Origin: Hyphochytrium catenoides
Taxonomy: Eukaryota > Sar > Hyphochytriomycetes > Hyphochytriales > Hyphochytriaceae
Assembly (NCBI GenBank): GCA_900088475.1
Contig: FLMG01001070.1
Location: forward strand, 1 to 64,000
DNA length: 64,000 nucleotides
Reading direction: 5' to 3'
The notes beneath the pieces are model-generated. The model was given only the letters and a program-made list of their open reading frames with translations, searched no databases and was not told where the DNA came from. Below, one piece after another: positions 1 to 64,000 of the stretch. The position numbers and the translations under genes were made by a program. The first letter of the stretch is position 1; each line of letters begins with the position of its first letter.

Positions 1-414
1 TTGCAGACCAAGAGCCAATGCTTACAAGCAGATAGTGATAACCTAAGGTTGACAGGAAAAGACTTCATAGCGCCATGTCCGCTCTAGAAAAGCGCACACT
101 CTTCTCACCTCGCAAACTCTTCCGGAAGCCTGCTGCGACTGTCCGTCATGGGGCTTTGCGAGATACTTGCCGTCAGCCTTAGGACTGCGCCCCGGTACTG
201 CTGGAGCCTATGTCGGGAGCGAGCCGTCAGCCTGCATAAAAAGCTTCGTGGGCGTGCCGTTCCTCTCTGCGCTTCAGTTGTCTATCTCTGTCTCTGCTGA
301 GTCTCGATCTGTCTCTCTGCCACTGCAGCAAATGACCCTTTTCCTCTCTTGCTGCCCTGGATCGGTGTTCCCCTCATGCGCACCTTGTCTAGAATGTTGC
401 TGCTCTTCTCATTG

Positions 415-478
<64 letters not shown>

Positions 479-1181
479 GTCTCTCTCTCTCCCCCACCTT
501 CTCTCTCTCTCTCTCACTGCATCTCTCTCTGTCTTTCTCTCCGTCTCTCTCTCTCTCTCCGTTCTCGGCTTCATCTCGTCAATCAGCCTGTTGGTTACAT
601 CAAATCTCCTTATTTGGAATAATTGAGTTATTAATCAACAGTAAGGGAACGACTGTACATTTTACAGTACAGTAATTGCGTAAGCCGACTATCCTTCACC
701 ACAGAACTCTTGATTAGGAACTAGGCCAACTATGATCCAGGATCCGTACTCAAAAGAAGCTGCATCCAAACGTCAGAGGGAAAGGATTCTGATGCTGCTG
801 CTGGTGCTGCTGCTGCTGCTGCTTAGCGTCACTGAACTGATGGCAGGAAGGTCTGGAGACGAGAGAGGAGAGAGAGACAGAGAGAGACAGAGAGAGACAC
901 ACAAAGAGGATGGAACAGAGGGAGGAAAAATAAAGAGAGAGAGGGAAAGAGAATTATAGACCCATGAACCCGATGGATGAGACATTGAGAGTGGGGACAG
1001 AGAAAGCCATCAGCTGAATATCAGAGAAAGAAAGTAGAGGTGGGAGCCACTGGATCCAGCAGGTAGACCAGAGCTAATAAGGCCTCCATACTATTGATAG
1101 CCGCGGCCCGGCTTATTGACAACCAAAGTTCCTGAGAAGATCGCTCTTTGTCACCCTTTAGAGCTGTTCTTTCTACCCTTC
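1..1181. other. Gene-free leader with CT and GA tracts
   Basis: No protein-like exon is visible here. The stretch holds a pure CT microsatellite at about 420-476, further CT-rich sequence to about 565, a run of CTG/GCT triplets at about 791-822 and a GA-rich tract at 860-955. Long open frames in this stretch are artefacts of the dinucleotide repeats (Ser-Leu or Arg-Glu polymers). The CT tract is on the coding strand of the oxidoreductase that starts at 1182, so it may belong to that gene's promoter or 5' UTR, but this is inference. Confidence 0.6.
420..476. repeat. (CT)n microsatellite
   Basis: An almost uninterrupted CT dinucleotide run of roughly 57 bases, followed by imperfect CT sequence to about 565. 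It lies about 0.7 kb upstream of the oxidoreductase start, in the sense orientation of that gene. Confidence 0.95.
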
Positions 1182-4100
1182 ATGGCCTCACTCGTCTCCT
1201 CAGTCGAGGAGGCCGGAGCATTGGAGGCTGATGTCGCAGTGATTGGTGGCGGAGTCGTGGGCCTGGCGATTGTCAGGGAGCTGAGCCTGTCTGGGTACCG
1301 TTGCATACTGGCAGAGAAATCCACATTAGTCAGCGGGTGAGGCTTTATTCTCCATTTCTTTGGAAGCTCCGCCCCTCCTGCTTGACGATCATGCTAGAGC
1401 TCGGACTCCCGTCTGCTGGTCGACAAAACAGAACTGTGTCTCTGTCTCATAATTTGTGGCCTTCTCATCCTTCGCCCACGTCTCTACCCTTTTTTCTTAG
1501 AACTACACCTCCATATCTCTCTATTTTGCAAGCGTTCTCATCCTCTCTCTCTCTCTCTCGCTCGCTCTCTCTCTTTCTCTCCACACGAACACCTATCACC
1601 TTGTCAGCGCTAGCTCAGGGAACTCGGGCATTGTCTGTACGGGTTATGATGCTCCGGCCAACAGCCTGGAGGTGGGAGCCTCCCACGTTCCGTATTCACC
1701 CCACTATCCACACACCGTATTCCTCGTCCTTGCCATACTCTTTCTCTTGTTCTTCCTTCCTCTCTCCTTCTCTTTTCTCTGTCTGGTTTATCTCCTCCCT
1801 TCCCAAGTAAGGCTGGTGGTCACAACATTGTCTTCTCTGTCTCTCCACCGTTCTTGGCTCTCTTCTAATATCCTTTCTCACGTCTCTTGCCTATCTCCCT
1901 ATCTGCCGGATCAGCGTCGACTTCTCGCTCGGAGTTATCGTCTCCTGGCAGGAGGTGAAGCAGGGTCGCCAGAGGGGCTACTTCGAGCTTGGAAGGTTCC
2001 GCATAAGAGGAGCGGTAGCCTCATTGTGGCCTGGACGAACGAGGAACTCTCTCGTCTACCAGGTGTGCCTCTGTGTGTCTCTCTTATTTCTATCGCTACC
2101 TCCCAGGCGTTGACTCTTTTCTCCCCCTGCTCTGTTCCTGCTCCCTCTCTCGGCTCTGGCTTTCTTCTTTCTCTCTTCTCCTCGAATGAACGGCATTAAG
2201 TCATAAGTCTCTCAGTAGTTCGTGAGATTGACCCATATCGTTTGCTCGGTCTCTCCTCCCAAATATTCGCTCTAAATATTCGTAAATACCTTTGGCTTCA
2301 GAGATTCTAAAGGAAGTCCATGAGGCCGGTAAGGCTAAGAGAGAGAGAGAGAGAGAGAGAGAGTAAAGCCACTTAGCTCCGCGCGCATTGCTCGTTAGAA
2401 CTCGTCCTCCGTATCCCCAGCTAAATTGTTCTGTTAGCCTTTGAATGACCGTCAAAGTGGTCTTTATTGTGCTTCGGTAACTCTACCTTCCTCTTTGCCT
2501 ACTCTTACTCTCTTGATCATGTCTTTCCGCAGGAGACACTTCTTCCCGCATTGTGTCTGGCGCGGAGTTACGTGATATGGAGCCCAACTTGTCGTCTCAG
2601 GCTCTGGGAGGGTTACACGTCGCGGGGGAGATCGTCTTAGACCCTTGGCTATACTGTGCTGCTCTTGCCCTGGATGCTGAAAATAACGGTGCAGCTTATC
2701 GCCGTCTCCTTGGCAGTCATCTTTATCCTTTTCTGTAAAGCCTTCTCTCCACTACCTTTTGTGCAGTCTGGCTTGCCCGTCTTTCTCGTCCAGTGCTAAA
2801 CCTACAGGGTTTTACGGTAAGCACATACCTTCGGGCTTACATATTATCTGCTGTCATCACCTAGGCGCGCTTCTTTTAGAGCACTGGGAGGTCGCGAGTT
2901 GCGAGCGAGGTGAGCTCCCTGGTGCCATTGACTCTACTGATTACGGAAGAGGAGACAATCACAAGGAAGGAGAAGGCAGGGTCGAGAAGGGTTGGATATT
3001 AAGGTCGAGCCTCAGCCGAAGGACCATCCGGAGCCGTTTAGTGGTTAATTGTGGAGGGCTATGGGGAGACAAGGTGGAGAAAGCACGGGAAACAGTGCCG
3101 CATTTTCAGGTCTTGTGCAGCTTCGTCGTCACAGTTCCCGGTAATCCGGGATAAGTTCTCCGGTTGTCAATCGGCCCTTCTCCTCTCGTGCGAGGCCATC
3201 TTTTGTTCCTCTTCTTGTCTATAAAATAACATTTCCTGGGCGGCCTAGCACGACATCTATCAACCCCATCCCTTAAGATGTTTCTCAGTCATACTCTTCC
3301 GTCTTCTTACCTTTGTCAGTCAATGTCGCATTCTCTCTGGACTTAATGCAACCACTTAACACCATGTTTTTTCTTAGATACATCCTCGCAAAGGGCAGTA
3401 CTTGATCATGGAGGCTGACGAAGTGCAGCAAGCGCCTCTTCTACATCACCCAATTCAGCCAATACCTTCAGACAGGACCAAAGGTGCGGGGACATCACTG
3501 ATTAGACGTCGTCATTCTCTAATGTCCTTCCTCCTTACATTGTGCAATAGTTGGACCACAATGTTCATTAGTGGGCAATGCTTGACGCTTCTTAACCTAT
3601 TGTCAGGTGTTTATGTCTTTCCATCACTCTACGGACAAATCCTTGTGGGGCCTACTGCTGAAGACTGCGAAGAGAGGGAGCGGAAGAAGGAGTTGGCAGA
3701 TCCAAAAATAGCTGCCCTCCTTTTTGAGCACGGAAAGCGCGTTGTACCGCGCTTAATAACAGCAAAAGTGGTGGGCGAGTATGTAGGTATTAGACCTGCC
3801 ACTCAATATAGAGATTATCAGATCAAGGTGAGCCCCTGTCTGGCTGGTCGACCTGGGCTCCTAAAAGGGCGGGGGCAAGCGTATGACTATGGGACAAGCG
3901 GAGATAGAGGGCAGTATAACAGACAAAGGACGGACGAAAAGAGAGGACTTAAAACTTTGCAACAAAGAGAGGAGTGACGGGGAGCGAAGTGCTGTGAGGA
4001 GGAGGGTCGGTGATTAATATAGCAGAATCTAACCCAGGGATCGTCTCCACAGCTGGACATCGAGAGCAACTGGATCACCGTGGCAGGTGGATATATATCA

Positions 4101-4547
4101 GATACAGATCTCCTTCCTATTCGTCTAATAATGCTTGCATATTGAATGTTAAGCGTGTCGCACTTCCGTCTTATCCTTCCAGATCTCTCTGTCTTATGAC
4201 TAGTGCTATTGGACTTATATCTAAATGTACTCTCGTGTCTGACATGACCTGTAGGGATTAGAAGCACTGGTCTTAGCGCATCCGCTGGCATAGCGGAGTA
4301 TGTGAAAGAGCTTGTGCAGGAATCAATTGGCGATTCCCTTTCTTCCATGCCGCCAAGTGGACCCATGCCTCCAAGCTCTTTATTGTCTAACGGCCGCGCC
4401 CCTACATCTCTTCCTTCGACTGCTGAACTACTACGTGGCTGGTCACAGACTGATCACTCCTTAACGCTTGGTAGGAGAAGGATGATAGTAACGCATCCGA
4501 TCACTATCCTCGGTTGGCAACGCTTGCAGAGGCATGGGAAGCTATGA
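1182..4547 (+). CDS. FAD-dependent oxidoreductase, L-2-hydroxyglutarate dehydrogenase-like (DAO superfamily), 10 exons
   Basis: Predicted exons are 1182-1336, 1608-1671, 1915-2062, 2302-2328, 2533-2688, 2865-3109, 3378-3483, 3607-3827, 4053-4086 and 4255-4547. They sum to 1449 nt, exactly 483 codons (482 aa). The N-terminus has the Rossmann FAD motif DVAVIGGGVVGLA ending in an acidic residue (LAEK). It is followed by ASSGNSGIVCTGYDAP, then VVNCGGLWGD, PRKGQYLIM, a GPTAED segment and a C-terminal AGIRSTGLSASAGIAEY. This motif order is typical of the DAO/GlpD/L2HGDH group, which oxidises 2-hydroxy acids, glycerol-3-phosphate or amino acids. The start is the first ATG (residue 2 onward ASLVSS); no strong targeting peptide is evident. 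The substrate cannot be fixed from sequence; L-2-hydroxyglutarate is the best guess. The gene is convergent with aminopeptidase P, with about 0.38 kb between their ends. Confidence 0.88.
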
Positions 4548-4925
4548 CAGTGTTATTCTTCAACGGGCAAGATCCTTTCTCTGACAGTCCCAAGAAAGAG
4601 ACAATATAAGGGATCCGACACTGTACCCTAAATGGCCTCAAAGCACGGTAGGTGCAATTGAGGGTTTGACAGCTGCTTCTAGCCGCACACAGTGGTGCTC
4701 TTGAGGTACGGGTGAGTAGTGGTCGCACTATCAACAGCGTCCTCGTTTGGCTTACAGCTCATAAGGCTCAGCATCCTTTTGATGTTTGAAGTTATTGTTG
4801 ACACATCTAGTCTCAGTGGCAGGCAACGTCCGAACTCTATTAGTAGTATTACGGAACTCCAGCATTATATTGCCACAGTCCCATCCGTCTCCTTCTCGAC
4901 GTCCTGTCCTAAATGTTCAGCTACC
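4548..4925. other. Convergent intergenic spacer
   Basis: This is the space between the stop of the oxidoreductase (+) and the stop of aminopeptidase P (-). It presumably carries both 3' UTRs. No exon, repeat or RNA gene is recognised. Confidence 0.5.
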
Positions 4926-7900
4926 CTAAAAGCCTGGACCTTCTCGTAGCAGTGGACGGGTTTCCCGATCCAAATAGGCCAAAGTGCGAGAATCATCCTG
5001 CATGCAGAGAGTGGTGTCAGGAAGGGTAACTCCAGGCACAGCCTAGAATACACTCCATACGGAGACAGCTTTACGGCAAAGACCCTAAAGTCACGAAGGA
5101 GGCTAGACAAGACATTGAGCAAAAAGAGAAAGCAGCGCCCAGAAGGCTGGTGCGTGAGTAACTGTCAATTCATGGACGAAACCAGCATCTATCGAGAGCA
5201 AGAAGTAGTTTCCATCACAGCTTTCACTGATGGATGAGCCGTTTCGATATAATTTGCATTGTCTCCAATATTCAACTCTTACCTTCAGAAGCGGCGTGAG
5301 CACGCTTCTGCACCATTGATTGTAGTTGTTCAACCAGGAGAGCTCTTTGTCGGTTAGGAGTCCGCAGTCCACTAGATTAAGGGCGATCGGAACTGCTGTT
5401 ATGGTCTCAAAGCTGCAAAACTTGCCGAGCTCCGTAGCTGGAGGAGCCAACTCTGGATATCGCGGTACTCGGGTTACCTTAAGGAGAGGAATTCGTCAGA
5501 AATAGGAGGGCAAGCATCTCTGGGCGATACGTTTAGTCGTAGAGGATCAATGGTACTTTGAGGCGTGAGGCCGGTACAGCAGACGCGGACAGGATGCCTT
5601 TCATATTCAAAGCCCGTATGAAGAGGTAGGGTTTCCAAGAGTGACGATTGAGGAGGAGCACAAAAATAATGAGGGCACAGCTGGACTCCCCATATGAGGA
5701 GGCTGTGCAACCATCAAGAGTAAGGCACCTACCTCCTTACAGATACAAACTGTCTCTATCCGAATACCGAAGCTCCCAGTCTGGTAGTATCCCGGTTCAT
5801 TACTCGTCGTCATCCCAGGCTCAAAGCCGGCTTCGTAGGTAGTAGCGTCGCGTAGGGCAATGCCTTGAGGGCCCTCATGGACGTTGAGAAATGCTCCGAC
5901 ACCTTTAGCGAGGAGATTAAAAGAAGAGGTAAATGAGGCAAGTGTGGCACATGGTTGAAGTGGAACGTCTCAAATAAGGTAGGAGTTGACATCCTCTTAG
6001 TCAGAGAGAGAGGGGGAACTCTTCAGTGGAGGTGACGGAAACGACTACAGAGCCCTAGGAAAGTAGTGCGGGACTCTTCTCTAACTGACCGTGGCCTGTG
6101 CCATGCTTGTAATCCAGCCCGGAGTCCCATAGGGCCAGTCGAGCGAGAGCGTCAATATATTTCCCTTTGACACCCTGACATAGGGACGTCAGATCAGATA
6201 AAGACAAGGAATATTAACGCCGGGTGGTCTCTCCCTCTTGGAAGTTTCTTAGGCCATACCACCCGGCAAGAGAAAACAGCAGACTTGGAAACCTCGCATT
6301 AAAGTAGAAGGAAGAGGTCATCACCTTAGGAAAGACTGCAGTGGCAATGCCAATGTGACCCTTGAGCACCCGAGTGTAGCATTCCTTATGCCAAGGATTA
6401 GGCTTGCCAAGGTGGATAGTCCTAACAATTGCACGAGTGACACGTTAGGTAAAGATACTCTTAACCCGAAATTTCCTGTGTGGAGACAACAAGGAGTCCA
6501 TAGGATTGTAGTGTGAATAGGTGGGAAAATATGGAGAAAGAACCCCGAATCATCGATTGAGTGGGACCTGGTGACGTCCGTTGTTCCATCAACGTATTGG
6601 GCTCCTGAGTCGAGTAGTAACGGAGCATCAGTGCCTATGACGGCGCATGATTCGGGTACGGCCTGTAAGCACCAATGCAGCCAATAGCGTTGCAATATAT
6701 CAAGTGCAGGGAGCAGGTTAGACCCTAGGAGGCACTATATAAGAGTGGTGTGACCGATCATAGTTGTTCCTGACCTTGTAGTGGATGATGGCGCCGTTGG
6801 GTCCATAGCCAGCAATGGTCTCAAAACTCAAGCTTACAAAACCTTCTTCTTGCTTACGGAACTCTTCCAGCTTATCAGCTATTGAGCACTTGGAAATGAC
6901 AGCAAATGTCAAGAGAGTAAGGAGTTTGAGATCTAGAGTGAGCTTGAAGAAGGTTGTCGAGCTCACCTCAGTTAGCGGCCATCCCATGCCAAGCCCCTGA
7001 CCCTGCTGTCCCTGCTCTACTGCGTCTTCAAGCCATGCCAGAAACCGCACAACTGCCGCTCCATCTCGAAGATGGGCCTGGCGGAGACCTTCAAGCTCTG
7101 CCTCGTTCTTCACACTCTTTAGCATTGCGATTGGGCTCTGCTCCTGTGAAAGAGATAAGTTTCCGGAAGACCATGCATCCCTGTCTGCTATGAACCCGAA
7201 CACTAAATCCTCTGTCTCCTAACCCGGACTTTCCTACTAGCACTTCCTTTTTGACGGTCTACCTCAAGCAAGATGACGCCAACGCCTTCTAGAGCGTTGC
7301 TAAGGGCTAAACTTGTGGTGTGTGGGTCAACCATGCACTTGGACTCTGGGTAGCATTTAGTGCGAGTAAGCTACCGATAAATGACTTCAAGAGGGAAACT
7401 AGCAAGACTGACCTTTGGGCAAGTTTTTGAGATGGTCGAGAATGGCATCATACGGCATTATCCTGACCTCTGTGGGGAGATGGTCCCGAACCTGGCGTGA
7501 AGGCGGAATAGAGATGCTAGTGAATAAAGGAGGATAATGACCGAAAGGACACAGTTCTGTAGGCGAGTCGCACAGCATTCAGTAAAGTGCGCAGCTGGGG
7601 AATATGCTCTTTGTCGTACCTCTCCGCTTAGCTTTGAGTCGTCAACAAAGATGATAGACTGGTTCATAGTGACCACGGCGTAGGCCATGAACACAGGGTT
7701 GTAGTCAATATCAGAGCCGCGAAGGTTAAAGAGCCAGGCAATCTCATCCAGGCTTGAGAGAACCAAGGTCTCGGCACCCTGATGTGATTTCCTCTTTAGG
7801 CCACAACAAAAATGAGAGAAAGAGATCCATGTCCCTACCTTGTCTTGCATCTTTTTCCTAATCTCAACCAGTTTTGCTGTCGTATCCTTGCCTGCATATG

Positions 7901-8719
7901 AGATTAGAAGACTAGCATTTACTTGCTCCAACAACAAAAGGAAATAGGAAGGGAGATATGAGCCGGCATACGCGAGGATTGGAAGGCTCCAACAAACAAG
8001 CAAAAGGTCATCGACTGTAAGTAGGCACACCTGCAAGGGACAAAGGATGCACTTGGAGTGGGTTTGCTGGAGCTGCAGGTTGGTCATTCCCCCATAATGT
8101 GTCCACCGGATTAGTCACAGTGGGAACTACATTCACCCCAGTCTTCGAGAGCTTTTCTTTCCACTTCCTTGCGGATGCGAGCGTGACTAGGTAGGGATCA
8201 ATGCCAACCTTCTCGCCTGGTGATGCATTGAGCTATTACACTGCGCTGAGAGTAATAGATGGTCTTGGCAGCCTGTCATAGCCATCCATTCGTACCTTTC
8301 TTCAGCTCTTTGACAAGCCAGTCCTCAATGGACGGCGTCTCTGGATCTCCAGCTTTCATCAGCTCCCAATCTGCAGCCATTTGGGCTCTAGCCTGCACCC
8401 AGTACCTGCCATCAGTCCAAAGAGCCGCTTTCGACGCTGTCACCACCGCGGTGCCTGAGAGAAGAAAGTTATTAGCAGCATGACTATTGAGAGCTTATCG
8501 TCTCTCAAGCTCTCCATTTCCGGCTATAGTACCTGCAGAACCAGTGAACTCGGTCAAAAAAGCTCTACGCTTATCCCTGTCAGTCACATATTCCGACTGA
8601 TGTGCGTCGGCCGAGCCACAGACAAAAGCATCAACGCCAATGGCAGCGAGAATCTCTCTGAACTTGGTAAGCTTCTGTCCAGCTCGGACGACTTGCTTGG
8701 TGCCGCTAGACGTAGCCAT
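4926..8719 (-). CDS. Xaa-Pro aminopeptidase P (M24B metallopeptidase), many exons
   Basis: This is a cytosolic-type three-domain aminopeptidase P that removes an N-terminal residue ahead of proline. Exons read from the minus strand include 8719-8533, 8454-8296, 8216-8031, 7891-7839, 7778-7620, then about 7477-7412, 7380-7260, 7143-6950 and further ones. One exon ends at 5283, and a last exon at 4997-4926 gives the typical RETRPLL tail. The N-terminal creatinase-like domain has FLTEFTGSAGT and WTDGRYWVQA, and the middle domain has LDEIAWLFNLRGSDI. The catalytic M24 domain shows the metal ligands: LLLDSGAQYVDGTTD (two Asp), GTGHGVGAFLNVHEG (His), TSNEPGYY (Glu) and RIETV (Glu). A C-terminal peptidase M24_C segment with SWLNNYNQWC follows. 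All ligands look intact, so an active enzyme is expected. The start ATG at 8719 is the first in frame. It is divergent from bL19 with about 0.6 kb between starts. Confidence 0.92.
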
Positions 8720-9330
8720 TCCTCTCCAGATCACGCGGTGAACTTCACAACTGGTCCTATTTGCTGCCTTAGAATCTCCAGAATGGCTCGCGCAGTTCTG
8801 ATCTCAACTGAAGATCTGAAGAGCTTCATCTTCATCTTTGTCTCCCAGCAAATCTTCAGAATCCTTTTTATTCAGAACCAAGGCGGAATATTATAAGGTG
8901 GGCCCCTACCTATTGTACCACGGTATCTGTATAGCTATCAGAATAGCGGCATATCTTTAGGGACAACCCTTCCTCTTACCTCTTACCACATCACACTCCG
9001 GATCTGCAAATCATAAGTGTCAGTTATCTCTCGGCGAATTGATTAGTTATCCCAAAGTCCCACCCATCCCCAGCTCACTGTCAATACAGCTAGTGTAGAC
9101 GGTTCGATAGGGGTGGCCCACGCACCTATGGTTTTCTGGTGGTTTGGTGGCGCAATCAGCTTGAGATGCTATCACCCACGCTGGCATGATCAGAGCTTCA
9201 CACCTCCAGTCTTGGTGTGCTCAACAGCAGATGTGAAGCTCGGAGACTCGAAAGTCTCTAACTTCCTCTTTGAAGTGAAGAGCTCTCACTCTCTGTGGCA
9301 CGTGTCGTGGTGTAGGAAAAGTCAGGAAGT
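8720..9330. promoter_or_regulatory. Head-to-head intergenic region (aminopeptidase P / bL19)
   Basis: About 610 bp separates the divergent start codons of aminopeptidase P (-) and bL19 (+). No coding exon is recognised. By position it must hold both promoters and 5' UTRs. No TATA box or other defined motif was identified with confidence. Confidence 0.5.
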
Positions 9331-10277
9331 ATGTTGGGGCCATTGAGGTCGCGGCTCGCGCCGAGCCTCCGAACGGGACTTACTCCAGGCTTGGGCTCAG
9401 GCACATCCTTCCGACTAATGGGCCTTAGTCAAGGCAAGCCAATGTCGACGATGTCGTCTGCAATTACTGACACGGGCCACAGACGCTACGTTCCCAAGAG
9501 TGAGCGCCTAGTAATCAAAAGCCCAGTCAAAAAGTAAGCTCGCACGGTGAATCCAACTATCTGTGAGGTACGGACTAAAGTGCGTTTTTCTCTCTCCGCC
9601 ATAACAGAGCCTCCAGCCTGTTAGCAGATCTCCAAAAAGAGCTTGCGGAGAGCAAACCTATAGTTAAACAATGGGACTTCAAGATTGGTGATGCTATTGA
9701 AGTGACGGTAGGGTTTACTTTTGTCCTATTCGCTTCGTTCAGATGGTGCAAGCTGATTGAACCGCAATCTCTCTCCGGACTTTGGCAGTGGCTGAATACC
9801 ATGGCAGACAAGAAACCCGCCACCTTCCGAGGGGTGGTTCTAGGACGGAAGAACAAAGGCAATGAGAGTGGAGTGCTGATTAGAAATGTAGGTTACAGCT
9901 GCTGCACGTGTCGTTATAGTCTGTTTTGACCGTGCTGCTACTATACTTGCAGCACTACGCTGGGGTATCGTTGGAGCGCTACCTGAAGCTATATTCGCCC
10001 CAGCTTCTTGATATCAAGGTACGCATCTCTTCTCTTGGCAGCTGGGTGTTAGGGGACACAGGGGCATCGAAGTCGGTTGCTAGTAATCTTCCATTTGAGC
10101 GTGACTGCTAGCCAACCCTTTCTAAGAGCGGTGTATTATTTCTATTCTGTCCTAAAGGTCTTGAAAACGGCTGCAATCCATGAAAAGAACCCCAAGAAGA
10201 AGCGAGGGAAGCGTGTACGAAGAGCCAAGGTCTACTACATCCGCAACTGTCCGCCTTCGTGGTCCACAGTAGGGTAA
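9331..10277 (+). CDS. Ribosomal protein bL19, probably mitochondrial, 5 exons
   Basis: Exons 9331-9533, 9608-9707, 9789-9887, 9953-10018 and 10158-10277 join to 588 nt, an exact 195-aa frame. The bL19 core is clear: KIGDAIEV, then KPATFRGVVLGRKNKG, GVLIRN, GVSLERYLKLYSP and the C-terminal KRVRRAKVYYIR, which binds 23S rRNA near the subunit interface. About 90 residues precede the bL19 domain. They begin with an arginine-rich, acid-poor stretch (LGPLRSRLAPSLRTGL) that looks like an organellar presequence. Mitochondrial targeting is the likeliest reading; a plastid cannot be excluded. The core is continuous over four splice junctions, which supports the model. Confidence 0.88.
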
Positions 10278-10995
10278 AGATCGACTGTTCTCACGCTCCT
10301 ACTATTAATCGAGTTGTACATAAACTGATATCAGTGCCTTTCGTGAAGCCTATAACGATGGGGAATGTAAGGGCAGTAGGTTCCTAGTAGTAGACTTTTG
10401 GGTTATGAAGCCATCATGGCAACAATGGCCGCCAATAGAGTCAAAGCCCCAAGGTAAAGGTCCCAGTAGTTTGCTTTTGACTTCCACGCATACGATAACT
10501 AACTCTCGGAAGGACGACCAAAGATAGGGAAGTCGGGCTCAGTAGTTCCTAGTGATTGAAGTAGGCTAACTAGGAAGCACATGCCTCCTGGCGGGCAGTC
10601 TGCCCAGCCGTCGCCAATTAATCCTGTTTACCTAGGTTCAACCCAAGAACTCTGGGACCTGGGACCTAACCTGAGAGAGCGGGTAACCGCCATGATCTCT
10701 CCCTATACATCAGAATGCAGAAGGAAGTTTAACACTCTAATAACCGCCCCCAGAGCAAGTCTGAAAGATCCTGATACCGCGGGCCTGTCAACAAATCATC
10801 TGCGGCTCTGCGGCTGTTCCGATGAAACCTTTTCACCGACCCTACTAGTAAGGGCAGCGCGAAGCTCGGCTTAAGGGGGCCGTGAAGTCCCTCGGCGACC
10901 AAGTTCGTGACTTTATTTAGCAACCTTTAGATAGAGCTAGAGGACGGAGGCAAAGGACATATAAACGGCTTTAGGGTGACTGACGGAAGACAAGC
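10278..10995. other. Intergenic region, nothing recognised
   Basis: About 0.7 kb between bL19 and the PP2C gene. Open frames here are short and carry no recognisable motif. No repeats or RNA gene were seen. Confidence 0.5.
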
Positions 10996-12427
10996 ATGTT
11001 AGGTGAAAGGCTTACTTCTTCGCAAGCTGCGAAGGCTACTTGGATGGCCATATCGCTATATAGTTTTTCGGCATTCCTGAGGCCAAGTGAGAGCCACTGT
11101 CAGCGAGAGCCAGCTCAACCTGAAAGGGCGTCCTCACAATCACTAGATGGAGAATTTCTGCCTCCTCGCAATCTAGGGAGGAAAAGGAGCCGTTCAGAGA
11201 AGAAACGGGCCCCCAGTCTTCTTGTCAGTCGTGCGGCTGCCCGAGGCGACCGGTCTCATATGGAAGACACAAACGTCGTAGCGCTGGAGAATCGCTTTCT
11301 TGCTGTGTTTGACGGGTGAGTCCTGTGACATAGACTACATTGACACTTTCTATTAAGAGGCTTGTGGTACACTCACTTCTTAGGCACGGAGGAGCCGATG
11401 TTTCAAAATACCTTCGCAACGGATTCTATGCCAAACTTGCCGCCAAATTCCCATCAATGATCAGCCCCAATACCATTGATGAGGATATTACCAAGGTGTA
11501 TCTGGAAGAGACAGTAAATGAGATTGATACTGAAATATGTGCAAGAGAAGATATGCATGAACAAGGGTCAACCGCAGTTATAGCGCTAATTGGGGATGAG
11601 TATATCTGGACTGTAAACGTAGGGGACTCTCGTGCTTTCCTTTGTAGCGGAGGCTCCGTTCGGAGCGAGACGAAGGATCACAAGCCTGACGACCCCATGG
11701 AGAGGCAACGTATAGAAAGTGTCGGTGGCAAGGTGATCTGGGTTGGCTGGACCGACCCCGAGGGCAACCCTATCAAAGACTTTGGCGCCTACCGCATGAA
11801 CGGCAACCTCGGTCAGATGCTCACACTTACTCCCTACATATTCTTGCGCAAGTCTGCCTCACATCGTACTCTGGTGACGCCTTCCTAGAGTTGGTTGGGT
11901 TTGCTCTTGTTTCAAGCGAGGGCAGCTAATCCGTTCGCCTCGTATTCCCGTTTCTGTGGCTCTTTGTGTTTCTGTGGCTCTTTTGGCTCCCGAATCCTTT
12001 TCAATAGTTAACACTAAGATTTCTGTCGACAGCTGTGGCACGATCAATAGGGGACAAGTATGAACGTCCTTACGTCACCAGTACCCCGGACATTGTAAAG
12101 CTAAAACGGGACCCCGACCGCGATGATTTCATGGTTCTCGCTTCAGATGGTCTCTGGGATGTCATGGACCCGCAGGACGTACTGAAGTTCGTCCGAGGGA
12201 TTCTTTCCAGCTCGGCCATTGGGGCGAGAGGGACGTGGAGGAATGCTCCGCAGGAGTCGAGTCAAGTCTCCATGAAAGAGTGGACCAGACAATATGGAAC
12301 GGATAGGACGATGATAAAGGCTGTCTTTCGTAAGAGAAAAGAAAACATGGCGGAGTACCTAGTAGAGGAAGCTCTAAATCGCGGCTCGTGTGACAATATC
12401 ACTGTTGTCATAGTGTTTTTTCATTAG
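10996..12427 (+). CDS. PP2C-family (PPM) Ser/Thr protein phosphatase, 3 exons
   Basis: Exons 10996-11315, 11384-11811 and 12033-12427 give 1143 nt (380 aa), in frame across both introns. The PPM signature motifs occur in order: RGDRSHMEDT, FLAVFDGHGG (split by intron 1 inside the DG/HGG motif), GSTAVIALI, VNVGDSRAFL, KDHKPDDPMERQRIESVGG, LAVARSIGD (split by intron 2), LASDGLWDV and GSCDNITVVIVFF. The metal-binding aspartates (MED, DGHGG, SDG, CDN) are all present, so this should be an active Mn/Mg-dependent phosphatase. About 75 basic, Ser/Pro-rich residues precede the domain (RKRSRSEKKR resembles a nuclear localisation signal). The closest plant and protist counterparts are small soluble PP2Cs; the substrate is unknown. 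Confidence 0.95.
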
Positions 12428-14090
12428 CGGAGAACTAGCGAAGGTAAGGCACGGTGCACCAGGTAGCAAAGAGCGAAGCCATCTCTAACTGAAACTTGAT
12501 TCCTTCATACAGCTACTGTGCCAGATTTGCAGATGAAAGGGGGAGTACTACGATGGGAACTTTTGGCAAGGATCGGGGGGGGGTCCGTGAGGAAAGTCTA
12601 ACACAGCATGGTGTCGAGATTGACCAGTACTCTGAGACCTGTGAAGAAATGCCTTTATTCTTACTCGTCAATACGCGTACGTAGGCACAGAGTGACACAG
12701 CTCAAGAACTAGCCATAGGGACGTGCCAGAGCCACAGGGCTACTCCATAATAGGCCAAGTATAGTTGGCATACACAGTTGACAGACACAATTAGCAGAGC
12801 AACATGCCCTCCTTATGTTCTAGCGAGCAAGGTCATCTGTCCTAGTGATGTGATGAAATCAGCACATCCTTGCCGTCATGCGAAAGCAGGCTTGCAGAGA
12901 TTGAGAGGACCCCAACAAACTCCAATGGTAGCTTATAACTCACCTCGAGTTCTTAAGGAACTCTGAACAAGAGAACTCACTAGGCAGCTTGAGACACAGT
13001 TGCTTTGGAGCTCTAGTGGTGCTCTTGATGATTGCATGGTTCCTGAACGAAGGAGACAGCAGCGAGCAGCGCGTTAAGATAGAGAGCAGCAAGTGCACTT
13101 ATTCCTGCTGCTTCTTGAGGCAAGGTGACGTTTGGGCAGGCACGAGACAGTCTGTGATAAAACAGTAACTGTTCAGACCTCCGGCTGCCCGCTAACGGTC
13201 CTATATTGGTTGTGGAGCAGACTCTGACTGACTGCAGCTGTCATTTTGGCCAGATGATATTTATGATAACAGTCACGAGAACAGTAATGAATGGGAAGAT
13301 TAGTCGTTCTTATTCTGCATCGCTCAGTCCAATTGGGATACAAAATTTTAGGGGCAGGAACCGCCACTTGCACCAGGATTGAAGTCGTAGATTAACCGCC
13401 AAGAGCTTCTCTTCTCTGTAAAGCCAGTTCCCTATGTAGACCCAATAATACGCCGCTTAGGTTGGGCTTTCAAGGCAATACAAAGGATCTGAGTCCATTA
13501 ATCCTCCGCCTTATTAGTTTGTCCTCCACGTATCGAATAGGTACCAGATCCCAACTCGTACTCCGCCAGGGTCTTTGTGAATCCATCTCTCTCTCTCCCT
13601 TTCCCTCCTTCTTCCCTCCTTGTACTTTCGATCTTCTACAAAACAGAACATGGCCTGCCTCTTCCTCTCTCTCTGCTCCTCTGTCTGTCTCGCTCCTGGC
13701 CTGCTGTACGGGAAGAGCCTGTCTCGCTGAGCTTTACAGTCTATCTCGTGCCTTTCTATCTTCCACGTCCCTGTCTCCCCTCCATAAAGGATGATGGTCA
13801 TCTCTACCTCCTCTGTCTCTCCCCCTCCCGTTTCTGAGTACGTATTGTCTACGAAGATGGACCCACAATCATCCATCTCTTACCTCTCTGTCTGTCGCCT
13901 ACCCTGCCCGCCCTTGTCTCTCTACCATTTTTCCCTCAGTGTTCTATGTCCATCCTTTGTCCCTCCTCTCACTGTGCATTCGCCCACCCCGCACTGTCAG
14001 GACATGCCATGCCGCCTTCTTTATCTAGAGTGTGTTACTAGCCCAGCCCTTCTTGATGGAAAGGAGCATCATCATCTTTGGCCCTGGAAC

Positions 14091-14134
<44 letters not shown>

Positions 14135-14792
14135 CTCTCTCTCTCGCTCTCTCGCTCTCTCTCTGTGTCGCTCCTTTTCCTTCCATTCCATTCTCTCCTC
14201 TTTTATTGACTTGCTACTGTCTCTCTTCTCTTGTCTTCTGCTCCTTTTCTCTCATGCCTCTCTCTCTCCTCTTCCTGTCTCTCCCCTCTTTATCCTTCTT
14301 CCTCACACACTCTCTCGTCCCCTTCGCTCTGTCTGTCTCTCCTCTCTTCTCTGTGGCGACTCATCCTCACCTCTTCTGTTCGGCTGGTTGTTCTGCTACA
14401 GCCCTTGTTCATCCTCTTTCCCCACTGCATCTTTCTTTCCCGACAAAGGTATACACAGAGTACAACAGAGTAGCCCGGCTGGCTGGACTTAGAAGCCTGT
14501 TGCAGATCACGCTCTGGCCCAAGTTTTTTCTGCATTCGTCTGGACAAGTGTGCAGTCAAGCAGAAGAAGAGCCAGATCCAAAGAGTCTCGCTGATGACGT
14601 GCATTTTTGAAGATTCATTGCAACCTGAAAGGAAGGACGTTTGAGGAAGCAAGGTTGATAATGGATTAGCAACGAAAAGACTGGTTCGTTGTCCTTTATT
14701 GCTCAGATTAGCGACAGATTCTTCTCCGTCTACCGATCTTAGTATTCTACACGTTCTATCGTCTTCCTAGTGGGCACTGGTCGGTGAAGCTT
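12428..14792. other. 2.4-kb intergenic region with CT microsatellite
   Basis: No coding exon could be supported. The left part (12.4-13.5 kb) is unique sequence without recognisable motifs. From about 13.57 to 14.45 kb the plus strand is strongly pyrimidine-rich, with an almost pure CT run at about 14094-14165. Its Leu/Ser/Pro frames are repeat artefacts. A conventional start for the downstream kinase lies at 14793. Confidence 0.6.
14094..14165. repeat. (CT)n microsatellite
   Basis: CT dinucleotide run of about 70 bases with a few CG interruptions, embedded in a pyrimidine-rich region. It is about 0.63 kb upstream of the Arb2-like/AGC kinase start and in the sense orientation of that gene. 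Confidence 0.95.
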
Positions 14793-17644
14793 ATGGCGGG
14801 CCAAAGGTAAGAACTGAAGATTGATAGTGTAGGGCAACTTATGGCGTCTGCTATCCATTCTAACGGCAAGGTTGTCACTCTGCTGTAGGCAAGGATCCTA
14901 CAAACTCAGTGCAAAGGGATCCAATGCAGAGAGCTTTAAATCTGCTCACAGCACACAAAGCCCTGCGCTAGTCTCGTCCTTACCTAGCCACAACCCGTCC
15001 CTCGTTGGCGCTTCGGAGTCAAGCGCGCCGGACTCTCCCGGAGTGAATCATGACACACAGATCCCAGTAACAGGAATCAAGAAAGAAAGCTCTGAAGCTG
15101 TGTTGAATGAGCCGGAAGGTGAGGAGAGAAGGTTTAGCCAAGAAAGGAGGCCGGCGACATCCGAGAAGGCAGTCTTGAGGATAGTGGAAGGGGAGAAGGA
15201 TAGAGAACAGACCAGCACGTTCAGTGCGTCCACCTATCATGAGACGATCGGAACAGACTATGGCAAGTCGACTGCAGTCTTTACCGAGGATGACACCGGC
15301 AGCGTGGAGAACGACGGGCAGCCGAAGAAGCAAGTGATAGGTAGGCAATAGAAGACCACTTCAACTGCACAATCTCTCTTTGGTGTCACAGTCCTTTGGT
15401 ACTGGCATGTCTCTGTCCGAATCCTCACATAATATCGTCTGTTGTCGTCAGTTGGACGGTGTACAACTGAGAATCATGTCTCCTTCTTTGCATCCTCTGT
15501 ACTATTTCTTCTCCGTTGTCCTCGCCACCTGACGGATCTCTATCTTTTTTCTCTACGCCGCCTCTGCCCCGCCAATGCGTTCAAGTCTAACGTCGTCTTA
15601 ACCTTAATTGCTTCCTCCACGTTCTCTATGTAAAGCAGAAGAAGAATCAGAGAAAGAGAGTCACGAGTTTGATCACCCTACGTTATACTTGGATGACCAT
15701 GGCGTTCTGCGCCATAAGAACTCTGACACGACGGTGACGGATGTGGAATTCTACTCGTTGGGCGAGGAGCTCTTGCACTCGCTAGAGGAGCATGTAGAGA
15801 GCAAGATGATGCGCCAGTTTGGCCTTAAGTGCTTTTACATGCCTTCGAAGGAGGCATCTCTACACTCCACACTCTTTGTCTCTGAGGACTACCAGCGATG
15901 CGATAAAGTTGTGGTCTTCGTCGGTGCATGCCGTGGTGCACGACCTGGTGTATGGAGTCGAAGTGTACTCGTTCGACTGGGTATCCAGAAGGGCTCTATG
16001 CTACCGTACTTTGCGGTTGCCCAGAGTCAGAACTACGGGATCGTAGTGCTGAATCCTAGCAACACAAGCACGCTGACGACGGACCCGGTGACGGGTGAAA
16101 AGGTTAAGAGGCTTATACCATGCTCTTCAACTCCTGAAGAGCATATGGTATCAGCTTGGGACTATTGCCTCGCTGACACCCATGCGAGCAAGATCTCCTT
16201 TGTCTGCTATGCCTACGGGGGGCTGCTGACCAAGCATCTGCTAAGAGAGAGGCTGCCGGAGATTTTCCCCCGCTTCAACGGCGCTGTCTTTATTGAGTCA
16301 AACATTTCTGTCCTGGACACTGATCCCAATGCCCTCCAGAGTATGCTGCTGCAACAGTGCATTCGGTGGGAATCTTCATATGAGCCGTTTGGCTCACTGA
16401 TTTCCAACGATCCCAATGCCTGCGTCATCCTCTCTGCAGCAAAGAAGCCAAGCGACCATTCTAACTCGGGCTACCTGGTGGACAGACTTCTGTTTCAGTC
16501 CTTCAACTTCTTAGAATATGGCAATGCCACCGTGTTTGCCACAGAGCTCGCTAGGCGGCTGCGGTCCACAAGAACAAAGAGTGCCCCGGACAATGCGGAT
16601 GTCCATATTACCCATCGACAGTTCGATAAGCTGACTGTCGAAGACTTTGAGTTGCTGAAGGTGATAGGCAAGGGTGCATTCGGGAAAGTGATGTTGGTCA
16701 GGAAGAAAGAAGGTGCGAACGTCGGAGAGATCTTCGCCCTGAAGGTGCTGAAGAAAGCTGCAGTGTTCGCAAAGAAGCAGGTCGACCACACGATAACGGA
16801 GAGAAGAATCTTGAAGGAGATCAAGCATCCATTCATTGTCGACCTTCGCTTTGCCTTTCAGACAGACGAGAAGCTCTACATTGTAATGGACTATTACCCT
16901 GGAGGCTCTCTCTTCTTCCATTTGAGGAAATGCCAGAGATTTAGTGAGGGCAGGGCCCGTTTCTATGCGGCAGAGCTGCTGCTCGCTCTCCATCACCTGC
17001 ACAAATATAACATTGCCTATCGGGATCTCAAGCTTGAGAACATACTAATGGATGCTGAGGGCCATGTGGCACTGACGGACTTCGGCTTATCGAAGGAGAA
17101 CGTAGAGGTGCCTGACAGCGTTAAGACTTTCTGCGGTACAGCAGAATACATTGCTCCGGAGCTACTCAGGGGCCAGGGTTATGGCAAAGCTGTTGATTGG
17201 TGGGGCTTCGGCATCTTGGTCTACGAGATGATTGCGGGCCGGACACCATTCTATGACAAGAACAGGAAGCGCATGTTTCACTTCATCCTTCACCGGGAAG
17301 TCGCCTTTCCGCCCTTCTTCTCTGAAAATGCGAAGTCTCTTCTCGTAGGGCTTCTGAAGAAGAGTCCTTCAGAGAGACTGGGTTTTAAGGGCTGGGAGGA
17401 GATCATAGATCATCCCTTCTTTGCAGAGATCGACTTTGATGCGTTGATGAACAAGCAGGTGACGCCGCCGTTCAAGCCACGGGTGGCCGATGAGATGGAT
17501 ACAGGCAACGTAGCAACAGTCTTCACGCGCGAAGTCCCTCAGGACACGCCGGTGCCTAGAGGTCAGATGGACGCTAAGCAAGCCAAGGCTTTTGAGGGCT
17601 TCACCTACATTCCTGACAGTCAGCTGAATGTGCCAGGAGCCTAG
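14793..17644 (+). CDS. Arb2/FAM172-like domain fused to AGC protein kinase, 3 exons
   Basis: Exons 14793-14806, 14889-15340 and 15639-17644 give 2472 nt, exactly 823 aa. Residues 1-160 are Ser/Glu-rich and disordered-looking. Residues about 165-470 match the Arb2/FAM172 alpha/beta-hydrolase domain: PTLYLDDHGVLRH, then GVWSRS, GSMLPYFAVA, YGIVVLNPS, STPEEHMVSAWDY and CYAYGG. The last is the nucleophile elbow, where FAM172A has HSYGG; here the serine is alanine, so hydrolase activity is probably lost. Residues about 490-750 are an AGC kinase: GKGAFGKV, FALKVLKK, AYRDLKLENIL, DFGLS and TFCGTAEYIAPE with a T-loop threonine. The C-tail has a turn motif (QDTPVP) and a hydrophobic motif (FEGFTYIP) as in S6K/SGK/Akt. 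All kinase catalytic residues are present. No PH or C2 domain is seen; the Arb2-like module occupies the regulatory position. The fusion lies inside one 2-kb exon, so it is not a splicing artefact. Confidence 0.95.
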
Positions 17645-18915
17645 AAACACCACTCAGATTCCCGCATCGTATCGTCGTCCAGTGTCCCCTCTCTCATCTC
17701 TGTTAATAGCCTCCCTCTCACTTTCTTCTTTCTCATTCGGTACATTACGTCCAGAGCCACAGATCTGCTGTGCATCCCTGTTCTCTTCCTTTTACTTTAA
17801 CTTTGTCTGAACTTCTTCGTACATAAGGTATGTGCATAGCTTTCGTCCTCCTATGCTGTCATGGGTCGCAGGCAGTAGGGTGACACGATGCTAGTCTTAA
17901 CCTTAATCGTTCGCTCTCTTTGTTAGTGTCCAGCTTCCACCGGATGCCCAGAGAAGCATTTGGCACAGTGCTAGGACCACATAATAAATGAAAGAATAAC
18001 CTCTTTTCTCTTTCTTTTTGAACTGAGAGGGGTGAGGAGGCAGCTGCATGGCTCTCTCTCCAGCCTACCTAGTGGGCCATTTGAGAGCGTCCTCTTTCCG
18101 GATTGGCACCCTACGTAGTGATACCTGGCTGGGGTAACTCGTCAGAATGCGACACTAGGGTAGCCGCGGAGGCTTCCGAAGAGAGGCAGCAAAGATTGGG
18201 CCCAGGATATCATTGAATTATAGCAGTCTGGATGATGAATGATGAAAAACCGAGGGAGCGGTGCACCCAGATGAGGAATTGTCTAAACGCCACGATCACC
18301 AAAGTATAAGAAACTCTCTGGGGATACAAGCACAAGCGGCGAGGCTCGCCCTCTTCTTCCTCTCCCTGAGACGCTAGCAGCAGCTCTAGCAGCGTCTTCA
18401 AGAGTTCAAGAGGCAGCTCATCAGCTGTGAACGGTGAGAGGAGGTGCGAAGCAGCGGCAGCAGAGGCATCGTTAGCAAGCTTCAATTTCAACCATAAATA
18501 TACGTATTAAGTCACCATGTCAATAAATCAGCAGATGTTCATCATAGCTCATACTCGGTTCCTCTCGTGCTACTCTGTATTTTTTATAATAAAGTGTAAT
18601 ACAATCTTCAGTGGCTCCCGATATCGTCGCCTTTGGGCTTACACTTTTCTGCCTCCCACGGTCATCAGCATGCATCGGACGAGAGCTGGTGAGAAGCTAT
18701 TGAGCAGGAGGAACAGCCGAGCTTGACGCTCTTTGTCTCTCCCAGAGCCTCCGCCTTTTCATTTAAGCAACATCCATATACAAGCTGCACCATGCTAGCA
18801 TCCACTGTTCTCAACCGGTATTTCTCCGTCCCTTTTCTCCTTTTTACCCGCGTAGCAAGCAACATCAATTTGACCCATCGCTGTTGAGAGCAGCGCGTGA
18901 CTCGGAAGAGCTGGG
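17645..18915. other. Intergenic region, nothing convincing
   Basis: About 1.3 kb between the kinase and the RPA-like gene. A minus-strand open frame at 18210-18491 is rich in Leu, Ala and Glu but has no ATG at its start, no family resemblance and no obvious partner exons, so it was not called. No repeats were seen. Confidence 0.5.
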
Positions 18916-20339
18916 ATGGCTGCCATGGCAGGAAACAATGGCGTTGTCATTCAGACCATTGGTCCGGCGGTCATTGTTTGGGGCGACTTCTATAATATTA
19001 TGTGCGTAGTGAAGGTTGCCATGCTCTGGCGGTGCCCCTGCCCCCGCCTCGTTCTTCAGCCTTCGAATATGGCTAAGTCTGACGCTCCGCCCTTTATCTC
19101 CGTCTGAATGGCAGTCACTTGGAGTGTGCGGCTTGCGGCAAAAGGAGGTCCTGTCCTTGGTATGGAACCTCAATGAGAGGCATAACTCCGTGCCCTTTAC
19201 CCAGCAAGGGTCTGGGTCCTGGAGGTGGTGTAAGGTAAGTCTCAGCCCTGATGTGAGGACAGGTCTAGGTGCTCCCAGTGAAAGCTCATTCCATAACTAA
19301 CTTCCCCCTAATCCATGATCCACCTCAACGTAGTGGTGAGCAGCAGGAAGCGTGTAACAGCTGTGGACACGGCGTAATGTATCCGAAGTACCGGTTAAAT
19401 GTGAGGGTCATCCTTAACTTCCTTGCACTGCGCTAGGTTATTAATCAAGGGCTCTGCAGGTAAAGTTTGCAGTAGGGGATAACTGCTTTGATGCTCTGGC
19501 CTTTGATGAGGTGGTGGAGTACTTCTTCGGCTGCTCAGCATGGCGCTTCTATGAGGTAATTCCTAAGTGAGAAGACAGAAGCTGAGGGCGGTGAAGTATT
19601 TCTTACCTCTGTGACTCTCCCCTGTCCATGTCTCTTCTGTACGACTGGGTGTCTCTTCTTTCTCTTTGTTTATCTCCCGCTTAGTCTCTCTCTTGTCAGG
19701 TATGACCCGTCTTTCGGCCCTACTGACTGTCACAGTAGCTCAGTTGGACGTACTGCCATTCTTCATGACAAGGCCCTGACGCTAACCTCTTCAACAGCTC
19801 AGAAAACAAGAAGAGCACCTTGTTCGCCGCGTGAAGGACTTGGTTGAAGATGTGTACTGTGACCTGGTGTTAAAGGTAAGGGGCCGGTCCCTTTCCTTCT
19901 GGTGCCATTGAGCACTCTTTGTAGCATGCGATGTCTTCTTGAGTAACTGAGCACTATAAGCCCATCGCCAATCTCAATCTCAGTCGGTCTTGGATTGTGT
20001 CTCCCATCTTTGTCTCACCTTGTTAGATAGATTAGCCGCCTTCACGACTTAGTGCTTTGCGGCTAGCACTCATTCCGCTCGATCTCAGTTCCGGCCGCAA
20101 GGCAAAGCTACTGCCAAATCCCACTATCAGACACAGGTGAGATGTGCTGTTATTGTAGGTCATAGACTGGCGTGACGTTGCTGTGTTATGAGTTGGCTCA
20201 TCTTTTCCCTCGCATTCTTCGTTCCCCATGACCTTAGCTCAAGAAAGATCCCATCATTGTGGATATAAAGCCTCTACAGAAGAGTTATCCCAAGGGCAAG
20301 ATTGTGGCGACTGTACTAGGAAGAGACGGCTTATCATAG
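18916..20339 (+). CDS. Short RPA1 (replication protein A large subunit) C-terminal-domain-like protein, 7 exons
   Basis: Exons 18916-19001, 19115-19234, 19334-19400, 19460-19555, 19798-19875, 20089-20136 and 20238-20339 join to 597 nt (198 aa) without a frame break. The order matches the DNA-binding domain C of RPA1: a Cys pair (LECAACGKRR), a second pair (CNSCGHGVMYPKYRLN), then VGDNCFDALAFDEVVEYFFG (like the AFDDVGQTILG region of yeast Rfa1). A helix with LRKQEEHLVRRVKDL follows, then a final beta segment ending VDIKPL. In RPA this domain carries the zinc ribbon and the trimerisation helix that contacts RPA2/RPA3. Only domain C is visible; the N, A and B OB-folds are missing upstream. It may therefore be a stand-alone paralogue or the tail of a larger gene whose first exons were not recognised. 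Family call moderate, exon chain good. Confidence 0.62.
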
Positions 20340-20632
20340 GATATAGTCCCTCCAAAGTAAGTCCAGGACATTGACATTAGATGTTGTCTTTGAGCATATT
20401 CAATATATACCAGAGGAGTCTACTGGGAATCAGAGGCTAACTGTGCTCTGAACATAGGTTAAACCATCCGCCTTTCTTGAAGCTCTGACTAAACTCTTTG
20501 ATGAGGAGCTTGGAGCAAGCGGAACAAGCCCTGTTTGGCCTTCTGTGGAGCTTTGGACAGTTTTAGATGCAGCACCCGTGATTGCACCCGTCGTCACACT
20601 TCCCTCGCTTCTTCGAGACTTCCATTCTCTCC

Positions 20633-22366
20633 TCAGCTAAGGACTTCATGTTGCTCTCTTGCTTCTTCGGCTAGAGCAGACTTCGCGAAGTTCTTCACAG
20701 CCCGAAGCTGGAGCTCTTCCCTATTTAGTGGACGATCTCCATCATCCACCTCCGACTCATCTCCAGAATTGAGATCTTCAGCGGCCGGTGCAGACACTTG
20801 TAGCGGACCTAGGAGTGGAGATTGCTCTTGCTCCACTATCGTGGATCGGACAATGTCATCTATTGTCCTGTCATCGCCTTCGGGCCTTGAGAAGTCTGTG
20901 AGTTTCTGTTCAATGATCTCTAAGCACTGCATAAGGTTAGAGGCCGTAGTTCCTTGCACAGGCATCTCTTCCGGAGATCCAGTCGCATCTAAGCGGTTAA
21001 AGATACTCTGTATGCCACCCTTGAGTACATTCAGCTCTTCCATCGACTCTTCATACTTCTTCTGATACTCGACTATGTGCACCTCGGCAGCGAGATACTT
21101 AGCGTCCAGCGTGCGAAGTAGCTTCTTACGCTGGGCATCAGTGTTAAAGTCTTGGCCCTTTAGATGCTCCAGTTCTGACTTCCTTTCTATAAGACGAAGC
21201 TCGACCCGTGCGATTTCAGAGTTGAGATTGTTCACATACTTATACAACGAGAAAATCTTGTCCTCCCCTTCAAGAAATTGGTCGATCTAGAGAGTGGAAG
21301 CGTTATAGAAAGTCCATTCGCGGAAGAACAAAGTTAGAAGAAGCTGAGTGGTACCAGGTAGAGACCGAACGAAGAAGAAAGGCAGCAAGAGCAGTTAGGT
21401 TTAGACCCACGAAGAGACATGGGGCTGCTGCAGTACACTTGGAGGAGTAGTAAACGTGAGAGAGTGTCCTACCAGACTATCAACATCCAGCACACCGTCG
21501 GCATTTCTCAACATCTTTAGTTGATTCTCGTACTGCTGGAGCTTCTCGCTTGTCAGCTTGGTCTTAGATTTCTCGTTGAGAAACTCCCATTGTGACCTAA
21601 TGACTCTTTTTTTGATCTTATCCTCTTGCTCTACGCTCAGAATGCCCACAGGATTGGCCAGGCTTTCCTGAGACACTGCTCCTTCAACGCCTTCCTGAGC
21701 CCTTTGGAGCTTTTTCTTCTCATCGGATACCGCCTGACCCAGTCTGTCCCATTCCGTGCGGAAGTGTTCCCTTCTTAGCTTGGCTTGCTCATGGAGGGAG
21801 CGAAGTTTAGCGTGACATTGGTCTCTCTCATCAAGCGCGGCTCTGGTATCTCGGAAGGACTGTGCGATCTCTTTCTTCATCTCATGGATCTGTCGTTCCA
21901 GATTGCGATATATCTTGTCAAAGCAAGCTCTGTCTCGTCTGTAGCTGTTGATCTGCTCTCTCACGAAGTTATTCTCACTAATTGTCTTGTTTAGCTTCAT
22001 CAGTGCCTTGTCAACCCGCTGATGGATTAGCTTTGACTGCTTCGACAGCAGAAGGTCGTTCTCCTTGAAAGCATTAATGCCTCCTCCTACTTCTTTTCTC
22101 TCCTCTTCTACCCGGGTCTGCAGCATGCGAAGCCTTGCCTGAGTTTGCTGAACCTTCTTTTTCTCCGCATCACGCTTCCTGGCATAGACGGCCAATTGGT
22201 CCTCTAACTGCTTTAGTACTTCCGCTGCAGCGAAGGTTTGGTTGGGTTTCACGCTCTGAACACGATTCACTAGCTCAATTCGGAGCTCCTCCGTCTCCTC
22301 CTTGAACTTTTCAACTACTTGGTGCTGCTCCTGCAAAGACCTGGGCAAGCGCTTGAGGACAGGCAT
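20633..22366 (-). CDS. Outer dynein arm docking complex coiled-coil protein (ODA1/CCDC63/CCDC114-like), 2 exons
   Basis: Exons 22366-21473 and 21286-20633 give 1548 nt (515 aa), phase-0 junction. The protein is coiled coil almost throughout. Around residues 130-240 it has NFVREQINSYRRDRACFDK, IYRNLERQIHEMKKEI and a Phe/Glu/Trp segment (FRTEWDRLG). This matches the diagnostic core of Chlamydomonas DCC2/ODA1 and animal CCDC63/CCDC114 (ODAD1), which anchor outer dynein arms to axonemal doublets. Exon 2 continues with FLEGEDKIFSLYKYVNNLNSEI, also family-typical, and ends in an acidic, disordered tail. The start ATG is at 22366. It implies motile cilia or flagella with outer arms. It is convergent with the RPA-like gene, with stops about 290 bp apart. 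Confidence 0.85.
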
Positions 22367-22985
22367 GGTGTCTGACTTCGTTATCCGCCCTCTGTCCGAG
22401 TTCGTTATGCTTCTCTCTCCTCTTCAAGGTAGATACTTGCTAAAGGGAGATTTAGTGAGACGCCCCTCCTCCCTGCCCACTGCGTACAACCCAGCCACTG
22501 ATGGGTTTGCCTGGAAAGGGCGTAGCTAGGCCTTAAGTGCGACCAAAACCGGCATCTTTATAAGACTCTAGTGACGGTATGAATGGCGGTGGTCAACGCT
22601 CCATGTTATGTGGTGTTTAGAGCGGTGATTGACATTCAGCTTGAGTAGGCTTCCGAGGCCTTCCAAGATCTGCTTTCTCTTTCCGCTACGTTGAAGAGTC
22701 CATCCAAGCAAGCAGGCAAATACAACGATGGTACGTTGTCACCCTCACAAGGTCTAGCGTTACCCTTGTCTCGTCCTCCTGGAATCTTCCACTTCACCGT
22801 TCCGATTCTTGCTCCTTGCAGCGATACAAGTTCTCTTCCTCCTTCAAGTCTTTCCTTCCTCCGTCTCTCCTCTTTAGCTCCAACTCATGGAGCCTCTCTG
22901 TCTTTGTCATGCTGTGCCAGGATGGTGGTGGATCTCCCACGGACATTTCCCCCCTCTCTCTTCCGCTCTGTTTATCAGTGTCTGT

Positions 22986-23024
<39 letters not shown>

Positions 23025-23794
23025 GTCTGTCCCCCTCTCTGTCTCTATCTCTATCTCTCTTTATTCTCCCTTCCTCTGCTCTGAGGAACCGAGGGGCCGA
23101 GGGTCACAGGGAGCGAAGCGGCAACAGAGAGCTTCTGACGCTTTCGACCTTGTAACGCTAAAGAAAGGCATCCAACGCAGTAGTAATGCAACAAAGATGG
23201 TGGTCTCATTGTGGGCTAACCCAGACATTTACCTGTAGTAATAATAGTACAGGGCAGAACTACCGTTTTGACTGAACCTCGATAACTGACCAGCTACTGC
23301 CTATGATTACTGATTTGAAGGAGACGTTAGCGGAAGGCCCATTGAGTTTGGTTGAGAGTTTGTGAGTTGTGAGTGTGAAGGGAGGAGGATAATTAAAGAG
23401 GAAGAGCGAGNNNNNNNNNNNNNNNNNNNNNNNGAGAGAGAGAGAGAGAGAGAGAGAAAGAAAGGGGCAAACGGGGAAAGACAGAGCAGGAAAAGATAGA
23501 GGGGAAAGGAGCATCATGTCATTCCAAGAGCAACAGAGATGAATGGATCCGTTGAAGGTTGAAGACACACAGACTTCGACGTCCAGCTTATTAGCTTGCT
23601 CGCACTACCAGCCAGGCAGAAAGGAGTCTTCACTGCGAAGTCCAGCAGGCTTTCATAGTCCAACTCTGCAAACCTGCAGCATTCCATGGCTTAGAGAGAG
23701 CGATTTCACCACGTTAGCTTGCCATACGCTCTCCCTCTTAGGAGAGACATCCTAGCTCTTTTCTCCTTCGCGAGCTGACCCTCTGGCGGAGAAG
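22367..23794. other. Divergent intergenic region with CT/GA repeats and a gap
   Basis: About 1.4 kb between the starts of the docking protein (-) and the HDAC homologue (+). It contains pyrimidine-rich sequence at about 22.84-23.07 kb with TCTG and CT repeats (densest at 22986-23060), the 23-base N gap at 23411-23433 and a GA run right after it. No coding exon is recognised. Confidence 0.6.
23411..23433. other. Assembly gap (23 N) at a GA repeat
   Basis: Twenty-three undetermined bases, bounded on the right by a GA dinucleotide run to about 23458. The repeat is the likely cause of the gap, so the true length is uncertain. Confidence 0.98.
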
Positions 23795-26334
23795 ATGGCT
23801 AAACGGGTGCACTATTACTATCATGGTAGCGACAAGGACCCTCGTTTCTTCCTTGCCATCTTTATCCCGCTCGCGGGGTCTACCATGTTTTATCTTATCG
23901 CCTTCTGCTATATCTGCAGCCTTCTGCTGCGCAATTTGCTCTGTGTCTCGGAGTTGCCTTACTGCTCACTAGCTCACCATACGTTGCACACCTCCTTATC
24001 TCACTAGACGATATTGGCAACTACTATTTCGGTAAGGGCCATCCCATGAAGGTAGGCTCTTCAAGGTCTCAGTAACATATCTCATGGACGGTGTCCCTGA
24101 CCGCTAATGACCTTAGCCACACCGCATCCGCATGACCCACGAGATGTTGAAGAGCTACAAGCTTCTCGGTGTCATGGAAAGAGCGGTAGGTTAACCCACA
24201 GTCGCAGCAGGAGTTCACGGATGCATCATCTCATGTGGGTGGGCAAAGGTAGATTGACGAAGAGGTGTATACCTAACACATGTAGAGTTCTCATCAGGGA
24301 GTAAGGGACGGACAGTCCAATGACAAGGCAAGAGGATGGAGGAAAAGGGAGAGAACGTAGAAAGCGTTGAGAAGGTACATCTGTCTATAGGAGGATGTGA
24401 AAGTGTGAGAGCAGGAGAGTAGTCCTATTCTATACTAAAGCTTCTGAACAAGCAGCAGATGGAGCGAGCCCTCTCAGCCTTCGAGATGATGAAGTTCCAC
24501 TCGGACGACTACGTCTCGTACCTCCAGGCACCACGCAAAGATGATATTTCGGGAGATCTCAAACGGCTAAAACATTGTACGTAAAACCTTTGGCGAAGGC
24601 AACTCAGCTTAACTTCATGAGCCAAACAGTCTGGGATCCGTCGAACTCACTCTGATCGATGCCGTTCTTTTCACCTTCCTTCCGCGCCCCCGCATGCATC
24701 TGTATCTCTTGCTTTACCTGTTATAGACAACTTGGGCATGGAGTGCCCACTATTCGATGGAGTTTTCGAGTACTGTCAAATTGCCGCCACAGGCTCTGTA
24801 GTTGGTGCACGTAGGCTAAACGAGAAGAAGGCCGATGTCTTTATTAACTACAGCGGCGGGATGAGCCTCGCTCGGCGGTCGCAGAGCTATGGCTTTTGCT
24901 ATGTTAATGATAGCGTTCTGGCCATCTTGGAGCTCTTGCGGTAAGGAGGTCTGCCCACTCGTTCTGAACGAAAGTGCTCCTGTTAATTGGAGGCCGCGTT
25001 CTCGCTGCTTCTTTCCTCTGCTCCCCCGTGCCCTTACTTTGATCTGTTTCATCTTGAGTGCAGCACAACTGCTTGTTTTCCTCACGTCAACGCTTCCCTT
25101 GGTCTGTTGGTTCACGTGGTGCTTCCTGTATGCGATCCTGGCGTTCGTGTCAATACTTCTGGCAGGATGCGTCATTGTGCGGATAACCAACAGCCGATTG
25201 CCCCATTCGCAGGGCTCATCGGCGAGTTCTTTACGTAGATATAGATGCCTTTCACCCGTTAGGTGTGGAGGAAGCCTTTTATAGCACGGACCGAGTGATG
25301 ACCCTATCGTTTCATCAAGAAGGGAGCACAGGGCATATTGACGATATTGGAGTCGGGAAGGGGAAGGGATACGCGGTCAATGTTCCCTTTAAAGACGGGG
25401 TGGACCATAACACATACCTCTCACTCTTCAAGCCAGTGCTGCAGGAGGTTTTAAAACGGTAAGTGCAGAGCTAATCGTGTTTGGTCCTTTCTACTGTGAA
25501 GTGGAAGCGACGAATCTCTACATCAACTCCTCTCTGCCTTCCGCCTTCCCTAGCTCCCCTTCTTTCCCTGCCCGTAGCCGCGCTTTTCCCACTCTCTCTC
25601 ACAAAAGGCTCTAGCAGCTCTAGGAGATCGCCTTATGGCATGACCCCATATCTCTTTCCTTCCTCCTCTCTCTTGGCTGATCCTCAATGCCCAGGTTCCG
25701 CCCCGAGGCGATTGTCTTTCAATGTGGAGCGAGCTGTTTGGGTGGAGACCGGTACTGCAGGATGAATCTGACAGCTGAGACCGTCGCGGAGTGCGCGAAA
25801 GTCTTGAAGGCTGCCGCTAAGCCCTTATTAGTACTAGGAGGCTCAGGGTTCACTCTCAGAAACGTATCGAGGTGCTGGACCTATCTTACAGCAACACTGC
25901 TAGACAGACAGCTATCGCCGGTCATTCCCGATCACAAGTACAGCGATTACTATGGACCGGACTATGTTTTGCTGGACAGGTCCGAGCTGAGCTCGCTGAG
26001 CAACGAAGACCTAAATGACAGGTAAATTGTGGGCCAAGGGACGTATCCGAGAAAAAATTGGTCACTTATTGAGCTGGTTCGAGCTAGTTTTCAACAAGGT
26101 CTAGGATCAGACTCAGGGAGAGAAAAAGGGAGACGACATTCAGACGCTGAGAAGAGAGATAGAAGAGAGCCATGGAGAAGAAAGTGGGAGACAAGGGGCC
26201 GATGCGGTTAGCTTTGGGGAGCTCTTAGCAGTACAGACATTGACTGATGTTTTCACGCCTACAGAGATACGTTAGCTCGGAACCTTAGGACCATTGTAGA
26301 GAACATCCGCAACTTGGTTTTACCTCGCCGATAG
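23795..26334 (+). CDS. Class I histone deacetylase homologue (Rpd3/HDAC1 type), predicted catalytically dead, 8 exons
   Basis: Exons 23795-23825, 24008-24051, 24117-24185, 24459-24576, 24727-24940, 25213-25458, 25695-26021 and 26265-26334 give 1119 nt, exactly 372 aa. Family hallmarks are preserved along the whole length: [98 protein letters not shown] and YYGPDYVL. The active site is not preserved. The tandem His of GGLHHA is GGMSLA (about residue 130). The zinc-binding DIDIHHGDG is DIDAFHPLG (Asp kept, ligand His to Phe). The third ligand in CGSDSLSGDRLG is lost ([13 protein letters not shown]), and the catalytic Tyr of GGGGYT is Phe (GGSGFT). The loop after SFH is about four residues shorter. 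An intact frame with intact introns argues for a maintained pseudoenzyme. The C-terminal disordered tail of HDAC1 is absent. Confidence 0.93.
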
Positions 26335-26494
26335 TGAAGTATCGGCTTCACTGAAGAGGACTTGGTTGTGGGGAAGCAGAAAAAGAGTGAGCTGGATCGC
26401 TCGTTGTATATATAGTTACTGAGGATGTTACATAAGGTTAATAGCAGATGTCAGAAAAGTTGAGAATGCCGCACCAACGAGAGCGAGGCCGCCG

Positions 26495-29359
26495 CTATGA
26501 TAGTCTTCCCCAAGGGTAGAGAAAGTCCTCTAGCTCCTGCCTTAGCGCTCCAGACACCTTCAGGCAGTCTCTATAAAGCTGACTTCGCATATATTCACTG
26601 TCAGACGCCCAGCCTACCCTCCTGTACTTGAAGGGAGAGACACTCTCCACTGTCGTCTTCTCCAAATCCGTCAAGAGCTGATCGAGCTCCTCCTCTCCGT
26701 CAAATAGCGTGCCTGTGAGGGAGGTCCGGTCATTCAGATTTTCTAGGTCCTCCACGAGTTTCACTCTAAGATCCCGTGGGAGCCCCGCGATCGCCTTCTT
26801 CATCCTTAACATCCGCCGCCAAACTGCCCGCAGAGCACTGAAGGAGCTTTTGGCCTCTCCGTAGCCATACCACAACGTCCCTCGCCCATCCTTGACATTT
26901 TCCGTGTGCCGATGGTCTAAGGATGAATATGATGGAAGTCAGTCTCTAAACCCTATGAACCGTCTTACCAAGAGTCTAATCTCTAACGCTAAGACTTATA
27001 AGTAATCCTATATGTCCCTTCCCACCCTGAGACATCCCAGATGAAGACAAAACCAGTTGCACTGCCTATATTGAGTTCCAGGATACTCTAGTTTTCTTTT
27101 CCCGTCGAGCCATATGTACTTACAGGAGATGGTAGCAGCTGCTGAAACGCCAAAAAGAGCTCCTAGAGTCTCTGCTATGTCCTTGTCGCTCTTCTGCGTG
27201 TAAACAGATTATAGGCAGGTTGCAGAAGGAGATTTCGCTCAGTTTCGGCATCATAGAGGTCATTATACAAGGGAAACGCGGACGCTGCGTAGGAGAAGGG
27301 CTATTGAATGAAGGTACAGAAGACAACGAAGAACAGTTACTCAGTGCGCAAGATCCCTAAGGATGACGACAGAGCAACTCAAAAAAGACAGGAGCATAGT
27401 CAGAGATAGGATAGAGGTAAAGGACGCATGCACAGACCTGGAGCTTCGTGACTTTCGTATGTATGAGGTTGCAAACCTCCAAATTAGCCTCAGACAGTGC
27501 TCCCCAAGTCAAGTCCGTCCGGCTCAATTTCATCTCTTTGATAAAGAGCTGGTCATCGTCAAGTAATGGCTTCTCCTCTACTTTCTTGTCCTGCGTTCTC
27601 TCCTGCTTGTTCTCTCCATTTTCTGCATTCTCTGACACTCTCGAATTCTCTGGCCGTGTCTCAGGCTGAATATCCTTTCCTCCAACTTTCTTTCCGGGGT
27701 TTCCAGTGACGTCCATGGCCTTTTCAGCCTTTCCCTCTGTGTCTCCAGCCTTTCCTTCTTCGGGGGGGTTACGACTGTCTGCCAGCGTTTGCTCGCCGTT
27801 GTCTCTCTTTGGCTCCGACTCCTCAGGCTTCATGTTCTCACTCTTCTCTATTCTATCTGATGTCGTAGGGTTACCATCATCGGCTCTATTACTCTTACTT
27901 TCCAGCTCCGGTCCAGGTTCCTGCAAGGTCGTCTTTCCATTCTGTGCCTGCTGCGGACTATTTCCATCCGCCTTGGCATCACGCTCATCACCTTTGCTAG
28001 GCTCCTCAGGCTCCTTCTTTCCCCCTTCCCTATCTACCTTTGCTCCGGTCTCTGCTTTCTTCTCAATCTCGGTTGCCTTGCTCAACCCATTTTGAGCTTT
28101 CACCGGCGCTGTACCATTGAGCGCACCGTTTTGGCTCTGCTGTAATTGCTGAGTCGAAGGAGGTGGCCTTGTGATCCCATATATTCTTGCCCACCGCGCC
28201 CTAACGCCTGTCAAGGGGACGTGGTTAGTATGATACTGACTGCCAACTCCAAGGCGCTATCATGGGAAAATCTACGTTGTTGCCTTCTTTGTTAATCTAT
28301 GTGTGTCCTTGCATTCAGGCCTTTGGGACACCGAATCCTCAAATAGTAGCAGCTCTTCCTCCAACCTAAACCTGCGCAGGAACTACCTACCTTTGTTTGG
28401 ATTCATCGAGAAAATGCTGTACGCTTTCTCAAAGTAGAGCTGAAAGGCTGCATGGTACTTCCTCAGCCCGAGCGGAGAATGTAGATCGAACTTCCGCAAG
28501 TCTAGGCCATCCACAAATCCTGAATTTACTGGGAGGAGAAAAAAGGTTCTCATGTTAGGCAGCTCTCTTAGTGTCTTCTTTGCCCGTCCTTATTCTAAAG
28601 TTCTCTTCATACCACTTGGCTCCCCTCTCCCTCTCCTGGCCCCACTCCCCTTTGCCCCAACAGAATCACCATCTCTCTCTTCCCCTGTTCCCTACCTCTC
28701 TACGACCTGCTCTATATGTGAGGATGGCAAAGTATACTGCCACTGGCCTCTTTCGCCCTTCCGTACATCTTTGCTAGCTCTAATGCTCACTTGCAATCGT
28801 ACACTCGCCGCACCCCCAACGCACAAGTGCACCGGTTCTCTTACACGACACCCCGTCCCGCGGAAACCCTACGTTAAGCAGGACCCGCTTGTCCACCTCC
28901 ATGAGAATGCCCTATCCTAATCCTCCGGCTCCCTGTCTCTCGCTTCTTTCTCTATCTCTATCTCTCTCTTCGTGGGCCTTGTCCTCTGTACGCACCTAGA
29001 CTTCCGTTTGATTCCGTGAGCACGCGCTTTTTGGGCAGCTTGTCAACGGTTGTGGCAAAGTTGCCGTCCCTCTTGCCTAAGTAGCTGCTTCCAGGCGTCT
29101 CTGCCTTTTTCGCTATTGCGCTCATGATACCTGTCTTGGTCTGTAGAAAGGAATCTGTGTTGACCTTCACGGCAGTTGAGGAGCTACCTGTCCCAGGTGT
29201 CGAAGTTGAGCCCGTGAGGTCCACAGATGAGCTATCAGCGGTTCCCGGAGTAGAGGACGGCTTTGGGGCGTGCAAGGCCGCATGAGTGACGCATACACCA
29301 CCTGCAATTTGGACTATTGCCCTCTTGTTGCACCCTGGCGTGGTGCAGGTCTTATACAT
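26495..29359 (-). CDS. Unrecognised multi-exon gene with one WRKY19-type zinc finger
   Basis: The first exons are well supported: 29359-28996, 28528-28391 and 28207-27438, with phases that fit. A later exon near 27185-27120 reads SDKDIAETLGALFGVSAAA, and the last exon, about 26890-26495, ends in FLYPWGRLS. The exons between were not fixed. Residues 1-30 contain CTTPGCNKRA...GGVCVTHAA, the Cys-x4-Cys ... Cys-x2-His pattern of the WRKY19-like zinc fingers common in stramenopiles and plants. A Ser/Thr-rich linker follows, then GLRKYHAAFQLYFEKAYSIF (a helix-rich block), and a roughly 190-residue Glu/Lys/Pro-rich low-complexity region. After that come structured segments including SRTDLTWGALSEANLEVCNL. 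The overall family is not recognised. The architecture suggests a nuclear or scaffold protein, but no function is assigned. It is convergent with the HDAC homologue (stops 160 bp apart). Confidence 0.65.
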
Positions 29360-29937
29360 CTCGGTGGCTTGCTCTCCCTCTTCTGACTCAGCCTCGGGGT
29401 GGTGCTGGGTCCGCCTCGCTCTCTTGGGTCATCACAGGGAGAGATAAGAGGATCTATAGTCCTATCTCTTGCAAATGAGTGAGGATGAAGTTTGCAGTAC
29501 TCGAGCAGGACTCTGGAAGTTGAAGTGCTTCTTTTGACACCACCTGCTTCCTCTACGGCAAGCGGCGGCCGTCTTGTGGTGGACACGCGTGCCCACTTAC
29601 TGGCTAAGCGTCAGAAGTACCACGGGCAAGTTGGGAGAGACAATTTATGACGCTTCAGAGCTGCGCTGGAGCTGCCCTGTATCTTCCAGCAGACCAAGTT
29701 GAACGATTGTGAGGTCGAGCAAGTTCAATGGCTGTTGGGCTTGATGACGGTCCTAGCTGTGTACGAGAGCGAGCGGCACGTACAGGCCATGAGAGCGGTC
29801 GTACGAGTAGTTCTGCGAGTAGAAGTAGGAGGATAATAAGAAAGGAAGAGCTCAACAACATGATTTGAGATAGAACCATACATAGAAGATAGACACAGAA
29901 TATGAAAGCGGAAAACCACACAGCCACAACCGAGAGA

Positions 29938-30082
29938 TAGAGGGGGAGAGAGAAAGACAGAGGGATACTGAGAGAATGAGTGTGAGAGAGAGAGAAAGAA
30001 CATATAGGAGAGAGAGAGTTCAGGGAATAGACAGAGCAAGAGAGAGATACAGAGAAAGAGAGACAGAGAGAGAGAGAATGAA
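29938..30082. repeat. GA-rich simple repeat
   Basis: Imperfect GA dinucleotide sequence about 145 bp long. On the minus strand it is a CT tract, about 0.6 kb upstream of the zinc-finger gene start. Confidence 0.9.
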
Positions 30083-30449
30083 AGAAAGAGAAATGCTATG
30101 GTTCGCGGTGGTGGAGGAGTAAATGTAAACCACCACCACAGGAGGCACCCCCTGCTCATGGTTCCCGAGGCTATCACCCCAACGTTGCCTAAAGAGTGAA
30201 ATACAACAAAAAGATTCTGCTCTCGCCACTGCCCCCATGTCGCCAAAGGTGCCGTTCCTCGTTTCAAAACTATATGTAGAGGGGGATTCGCCCTTCATGG
30301 ACACCTCAGGGTCCTGGAGGAGGTCAGAGAGTGACGAAAGTTACCAATCTCAGCTACCAGCTCAAGGCTTGAGGACCTTCATCTGCCTCCTCCTCCTCCG
30401 CTACCTTGTAACAAAAGCGAGAAATCTTCCCATCTTTACTTCACATTCT

Positions 30450-30484
30450 CTCTCTCTCTGTGTCTCTTTCGCTGTCTCTTTCTT

Positions 30485-30519
<35 letters not shown>

Positions 30520-30616
30520 CTCTCCCTGTGTCTCTTTCGCTGTCTCTTTCTTTCTTTCTCTCTCTCTCTCTCTCTCTCTCGCGCGCTCTCTCTCTCGCTC
30601 TCTCTCTCTCTGTTAC
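30450..30616. repeat. CT-rich simple repeat
   Basis: Imperfect CT sequence of about 165 bp with two similar sub-blocks (each containing a TCTTTCTTTC stretch), suggesting internal duplication. It lies about 0.33 kb upstream of the MAP3K start and is in the sense orientation. Confidence 0.9.
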
Positions 30617-30950
30617 CCCCTTTCCCTTTCTGTTGAAGCTAGGGATTGAACTACCTTTGGTTGCCTTATCTCTCAACCGACCACGCTTCCTGGATTGTGA
30701 AGCTTGTGCTTCCTTTCAAGAGGCATCAAGAGGCAGTCTATCTATGGAGCAGACAGAAGAGAAAGTCTTTGACCTCTGGAGCCGTCACCTCAAGCTCTAA
30801 CATATTCACGGGCGAACCTGTGTGTCATGTTCCTAGCAGGGCAATAGCCTTTGGACCGCAGGCGAGGAACCACGGCGACAAAGGCAAGAGGGCTCAAGCA
30901 AGGTCTGCAGGAAAGAGTCGCTAGAGCTGTGGGGCAGGCTGTATAAGAGG

Positions 30951-33900
30951 ATGAATCGCAACCGCAGCAAGAGTGTTTTGAACCAGAAGAAGGTCAACAG
31001 CCCAATTCCGCAGCTGAGGAAGCGTACAGTCGCTCAGCCCGACCCTGTCGTCGCGCGTGTGGGGAATATTGTAAGCCAAGCACCCTGGTGCTCACTTCTT
31101 CTCCCTTAGATCAATCTAGTGGGCTTCTGTGTGAAGAACTCAGCCTCATGTCTTTCAAATGTCTTACGTTGCACCACGTAGTCTTTCAGCCTGCATTTTC
31201 TGGCAAGGTCCATGACTTATATACTCTCTTTGGTCCACCCATGGCGTACAAGTTGTCTAATCTTATCTACTCTTATCTTCTGTGCCTATAGCCTTCTTTT
31301 GCTAACGACTTCTGCTATTTGGCATAGCAAATCGGAGCTGAGATTGGGAAGGGCGGCTTTGGCACTGTCTTTCTGGGTCTCAGTCTCGAGACCGGTGCAT
31401 CGGTGGCAGTAAAACGCATATCGTTGCACGACATTGAGAAAGAAGAGCTCAGCGGCATCCAAGTAAGACGTGAGCCTCTCTTTGGCGTCCCTTGCAAAAG
31501 CTTTGGTCGCTTCTTATCTTCTATCTATCAGTCTGATGTGTGCTGGGCCTATGTTGTTCACTGCCTCCTTTTCTTATACATCTGTTGTCATTTTGGATCC
31601 TGTCTCTCCCCCGTTCCCTTTCGGCAAGCCTCTCATATTTCACTTGATGCCTCTATCTTTCTGCACCTCTAGCTCTCCATGTCTCTGTCTCTCTCTCTTC
31701 TCTTTCTTTTCTTCATCCTTGCTGTCTACTACTTATTTGCTGCCCTCCTCTGCCTCCATTCTCCTCTGTCGTTCCAGAGTGAGATTGATCTCTTGAAGCG
31801 GTTAAATCATGAGAATATCGTGAAATATTGCGACACGGTCCAGCAGTACAATTACCTATACATTATACTAGAGTGAGGACGACGACTTCTCTGTCCTAAC
31901 CCTGCCTTCTACCAGTTTAGATGCACTGTCTTCGAAATGGTTAAGGCGTTCTCATCTATGTAGCCCTTCTTTGCTTCGCCACACGGTGCTCTCAAGGGTC
32001 CCGCTGCGTTACCCTCTGTTCTAACAGGTATATGGAGAATGGCTCTCTGGCTCAAACATTGAAGAGATTCGGTACCCTTTCGGAGTCATTAGTGGCTATA
32101 TATATTGCCCAAGTCTTGAGGGGCTTGGCATATCTTCATGAGCAAGGTTCGCACTCTGCGTCATCTCGCCGCCCTGTCTCTTGATAGGTCTCATCACCAT
32201 GACCCTTACGTGCTTTCCTGAAGCCATTTGTCTCCCCTTTGTGGTCGCTAGCGTAACCACGATATGTTTCTCTCTTGCCTACGAAACCCATACTCTTTGC
32301 CTGCTGTTTTACTTACCCATCTCTTCCGCTTCATGCTCCCTTTCCACAATTGTTGTCGGCAGGCGTGCTACACCGCGATATAAAGGGGGCCAACATTCTC
32401 ACGTCGAAGGACGGCGTGGTTAAATTGGCCGACTTTGGCGTAGCTGTGAGATTAGGGGACGCTCAGAAGAGCAACTCCGTCGTGGGAACCCCCTACTGGA
32501 GTAAGCCTGCATGCATCTCGGAATGGTGTCCTTGTGGTCTCTATCTATCTAGTGTCAGAGTCCTTCTTATTGCTCTAGCCTCCCCCCATTTGCGAATCTC
32601 CACCCCTTGCCCCCTCCTTAGCCTGCCATGTTACGGCGCTCTGTTTTAAGGTTATTTTTTCTTCTCCCTCCAGTGGCTCCGGAGATCATTGAGATGGTGG
32701 GCTGCACTGCGGCGTCTGATATTTGGTGAGTGGTAGGAAAGTCTCTGCCCCTGAAAAGACACCGTCACTTCAGCCGCAGATTGCATTTTGTTGCTTCTCC
32801 AATGGTCTTCTTTTTTAGTTAGGTTCCACCCTTATAAGCTACAGGTCATCCTGTCCAATAGTTCTCTCTCCTATGTACTCATTGAGCTTACAACGTGAGA
32901 AACCACTGTTATTGTAGGAGTGTGGGTTGCACAGTGATCGAGCTTTTAACTGGAAAACCACCTTACTTTGACCTTGCCCCAATGGCTGCACTATTTCGTA
33001 TAGTTCAGGACCCTTATCCGCCGGTTCCAGAGGGGTTGTCGCCGGTAAGTTTGCCTCACTCTCTCTCGTTGGCCACACCCCGGACAATAGTGCTTTTGGG
33101 CTCTACCGGTTTCCTCTCTTCGTTACTGAAGCTCTTTATCGGTCTCAGGCCTGCCGGGAATTTTTGATGAAGTGCTTCAGTAAACACCCTCCGCATCGTG
33201 GCACTGCGACGGAACTCTTAGAAATGCCTTGGATCACGTCAGCTCCTAGAAGGAATCTTAATCAGGTAACAATGCCATTCAAGTGCGAGAAGGAGACTTC
33301 TTCGAAGCCATTTTCGGCCCAAAAAGGTGGACTCTGTCGTCTTCAACAACCTTTGGCACCTCTGGCGCTAATTTTTCTTGCCTGGCGACTTTTTTCCAGT
33401 GTCGGGGAAGCTTTGCTTATGCTTTTGATTTTGGAAAGAGAAATGCGTTACATGGCTAGCTGATCTCATTGATCTGCTCATAAAATTACTGCCTCACTGA
33501 CGCTTTCCATCCCCTCAACTCCTAAATATAGCAAAGCAAGCGCCTCATAGAGACCATTAGTACGACTGAGGACAGCGGGATCAGCCAAGTCATCGCTAGA
33601 GAGAGGACCTTAAGAGGGCTTTCCCCTTCATGGCCTGCGGAAGAGAAAGAAAACAGGAGAAGAAGCAAGAAAGACTCGGACTTGGAGAGAAGCAGAACTC
33701 GGACTACTTCAGACGCTAACCAGGGTCCACGAACGCCAAAGTGTACGTAAGAGATAAAGCGCACAGTCCTTCCTACATAGGTGTTGACTACCTGTCTCTC
33801 TTCCTACCAGCACCCAGAGGGCCCAAACTCCCATCACCAACAGCATCTCCAAGAAACAAGGAAAAGATGGCGAAGGATAAGGGGGAGGAAGAAGAGGAGC

Positions 33901-36900
33901 TCTGGGATACTGAGGAGACTACAGATAACTCAGCTTCTGTTCGCCATGGTCCGGTAGGTGCAACATTTGCCATTAGAGGGTACTGGCACGCGTTTGCCTG
34001 CTAGTGTGATTCTCTTTCTTCTGTTTGCCTCTGGTTTTGGGTTTTCTACAAATCGATGCAGGAATTCAGTCCTTTCTCGCACGATGTGACTTCCTCGGAT
34101 CGCCCGGGTGTGCGGTGTGTGTCTCTAGCTGGCCGGGTCTGAGCATAGCTCTATGTATCTCTTCGGAAACTAGCTCGGGATGGAAGTATTCTATAGATTC
34201 AAAAATTCTGCTTACGTTTGACTTTCCCATCTAGTTCGCGCACCTGCGGCTGGGGCAACAAGATTCTCCAAGATCCAAGCCGCCAGGTAGGTTATGGGGC
34301 CTTGAGCATCTTGACCCGGCTACGCTGTTTATGTACCCTATCTCCGCCCCTCTATGGCCTAGGTGACCCTACCTTTGGCAAAAGCAGCATAGTCTTATAT
34401 CCTTTTCTTCCTCTCATGTCTGCTCCTGGCTATGCTCTCATTCTGACTATGTGTACCAGCCTCGCTTGTTATAGATGCTGATGCTTTGGACGACTGGGAG
34501 GATGATGACGACGAAGGGAAGTCAAGTACCTCGGAGAAGAAGGTACGTCTTTTCAACTTTGCGGAGGCGCAGGCCACGTATCAGCCCGTGGAGTAAGATA
34601 TCCTCCACTGTTATTGACATTTGTATCCACAAATCGTCAGACGGCAGGTACAAGCTCGGGCACACAGAGCGCGTCCTCTACGCTTCGTCTTCTCTCTCTG
34701 GATGCCACGCCCACTGCCCGGCTGCAAAGATTTAAAGAAGTGGAGTCAGAAGACCTGGAGGGCCTAGATTTGCAAGTCGGAGAGAATCAGGTCAACAAAC
34801 TTAACAATCTAAATTTTCCAAGATAGACTGCTGTCGCTCTTCACTACTCTTTATATAATAGGCAGCATATCCGTCCTTCTACTAAAAGCTGCTTGCCCTC
34901 GGTGCCACCTTTCTCCCTTCATGTTCAGCCAATAACTATAATTTTGATACCCTCTCTTACTTGCTTCAGAAGGGAAAAGCGAGCCAAAGCGCTGAAAGGC
35001 TTGATCTTGCACAGAGACTAAGGCAGAGAATGTCCCAGCTCAGTGAGGTGAGTCGCTCGGCCTTCACGTCCAATGACGATAGAGTCTCACTTTGACCCTC
35101 CAATCTTCTTGTTTGTGCGTTGAAAGGCGGAAAACACCATCTCGTGGCAGGATGACTTTGAGGAGGAGGGTAGGAATGCGAAAGTGATACGTTCTAGCTA
35201 CTTAACCGCAGCACAGCCTTCCGTGCCATTCTCCAAGTCAATGATCATCCAGCCTCTTCTGTCTTCCTTCTATCTCCTTGCTCACTGCTCCGGCTGACAC
35301 GATCTGTTCTTGTGACATCCCTATCTTTCCGGATCCCGATGCAATTTCAAAGACCTGGAGGAGTCCGCTGACCGCGATCTGATTGCTAAACAAAGCACAA
35401 TGATTGCTACCCTCTTGAGGCAGCTTGAGACGTCAAGCAGTGATGCTGCAGTCCTCCAGGCATGCAATGAGCTGGTAAGCAACCCTCATAAAAGATTAAG
35501 GTGAATCGGGGAGCGGAATGGCTGCACGTATGAGGGAATATAGCACCGACGAGGTGGTAAATGGAAGCGCTCATATATGATTAGGCGAAAAGACAACAAG
35601 GGAGCAAGTGCAGCTAGGGTCACACTAGAAACCTGAGTATTAGGTGCCCAAACAGTAGACCTGATAAAAGAAGGAAAATGCTTGGTGGTCTCTCTGAAGT
35701 ACTGAAGTCAAGCTCAAACTCTCTGGGTACGTTTTGCTGTAGGAGTCAGCTCTTAGCGAGAGCTCTGTCGATCAACGGGCAGCCATAGTACGGTCGCAGA
35801 ACGGTATCATCCCGCTTCTCATGGACGTTCTGGACAGAAAGAGTCCAGCTGTGCTACTTGCTGTGCTGAGGCTTATGCAGCTGGTTAGTAAAATCTATGT
35901 ACTCACCATTTTCGTCTGTCTTTGCTCTCTATGGATACCAGCCATTTATCTTTTTGAATCCCCCGTCTCTATTTGGCATCTCGGCTCTCTTCTCGCTACG
36001 GCGATATGAACGGATCTCCAGCCGCTTTCTTTTTGGTACTCCAGACTGTGGCATAAATATCGTGCGCTCATGCCTCGAACATGCTTTCCCTCCATCCGCA
36101 GCTCACTGAAGAGAACAAGAAGCTTCAGGAGAATCTATCTCTTGTTGGATTTATCCCTATTGTCATTCGGATAGTCAGCTCATCAAGGCCAAAAGCTGAT
36201 GACGGCGTGTTGGGTGGGAGATCACCCAGTAGTGGCCGGCAGGGAAGGGAGGGATCGGGGGAAAAGGAGTCAATAGAAGACGAGGACCCAAAGTTACAGA
36301 TCCGAATGGAAGCTGCCAAGCTCATCCACAAGATATGCCGCACGTCCACTCTCACTTTACAAATGTTGATAGCGTGTGGGGGCCTAGCGGTGAGAGAACG
36401 CGACAACTCTATTCTCGCCTGCTCGTCCTCTATTGCTACATATGTACCTGGCTACGTTGCAGTATTAACGCTGCCTCCGTATCGATGCAGGTGCTAGTCA
36501 ACTTTCTTGACATCTCAGACGCTCGCTACCAGCCACTCGTAAAGATTGGTCTGGATGGCATTGTCAGCGCTTTCAATCTTCCGGTATGTTTGCCGCCTTA
36601 AGGTCTTCTGGTGCTTGTCAATAACCTTTCGTCCGACATCCCACTAGACAATATCGAAGAATGACTTTTGCCGACTTTTTGCAAAGAGTGGGCTTTTACG
36701 GAGGCTCATGGTTGTCTTTGGCCACATTCTCAAAGAGGTTGGAAGCCACTCCTTGCTCCCCATTCTCTTCTTCCCTTGTTTCGGCCGAAGATCGACCGGC
36801 CCTTCTCTTCTCCACCAAACACAACATTATCCACCACTAAGATGGGCGACGTTGACGTTAATCACCATTTCACCTGCTGTTCTAGTTCTCAAGCCTGACA

Positions 36901-38960
36901 TCTGTTGGCTTACCTCCTTCCTCTGTCTTTGCCCTGAAAACCGCTTTGATTGTGCGGACAGATCTATCCATCCCCAGACGCCGCCTCGTCTACCCAGTCG
37001 GAATGGCAACGGAAGGATCTGGAGGATGTGAGCGAAATTTTTCTTCTCTTCTCGCAAGGAGATGGCGAGGTGAAGCAACACATGGTTGAGACCGATGTAC
37101 TACAAGGTAATAGGACCAGGCCTAATACGCGTTTAGACTTTCCTCGCGCCAAAAGAATGCGTGAGCTGAGTTGCCAGGCCATACCTCATTTTGGTGCATT
37201 ACCTCATCGGAGAGTCGCTCTGTTCCTTGCTTCTAGCTCTCTTGCGCTCTCCTCTCATCAAGCCCCTCTCTCTTTCTCTGTTATTCTCCATTCTTTCTTC
37301 TCCCGTTTAATAACTCCTCTTCGGATCTGTCTCCCTCTGCTTTCCCTTAATCTTACTATGCAATTCTGCACTCACTCCCCACAGGTCTCCTTCAGGTCTT
37401 GAGGCCCTCGTCACCGTCGTTACTGCTCGACGACTTCTATTCCTGGATCACGTTGAAATTGGTGAAATGTATCAGAAACCTGAGTATGGACCTGAACACC
37501 CTAGACCAACTCTTTAAAGCTGGGACCATCGCGGTGCTTCTTGGGCTTTTGAAGATTAGACAGGGGCCCCATTTCAAGGTATACAGTGGTGGACTTGAAT
37601 GGATGCGTTCTGGGACTTGGTGTGCAGTGCAATCAACGACAATACCGTCTTTTATTGCTCCAAAGCCGTGAAGCGAACATTCATTGTGGCGCTCTGTCTC
37701 TAATCAATCTCCTCTGTATATTTGACGTTTTCTAATGGGAGTGTAGGAAATCCAAAGCCATGGAATCCATGCAATGTATTACCTCTGCCAGCTAAACAAG
37801 TCTCGTCAGACGAAGGTGTGGAAGAGATAGCCACTTAAGCCGCGTACTCCAGTTCCTTCGTCTGGATCCCTTGTTCTTCCTGTGTTATAAGCTGAAAGCT
37901 GCCGTGAGCTTCTCCTCCGGCCGCTTACCCGACCGGATATCAGTCTCTAAATTGTAACAACGTTTTGCTCGCGTGGACGTAGGCGGCAGAACTGGGACTG
38001 ATCCCTGAGCTGCTCACCGTCATACATGATCGTAGTCCAATGAAGCAGTTTGCCATGCAGCTGCTGATGGACCTAGCGCACGCATCCACCTCTTCCAGAG
38101 AGGAGCTTCGAGCCAATGATTGTGGCAGCTTCTTTGTCAGACAGCTGACAGAGAAATACTGGCAAACAATCGCTTTGAACTCGCTTGCAGCGTGGTAAGT
38201 AAGGATGTTCTACAGCACCAACTCCTGACAGGTTGGGAAACCGAACTGTAAGACGCCTGGACTTACTGAGAAGAGCTTCATATTGATTGGCTGTTAGAGG
38301 AATGTTGGATGACATCCGTCCACACTTCACTGCCCTCGTGACATATCAAGCTTCTGACCCCGTTTTCCTAAATCCTAGGTTAGTGAACGAGCCGAGCTAC
38401 ATTGAGCAGGTGCTCTTGGAGCCCGAGAATCTCCAACGACTAGTAGCTTTGTTTCGGACGGCTCAGGGTGAAGACTTTGAGCAGATCACCGAGACCTTTC
38501 AAGAAATGGTAGTCCGGTCGACTGCTCTGAACCAGGTAAGCGTTCTTCATATACATGCGCTCCTTTCCTTACAATATCGCGCTGCTATGAGCCTTCTTCA
38601 CCCTAAATATTCCCTATCTTTCCCGCTTGTTTGTTCCTAACATCCATTTCTTCTCTGCCTCCGTCTCTACCGCAAATTCGCCTTTTCCATTCTTGCCAGG
38701 CTTTGGGCCGTTCCTCTCTCTTTGTGGCGGAGATTGTCGAGAGGGTGCGCTATCCTAAGGCCAAAGTGCGGAAAGACCTTTTGCAGCTGTTGAAGTCCAT
38801 TATTGAAGGGCATCAGCATCCCAAACAGCTCATTTTGGAGCACAATCTATCACGCACTGCCAGGGAGTGCGCTCTGGATCCCGTGCAAGTGTTGGTGCGA
38901 GCAGTAGCGCACAATCTGGAGCAGATAATTATTAAGATCGTGACGACTCCGGGCTGGTGA
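30951..38960 (+). CDS. MAP3K-epsilon / Cdc7 / SepH-type STE protein kinase with ARM-like C-terminus, more than 20 exons
   Basis: Kinase exons are 30951-31070, 31328-31462, 31778-31872, 32028-32146, 32363-32500, 32674-32725, 32918-33044 and 33149-33265. They read [53 protein letters not shown] and VGTPYW/MAPEII, so all catalytic residues are present. A polar linker follows (33.5-35.2 kb; acidic [14 protein letters not shown]). Helical ARM-like exons from about 35.35 kb include [114 protein letters not shown] and [14 protein letters not shown]. The tail is [20 protein letters not shown]. The whole order matches plant MAP3K-epsilon, Dictyostelium SepA and fungal Cdc7/SepH. Those kinases act downstream of Spg1-type GTPases in septation or cytokinesis and polarity. 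Linker exon borders are approximate. The stop TGA is at 38958. Confidence 0.95.
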
Positions 38961-39310
38961 CACTGATGGGATTCTCCCATAGCTTTAGCCCTTAAGGGAC
39001 AGAAATGTCCGACCAAGAAGACGGAAGAACAGGAGAAAGAACCCTTATTTATTAACAAAGATGGGTCTGTCAAGACTTAGCAGACCTGGGAATATGTAAA
39101 AGAAGACACTTTTAACGGATCTCTGGCTCCGTCAAACGTCCGCGGTCTACTAGAACATCGGTCCTAATAAATCTCCACCTTTGTCAAGGTTAGCTTGAGC
39201 GACAGAACCACGAGTTAAATGACCAGTATTTAGTGATTCCCAAGACAAAGCTAGGACAGCGTGAGGACTAGTATGCTCTATCGTCTATGTAGCTCCGAGC
39301 TTCTGGCTCT

Positions 39311-42300
39311 TTATTTAGAGCTTTTTCCCTTACTTCGGACCGGAGGTGAAGAAGATTGAAACGTCCGTCTGGCATTGGTAACTGGCAGGATTGTCTTCGA
39401 ACCCTTTCCATTGCCGGTTTCCTCTCTCTTCTGCGGCCGTCCTCTTGGAAGGCCAGGAGAGTCTCCGGGTGAGCGTGTTCCCCCTCCCACCGAACCGGGC
39501 GAGGTTCCAAATCCCAACCGCGAGAGATACGAAGACCGTATCTCCATAGGACTCTTATGCAGCTTTTGGTTGGCAAGTCTAATATATGGCTCCAGCATGC
39601 CCTGCATCGCCTCCACGCCATTGACATTAAAATACATCATTGCCCTCCTTGACACTCCCCGAGAATCATCCTCATCCTCCATAAATGAGACGGAAGTGTG
39701 AGTGCGGATCCGCTTTATCACCTTGTCTCCGAAACGATAGAGAACGAGGCCTAGAGTTGTGGTTGGAGAGCGTAAAGATATGAGAGGCAGATTAAATGTA
39801 GGTGTTCGAATGTAGTGGTGGGGATTGATTTAGCGGTAACCCTAAGTTAGAAGGTGAAAGTTTGAAGAAGCTGCAAAGTCGGGATGTTCCTTGAAGCCAA
39901 CACACCGAAGACGCGCTAGCAGAAGAACCAGCAAAAAAGCAGACAGCTCTTCACTTCAGGATAAGGATCACTGTGATAACAAAAAGAAGAGGCGGATGGG
40001 ATATGCGGGACGGGAACGGCTCTTACCGGTCATGATAACTGCTAATCCTGAGATATCTGTGGGTCTCAGCGGCTGATGTCCAGGCACAAAGTCAAGAGAA
40101 AAAGCGAGGTTGCCCAATGGCACCATGACCGTGAGAGCCAGATAGAGAAGGTTGGCACTGCCATACTTGAGTATCATGATCAGCAAGACATTATCTACAG
40201 GCGATTGGACGACAGCGTGTGTGAAGTTAGTTACAGCCGTAAGACCCCAAGCTCTGAGAGGGCTAGGAAGACTTCTTAGAGCTTAGAACGAGGACGCTTT
40301 GGTAAAAGGTAAAGGGGTCTACAGGGGACAGAGCCAGAGTCAAAGTCGTTGTTCCCAATGCACAAACGCGCAGTGCTCTATGCGTAACCCACAACCTGCA
40401 ACTACTACTATATCGTTCTGTCACACTCCTTCTCTCTGATATTGCAATCCGTAAGCACTTACAGACAAGGTTGAATGCTAGGTACACATTCACATAGANN
40501 NNNNNNNNNNNNNNNNNNNNNNNNNNNNNNNNNNNNNNNNNNNNNNNNNNNNNNNNNNNCAACGTAACAGTTGAGCCCATCCCAGATATTCTGCGGCAGC
40601 TCTGCAATCGTAAGGTTGCTCGCGTTGGCGGAAGGAATGGCGAGAGGCAGAGAAATCAAGAACTGATAGATGGCAACATAACCGTTGAGCCAGACAACCT
40701 GCACAAGTTGGAATGGGATAGATATCAGTGGCGTTAGGGTCACATGACCTGTCTTTGCCAAGGACTTGACAGATTTCCATTCCAAGCCTTGGACGATAAA
40801 GGTGGAGGACTAGAATTTGAGTAAAGGGCTTACATCAATCTCCTTTTCTCCTAGCGCTTTCTCTTTGTAGACGCTAGAGAGGCACATAGGAACGCAGCTG
40901 ATCACCATTACAGCTGCCCACATCAGCTCATTATGGTATGGGCCCTCGGGGGAATCTTGCGGGCGGAAGAAGGAAGGCACGAGCACTAATATGATGCCTG
41001 AGATGACCACGCCTGCGCCGATGTACTGTGTTGGAGAGTACTTGGCTTCCAAAAAGATCTGATGGACAGGAGGAGACAAGAATGCAGTAATGTAGAAGTC
41101 AAAATGATGCGGACGATCAGCGGTGTCAGTTTAGAAAGCGGACATGCATAAAAGGACCACTCAGCGTATATAGCGGCCTACTAACAAACAATCTTGATGC
41201 AGAGAGCGAGTGTTTGAAAAGAACGATAGCACGATAGCTGACAGTCAGACTGTCACCAAACATATGATGCCACCCCATTCTACATCTTGTCCTACCGACC
41301 TTGGAGATGAGCATAGAGACGGGAATCGCGGCTTGGGTTAGCAGGATAATGAGCGATCCGTTGCTAATATAGTTGGTCGCAAAGGTCTGCATCAGACCAC
41401 TGACGCCATCCAGGACGCCCATGACTGCAAACTGGTATTGAGGAATCTCCCGACTGGGCTCAAAGAGAGAAGGCTTGAGATAGTTCATTGGAATGATGTA
41501 AGCAAAGCTCACGGGAATGTACACGAAGGAGCCCAGGAGCGACTGGAAGAGAGGATAATTTTGCCTGAAGGAAATGGGGAGTGCACATCAGTGAGGTCAG
41601 CTGGCACAACATAGTTGAGGAAATCTGCAGGATAACAGAGGTAAGATATTAAGTTAGCGGTAGGACAAAAGTATGTCAGAGCTGCGAGGGAGAAGGTGGC
41701 TATGGTTGGAACTGAATCATTATATCGCACAGCCATCAATGCATCATTCGGGCAGAGAGAGTTTGGGCAAGAGTGTTCAGGAAGACGACGAAGCAATAGG
41801 AAGAGAAAGGTCCATGCACGTTAAAAATGAGCATGGAGATGGAGCTAAAGACGAAGACTGCTGGCAACGATGCATCGGCCGAGAACTTGGCGATGAATGT
41901 GTCGAACACAGAGGTAAATGATTGTGCGACTCACATGGGCAGCGTCTCAAGTTTCCCAAATACTTTATTACCCGTACCAAAGATCAGCATGGCAATGAAG
42001 GAAATAAGCAGCAACTTTGACTGCGCGTAAAATGGCGAGGTTGCATATTAGGGATAGGGGCATAAGTACCTCTTAAGGGGAAGAGTGAGAGAGAGAGAGA
42101 GAAGGCGAACAGAAAGAGAAGCAACAGATGGGAGGGACAGAAGACAAGGAAAAAAAGAGGGACAAAGGAGAGAGAGATACAATAGGGATAGTCGTAGCTC
42201 TTAGCCGGCATGGCCCTTCACAGGATGCGTATAGAACTAACGACCTAGGGCAGCCTCAGTTAGTGTAGGTAGCAGCCATGTCACCCTACCTTGGTTGTCG

Positions 42301-42562
42301 GATCCATACCTCCATCTGCCTGCTTAACATCCTTACTCTTGTCCGTTGCAGAGGACCTGTTGAGTGTCCGTTCTCTCTCCCTCTTGGCTGCTATGCCGCT
42401 GGGGGAAGGTCGAGGCACTCCAGGGCTGGCTGCTGCTGGTGGTCTGCGGATTGGGGGACCCGGTGAGCTTGATCTAGAGTTCGGGAGGCTGCGGACTGCA
42501 CTCTTCGGAATAAGCGGGATCCGTTCGCCATCTCCCTCTTTTGGTCTCCCCCCCAGATCCAT
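39311..42562 (-). CDS. CRT-like transporter (chloroquine-resistance-transporter-like, drug/metabolite superfamily), 7 exons
   Basis: Exons are 42562-42290, 42020-41935, 41564-41300, 41058-40834, 40698-40463 (containing the N gap 40499-40559), 40194-40027 and 39750-39311. CRT motifs run in order: TGNKVFGKLETLPM, NYPLFQSLLGSFVYIPVSF, FAVMGVLDGVSGLMQTFA, GSLIILLTQAAIPVSMLISK, YSPTQYIGAGVVISGIILVL, CVPMCLSSVYKEKALGE, IYQFLISLPLAIP, NIWDGLNCY, LKYGSANLLYLALTVMVPLG and GLAVIMTGLVLYRF. That gives ten predicted membrane helices. Family members sit in the digestive vacuole (apicomplexans), plastid envelope (plant CLT, glutathione/glutamylcysteine) or endolysosomes. A 91-residue Pro/Arg/Ser-rich N-terminus and a tail of about 140 residues flank the core. 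The N-terminus contains a dileucine-like EGDGERIPLIP that suits endolysosomal sorting (inference). Flanking phases require the gap to be a multiple of three. Confidence 0.94.
40499..40559. other. Assembly gap (61 N) inside a CRT-like exon
   Basis: Sixty-one undetermined bases between the IWDGLNCYV segment and the VNVYLAFNL segment of the transporter. The expected missing piece is the luminal loop with conserved cysteines before helix 9, about 20 residues. Confidence 0.98.
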
Positions 42563-45539
42563 ATTTCTCCTCGATGTCCTCTATCCAAAGAAGCTATAAC
42601 GGCAGTAACAACTAAGCCCTATCCCGTCCTCCGAACTAAGGACGAAGGCAATAGATTACTCCAACTGCTGATTGGTGGACCTTATCGCTCTCTTCCTATG
42701 TCTGTCATGGCTGCTGCGAACGATTATGAATGGAACAGCACCGAGACAAGCTCTGGCAATGCACAGCTGGAAGCCTCTCTGTCGGTCGGAGGCTAAACTG
42801 ATGACTCTTGACTCTTGACGGACCGGACAGGCGCAGGGGTTGGAATCAGACGGGATCGGCGGGAGCAGAGAGCACAGAGGGAGTGAATAGTGACAGAAGA
42901 GAGGGGACAAAGGAGTGGGACAGAGATAAGTCGTAACCCCAGATAAGAAGGGCTTCGAGATCGAAAGAGAGCATTGAGGCGCACATAATGTGCGCATTTT
43001 CACAAATCTTTGAAGGTTTCGTTCATCAAGAAAGCAATAATAAAGGAGCTTGCTAGCTAAGATAAGGTTAGCTATTATAAAATAGGAAATATTCCTGAGC
43101 ATAAAATTCGGCGCTTCTGTTTATCGATTTGTGCGCTTCAGGGACCGTTCTTATGTGTCTGTAGCTGTGTCGGTGCAAAGGAGCTGTCATCACATCATCA
43201 GCATGGGAACCAAGAGGACAGGAGAGGTGGGCGAGGCAGCACCAGGCAGCCTTGAGGCTTCTCATCATTGTCGTCTCTTCGTCGCGCCTCCTCGCTCAGG
43301 TGAGGATCATCCTCAAACGAGTGGAAAAGCAGCTGCCTGTCAATCTTCTGCTGCTTACGGTCACGTACGAGGATGGCTCAGGCGTTGAACAAGGGTACAA
43401 TAACGCCTCCATGTACGGATTGAGCAGGAAAGGCAAACCATCCGCGCCAAATGTTCCGAGTGGCGTTTGTCAGGGTATCTCCGGACTAATGGGATGGAAG
43501 CAGCAGGATAGTTGCTGGGCTGAATAACATCTTGTGTGGGTGTTCGGTCTCTTTCTCATCAGCCATCAGACCACACCTTTGCAAGCGCTCAGCTAGCTGA
43601 TCTCGTCCTCTGGAATCTGCGCTCTCATATGTTACATGCGGCGCCTTTCCCACGCCTATAGACACCAGTCGCTAGCAGGAAACTTCATGATGATGCTCTG
43701 CTGGTCCAGCAAGTCCCCTAGTAACAAGCACTTGTACGATTTGCCCACTGCTTTTCTGTTATGGGCTACCATGATACGCGGATTGCGTAGCTCGGGTTTG
43801 CTATCTATTGAACGCAGTAGGGAGTAGCAAGCCTTCGGATCTGACTTGACTCCATCTTATCTTGCTATCGCTCCGACAAGCTAATTGTACGGTCACAGGA
43901 TCCACGTAGGACGTAGCGTCCACGGGCCTACATCGTAGGTAGTTGATTCGGTATGAAACAGGATGGCAAATCGCCGTAGATATATATATATATATCCATA
44001 AAGGCTTTCACTCCCTTCGACAGGCAACACATTTGCCACTTTGCAATTGTCCCGCTAATTATTAGCGGCTAGCTCGTCCAGAATATAACAAGCCCTCTAC
44101 TCACATTGAATAATTAGGGATATGCCATACTATTGAATCACTGACTGCATCTGATCAAGATGGATTCTCCGCTCTTCGCTGTCGGCACAATCGCTCAACC
44201 GCACGGCTCCAATGTCTCATCATCTCACAGTAGCCGTACCTAAAAATGGAGATAGAGAAGGAGGAAGATTAGCAACAATACTAGGTATAGGGTCCATCAG
44301 GCAATGCGTAAAGAATGCAATGCGTTTGGAGCTTCAGTCCATCGTAGTCTATACCTTCCAGTCCCTTTCAAACGAAAGGGGTCAAGAGGTAAAGGATATG
44401 ATTCATCACTGCTCCAAAGTACATACAAAAACCACTCAAGTCAAGCAGCTCTAGTCTCTTTTCAGAGGCCTACCTTCGCAGTCCTCCTGTCGCATGGCTC
44501 CCGATGGCCATTAGGTTGCCGAAGCTGAGCAGGGTTGGGGTCTTTGTCAAGGAGCCTCTCACGGAGGTCAGCGGCGTGTCCCGGCTCCGCTAGCTAGCTC
44601 GTAGGTCGCATGTGCTTTGTTAAGCTAACTAGATAGCAGGCGCGAGGGACAAGAAGCTGATCTATTTTGACTATGACGTCTGAAGTGTATCGGCTCTAAA
44701 CCCTGCTAGAGAGACCCAGAATACAATCCTGTCAGTCAATCACCAAGCAAGAGACACAGTGTTCCCAAGATCAACAATGCGCAATGTAGGAGCGGGCTGT
44801 GGGAGACTCAGGAAATGATTTTCTTCAAAAGCATCAGACATACGCTCGATACAAAGTAACGATACCATCATTGTCTCCGCTGAATAAGCTGCAGTATCCA
44901 TCCAAAGAGCGACAATAAAAGGCAGGGACTTGCCATGCACGTACCTATATGGTGGTCCTCATAAGAGCTAATAAATTTCCTTTGGGTCTTATGCTGACTA
45001 GCTAAGGGCATGGGTTTTAGAGAGGCGAAGCGAGGCTTTTGTTAACAGACATAAAGTGAAACGGTATACTCTTCATCCCCACGCCATCATCCACCATGGC
45101 AACAAAAGATGGACCAGCTTGGATCGCTAAACGAGAATCAGTCGAATGCCAAGATCTATTGATGGAGGTAGCAGCGGTTTGGATGGGTGAGGTGGGTGAG
45201 CGCACATACTCGAAATAGCAGAGGTAGTGCTCTCTAGGCAAGGGAAACGACAAGTAGTGCCTGAATGCGCAAAATGATCAGGCCTAGATCTTCCCTCCTC
45301 GCCCGATCAGGGACCCACACGGATGAGGTGAAAGGCGCAGGTATGGAAGAGCCAAACTAAGCAGTGCTGCACACGTGCATACACTTTCCGTGGTAAGATA
45401 GCCCAAGCTGCGAGCGCAGTGGATCTTCAGAAGTGCCAGAAGCCAGAAGGGATTGAGGACCCAGGATTGCTATTCCGTTCAAGTGGTGGCTATGGATCCG
45501 CAAGCTTTAGATCATACCCTGCCCTGCACCAGCGATTTC
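42563..45539. other. 3-kb region without recognised genes
   Basis: Open frames on both strands are short and lack family motifs. An AT microsatellite of about 16 bases occurs at about 43980-43996. An ATG at 43203 opens a short frame that cannot be extended convincingly. Degraded transposon sequence is plausible given the retroelements to the right, but none was recognised. Confidence 0.5.
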
Positions 45540-47626
45540 AGCTCTCCCCCTGGACTCGAAGATACATATCCTTCCTTTCACTGATGTTCTGACCTTGATG
45601 AGCATCATCATCAGTACAGGAAGAGATTCTCCTCGGGAAGAAGGAGGAGGGAGGAGGAGGTGAACCCACCAGCCACAATGTCATCGCCATCAAGCGCGAC
45701 GCCGCGAGCTGCGAGGCAAGCAAGAGACTCCAGTTGGTCAAGAGGAATACGCTTCAGGAGCTGAAGCGCAGGAATGAATTGCCAGAAAGGTTCTCGTGTT
45801 GTGAAGGTGTAAAGCCATGGCCAAGCGAAGCGTCAAGAGCAGAGCGGTCACACTGAAGCTTCACCAGATGTCCTACACAATCCACGATGCCCGGCATAGG
45901 TCCCACAAACGACTCCCAAACTAGCGGGACAAAGTGCAGCCCTACAGCCTTACAAGGAACCTCATAGTTCTTCGGCTTCGCTTTCTCAGACAAACGACGT
46001 TTATAGCCGGCATGGACTGCTGCATAAGAAAGGGTTCTGGATCCCAGCGAGTCCGTGACAGACACATGAAAGACCGTATGCTGAACAAGGCCGGAGAAGC
46101 CAACCACAAATCTCCCAGTTTCCAGAATTGACCTCGGAGGGAGGTGACGGGGTTCGCGAGAGACTTTGACTTTGAGAAAGCTTGAAAGAGAATGTCCTGA
46201 ACACGACGATGACGCTGATTAGCGCCACCACCACGGCGACATAGGATACCGTTATCTCCAAAAACATTCATAGGACACGAGCAGATCTGGCAAGAACCAG
46301 GAACAAAAGAGCGCACAAGAGGGATCCCAAGCATTTCGGCACAACATCACCCGGAACACCAAAGGGGACGAAACCTTCAACGGCAGCCAGGGAATAGGAG
46401 CAGCCCGAAGGAAAGCCCCCGGATCCGGGAGAGAAATAGCTCGTAAGCGAGCCTTGGACCGCAATCCAGGGTAGCGGAAGACAACAAGACATTGGCAGAC
46501 GCTGACCAAACAGACCGTGACAGGTAGTGCTGCAGCTTAGTCTCTTCTCGAGAGATTAATCGAGAAAAGGGCACACGCACTTCCGCATCCTGGACATCAA
46601 GGGCATGCCAAAAGACGTCAAGCAGCTCCCAGCTAACGGGTGGAGAGTAAGCCTCGAAGTCGTCCCGCATACGCAGGAGTTGCTTGATCAACGTGGCCGA
46701 GGCACCAAGAGAGCCAAGATAGGCCGGAAACGCCAAACAGGCGGAAGGCGCAAGGCCAAGGCCGCAGCGGACAGGGAGGATAGCTTTTTTTGCCAAACCA
46801 GATCCGGTACAGAAGGGAGATCCAATAAGCGAGCAAGGAAGCCACGTAGACGGATGCCAAGCTGAGAACACGGAGAGGCCAACCGGGAAGGTGGACAAGC
46901 ACGACGCAAGCGGTTGATATTAGGGTTACAACCACGAAGGAGACAAAGGTGGATCTCAGGAGAGGATCCAAGACTGAGCTTCGCGTCTACATCATCTAGA
47001 CGAGATAGGACAGAAGAGGCATAAGGGGAGACAAACGAAGGAGAACCAATGTGTACACCTATTCCACGCCATCCACACCCATTAGACACCCACAACACGA
47101 GAGACCGCCCCAGGTAAAACCGGAAGTGCGCAAGGTCCATACTGGGCCACCAAAGCTCACATTTGCCAAGGTTGAGCTCCAAACCAGTGTGTGGGCTGCG
47201 GTCTTGAAGGAGGGCAAGGGCCGCAGCGACATCATCTACGGAGCCAATAATAGTACCATCATCAAAGTACCAGGCGTTGAGATCCAATGAAAAAACAGAC
47301 GCAGCAATGTCAGAGACAACGGAATGGAGAGCTGATGCGAATAGCAAAATACCTAGAGGGTCACCTTGCTCGAGACCGCAGGAACTTGCGAGCAGATCAC
47401 AGCCATGGAACAGGTGGGACAAAGTGGAGTAACAATAGGTGACCCAAGGGAGAAGAGAGGGAAAGCACTCACCGACGCCATCCACGCCATCCAGATAGCT
47501 GAACGGTGTACTCACTTGAAGGGGTTCTTGATGCATTCAGCAGAACCCTATCCTTGCTGGGAGGCCGTTACAAGGTTCTGCCGAAGGTTGACCTCAAGAA
47601 TGTCTTCAACTCAGTACACCGTTCGG
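45540..47626 (-). mobile_element. Degenerate non-LTR (LINE-type) retrotransposon, 5'-truncated with inverted 5' segment
   Basis: Read on the minus strand from about 47515, several frames joined by frameshifts carry reverse-transcriptase hallmarks: LLPWVTYCYSTLSHLFHG, GLEQGDPLGILLFASALH, the YFDD catalytic box (NAWYFDDGTI) and a thumb segment. These are followed by a C-terminal Cys/His motif (CPMNVFGDNGILCRRGG ... RHRRVQDILFQAF) at about 46.30-46.20 kb. An endonuclease-like tail with NYEVPCKAVGLHFVPLVWESF lies at about 46.0-45.9 kb. The 3' end, near 45640, is followed by CCTCC-rich sequence on the element strand. The RT segment just upstream of the minus-strand part (LPKVDLKNVFNSVHRS) is present at about 47512-47626 on the plus strand. 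The element is therefore split by an inversion (see findings). No intact frame; presumed dead. Confidence 0.87.
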
Positions 47627-47649
47627 GTATGTCTCTCTTCTCACCTCTC

Positions 47650-47860
47650 CAGGAGGGCGAAAGGGAGAGAGAGAGAAGAGGGAGAGAGAGGGAGGAAGAG
47701 AGAGAGAAGGTGGAGGTGGTGAAGAGAGGGAGAGACAAGTGTGATAGAGAGGGTGAGAGAGAAGGAGAGAGTGAGAGAGAGAGAGAGAGGAGGGAGAGAG
47801 AGGGAGGAGAGGAAGAAAGAGATAAGGAGGAGGGTGGAGAAGCGAGGGAGAAGAGCAGTA
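47650..47860. repeat. GA-rich simple repeat
   Basis: Roughly 210 bp of imperfect GA repeats with GGA interruptions, directly beyond the inverted 5' end of the LINE-type element. It may have been the insertion target or a later expansion. Arg/Glu open frames here are repeat artefacts. Confidence 0.9.
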
Positions 47861-47867
47861 TCAAGAG

Positions 47868-48230
47868 ACCATAAAGTTTTGAGTGGTCCTTGAGTTGAGA
47901 AGGAGCCGCAACAGACTGCACGATCGTCCAAGAGAGAAGAAGAGGTCTTGCGGATTGACCTGCAGGGGAGCTGGCAAATGTCTAAGGAGAAGGAAGAGGG
48001 GGTTCCTGCAGCTCCCCTGCAAGAGTGAAGAAGGGGTCTTGCGGATTGACGTGCAAGGGGAGCTGGCTAATGCAGGGGAGTTGGATAATACCCCTCTTCC
48101 GTCTCTTATGGGCATTTGCCAGCTCCCCTGCAGGTCAATCCGCAAGACCCTTTCTTCTCTCTGGACGATTGTGCTGTCTGTTTCGGCTACCTTCTAAACT
48201 CATGCACCACTGAAAACTCTATGGTTTCCT
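47868..48230. repeat. Inverted repeat with 110-bp arms and a short loop
   Basis: The left arm at about 47868-47978 and the right arm at about 48113-48230 are reverse complements. The inner 34 bases of each arm (47945-47978 and 48113-48146) match perfectly, and the outer part matches with scattered mismatches. A third, diverged copy of the inner motif lies in the loop at about 48031-48066 in the left-arm orientation. The unit has no coding capacity and could form a long hairpin. It resembles a foldback/MITE-like element or an inverted duplication. Confidence 0.85.
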
Positions 48231-48319
48231 GGTCTTTGCTTCTTCTTTTCCCCCAAGCAGTTCTCCTCTGGTCCCGTCCTGCCCGTGGGGGCAACAAACG
48301 TCGCCGATCCAGGAATGCC

Positions 48320-48655
48320 AGTCTGTGCAACTACTCCAACAGCGCCTCTCTCGGGGGCAAGCGGGTAACTACTGGGCTCTTTGGGACGAGGCACAGGCCT
48401 CCTGTCAACCGTTATCTCTGTCTTCCAACCAGCATCCTGCTCAATTGCCGGCCGCTATCTTGGACTCTCCGCTATTGTCAAACGTTGGGCGAGAGTCCAA
48501 ACTGGCTAAAGACGGCTTGTTTGCCAACGCTGTGGCTGGCCTGGTGTCCGAGGGCATTGCCATTCACTCGGAGGAAACTTTTGCATTTCTCAAGAGCAAA
48601 CACCCCGAGGGTGCTGCCCTTCCTCTTCCTGCCTTGCCTTATGGTGACTGATAGC
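48320..48655 (+). mobile_element. Retroelement pre-RT fragment
   Basis: A plus-strand open frame contains LAKDGLFANAVAGLVSEGIA and FLKSKHPEG. This is the pattern of the region just before the reverse-transcriptase domain in the same class of non-LTR elements (repeated helix, then a KHP motif followed by prolines). The frame is truncated and closed by a stop right after. It lies in the opposite orientation to the main element at 45.5-47.5 kb and in the wrong order to be part of it, so it is treated as a separate fragment. Confidence 0.65.
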
Positions 48656-48839
48656 AATTAATATTATCCAGAAGAAGAGGGAGAAGAAGAAGAAAAAGGA
48701 GGAGGAGAAGAAGATGAAGAATAACGAAGAGGAAGAAGTGGAAGAAGAAGAGACAGCAAAAGCTATAAAGCCTCGACTGATCCACGCTCATCATCAGTAA
48801 AGCAAGAATCATAGTTGATTTCCTCAGTAATAATAATAA

Positions 48840-49035
48840 GGGGAGAGGGAGGAGGGAGGAGGAGGTGAACCACCAACCACGATGACATCACCGCCAAGCT
48901 CGACCTCGAGGCCAGCAAGAGAAGGGTCCAGCCGCTCAAGAGACATACGCTTCAGGATCTAAAGCGCATTTTCTTCATGAATCGCCATAGAGATTCTCAT
49001 GTGAAGATGTAAAGCCACGGCCAAGTGAGACCATA
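48840..49035 (-). mobile_element. Second copy of the LINE-type element 3' end
   Basis: About 185 bp that aligns with clear similarity to the 3' terminal part of the main element (45640-45825), in the same orientation. Both begin with the same GGAGGAGGGAGGAGGAGG-like block, followed by the same series of short conserved words over the next 180 bases. It is a severely 5'-truncated copy, and shows that the family has inserted more than once here. Confidence 0.82.
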
Positions 49036-50539
49036 CACCAAGATATAGTGAAGAAGAAATAGTCGTTACTCTTTCAACGAGCTACTAACTAGAAGAGAAC
49101 TAGGAGCATTATTTTCATGTTTAGTATAGCGGAGGACTACCTTCTTCGCGTCAGTGGCGGCAGAAGCAGAATGTCGACTCCTCCTCCTTTAGGATAAGGT
49201 CTCATCTTACTATACTACTTGGGCAGCAGGGTGCGATGGCGGAAGAACCATCTATTGAGGTCTGAGGGGTTTTCATCGTTTGTTGGAGAAGTCAAAGTAG
49301 TAGTTTCAGACGAAGGAAGCTAGCGTTTACCTCTCACGGTTGGCTGGTAGTACGAGTGCTAGATATTGAGCTCTACTGCTGCGACTGCTGGCGTTATGTT
49401 TTGCTGATTAGCACTTACGTCACTGCCTTTATGTCCACCCAGTGAGGTCAAGATGGAAGAGTCACTTATCCTCGAGAGCCACTGTTCAAGAGTCATCACT
49501 ACTTCTTCTTGGTTGAACGTCACCATCTTTCTCGGCTTAACATTACGGCAGGACTTTCCTTATATCCAAACATTCTCTTAGTAGTTGGTTTTCCAGACTA
49601 TGATACTTGCTTTCCTTCTTTCTCTGTTCTGTAGGATCTATGCTAACTCACTCAGTAAAGCTTTTTGTCGCCTTGGACCCAAGTGCACTACTAGCTAAGA
49701 CTCTTGCTCACACTGCGCGCTGAGCATCCTCTGTGCGGCCACCACTTCGCTACAGCGATTACTGGAGCTTGTCAGTGTCGAGCATCCTCGACTAACCAAA
49801 CCTTCCTAGCCTGATTGACCTTCACCTATTTGGTCTACGGGCGATATACCCTCAACAGGAAGTTCTTGTTGCCCCCGAGACGCCGAGACTAGACCAAAAA
49901 CGATGAGCAGTAGAGTAACAGATAGGCAGACCAAGTGTGGAAAAGATGGCCAGAGGTAAGAGAAGTTGCTGCTGGGACCGGCAAACGCGAGTGACGAAGG
50001 ATGCCAACAAGGTTTAGCGAGGTGGTCGATGACGCCTCCTTTTAGTTCGAAGAGTACCAAGGAGGTCACCTTAGTCTGTCCCTTGACGATAGATTTATAA
50101 AGTACTTTGCTCGGACCTCGTACGTCCGGCGATGGCTGCTTGACGCTCCTTCCTTCTACTCGAGCCATCCCAAGCAACCAACTTGGAAGGCAGTACAGGG
50201 GAATTGGAAGGCGGCCATCTCTTTCAGAAACTCTCACACTTTCTTCCCTAATGCCAGACTCAACATCTCTCTAGATTATCCCGTTCTCACTCATTTCTTA
50301 GTGATGTGCGTCGTGGAGAAGGAAAGGAGCTTCATCAAAGCTGGAGTGAACAGAGAACTTGCGGATCCAACTTAGAAGGGTTTGCTTCTTGTACGATGCC
50401 ACGGAGTCCTTAAGCCTGTTTAGATGCACAGCCTCCTTGCAAATATTAAGTTACCCCTTCCTTACAGACCTGTGACCCTGTGCGGCGCTGTACATTATCA
50501 CTCGCAGGCTGCACTATCTATATAGGCTAACAGGGGCCA
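49036..50539. other. 1.5-kb region, nothing recognised
   Basis: No convincing exon. A minus-strand open frame at 49806-50237 has one hydrophobic segment but no family resemblance. Given the copia RNase H remnant immediately to the right, on the minus strand, part of this region may be the 3' end of that element, but no LTR could be delimited. Confidence 0.45.
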
Positions 50540-50900
50540 CGGGCAATGAATTCAGCAGCAGTAGGGCCGCACCCTCCTTAGACGCGACGCGTAGGCCTGA
50601 CTGATTGTCCTCAAACATCAGTGTAGGCTAGACTTTCCTAGTATCACGTGCAAACAAGTTATCTGGACAATCTTCCTCCTTTTCCAGACATTGTCTCTCT
50701 GGCAGCTTCACGAAGCGCAACGTACTCTGCTTCGGTGCTGGACGCTAAGAAGCTCCGGACCATAATTGACTAAGCCTAAAGATGCGAAGGTTCGGAGCCC
50801 TTTGACAGTAACTGGCATCGCTTTGGGAATGATGCTCTGTCAGGGGCCTGAAGCCGCAGCTTCAACATGGAAAGGAGCGAGAGAGTGTGTGAGAGAACAA
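50540..50900 (-). mobile_element. Ty1/copia retrotransposon RNase H remnant
   Basis: The minus strand reads SSTEAEYVALREAARET (about 50750-50700), the hallmark RNase H motif of Ty1/copia polyproteins. It is followed after a frameshift by MFEDNQSGLRVASKEG (about 50615-50570), the expected EDNQ motif. A stop just before the first motif and the frame change show the copy is decayed. No integrase or RT domain was identified. Confidence 0.72.
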
Positions 50901-52024
50901 AGCGTCTATTCCCTAAGCAGAGAGTGACCCGAGCGAACAAGCAACCAGCGCAACAGCAAGCGAAAGAGAGAGCAAAGAGAGAGAACGATAGAGAAAAATA
51001 GTACTGTAGAGAGAGAGAGAGAGAGCCAGAGAGCCAGAGAGCCAGAGAGAGAGAGACTAAGGGTTATCCGTGAAGGAACAAAGAAGAGAAAAAGAGAGAG
51101 TTCTGGAAGGCAGAGAGATCTGAGCTGGGCGCTTCCTAGACACTGAAGACTGACCTGCCGATAACGCCCCTACAAGGCGACCGACGCGTTGTGCCCTTAT
51201 CCCCCACTATTAGCAACCCTGTGACACCTTCTTTGTCAGACGGCCGCCCGCCACCCAGCGTCAAAGCACGTATTCAGGGCAATTACACTATGAAGTCCTT
51301 GTGTCAGGAATAAGCTAAGCTATATCGCTGATGTGTTAGGTTGGGCTAGCGCCGCACATTGAGGTTTGTTGACCGTAGTAGCACCAGGCGGGGATCTGAA
51401 GCCCTCTCTGTGACACTGTAGGAGGGAGAGAGGGAGGAGAGGAGAGGAGGTAACGCGCGCCATCATGAATCTGATCGGCCCAACCTGCTGCTCTCTTCGC
51501 TTCCCCGCCTCTCTCTCGCTCTCTGTCTCGCTCTCTCTTCCTCTCTCTTTCTCTCTGTCTCTCTCTCTGTCTCCTCTCACACTGTCATTTTGGCCTCTCT
51601 CTCCCCCTCTCTCTCTCTTCTCTCTCACCCTCTCTTTTCTCACCTACCTCCCATTTCTCTCTCTCCCTTACTCTCTTTCTACTCCCTATGCTTTCTCTCT
51701 CTCTCTTCCACACTGGGCTGGTCTTCTTCCAGGTCTACTTTCCCACTTGCACCTCCTCCTCTCCTTGTTGTCTCTTGGAAAAGGAAGTTCTCTCGCCGCC
51801 TCGCTCAGCTCTTCCCAGCCGCACGACTCAGTCCTCTCCTCTGCGGTCTTTCTGGGCGATAAATCGCTGAACTCCTCGCCATGGCAGCGCTGCACTGGTG
51901 ACGAAGAGCAAGCTGCTTCTAGGTTGGCGTCTCCTGGAGAAGAAGAGAGTGACCACTGCGTCCTCCCGTCGGACATTTTCCTCAGTCGCAGAAAGGACTC
52001 ACCTTCCTGATCGTTGACAGAAGA
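50880..52024. other. Intergenic region dominated by GA then CT repeats
   Basis: GA-rich sequence occurs at about 50876-51110, with a short CCAGAGAG tandem near 51025. Strongly CT-rich sequence follows at about 51500-51715. No exon is supported; long Ser/Leu frames are repeat artefacts. The CT block is about 0.3 kb upstream of the RNA-binding protein start, on its coding strand. Confidence 0.6.
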
Positions 52025-55000
52025 ATGGCGGGAGAAGGTGAGGATCAAGCGGAAATGGCAGCGCAGTCCGTGCTGGTAAGACGCGCAGAACTTGTGGCAA
52101 AGAGAGAAGCGAGTGTCGGATGGACACTGACTTGCCCCTTTCCCAGAACCCAAATGCAAAGGAATTCCAACCCAGTCTTCCCGCCATCTCGGGGCCTATC
52201 CTCCCGCCATCGCTTGCGGGGGAGGGTGCGGACTCTAGTGTAGAGGGTAAGGGAGATAAGCACCTGTGATCAAGCGGCGCGCCTATCTGCACCATGCACT
52301 CGCTTGTCCTGGTTGTCATATCTCGGGGCGGTTGGTCTAAGAAAAGGGATCTTGCATCACGATTGTTTGAGCCTCGACCTCTTTTTCTCTGGTCACTTGG
52401 CTGCTCTTGCTCACTGCGTCTCTTGCTTTTTCTGTTGTTCTCTAACATCAAGGACCAGTCGGGATCGAGGCAAATTGGAGGCAACAAAGCCATTCTCTTC
52501 CTCCTGAAGGAAGGGGAGAAAGGAAAGGGGCTAAGAGGACTAGTGGCAAGGATAAGAAGAAGGGCAGGAAGACAGAGAAAGGAGACAAGCCCAGTGCCTG
52601 CAAGGTTGACTTGCCGCGGTTGTTCTCCTGCATTATCTTCTCGGCGGCAGCCGTTTCTTCATCTTCCTTCTCGTGCGCTGCCCTTGTGCCTGAGCTTCAC
52701 ATGCCCTTGACAAAGCATGCTTTGTTTGACCTCTGTGGAACCTTTCTAGAGTCCCTTGAAGCCCCTCGCACACCCATCTTACTCTCTAATGGACGACTGG
52801 AGCTCTCAGCCCAGTTCGGCGGCTAACACCCCGCCTGCAGCGCCTATCTCTTTCCTTCTTTTGTCATCCTCTCGTGAACTTCTTACTAATCACGTTGTCG
52901 ACTCCCCCTCGGGTTATTCTATGTATGCTTTCCCTATCCTCGTTGGTGGCGTCTTTATGCCCTTAGGTCATTGTATCAAACCTCACGCGGGCAACGGACA
53001 CCGCTGGCTTAGTGGTACTGTTAGAAGGGACATGCGGAAAGGTCAAGAGCTCGGACTTCTCAGATTTGCATGAAGGGCGCGCCACGTTCGGCTCCATAGT
53101 TTTCTGCACTCCCGAAGCGGCAGAAAAGGCACTGGAGGTGGTGCAATACAAAGATCAAGATATCTTGATATCGCGCGAGACCTTTGAGAATGACAGGAAT
53201 GAAGGTAAGAAGCTAGCAGAGCCGGTGGGATGGGTGCATGCAGATATATAAAGAAACATTGATGGAAGACCTAGCCGTCATGATAGAGAGCTCTTTCGAT
53301 ACGGGTAAGGAATGAGGGTTAACAGAAGTCGGGTTAGCTAAACAGCCAAGGAAAGATGTACCCAAACTCTCGAGAAAGAGCGGGCATTTTCCATTCGCAG
53401 ATGGAGGAGCCTATCTAGGACACCAAGATTCTATACTGACCAGACGCTACCCCTGACAGCCAAGCCTGCCACTGCTCCGAATGATATTCTGGTGATAAAG
53501 AATCTTCCATTTAGCTTTAAGATAGAAGAACTGCAGACTACTCTAAATGACTTAGCAGTCAAACCGCTCACAGTCACTTACCATACTGACAGTGGAGGGG
53601 CGTTTAGGGGTGAGCCAAGTCTCTCTTTGGCGTCTGTCATAACAATTATACCTTTTGGAGTCATATCCTTTTGAGATCTTTCCATCATCGTTCTAGAGTT
53701 TTCTCTCCCTTTGTGGTGACACCACCTCATGGCTTCTCACTTCTGCCATCCTCAGGCATCGCATTCGTTCAGTATCAGAGCCTTTACGATGCAGCGGCCG
53801 CGTTTCCTTTGATTCATGGCATGGAGCTTCAGGGCAGGCGCATTAGGGTTGAATATAAAAAGAAGGAGCAAGGGAGCAAGGTAAGCAAACTTTACGGAGG
53901 GAACAATCAAATGACATTCGGACAACTCTGGACTGGGAATTTAAAGGCAAGGGGGTTGGGGCCTTGTGAAGGCATCGGGAACTGTGCTAAGAAACTCATA
54001 GAACTTGTGACTTGAAGGTCAATGGTAAGCCCTGACCAAGGCTGAGAAGCTTGGATGGCATTGAAATGAAAAGAATCTGATGAACCATTTGCTCTCTAGG
54101 CCGCTAATGATGGAGGATCACCTGTCAAAAAAGGTCCGCCCAGTGGAAAGAATGAGGAGCCGTCTGATGATGAAAGCAGAAGGATATACGAGCAGTTGAT
54201 GGCCTACAAAGCCGCGTTGGATGCCGGTCTTATGCAGCCTGAACTTATTTATCCAGTCTATCAGGTCTATGGGGTCTCAGAAAGTGGAGGTGCCGCCGGC
54301 GCTACCTCCCTTCCTCCTGCTGGTGCCTACTCTATGCCTTCCAACCTACGACGATACGTACAGAAGATAGCAGATAAGCTCGGTCTGGTGCACTCCATGC
54401 ACAGCGATAAGGAGAACAAGTAGGCTTTTTTACTTTTTCTTCAAGCACCTCGCCTATTACTTTCGCTTCGTTTTTCCCTACATGAGCCCTGTCTACCTCC
54501 AATCTGAGTGCGACTTTTGCGGACTCAATCGTTACCTCTGTCTCTCATCTCTACGGGCTCTTAACCTGGAGCCCTTAGGAATTTGTACACACTCCTATAA
54601 GTATGGCGATCCCGACTAACTCTATGACGCACCGTTCTTTCTCTCCCATCCTCTGGAGCTTAGGTTCATTGTTATCCGCCCGCCGAAGGGTGTTCCGGTG
54701 CAGGAGGTACTAGGAGGTAGAGTAGGAGGGAAGACGAGTGCTAAACCTCGCCACCGCCGCGTAGATAGCCGAGAAGGAAGAGACTTGAACGGAGATAGTC
54801 CAGTGGGAGCGGGTAGGCATTGCTTATTCCCAACTGTGGCTATTACTATCTTGAGACTGTCACATGCTCCTGCATTTTGGTCTTTTAAGTTGCTAGTGTC
54901 CGTCCTCTCATTTACAGGCCGAGGGGTTTACCGTTTATCCTTTACCGGAAAGGCCTTCGTACCCTTGTCCATCTAGTGGTACTGTCACTTGCTGCTTTCT

Positions 55001-55695
55001 GACGTTTAGTCTTGGCTTTCCGACACCGTGCTCCCTCGTTTTACTCATCTATCTATGAAACATTTAGGCCCTTGGTCAGAAGGCGCCCGTAGACAAGGGT
55101 GTGAGGGCCGTTCTGCGGCCCACAGTAGAAGTGATAGCGTTGGTTCCTGGAGTGAGGGAACTAGGAGGAGCACAGGCACTCCGACCCTCACTACGCCTAC
55201 TGGATCACCAGCTCTGACAGGTACAGGATTACTCTATGAATCGTCAATGCCATAGAACTGACTTCTAAACAAGCGGTCAATATCATTTTGGTGGCCTCTC
55301 TGCCCTGTGTGTTTTATATGTTTCTCCTCTGACGATGTGCTTTCTCTGCAGGCAAGCCAGGCTCTCATCGCGAGCGAGGAATTAGCAACTTATCCCTCCA
55401 GTCCGATAGGTATGCTAGAGGCCCAGATGGCACTAGAGGATTTCCAAACGATCGTGCCAGACCTAAAGCCATAGGTAGGTAGGCTTAGTACAGACAAAGG
55501 ATTGCGCCTAATTCAAAGCTGGAGTTGACTTTGCATGTCACCTTTCGCGTTGACGAGATGTCACGCTATGGCTTGGTACTCGACTCTTTTAACATTCTAT
55601 TCTTGATTGCATAACAACCAGTTTGCCCACGCGGATTTGTTTCCAGCTCTATCTTTGTCCTTCAATCAACGTCTCTAAGCGCAGCTTCGTTCTAG
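52025..55695 (+). CDS. PAM2-RRM-R3H RNA-binding protein (Pin4/Cip1 and CID-like), multi-exon
   Basis: Exon 1 (52025-52075) and exon 2 (from about 52147) join to give SVLNPNAKEFQPSLP, a consensus PAM2 motif that binds the MLLE domain of poly(A)-binding protein. A lysine-rich exon follows (GKDKKKGRKTEKGDK, about 52.5-52.6 kb). An RRM exon at about 53023-53203 has ATFGSIVFCTPEAAEKALE. RRM2 comes next, with RNP2 in ILVIKNLPFSF (about 53490) and RNP1 in GIAFVQYQS (about 53757). The next exon ends RRYVQKIADKLGLVHS. It can splice at 54420 into 54664-54716 (FIVIRPPKGVPVQE), which completes an R3H-like domain as in fungal Pin4/Cip1. Ser/Gly/Arg-rich exons at 55068-55220 and about 55353-55472, and a last one ending at 55695, complete the tail. 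The likely role is mRNA binding coupled to PABP. Middle exon borders are approximate. Confidence 0.85.
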
Positions 55696-56244
55696 ATGGC
55701 AGCAGTAAGGCCTTTATAGTGATCACAAGCAACGGGAGCGCACTACACCCACGGAACCAAGCAGCCCCCAGCGTTCAGAGTAGTCCCCCACAACAGCAAG
55801 CCGGATAGAAAGGACCAAAGAAGGAACACCAGGCAAATGCCTTATGGATTCTTAGTAGCAGTATCGGAGCAGTATATTTATAAATATGGCCCGATACCTC
55901 TTCCTTGAAAGGATGTGGACCCTACAAAGGGAGGAAAGAAGAAAGATGCGGCGCTCAACGAGACTATGGACTAATACGATAGTTCATCGGTAGCAGTACT
56001 GCATCAGGCTAGAAAAGAAACTAATGGGGGCCAGGGACATTCTCTTCTCCGTGTCATCTATACGGTGAGGTACCGTCCTTGCTTCTAGCCCAGAAGCGCT
56101 CACCCTAGGAGGAGGTTTAAGGTGTACGTCACAACGGACAGGAGACCATACATCAGTCTATGTACCGTGTGTAACTTCTTTATCCCCAATAATCATAATG
56201 CCGACCGCTATCAAAGCCTCCGCCTTGTCTTGTCACGGTGGTCA
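55696..56244. other. Convergent intergenic region
   Basis: About 0.55 kb between the end of the RNA-binding protein gene and the presumed end of the ABC ATPase gene. Nothing is recognised in it. Confidence 0.5.
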
Positions 56245-58488
56245 TTAGTCTTCCTGGGGCATAACCACCAGCGCTGACCTGCATGGGTTAGAGTTAGAAA
56301 GGATAACGCTGAGCAAATGAGACAGTTGTCGCTTTGCAAGGGGAGCTGTACTAATGGTATGACCAGGACGGATGAGAGCCCATAGAACGGCGTACGTAGC
56401 CTTACAGAAGACACTGGCGTGTCTGTGGAGTTCAACAGCGACATGACAAGATGATGCGAGAAGGTAGCTAAATACCATCGGGTTGGCAGCATCTTCCACC
56501 GCAGCTATGCCTAGCTCCTTCTCTCTCACTCTTCGCTGCTGCAATTCCTCTCTGAGCCAATATTCCACTGTCTTGAGCAGCGGCGAAGAAGTGCCTGTCA
56601 AACGCAACGAAGGCAGTGAATTAGCCCCCAACGGAGTCAATCGAATCACAAAAGTAAGAGAGCCGAGTCCCTAAACGCTTCATCATCATCGATAGTTATT
56701 AATAGCGATCGTGGGGAGCCGAGATACAAAGTCCCAAGCTACAGGTAGCCCATAGAAGGGGATAATGCGCTTCAGGTATATCATCAAGGATGACGAGCAG
56801 GGTACGAGAGGGTGAACTGGTCACACAGCATAATAAAGAGGATGCGGCATCAGATAGCGCCGACAGCCAACAAGAATAAGGAGCAAAGCCTAGCACAGTG
56901 AGTTGCACAGTTCGTTGGTCCCGTTTACCTTCTCTTTTAAGACTCTGGTAGATGGGGATGTCGCTTATTCTTCCATGGTAGTGTACGCTGCCACCTCTCA
57001 GATATACAATATCGGTAGCCCACTCATCGAGACCATCAAGGATGTTGGTGGCATAAAGAATTGTTACTCCTCTTGTCTCACTCTCTTCCCTCAAAAAGTT
57101 CAGGAGATCTTGACGAACAACCAGGTCCAGAATAGCTGCAAAGCGCGAGTGTAGCCACGATTAGTCAACAGCGGAAGGGCTGGGCTCGCTAAGCCAGGAA
57201 CAACGATCAATACGACGCCATGTCAGAGCAAAGAGTTGCGAGATGAGGTTAAGCTGAGTTTGCCACCGTCAGAACAAGAACTGAAAAGAATCGCAGCTTC
57301 GCACCGGTGACCTCATCCATAAAGATGACCTGTACGGGCCTTAGCAGAGCTAAGAACAGTTGGACTCTGCGCCTTTGACCATCAGAGATCTTGTGCATCC
57401 GCCACTCAGGGTTGATGGAGAGGAGATCCATAAGCTTTTCTCTTCTCTCCGGAAACTCCTACAACATAGCCCGGTTAGCTAGTCAACTCTTTGGTGAAGG
57501 ACGCTGTCGCACCCATCCTCTGAATCTCTTTCTGGATTTCCTGACCGATCAGGCCCTCGACTCTCTCCGATTTCCTTCTCTGTCACTCACAGACGCGCTT
57601 TCTCTCTATCAGTCTGTTGGCCAGAGCTGCGACTGCCACAGATTGCTTATTGAAGTCCACTCACATCCTGCAGCTTCGTCATCATATCCCGCACCGGGAT
57701 ATCTGCAGAATATTGCACACCGTAGCCCGCGAAGGCCACAGTACGAAGGCCCCATTCAGCATCAATGTAGCTAAACAAGCAGGGTGCAGGAATATGTAAA
57801 TGATGAGTACAAAGATTGGCAGCACCAGACAAGACATTCTATCCTATGGCAATCAGTGTGGCAGATTATCTCTGCATCGGACGAGCCTTCAGCAACGCAT
57901 TAAAGCCCAAGAAAGGTGCCCAAGCAGTTTTACTAACGTTCTCTCGTTGTTCAGCGTGGTGTCACGGAAGGCATTCTTGCCAAGCACCTGGACAGCATCA
58001 TCTGCATGCATGTGCTTTCCACCCAAAATCCTTAAGAGAGTGCTCTTGCCTGCGCCGTTGGCACCGACCAGCAGTGTCCTAAGAACAAAGCAGAGGGAAG
58101 GTTTGCGTAAGGGCCCACCAAAGGCTTAGAGTGCCGATAACAGAGTGATTAGTACGGGATACGCAGAGTAGACCGTGGCGCTTCTGATTGGGCGGATTGA
58201 GGCGGCCAGGATAGGTGAGGAGCAAAGAGTTTGACGCTGAGACAATAGCACTTTACAACGAGGAATAGGCTCACCTGCTCGCCCTCTTCACTGACAAAGT
58301 CACATTATCCAGCACCTTGCTGTCCGCATCAGTACCAGCCAATGAGGTAACAGCAGAATATGCGAAGTTGAGATTCTTAACCTGTTATGTTCAAAAGTGT
58401 AGGTAGGTGAGAGCCGCTATTGGCGGTTTAGGCTATCGCAGTTGCTGACCTGACAGGCGGCAGGTGTACTCTCCTCTTGAGGCTGCAT
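56245..58488 (-). CDS. Soluble ABC ATPase, CAF16 / plant ABCI19-21-like, multi-exon
   Basis: Exons are 58488-58450, 58381-58275, 58078-57938, 57770-57665, then 57458-57305, about 57137-56935, and a C-terminal exon from about 56620. A further small exon near 57.5 kb is possible. One nucleotide-binding domain and no membrane segment is seen. Walker A is [19 protein letters not shown], the signature is [11 protein letters not shown] (C-loop variant typical of this group), Walker B is VIFMDEVT, and [18 protein letters not shown] carries the switch region. CAF16 in yeast associates with the CCR4-NOT complex, and plant ABCI19-21 are soluble proteins of unclear role. The H-loop position, normally YATH in relatives, is YATN here, so the switch histidine appears replaced. 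The C-terminal exon ([18 protein letters not shown]) is family-like, but the exact stop is uncertain. The start ATG is at 58488. Confidence 0.9.
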
Positions 58489-59154
58489 AATGCCTATCTT
58501 CGTCCAGGAGCTTGGATGGTGAATCCTTCTCGATGTTTAAACCCCGGACCCAGAGGCCGCAAACGTTCTCTACAATAGAACTCAGACTGTGACGTAGAGG
58601 CCTGGCCGCTATCTTGGCCCGTTGTGAGGACTTGTGGACCGCATCTGGCTCCCTGTTGCCCTGACGTGGCGAGGAGATAGTCCATACAGGCGCTCGCTAG
58701 CGCTGACAGCCAAAGGGGCAAGAGCGAGGAGGAGGAGGAGGAAGCAACCCTTCATCATCAAAGGGCAAAAAGCGCTCACGTCACTGTGTAAGAGGGAAGC
58801 TCCGAAGCTCCTCCCTCCCGATGATCATCAGAAGATCCATCAACCAACTCCGTTGTGTACGTCAGACAGCGGGGAAGACATCATCCTCGGCCGAATATAA
58901 AGAGGACTTTCCTCCAGACCGTGCAATAAAAAGCAGGGACAAAGAATTGGGACCACAGATAACACGAAATTAGTGGCAAAGAAAGACCGTCAAGAAACTC
59001 GGGTCGGCGACGGGACATTGTTGGTTTCTTTCTGGGTTTCTCGGGTCTCTAGTCTCAACCTGGTCGTCTGATTCATAAGTCAGTAAGCTTGTGGCTGGTC
59101 CAGGAGATTGCTTCATCATCAGGTCATCACAGACGAATCCTTAGGTTCTCCTCA
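58489..59154. other. Intergenic region, nothing recognised
   Basis: About 0.65 kb between the ABC ATPase start (-) and the palindromic retroelement. It contains a short GGA repeat near 58727. No exon or RNA gene was seen. Confidence 0.5.
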
Positions 59155-61400
59155 ACGGCGACAGCCCGCGCCAGAGCGTCCAAACAATTCAGGCAACGAC
59201 GCCGGTCAAGGGAGAGACCAGCAACCTCGCCGGTCAAGGCGGCGGTGGAATTGGCGTCAGTTTGGCGCAGAAAGCAGAAAGATATCTGCGTAAAGTTCAT
59301 GATCACGAGGGTGATCGGAGGACCACCGGTAGCCTTCGGGGCCAGGAGGAGAGAGATGCCCTATCCACGGATCTGTGGCAGGCGCCAGGGGATGTGCCTA
59401 GTCTCTCTCTGATGGAGCTCGTTAGCTAGAGCTTATGGGAGCTTGGGGAGGCGCTGACTGAGCTTCATGTGACTCGGTGGGCCAAACTACAGGGTCTACC
59501 TGCATGGGCCTCTGGGACCACAGGAGTCCAGAGGGAGGAGCTAGTCCTTCTGCACAGCTCATTATGAGCCTGGGCGGCCAGCCTGGTTCACAAGAGCGTG
59601 CGCCACCAAGCCAGCAACGCAGACTTTGATGGTCGGGCGTATCTGGATGCGGGAGGAAGTCAGATCATGGGGCTTCTCATGGACTGTTGGCGGCAATGTC
59701 GGCTCCAGCCAGGAGTCTGTTATCGTGGCAGACATGACACGTTGGGACGTTGCACGACAACACTTGACACCAGGGATTCTTTGTGGGAGAGCGCAGCTAT
59801 CGCCACGCGGCGGAGACTGCTTCAGATGGGACATCGTGACTCTGGACATCGCTCGGGTGGTGACGCAGGATCACAGTTCAAGGGAGGCGGCGGCCGACCA
59901 CTCGGTGGACGTCAAGGAAGAGAAGTAGGGGCCTAGGTGGTAGCGGCCCAGGTGGAAGGGCCAACAACACTGAAAGCGCTGGAGACTGCAGTAAGAGCGG
60001 CTCTACTGGCGCGGACACTGATTAGCCCTGGGATAGTCTCTCTGGTAGGCGCTGGGATGGCGGCCAAGGAGCCTTCAGTAATTAAGTCGGTCTCACCTGA
60101 ATCATCTCGGTGCACGCCACTATATCAGAGAGTACGAGCTGGGTGGCGGATTTGGAAAAAAATAGGAGCTAACGGGCTAATCCTAGAGTGGATACGTAAG
60201 GGAGTGAGGATACCATGGCTGGCTGGCACACCAGGGGAGGTCAGCACTCCCATCATTACTTGTTTGCCAATCTCCTTCTGGCACTGTTCCCTGGTCACCC
60301 CTGTCTCCCGATGCCAGTACCCATAATTGAAAGCTGCTGGTGCCCCAGCCAGCCACGGTATTTTCACTCCTTTTCGTATCCACTCCAAAACTAGCCCGTT
60401 TGCTCCTATTTTCTTCCAACTCCGCCACCTAGCTCGTACTCTCTGGTATAGTGGCGTGCACCGTGATGTATCAGTTGAGACCGACTTTATTACTGAAGGC
60501 TCGTTGGCTAATATCCCAGCGCCTACCAGAGAGACTATCCCAGGGCTAATCAGTGTCCGCGCCAGCAGATCCGCTCTTACCGCGGCCCCCAGCGCTTTCA
60601 GTGTTGTTGGCCCTTCCACCTGGGCCCCTACCACCTCTTCCTTGGCGTCCACTGCGTCCTCGGCCGACGCCTCCTTGAAACTGCGAACCTCCGCCGCCAC
60701 CCGAGCGATGGGCAGAGTCACGATGTCCCATCTCAAGCAGCCTTCGCCGTGTGGCGATAGCTGAGCTCTTCCACACGGAATCCCTCGTGTCAAGTTGTTG
60801 ACGTGCCACGTCCCAACGCGTCATGTCTGCCACCATAGCAGACTCCTCTAGCCGGCATTGTTGGTAACGCCAACGGTCCATAAGAAGCCCCATGATCTGA
60901 CTGCCTCCCGCCTCCAGATACGCCCGACCATCAAAGTGCGTACGCTGTTATGAACCAGGGCTGGCCCAGGCTTGCATGGCACTATGCAAAAGAACGAGCT
61001 CCTCCCTCTGGGCTCCTGCGGTCCCAGCGGCCCATGCAGGTAGACCTTGTTCCGTGAGCTTTGCCGACCGAGTCACATGAAGCTCGGCCAGCGCCTCCTC
61101 GAGCTCCCATAAGCTCTGGCGATGACTAACGAACTCCATCAGAGAGAGACTAGGCACGTCCCCTGGTGCCTGCCAGAGATACGTGGCTAGGGCATCCCTC
61201 TCCTCCTGGCTCCTAAGGCTACCGGTCCTCCGATCACCCTCGTGATCATGAACTATCCGCAGGTACCTTTCTGCTTTCTGCGCCAAACTGGCGCCAATTC
61301 CACCACCGCCTTGCCGGCGAGGTTGCTGGTCTCTCCCCTCAACAGTGTCGTTGCCTAATCCTTGGGGCGCTCTGGCCCCGGCTGTCGCTATCCCGTCCAT
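59155..61400. mobile_element. 1.1-kb imperfect palindrome of retroelement sequence
   Basis: The plus strand of about 59155-60233 and the minus strand of about 61397-60336 carry the same sequence with scattered differences, separated by about 100 bp. Each arm encodes a gag-like region. On the right arm (minus) it starts at the ATG at 61400, with LAQKAERYLRIVHDHEG, ERDALATYLWQAPGDVPSLS and LMEFVSHRQSLWELEEALAE. After a Gly/Arg-rich zone come PLYQRVRARWRSWKKIGANG and VLEWIRKGVKIPWLAG, the segment that precedes reverse transcriptase in DIRS/Ty3-type protist elements (inference). The right arm runs on through the spacer (NYGYWHRETGVTREQCQKEI) and stops where the left arm begins. No RT catalytic motif is present in either arm. 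The left arm has more stops than the right. Confidence 0.83.
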
Positions 61401-63017
61401 GGGACTCCTTTCTGTCGCAACCTGGCTCAGATGCTTCGGTTGGAGCTCTTGTCGACTTCTCTCGGGCGAAGGTACTCCGAGAGAGGGAAAAGAAGAACTG
61501 AGTGCCGAGTGAGTGAACGAGGCTAGTCAGTTCGTTCCCTCTCTCTTACCAGTCATTCCATTTGTTGGATGCCAGGACCAACACAATAGAATGACGGAAG
61601 TGAGTTGAGCGATGATGAACTTATTTGCAATAAGGAACATCATCAACAACAACGATCGAGGAGGACATTATTGATTATTGGAACAATTGTTGCTGTGCCT
61701 CCCTCCTCCTCCCACCAGAAGAAGAAGAAGGACGAACCAAAGAGGACCGAGTGATGCCTGAATAAGCAGCCTCCTCTACTACTACTACTACCACCTCGGA
61801 GTGGTGTTTATTAAGTAACGGCGCGCGGTATTGTTGTTCTTATTGTTGCTGCTGCAGTTATATATCATTCCGATGATGCCAGACGACCGACGCGAGATCA
61901 ACGCGATGCATGGATGATGAAGACGACGACCAGGGAGGATCGATGAAACACGAAGAAGAAGAAGAGGGTGGCGGTGGTGATAATAATCAGCAACAAAAAG
62001 AGGAAGCAGCAGCAAGCAATGTCATCAAAAAGATAGTAGCACTGCAGTACAAATAGCTATTAGATTCTTCTTCTCTAGTACAAGCTGCTCTCAAGGATCA
62101 CATCCTCAGCAGATCAACAATCATCATGAAGTGCTGCGTGGTGCCTGTGACTTGGTCAGGACTCAGGACCCGAACGACCTTGCTCCCTCCGATGACCAGG
62201 TTAAGACCTGTCAGGGACCCAAAAGAAGACTTGTTGCTTGGGACCTCGTGTGAGAACCTGAAGGACGGACTTCTGAACCGAAAAGTCAATGGAGAACCTA
62301 AATTGTGGCCTGAAGCTGACCCAAAAGACGAGTTGGACCAAGTTAAAAGCATTATCAGACCTGGGCGGGATTTAGAGGAAAAAGTCATGGACGAGGAATA
62401 TCCGAAACTACTGGGCTCACTTGAAGTTGACCCGAACTATCCACCTGTCCTGCAGAAGTTATTGGTTACTAGGAGGCAATCATAGGCAAAAGCGGCTAAC
62501 GGCGATCTGCTGTCATTGATTTTTATTAGAGCTTTGATGATAAGAGAGGAGGAAGGGATGATGTGTGATGCGAGCTCAGTTCTGTTTTGAAGGCCCACTG
62601 AGGCTCAAGAAGGGTGATCGGTAGACGCTGATGAGACTAGAATAATGCAATCTACGAAGCCAATCCCCTGAGGACGTGCACCAACACTCACACCCCGTGT
62701 ATCGCTATGGCGTAATCGGGGTCAGAGGGAGGATGAGTTTCTAAGCTTTGTAGAGACAATGTGGGAGAAGAGCTGAGTGGAGCCGCTCCGTCAGCGGGGT
62801 CATCAACACAAGCCATTGCTTGCCTAATATCTGTCAAGACTACATTTACGTTCTCCTCGGTGGTATAGCTCGCCTAAGTTCCACCCTGCTTGCTTGCCTA
62901 ATATCTGTCAAGACTACATTTACGTTCTCCTCGGTGGTATAGCTCGCCTAAGTTCCACCCTGCCGTGTTACTATCTTGTCTTATATAAGTCAACTGGCAA
63001 CTGGCGCAGTCAACAGT
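61401..63017. other. 1.6-kb intergenic region before IFT144
   Basis: The left part (61.6-62.0 kb) is rich in GAA, GAT and AAC trinucleotides. An ATG at 62126 opens a 119-codon frame (to 62485) with many Asp/Pro/Leu/Lys residues but no family resemblance; it was not called. The right part holds the 74-bp tandem duplication at 62816-62963. Confidence 0.5.
62816..62963. repeat. Exact 74-bp tandem duplication
   Basis: The unit 62816-62889 is repeated without any difference at 62890-62963. The second copy ends 54 bases before the IFT144 start codon, so the repeat lies in its promoter or 5' UTR. Confidence 0.96.
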
Positions 63018-64000
63018 ATGGAGCTTTTCTTTACAATTGACCAGCGCCTGCATGGCAAAGGCCCTATTATATACAAGTGGAATCCACAAGGCTCCTTGGT
63101 TGCCTCCTCCGGCAGCTCTCGGGTCGTACAGCTATTTGACAGCAATGGAGAGATGGTAGACCAAGTGGTCCCTCCGTCACCGAGGTAAATATCTAATATC
63201 CTGGGCCTGTTTAATACCTCGGTTTCTTAGCCTGAAACAAATGCACAGTGTCGTGATGGCCCTAGAGTGGGACAAGAATGGCGTCATCTTAGCAATCATG
63301 CAGGACCATTCACCTATAATTGTGCTATGGCACTCAAGTACGAAGTCCTCACAGCAACTGGATGTCGGAGTGAAGGATCTAACTCTACTGTCGTGGTCGA
63401 GGACAGGGCCTCAGGTAAACTACCCAGACTTAATCTGGACTCTTCTCCCGTCAGCAGGACTAAGTGGAAGCCCTTCAGTTAGCAATCGGGACAGGAAAGG
63501 GCTCTGTAACGCTCTATAATTCTGCTTCAGGAGAGCGATGTACAGCACAAGCTAGGCATAAGAAACGAATCCTTTGTGGCGCCTGGAACAAAGAGAATAG
63601 GTTCGCCTATGGCTCAGAAGATAAGCAGGTACGAGAAGTCTAAAGAGCTCAACTCAAAAGAGCTGTTGCGGTTGCACGCAAGGACGTATCTGGGAGAGGG
63701 AAAGAGGGGGCTAGCGTGGAGGAAGAGGAAGGAAAGAGAAAGAAGGGAGAGTAACAGAAGAAATAGTGCAGTGGAAGTAAATTCTGAGCGGATATCGTCT
63801 CAGATTACCATATGCGATGCCCGTGGAGCGACATTAGACCAAATGAACATCAAGAGCCGACCGTTGGACATCGCGGTAAGGACTTTGATACGTACTGCTT
63901 ATCAGTCAGGCTGTGAGTCCAAGCCCTACACCGTCTCCCGTTGTGGTACTTGACGATTTTCTTGACGCTTAAGGGCGCGTACAGAAAGCATCTGGTCCTT
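63018..64000 (+). CDS. WDR19: IFT144 / WDR19, N-terminal part (runs off the window)
   Basis: Exons 63018-63184, 63249-63414, 63479-63628 and 63804-63875 join in phase, with further exons beyond. They encode the start of a WD40 propeller: PIIYKWNPQGSLVASSG, VQLFDSNGEMVDQVV, VMALEWDKNGVILAIMQD, PIIVLWHSST, LAIGTGKGSVTLYNS, HKKRILCGAWNKENRFAYG and ITICDARGATLDQM. Spacing and wording match the N-terminus of WDR19/IFT144 (compare its opening blades with AMDWDKDGDVLAVI and AVGTVKGNLLIYN). IFT144 is a core IFT-A subunit needed for retrograde transport and membrane-protein entry into cilia. The start ATG sits 54 bases after a 74-bp duplication. Only about 190 residues are in the window. Alternative WD-repeat IFT proteins (WDR35, IFT140) fit less well. 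Confidence 0.83.

Follow-up and report, generated by a model that had tools for sequence, protein, structure and literature searches.

Gene structure and family of the HDAC homologue

The window, that is the whole stretch of 64,000 nucleotides analysed here, carries a class I HDAC homologue of eight exons on the forward strand (23795-26334). Several other features accompany it. A single 678-residue frame at 15608-17644 (+) joins an Arb2 domain (PF22749), a domain known from yeast Hda1, to a protein kinase with a C-terminal extension; by reading, the kinase appears to be of the AGC type. On the reverse strand, the coiled coil of the outer-dynein-arm docking protein ODAD1 is matched by two open frames within 20633-22423, which cover consecutive parts of it, and the organism therefore probably has motile flagella. 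An open frame at 46688-47536, also on the reverse strand, weakly resembles a reverse transcriptase, with a Pfam score under the cut-off. Neither an alveolin nor a light-harvesting protein was found in exon-wise searches of the genome, which makes an alveolate or a photosynthetic alga an unlikely source and together with ODAD1 points to a flagellated heterotrophic protist. No 5.8S rRNA turned up among the 39 candidates scored out of 1017.

The exon model of the HDAC gene was built manually and then checked by spliced alignment to human HDAC1. With HDAC1 as query, the aligner reached the first six introns and differed from the manual model at a single site, the exon 4 acceptor, placed at 24441 manually and at 24459 by the aligner. 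The former is in frame and adds six residues, giving a product of 378 rather than 372 residues. We preferred 24459, since the product then matches HDAC1 in length and the intron takes the column and phase that it has in P14, a class I paralogue encoded on contig C966. All seven introns are bounded by GT-AG and no stop interrupts the spliced reading frame between its ATG and its terminal codon, so that the intact frame over eight exons given in the original prediction holds. Runs of N occur in the window, none of them within the gene, and repeats of the CT/GA type lie upstream of it.

Exon 1 (23795..23825; all exons are on the forward strand) bears the start codon and is followed by an intron that coincides with one of P14 at column 10, phase 1. 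The 3' end of exon 2 (24008..24051) carries the basic-patch Lys equivalent to HDAC1 K31, and exon 3 (24117..24185) has a Leu codon at 24165-24167 in place of HDAC1 Tyr48, an ELM2-C contact. The intron before exon 4 (24459..24576) is also common to P14 (column 48, phase 0). Exon 5 (24727..24940) encodes GGMSLA and the unchanged motif GFCYVND; its 5' intron is shared with P14 (column 87, phase 1), and its 3' intron with a second paralogue, P18 (column 160, phase 2). DIDAFHPLG and the alignment gap left by deletion of the F205 loop, at 25327/25328, are found in exon 6 (25213..25458). Exon 7 (25695..26021) has Ser for D264 and Phe for Y303 and retains R270, R306, Y333 and Y336. The stop codon lies in exon 8 (26265..26334), where the chain stops with the domain; the protein has no acidic C-terminal tail of the kind that P14 appears to have.

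The 378-residue version of the protein matched Pfam PF00850 with 210 bits (6e-62) over profile positions 1-298 of 298, and 178 of 360 aligned residues (49%) are identical to human HDAC1 (PDB 5icn_B). Among the best 60 of 136 matches to solved relatives, HDAC1 and HDAC2 came top, followed by Rpd3, Clr6 and HDAC3. The class I scaffold is thus preserved end to end, and alignment to HDAC1 confirmed that the neighbouring motifs GFCYVND and RCWTY are kept, both as originally predicted. In a seven-row tree, in which P13 and P15 were flagged as long branches, the protein grouped with HDAC1, P14, P18 and P15, apart from the class II and bacterial rows; these five class I rows form one group, within which the tree singles out no paralogue as the sister. 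Loss of the inositol-phosphate patch, the HDAC8-like trait as defined from P15, is not seen in the window protein, which retains this patch.

Other HDACs of the genome

A PF00850 search of the assembly (42.5 Mb, 1105 contigs) returned 32 exon-level matches, which were grouped as 12 loci including the one in the window. Three of the others encode class I relatives. P14 has complete motifs and looks active; P18 (contig C1094), whose 5' part is a run of N, is a second active-looking class I paralogue; P15 (contig C964) is HDAC8-like. An additional, apparently active class I HDAC elsewhere in the genome was therefore found, twice over, where the original prediction had called for a search. Ten of the 11 other loci have an intact DxDxHH motif, nine of them within one exon and L016 in a spliced model, the exception being L023 on contig C369. 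The tandem His was recognized by motif in 7 of the 11; it is altered in L023 and was not located in L017, L020 or L021. A search of the genome with the window protein itself, which gave 23 matches at E up to 1, revealed no second copy of it.

L023 (contig C369, about 2750-3880) is likewise a degenerate HDAC, though a class II-type one. It has GHGVGRHG in place of the tandem His and DWGRYTGQGT in place of the DxH zinc motif, and retains the second zinc Asp (SASFDS) and the Tyr (EEGY); the hand-spliced peptide matches PF00850 at 3.9e-17. The introns of P18 (contig C1094, 1000-6500) are 179-597 bases long and rich in CT/GA repeats, similar to those upstream of the window gene, unlike the introns of P14, which are short (61-207 bases). 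P14 also has a two-residue insert before DCPVFDG, presumably reminiscent of alveolate and stramenopile HDACs.

Replacement of the catalytic centre

The catalytic centre of HDAC1 is a textbook set of eight residues. Compared with human HDAC1, the window protein carries the replacements H140S, H141L, H178F, D181L, D264S and Y303F, which leaves D174 and D176 as the only catalytic residues of the eight. The tandem catalytic His have become Ser-Leu within GGMSLA (24855-24872, codons 24864-24869). In DIDAFHPLG (25238-25264), Phe stands for H178 (25250-25252) and Leu for D181 (25259-25261), with D174 and D176 retained. In CGASCLGG (25723-25746), Ser replaces D264 (25732-25734), and in GGSGFT (25837-25854) the transition-state Tyr303 is a Phe (25849-25851); all four motifs are on the forward strand. 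The zinc ligands D176, H178 and D264 thus read Asp, Phe and Ser, only D176 being left of the three. The spliced model places all four altered motifs where the original prediction had seen them, and the damage goes further than that first reading, since the charge-relay Asp181 is also replaced and a five-residue deletion takes out the loop that bears the tunnel residue Phe205. Around the active site, D99 is changed to Glu, L271 to Tyr and G301 to Ser. The pocket residues G149, F150 and C151 are retained, as are the residues that we take to form the distal metal site. Read from the sequence, zinc binding and catalysis would both have been lost.

None of the eight catalytic positions is altered in P14, P18 or P15, the class I relatives encoded elsewhere in the genome. 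Across 102 columns identical in human HDAC1 and these relatives, a set from which the N-terminal columns of P18 (5' part unassembled) and P15 (5' part unmodelled) were left out, the window protein keeps 2 of 8 catalytic positions versus 73 of 94 others (Fisher p = 0.004). With a wider background of columns shared by human HDAC1 and P14, the comparison (2/8 vs 155/259 kept, p = 0.068) is only suggestive, and a 13-residue pocket set with 3/13 vs 154/254 kept (p = 0.009) was picked post hoc. The other lost conserved columns were not clustered along the sequence near the catalytic residues (4/21 vs 14/73, p = 1). As judged from these alignments, the catalytic changes are not family-wide drift, because the relatives keep all eight positions and the window protein loses catalytic columns preferentially.

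Could alternative exons or sequence errors mask a normal, active HDAC? The acceptor of exon 4 is ambiguous (24441/24459) and the window contains runs of N, if none in the gene. However, the altered residues sit within three long, contiguous, homologous exons, and the genome search with the window protein yielded no further piece at the locus. A three-frame scan of the forward strand from 23001 to 27000 found no canonical DxDxHH; its one HHAK is a chance, out-of-frame occurrence within exon 4 that lacks any HDAC context. We regard an annotation or assembly artefact as extremely improbable.

A different proposal is that the protein was neofunctionalised as a binder outside corepressor complexes, with a rebuilt pocket (Ser140, Leu141, Phe178, Leu181, Ser264 and Phe303) that accommodates another ligand, such as a small molecule or a lysine in acylated form, and does not hydrolyse it. 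The replacements at the former metal site are largely hydrophobic, and G149, F150 and C151 still line the pocket, as such a binder might require. Against this, the acyl-lysine tunnel has lost its F205 wall through the five-residue deletion and has a rim altered by L271Y and D99E, and the hydrophobic fill would resemble the packing of an emptied metal site more than a ligand site. Loss of the F205 loop together with L271Y makes acyl-lysine reading through the usual tunnel unlikely, and with Phe at the zinc-site His178 as well, the acyl-lysine reader that had been suggested as one possible role is disfavoured. We consider a ligand-binding function of this kind unlikely overall.

Selection or decay

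Four of the seven introns of the window gene share column and phase with a paralogue, three with P14 and one with P18. A processed pseudogene or retrocopy was ruled out, as the gene has seven introns, four of them at shared sites.

The window protein is about 50% identical to both P14 and P18, and dS was saturated (NG86 = -1), so that codon-position counts and a neutral simulation stood in for dN/dS. At codon positions that are identical in P14 and P18, the window gene departs from the shared base at 71 of 204 first, 52 of 230 second and 50 of 90 third positions (34.8%, 22.6% and 55.6%). Second positions thus differ least, a pattern expected under purifying selection. The contrast is weaker for the window gene than between the two paralogues, with differences at the three positions of 42.6, 31.2 and 62.4% for the window gene and P14, and of 24.6, 15.6 and 66.7% for P14 and P18. 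When the coding sequence of P14 was allowed to drift neutrally, by substitutions only and with insertions and deletions ignored, 47, 7, 0, 0 and 0 of 400 runs were still free of stops at 90, 80, 70, 60 and 50% identity, respectively. GC3 is 0.606 in the window gene, 0.556 in P14 and 0.62 in P18, and the GC content of the window gene introns is 0.50; this is a weak argument, because another gene of the genome (P13) has a GC3 of 0.52.

The protein has evolved fast. Its end branch measures 1.03 changes per column, compared with 0.22 for P14 and 0.18 for P18, and 110 of the 267 columns at which human HDAC1 and P14 agree are changed. Both figures, like the codon-position contrast that falls below that of P14 versus P18, are what one would see in a silenced, functionless duplicate that by chance still lacks a stop or frameshift. 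Such a gene would nevertheless have had to keep a frame that survived in just 7 of 400 neutral runs at 80% identity, with indels uncounted, whereas the window gene stands at about 50%; furthermore, every splice site is intact, second codon positions change least, and 73 of 94 deeply conserved columns elsewhere are kept, yet much of the divergence could predate a recent loss. A decaying gene is accordingly a rather poor explanation, somewhat less probable in our estimate than the ligand binder. The alternative, that purifying selection has preserved the product of the window gene as a folded protein, is supported, not proven, and some of the selection signal may date from before the catalytic loss. 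Taken together, a frame that stays intact after splicing, introns in common with paralogues, the pattern across codon positions, the simulation of neutral drift and the presence of active-looking paralogues argue for the selected pseudo-deacetylase that was originally proposed.

Pattern searches revealed no orthologue in viral contigs (three matches, none related) or in prokaryote genome contigs (seven matches, one relative). The prokaryote relative is a bacterial class I-like protein with 32% identity, which served only as outgroup.

Corepressor interface and candidate partners

Class I HDACs act within corepressor complexes. All six residues of the basic patch, G27, K31, R270, R306, Y333 and Y336, are kept in the window protein; G27 and R306 we take to be patch contacts. 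The codons of four of them lie in exon 7 on the forward strand (R270, 25750-25752; R306, 25858-25860; Y333, 25939-25941; Y336, 25948-25950). In SANT complexes, the basic patch of HDAC1/2 is described as binding inositol phosphate, with R270 and Y336 contacting InsP6, and HDAC1 R270A as lowering kcat only about twofold (PMC4848466). In the SIN3B complex, Sin3 residues E456, D457 and E461 are reported to touch HDAC2 K32 and R271, in the same patch, directly (PMC10156912). According to PMC12448893, HDAC1 Y333 and Y336 are required for both kinds of partner, ELM2-SANT and SIN3, while Y48E abolishes ELM2-SANT binding and not SIN3 binding.

We compared the retention of these surfaces with that of background columns, using interface residue sets that are small and partly assumed, and with statistics that are correspondingly weak. 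The patch is kept at 6/6 positions vs 151/261 in the background (p = 0.044), and at 4/4 vs 107/166 with a stricter background (p = 0.30). The SIN3B contact set, defined from PMC10156912 with HDAC2 numbers minus one (K31, R270, L161, E185, F187, Y188 and N349), is kept at 6 of 7 positions, N349 being replaced by Ser (p = 0.245). Two of six residues at the ELM2 surface are kept (p = 0.236), with Leu for Y48, Ala for Y166, Glu for K126 and Arg for K144.

Retention of the patch is not automatic, because the HDAC8-like P15 has lost it and has Pro, Ala, Ser and Glu at positions 270, 306, 333 and 336. P15 nevertheless keeps five of its six aligned SIN3B contacts, including N349, so that those contacts which lie outside the patch have no discriminating value. 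The patch is complete in P14 (six residues) and, as far as its sequence is assembled, also in P18 (four residues); since the patch is present in these two as well, it gives no pointer to the HDAC preferred by Sin3. At the ELM2 surface of P18, position 48 is unassembled, and 126 and 166 also differ.

Candidate partners are encoded in the genome. A Sin3 gene with a HID and a C-terminal domain lies on contig C207, the only place matched in the genome, and the CEDERFE stretch of its HID reproduces exactly the E456/D457/E461 triad of SIN3B (numbering checked against 8bpa_A). The genome also contains two ELM2 matches. One is in a 641-residue open frame, L027 (contig C157, 115-2040), which by eye has an N-terminal BAH-like stretch and whose composition suggests an MTA/RERE-like protein.

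These ELM2 matches, and the retention of the inositol-phosphate contacts Y333, Y336 and R270, would suit a subunit of an ELM2-SANT complex (NuRD, CoREST or MiDAC-like) instead of a Sin3 one. The losses at Y48, Y166, K126 and K144 speak against such a placement, as does the effect of Y48E, which blocks ELM2-SANT and not SIN3 in HDAC1 (PMC12448893), with the caveat that Y48L is not Y48E. An ELM2-SANT subunit is in our view improbable, about on a par with a decaying gene. The replacement of Y48 by Leu therefore leads us to lean towards Sin3 over NuRD, CoREST and MiDAC, the contrary point being the change of N349 to Ser. Of the Sin3/NuRD-like scaffold suggested originally, the Sin3 side is plausible, if indirectly so, given the kept patch and the presence of a Sin3 gene; the NuRD side is less favoured, in view of the loss of the ELM2-specific Tyr48.

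Discussion

On balance, we lean towards the window protein being a selected class I pseudo-deacetylase that serves as a structural subunit of a Sin3-type complex. An intron-bearing class I HDAC gene would have been duplicated long ago at the DNA level, and the copy would have lost zinc binding and catalysis and then been retained as a folded protein under purifying selection. The protein would fold without zinc and probably stands in for an HDAC in a corepressor complex of several subunits, with the Sin3 type as the likeliest, to which it may attach via the conserved basic patch and the surrounding surface. There it could occupy a second, catalytically silent HDAC position as in Schizosaccharomyces pombe SIN3L; alternatively, it could lower the activity of its host complexes, as engineered dead HDAC2 does in mice, and perhaps acts as a dominant negative in a Sin3-type complex.

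Several known systems come close to the window protein, and two of them, the blocked Clr6 of S. pombe SIN3L and the engineered dead HDAC1/2, are precedents for such an HDAC position. Like the Rpd3/HDAC1/2 enzymes of class I, the window protein has the whole domain, GFCYVND, RCWTY, the basic patch and the distal metal-site residues; unlike them, it has lost six of the eight catalytic residues, the F205 loop and the C-terminal tail. In S. pombe SIN3L, one Clr6 copy is described as open and one as blocked, plugged by Rxt2 (PMC10115800). The blocked Clr6 resembles the window protein as a class I HDAC copy in a Sin3 complex with a blocked active site, but it is the product of the same gene as the open copy, whereas here the loss would be written into a separate gene. 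From the contacts of Clr6 F147, F202 and L268 reported in that source (PMC10115800), loss of the F205 loop and L271Y would leave an Rxt2-like plug without a pocket in the window protein.

HDAC10 has a pseudo-deacetylase domain, an HDAC fold without catalysis. It is similarly a natural non-catalytic HDAC fold, the difference being that it forms the second domain of a longer, class IIb chain and is no free class I protein. Class IIa HDACs keep their zinc site and exchange mainly the Tyr for His; the likeness here is that of an HDAC fold used as a recruiting module and not as an enzyme. The class IIa domains of HDAC4/5/7/9 have been called pseudo-HDAC domains, which recruit SMRT-HDAC3 (PMC4498904; the term is also used in PMC4719423), and the Tyr/His exchange is reported in PMC12383505. 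In contrast, the window protein belongs to class I and has lost zinc ligands, both His and a relay Asp. Dead HDAC1-H141A and HDAC2-H142A are described as still entering corepressor complexes (PMC4719423); these are laboratory point mutants, whereas the window gene is natural and has most of its centre replaced.

Natural HDAC pseudo-domains are thus on record for class II, and for class I there are engineered dead mutants. Among the open-licence papers listed by word match, none was met on a natural class I HDAC with a lost catalytic centre and a kept corepressor surface. In such a protein, what HDACs contribute structurally is separated from their chemistry, which is relevant to the purpose of the blocked HDAC in SIN3L. 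Zinc-chelating inhibitors should not bind it, which could make it a natural control for inhibitor studies. That one of the class I HDAC genes of a eukaryote has come to encode a catalytically dead protein dedicated to the Sin3 complex is a tentative idea that may well prove wrong. If true, the window protein would correspond to the blocked second HDAC in SIN3L, with the block fixed in the gene itself, and the second HDAC position would be a structural one, able to evolve free of catalysis.
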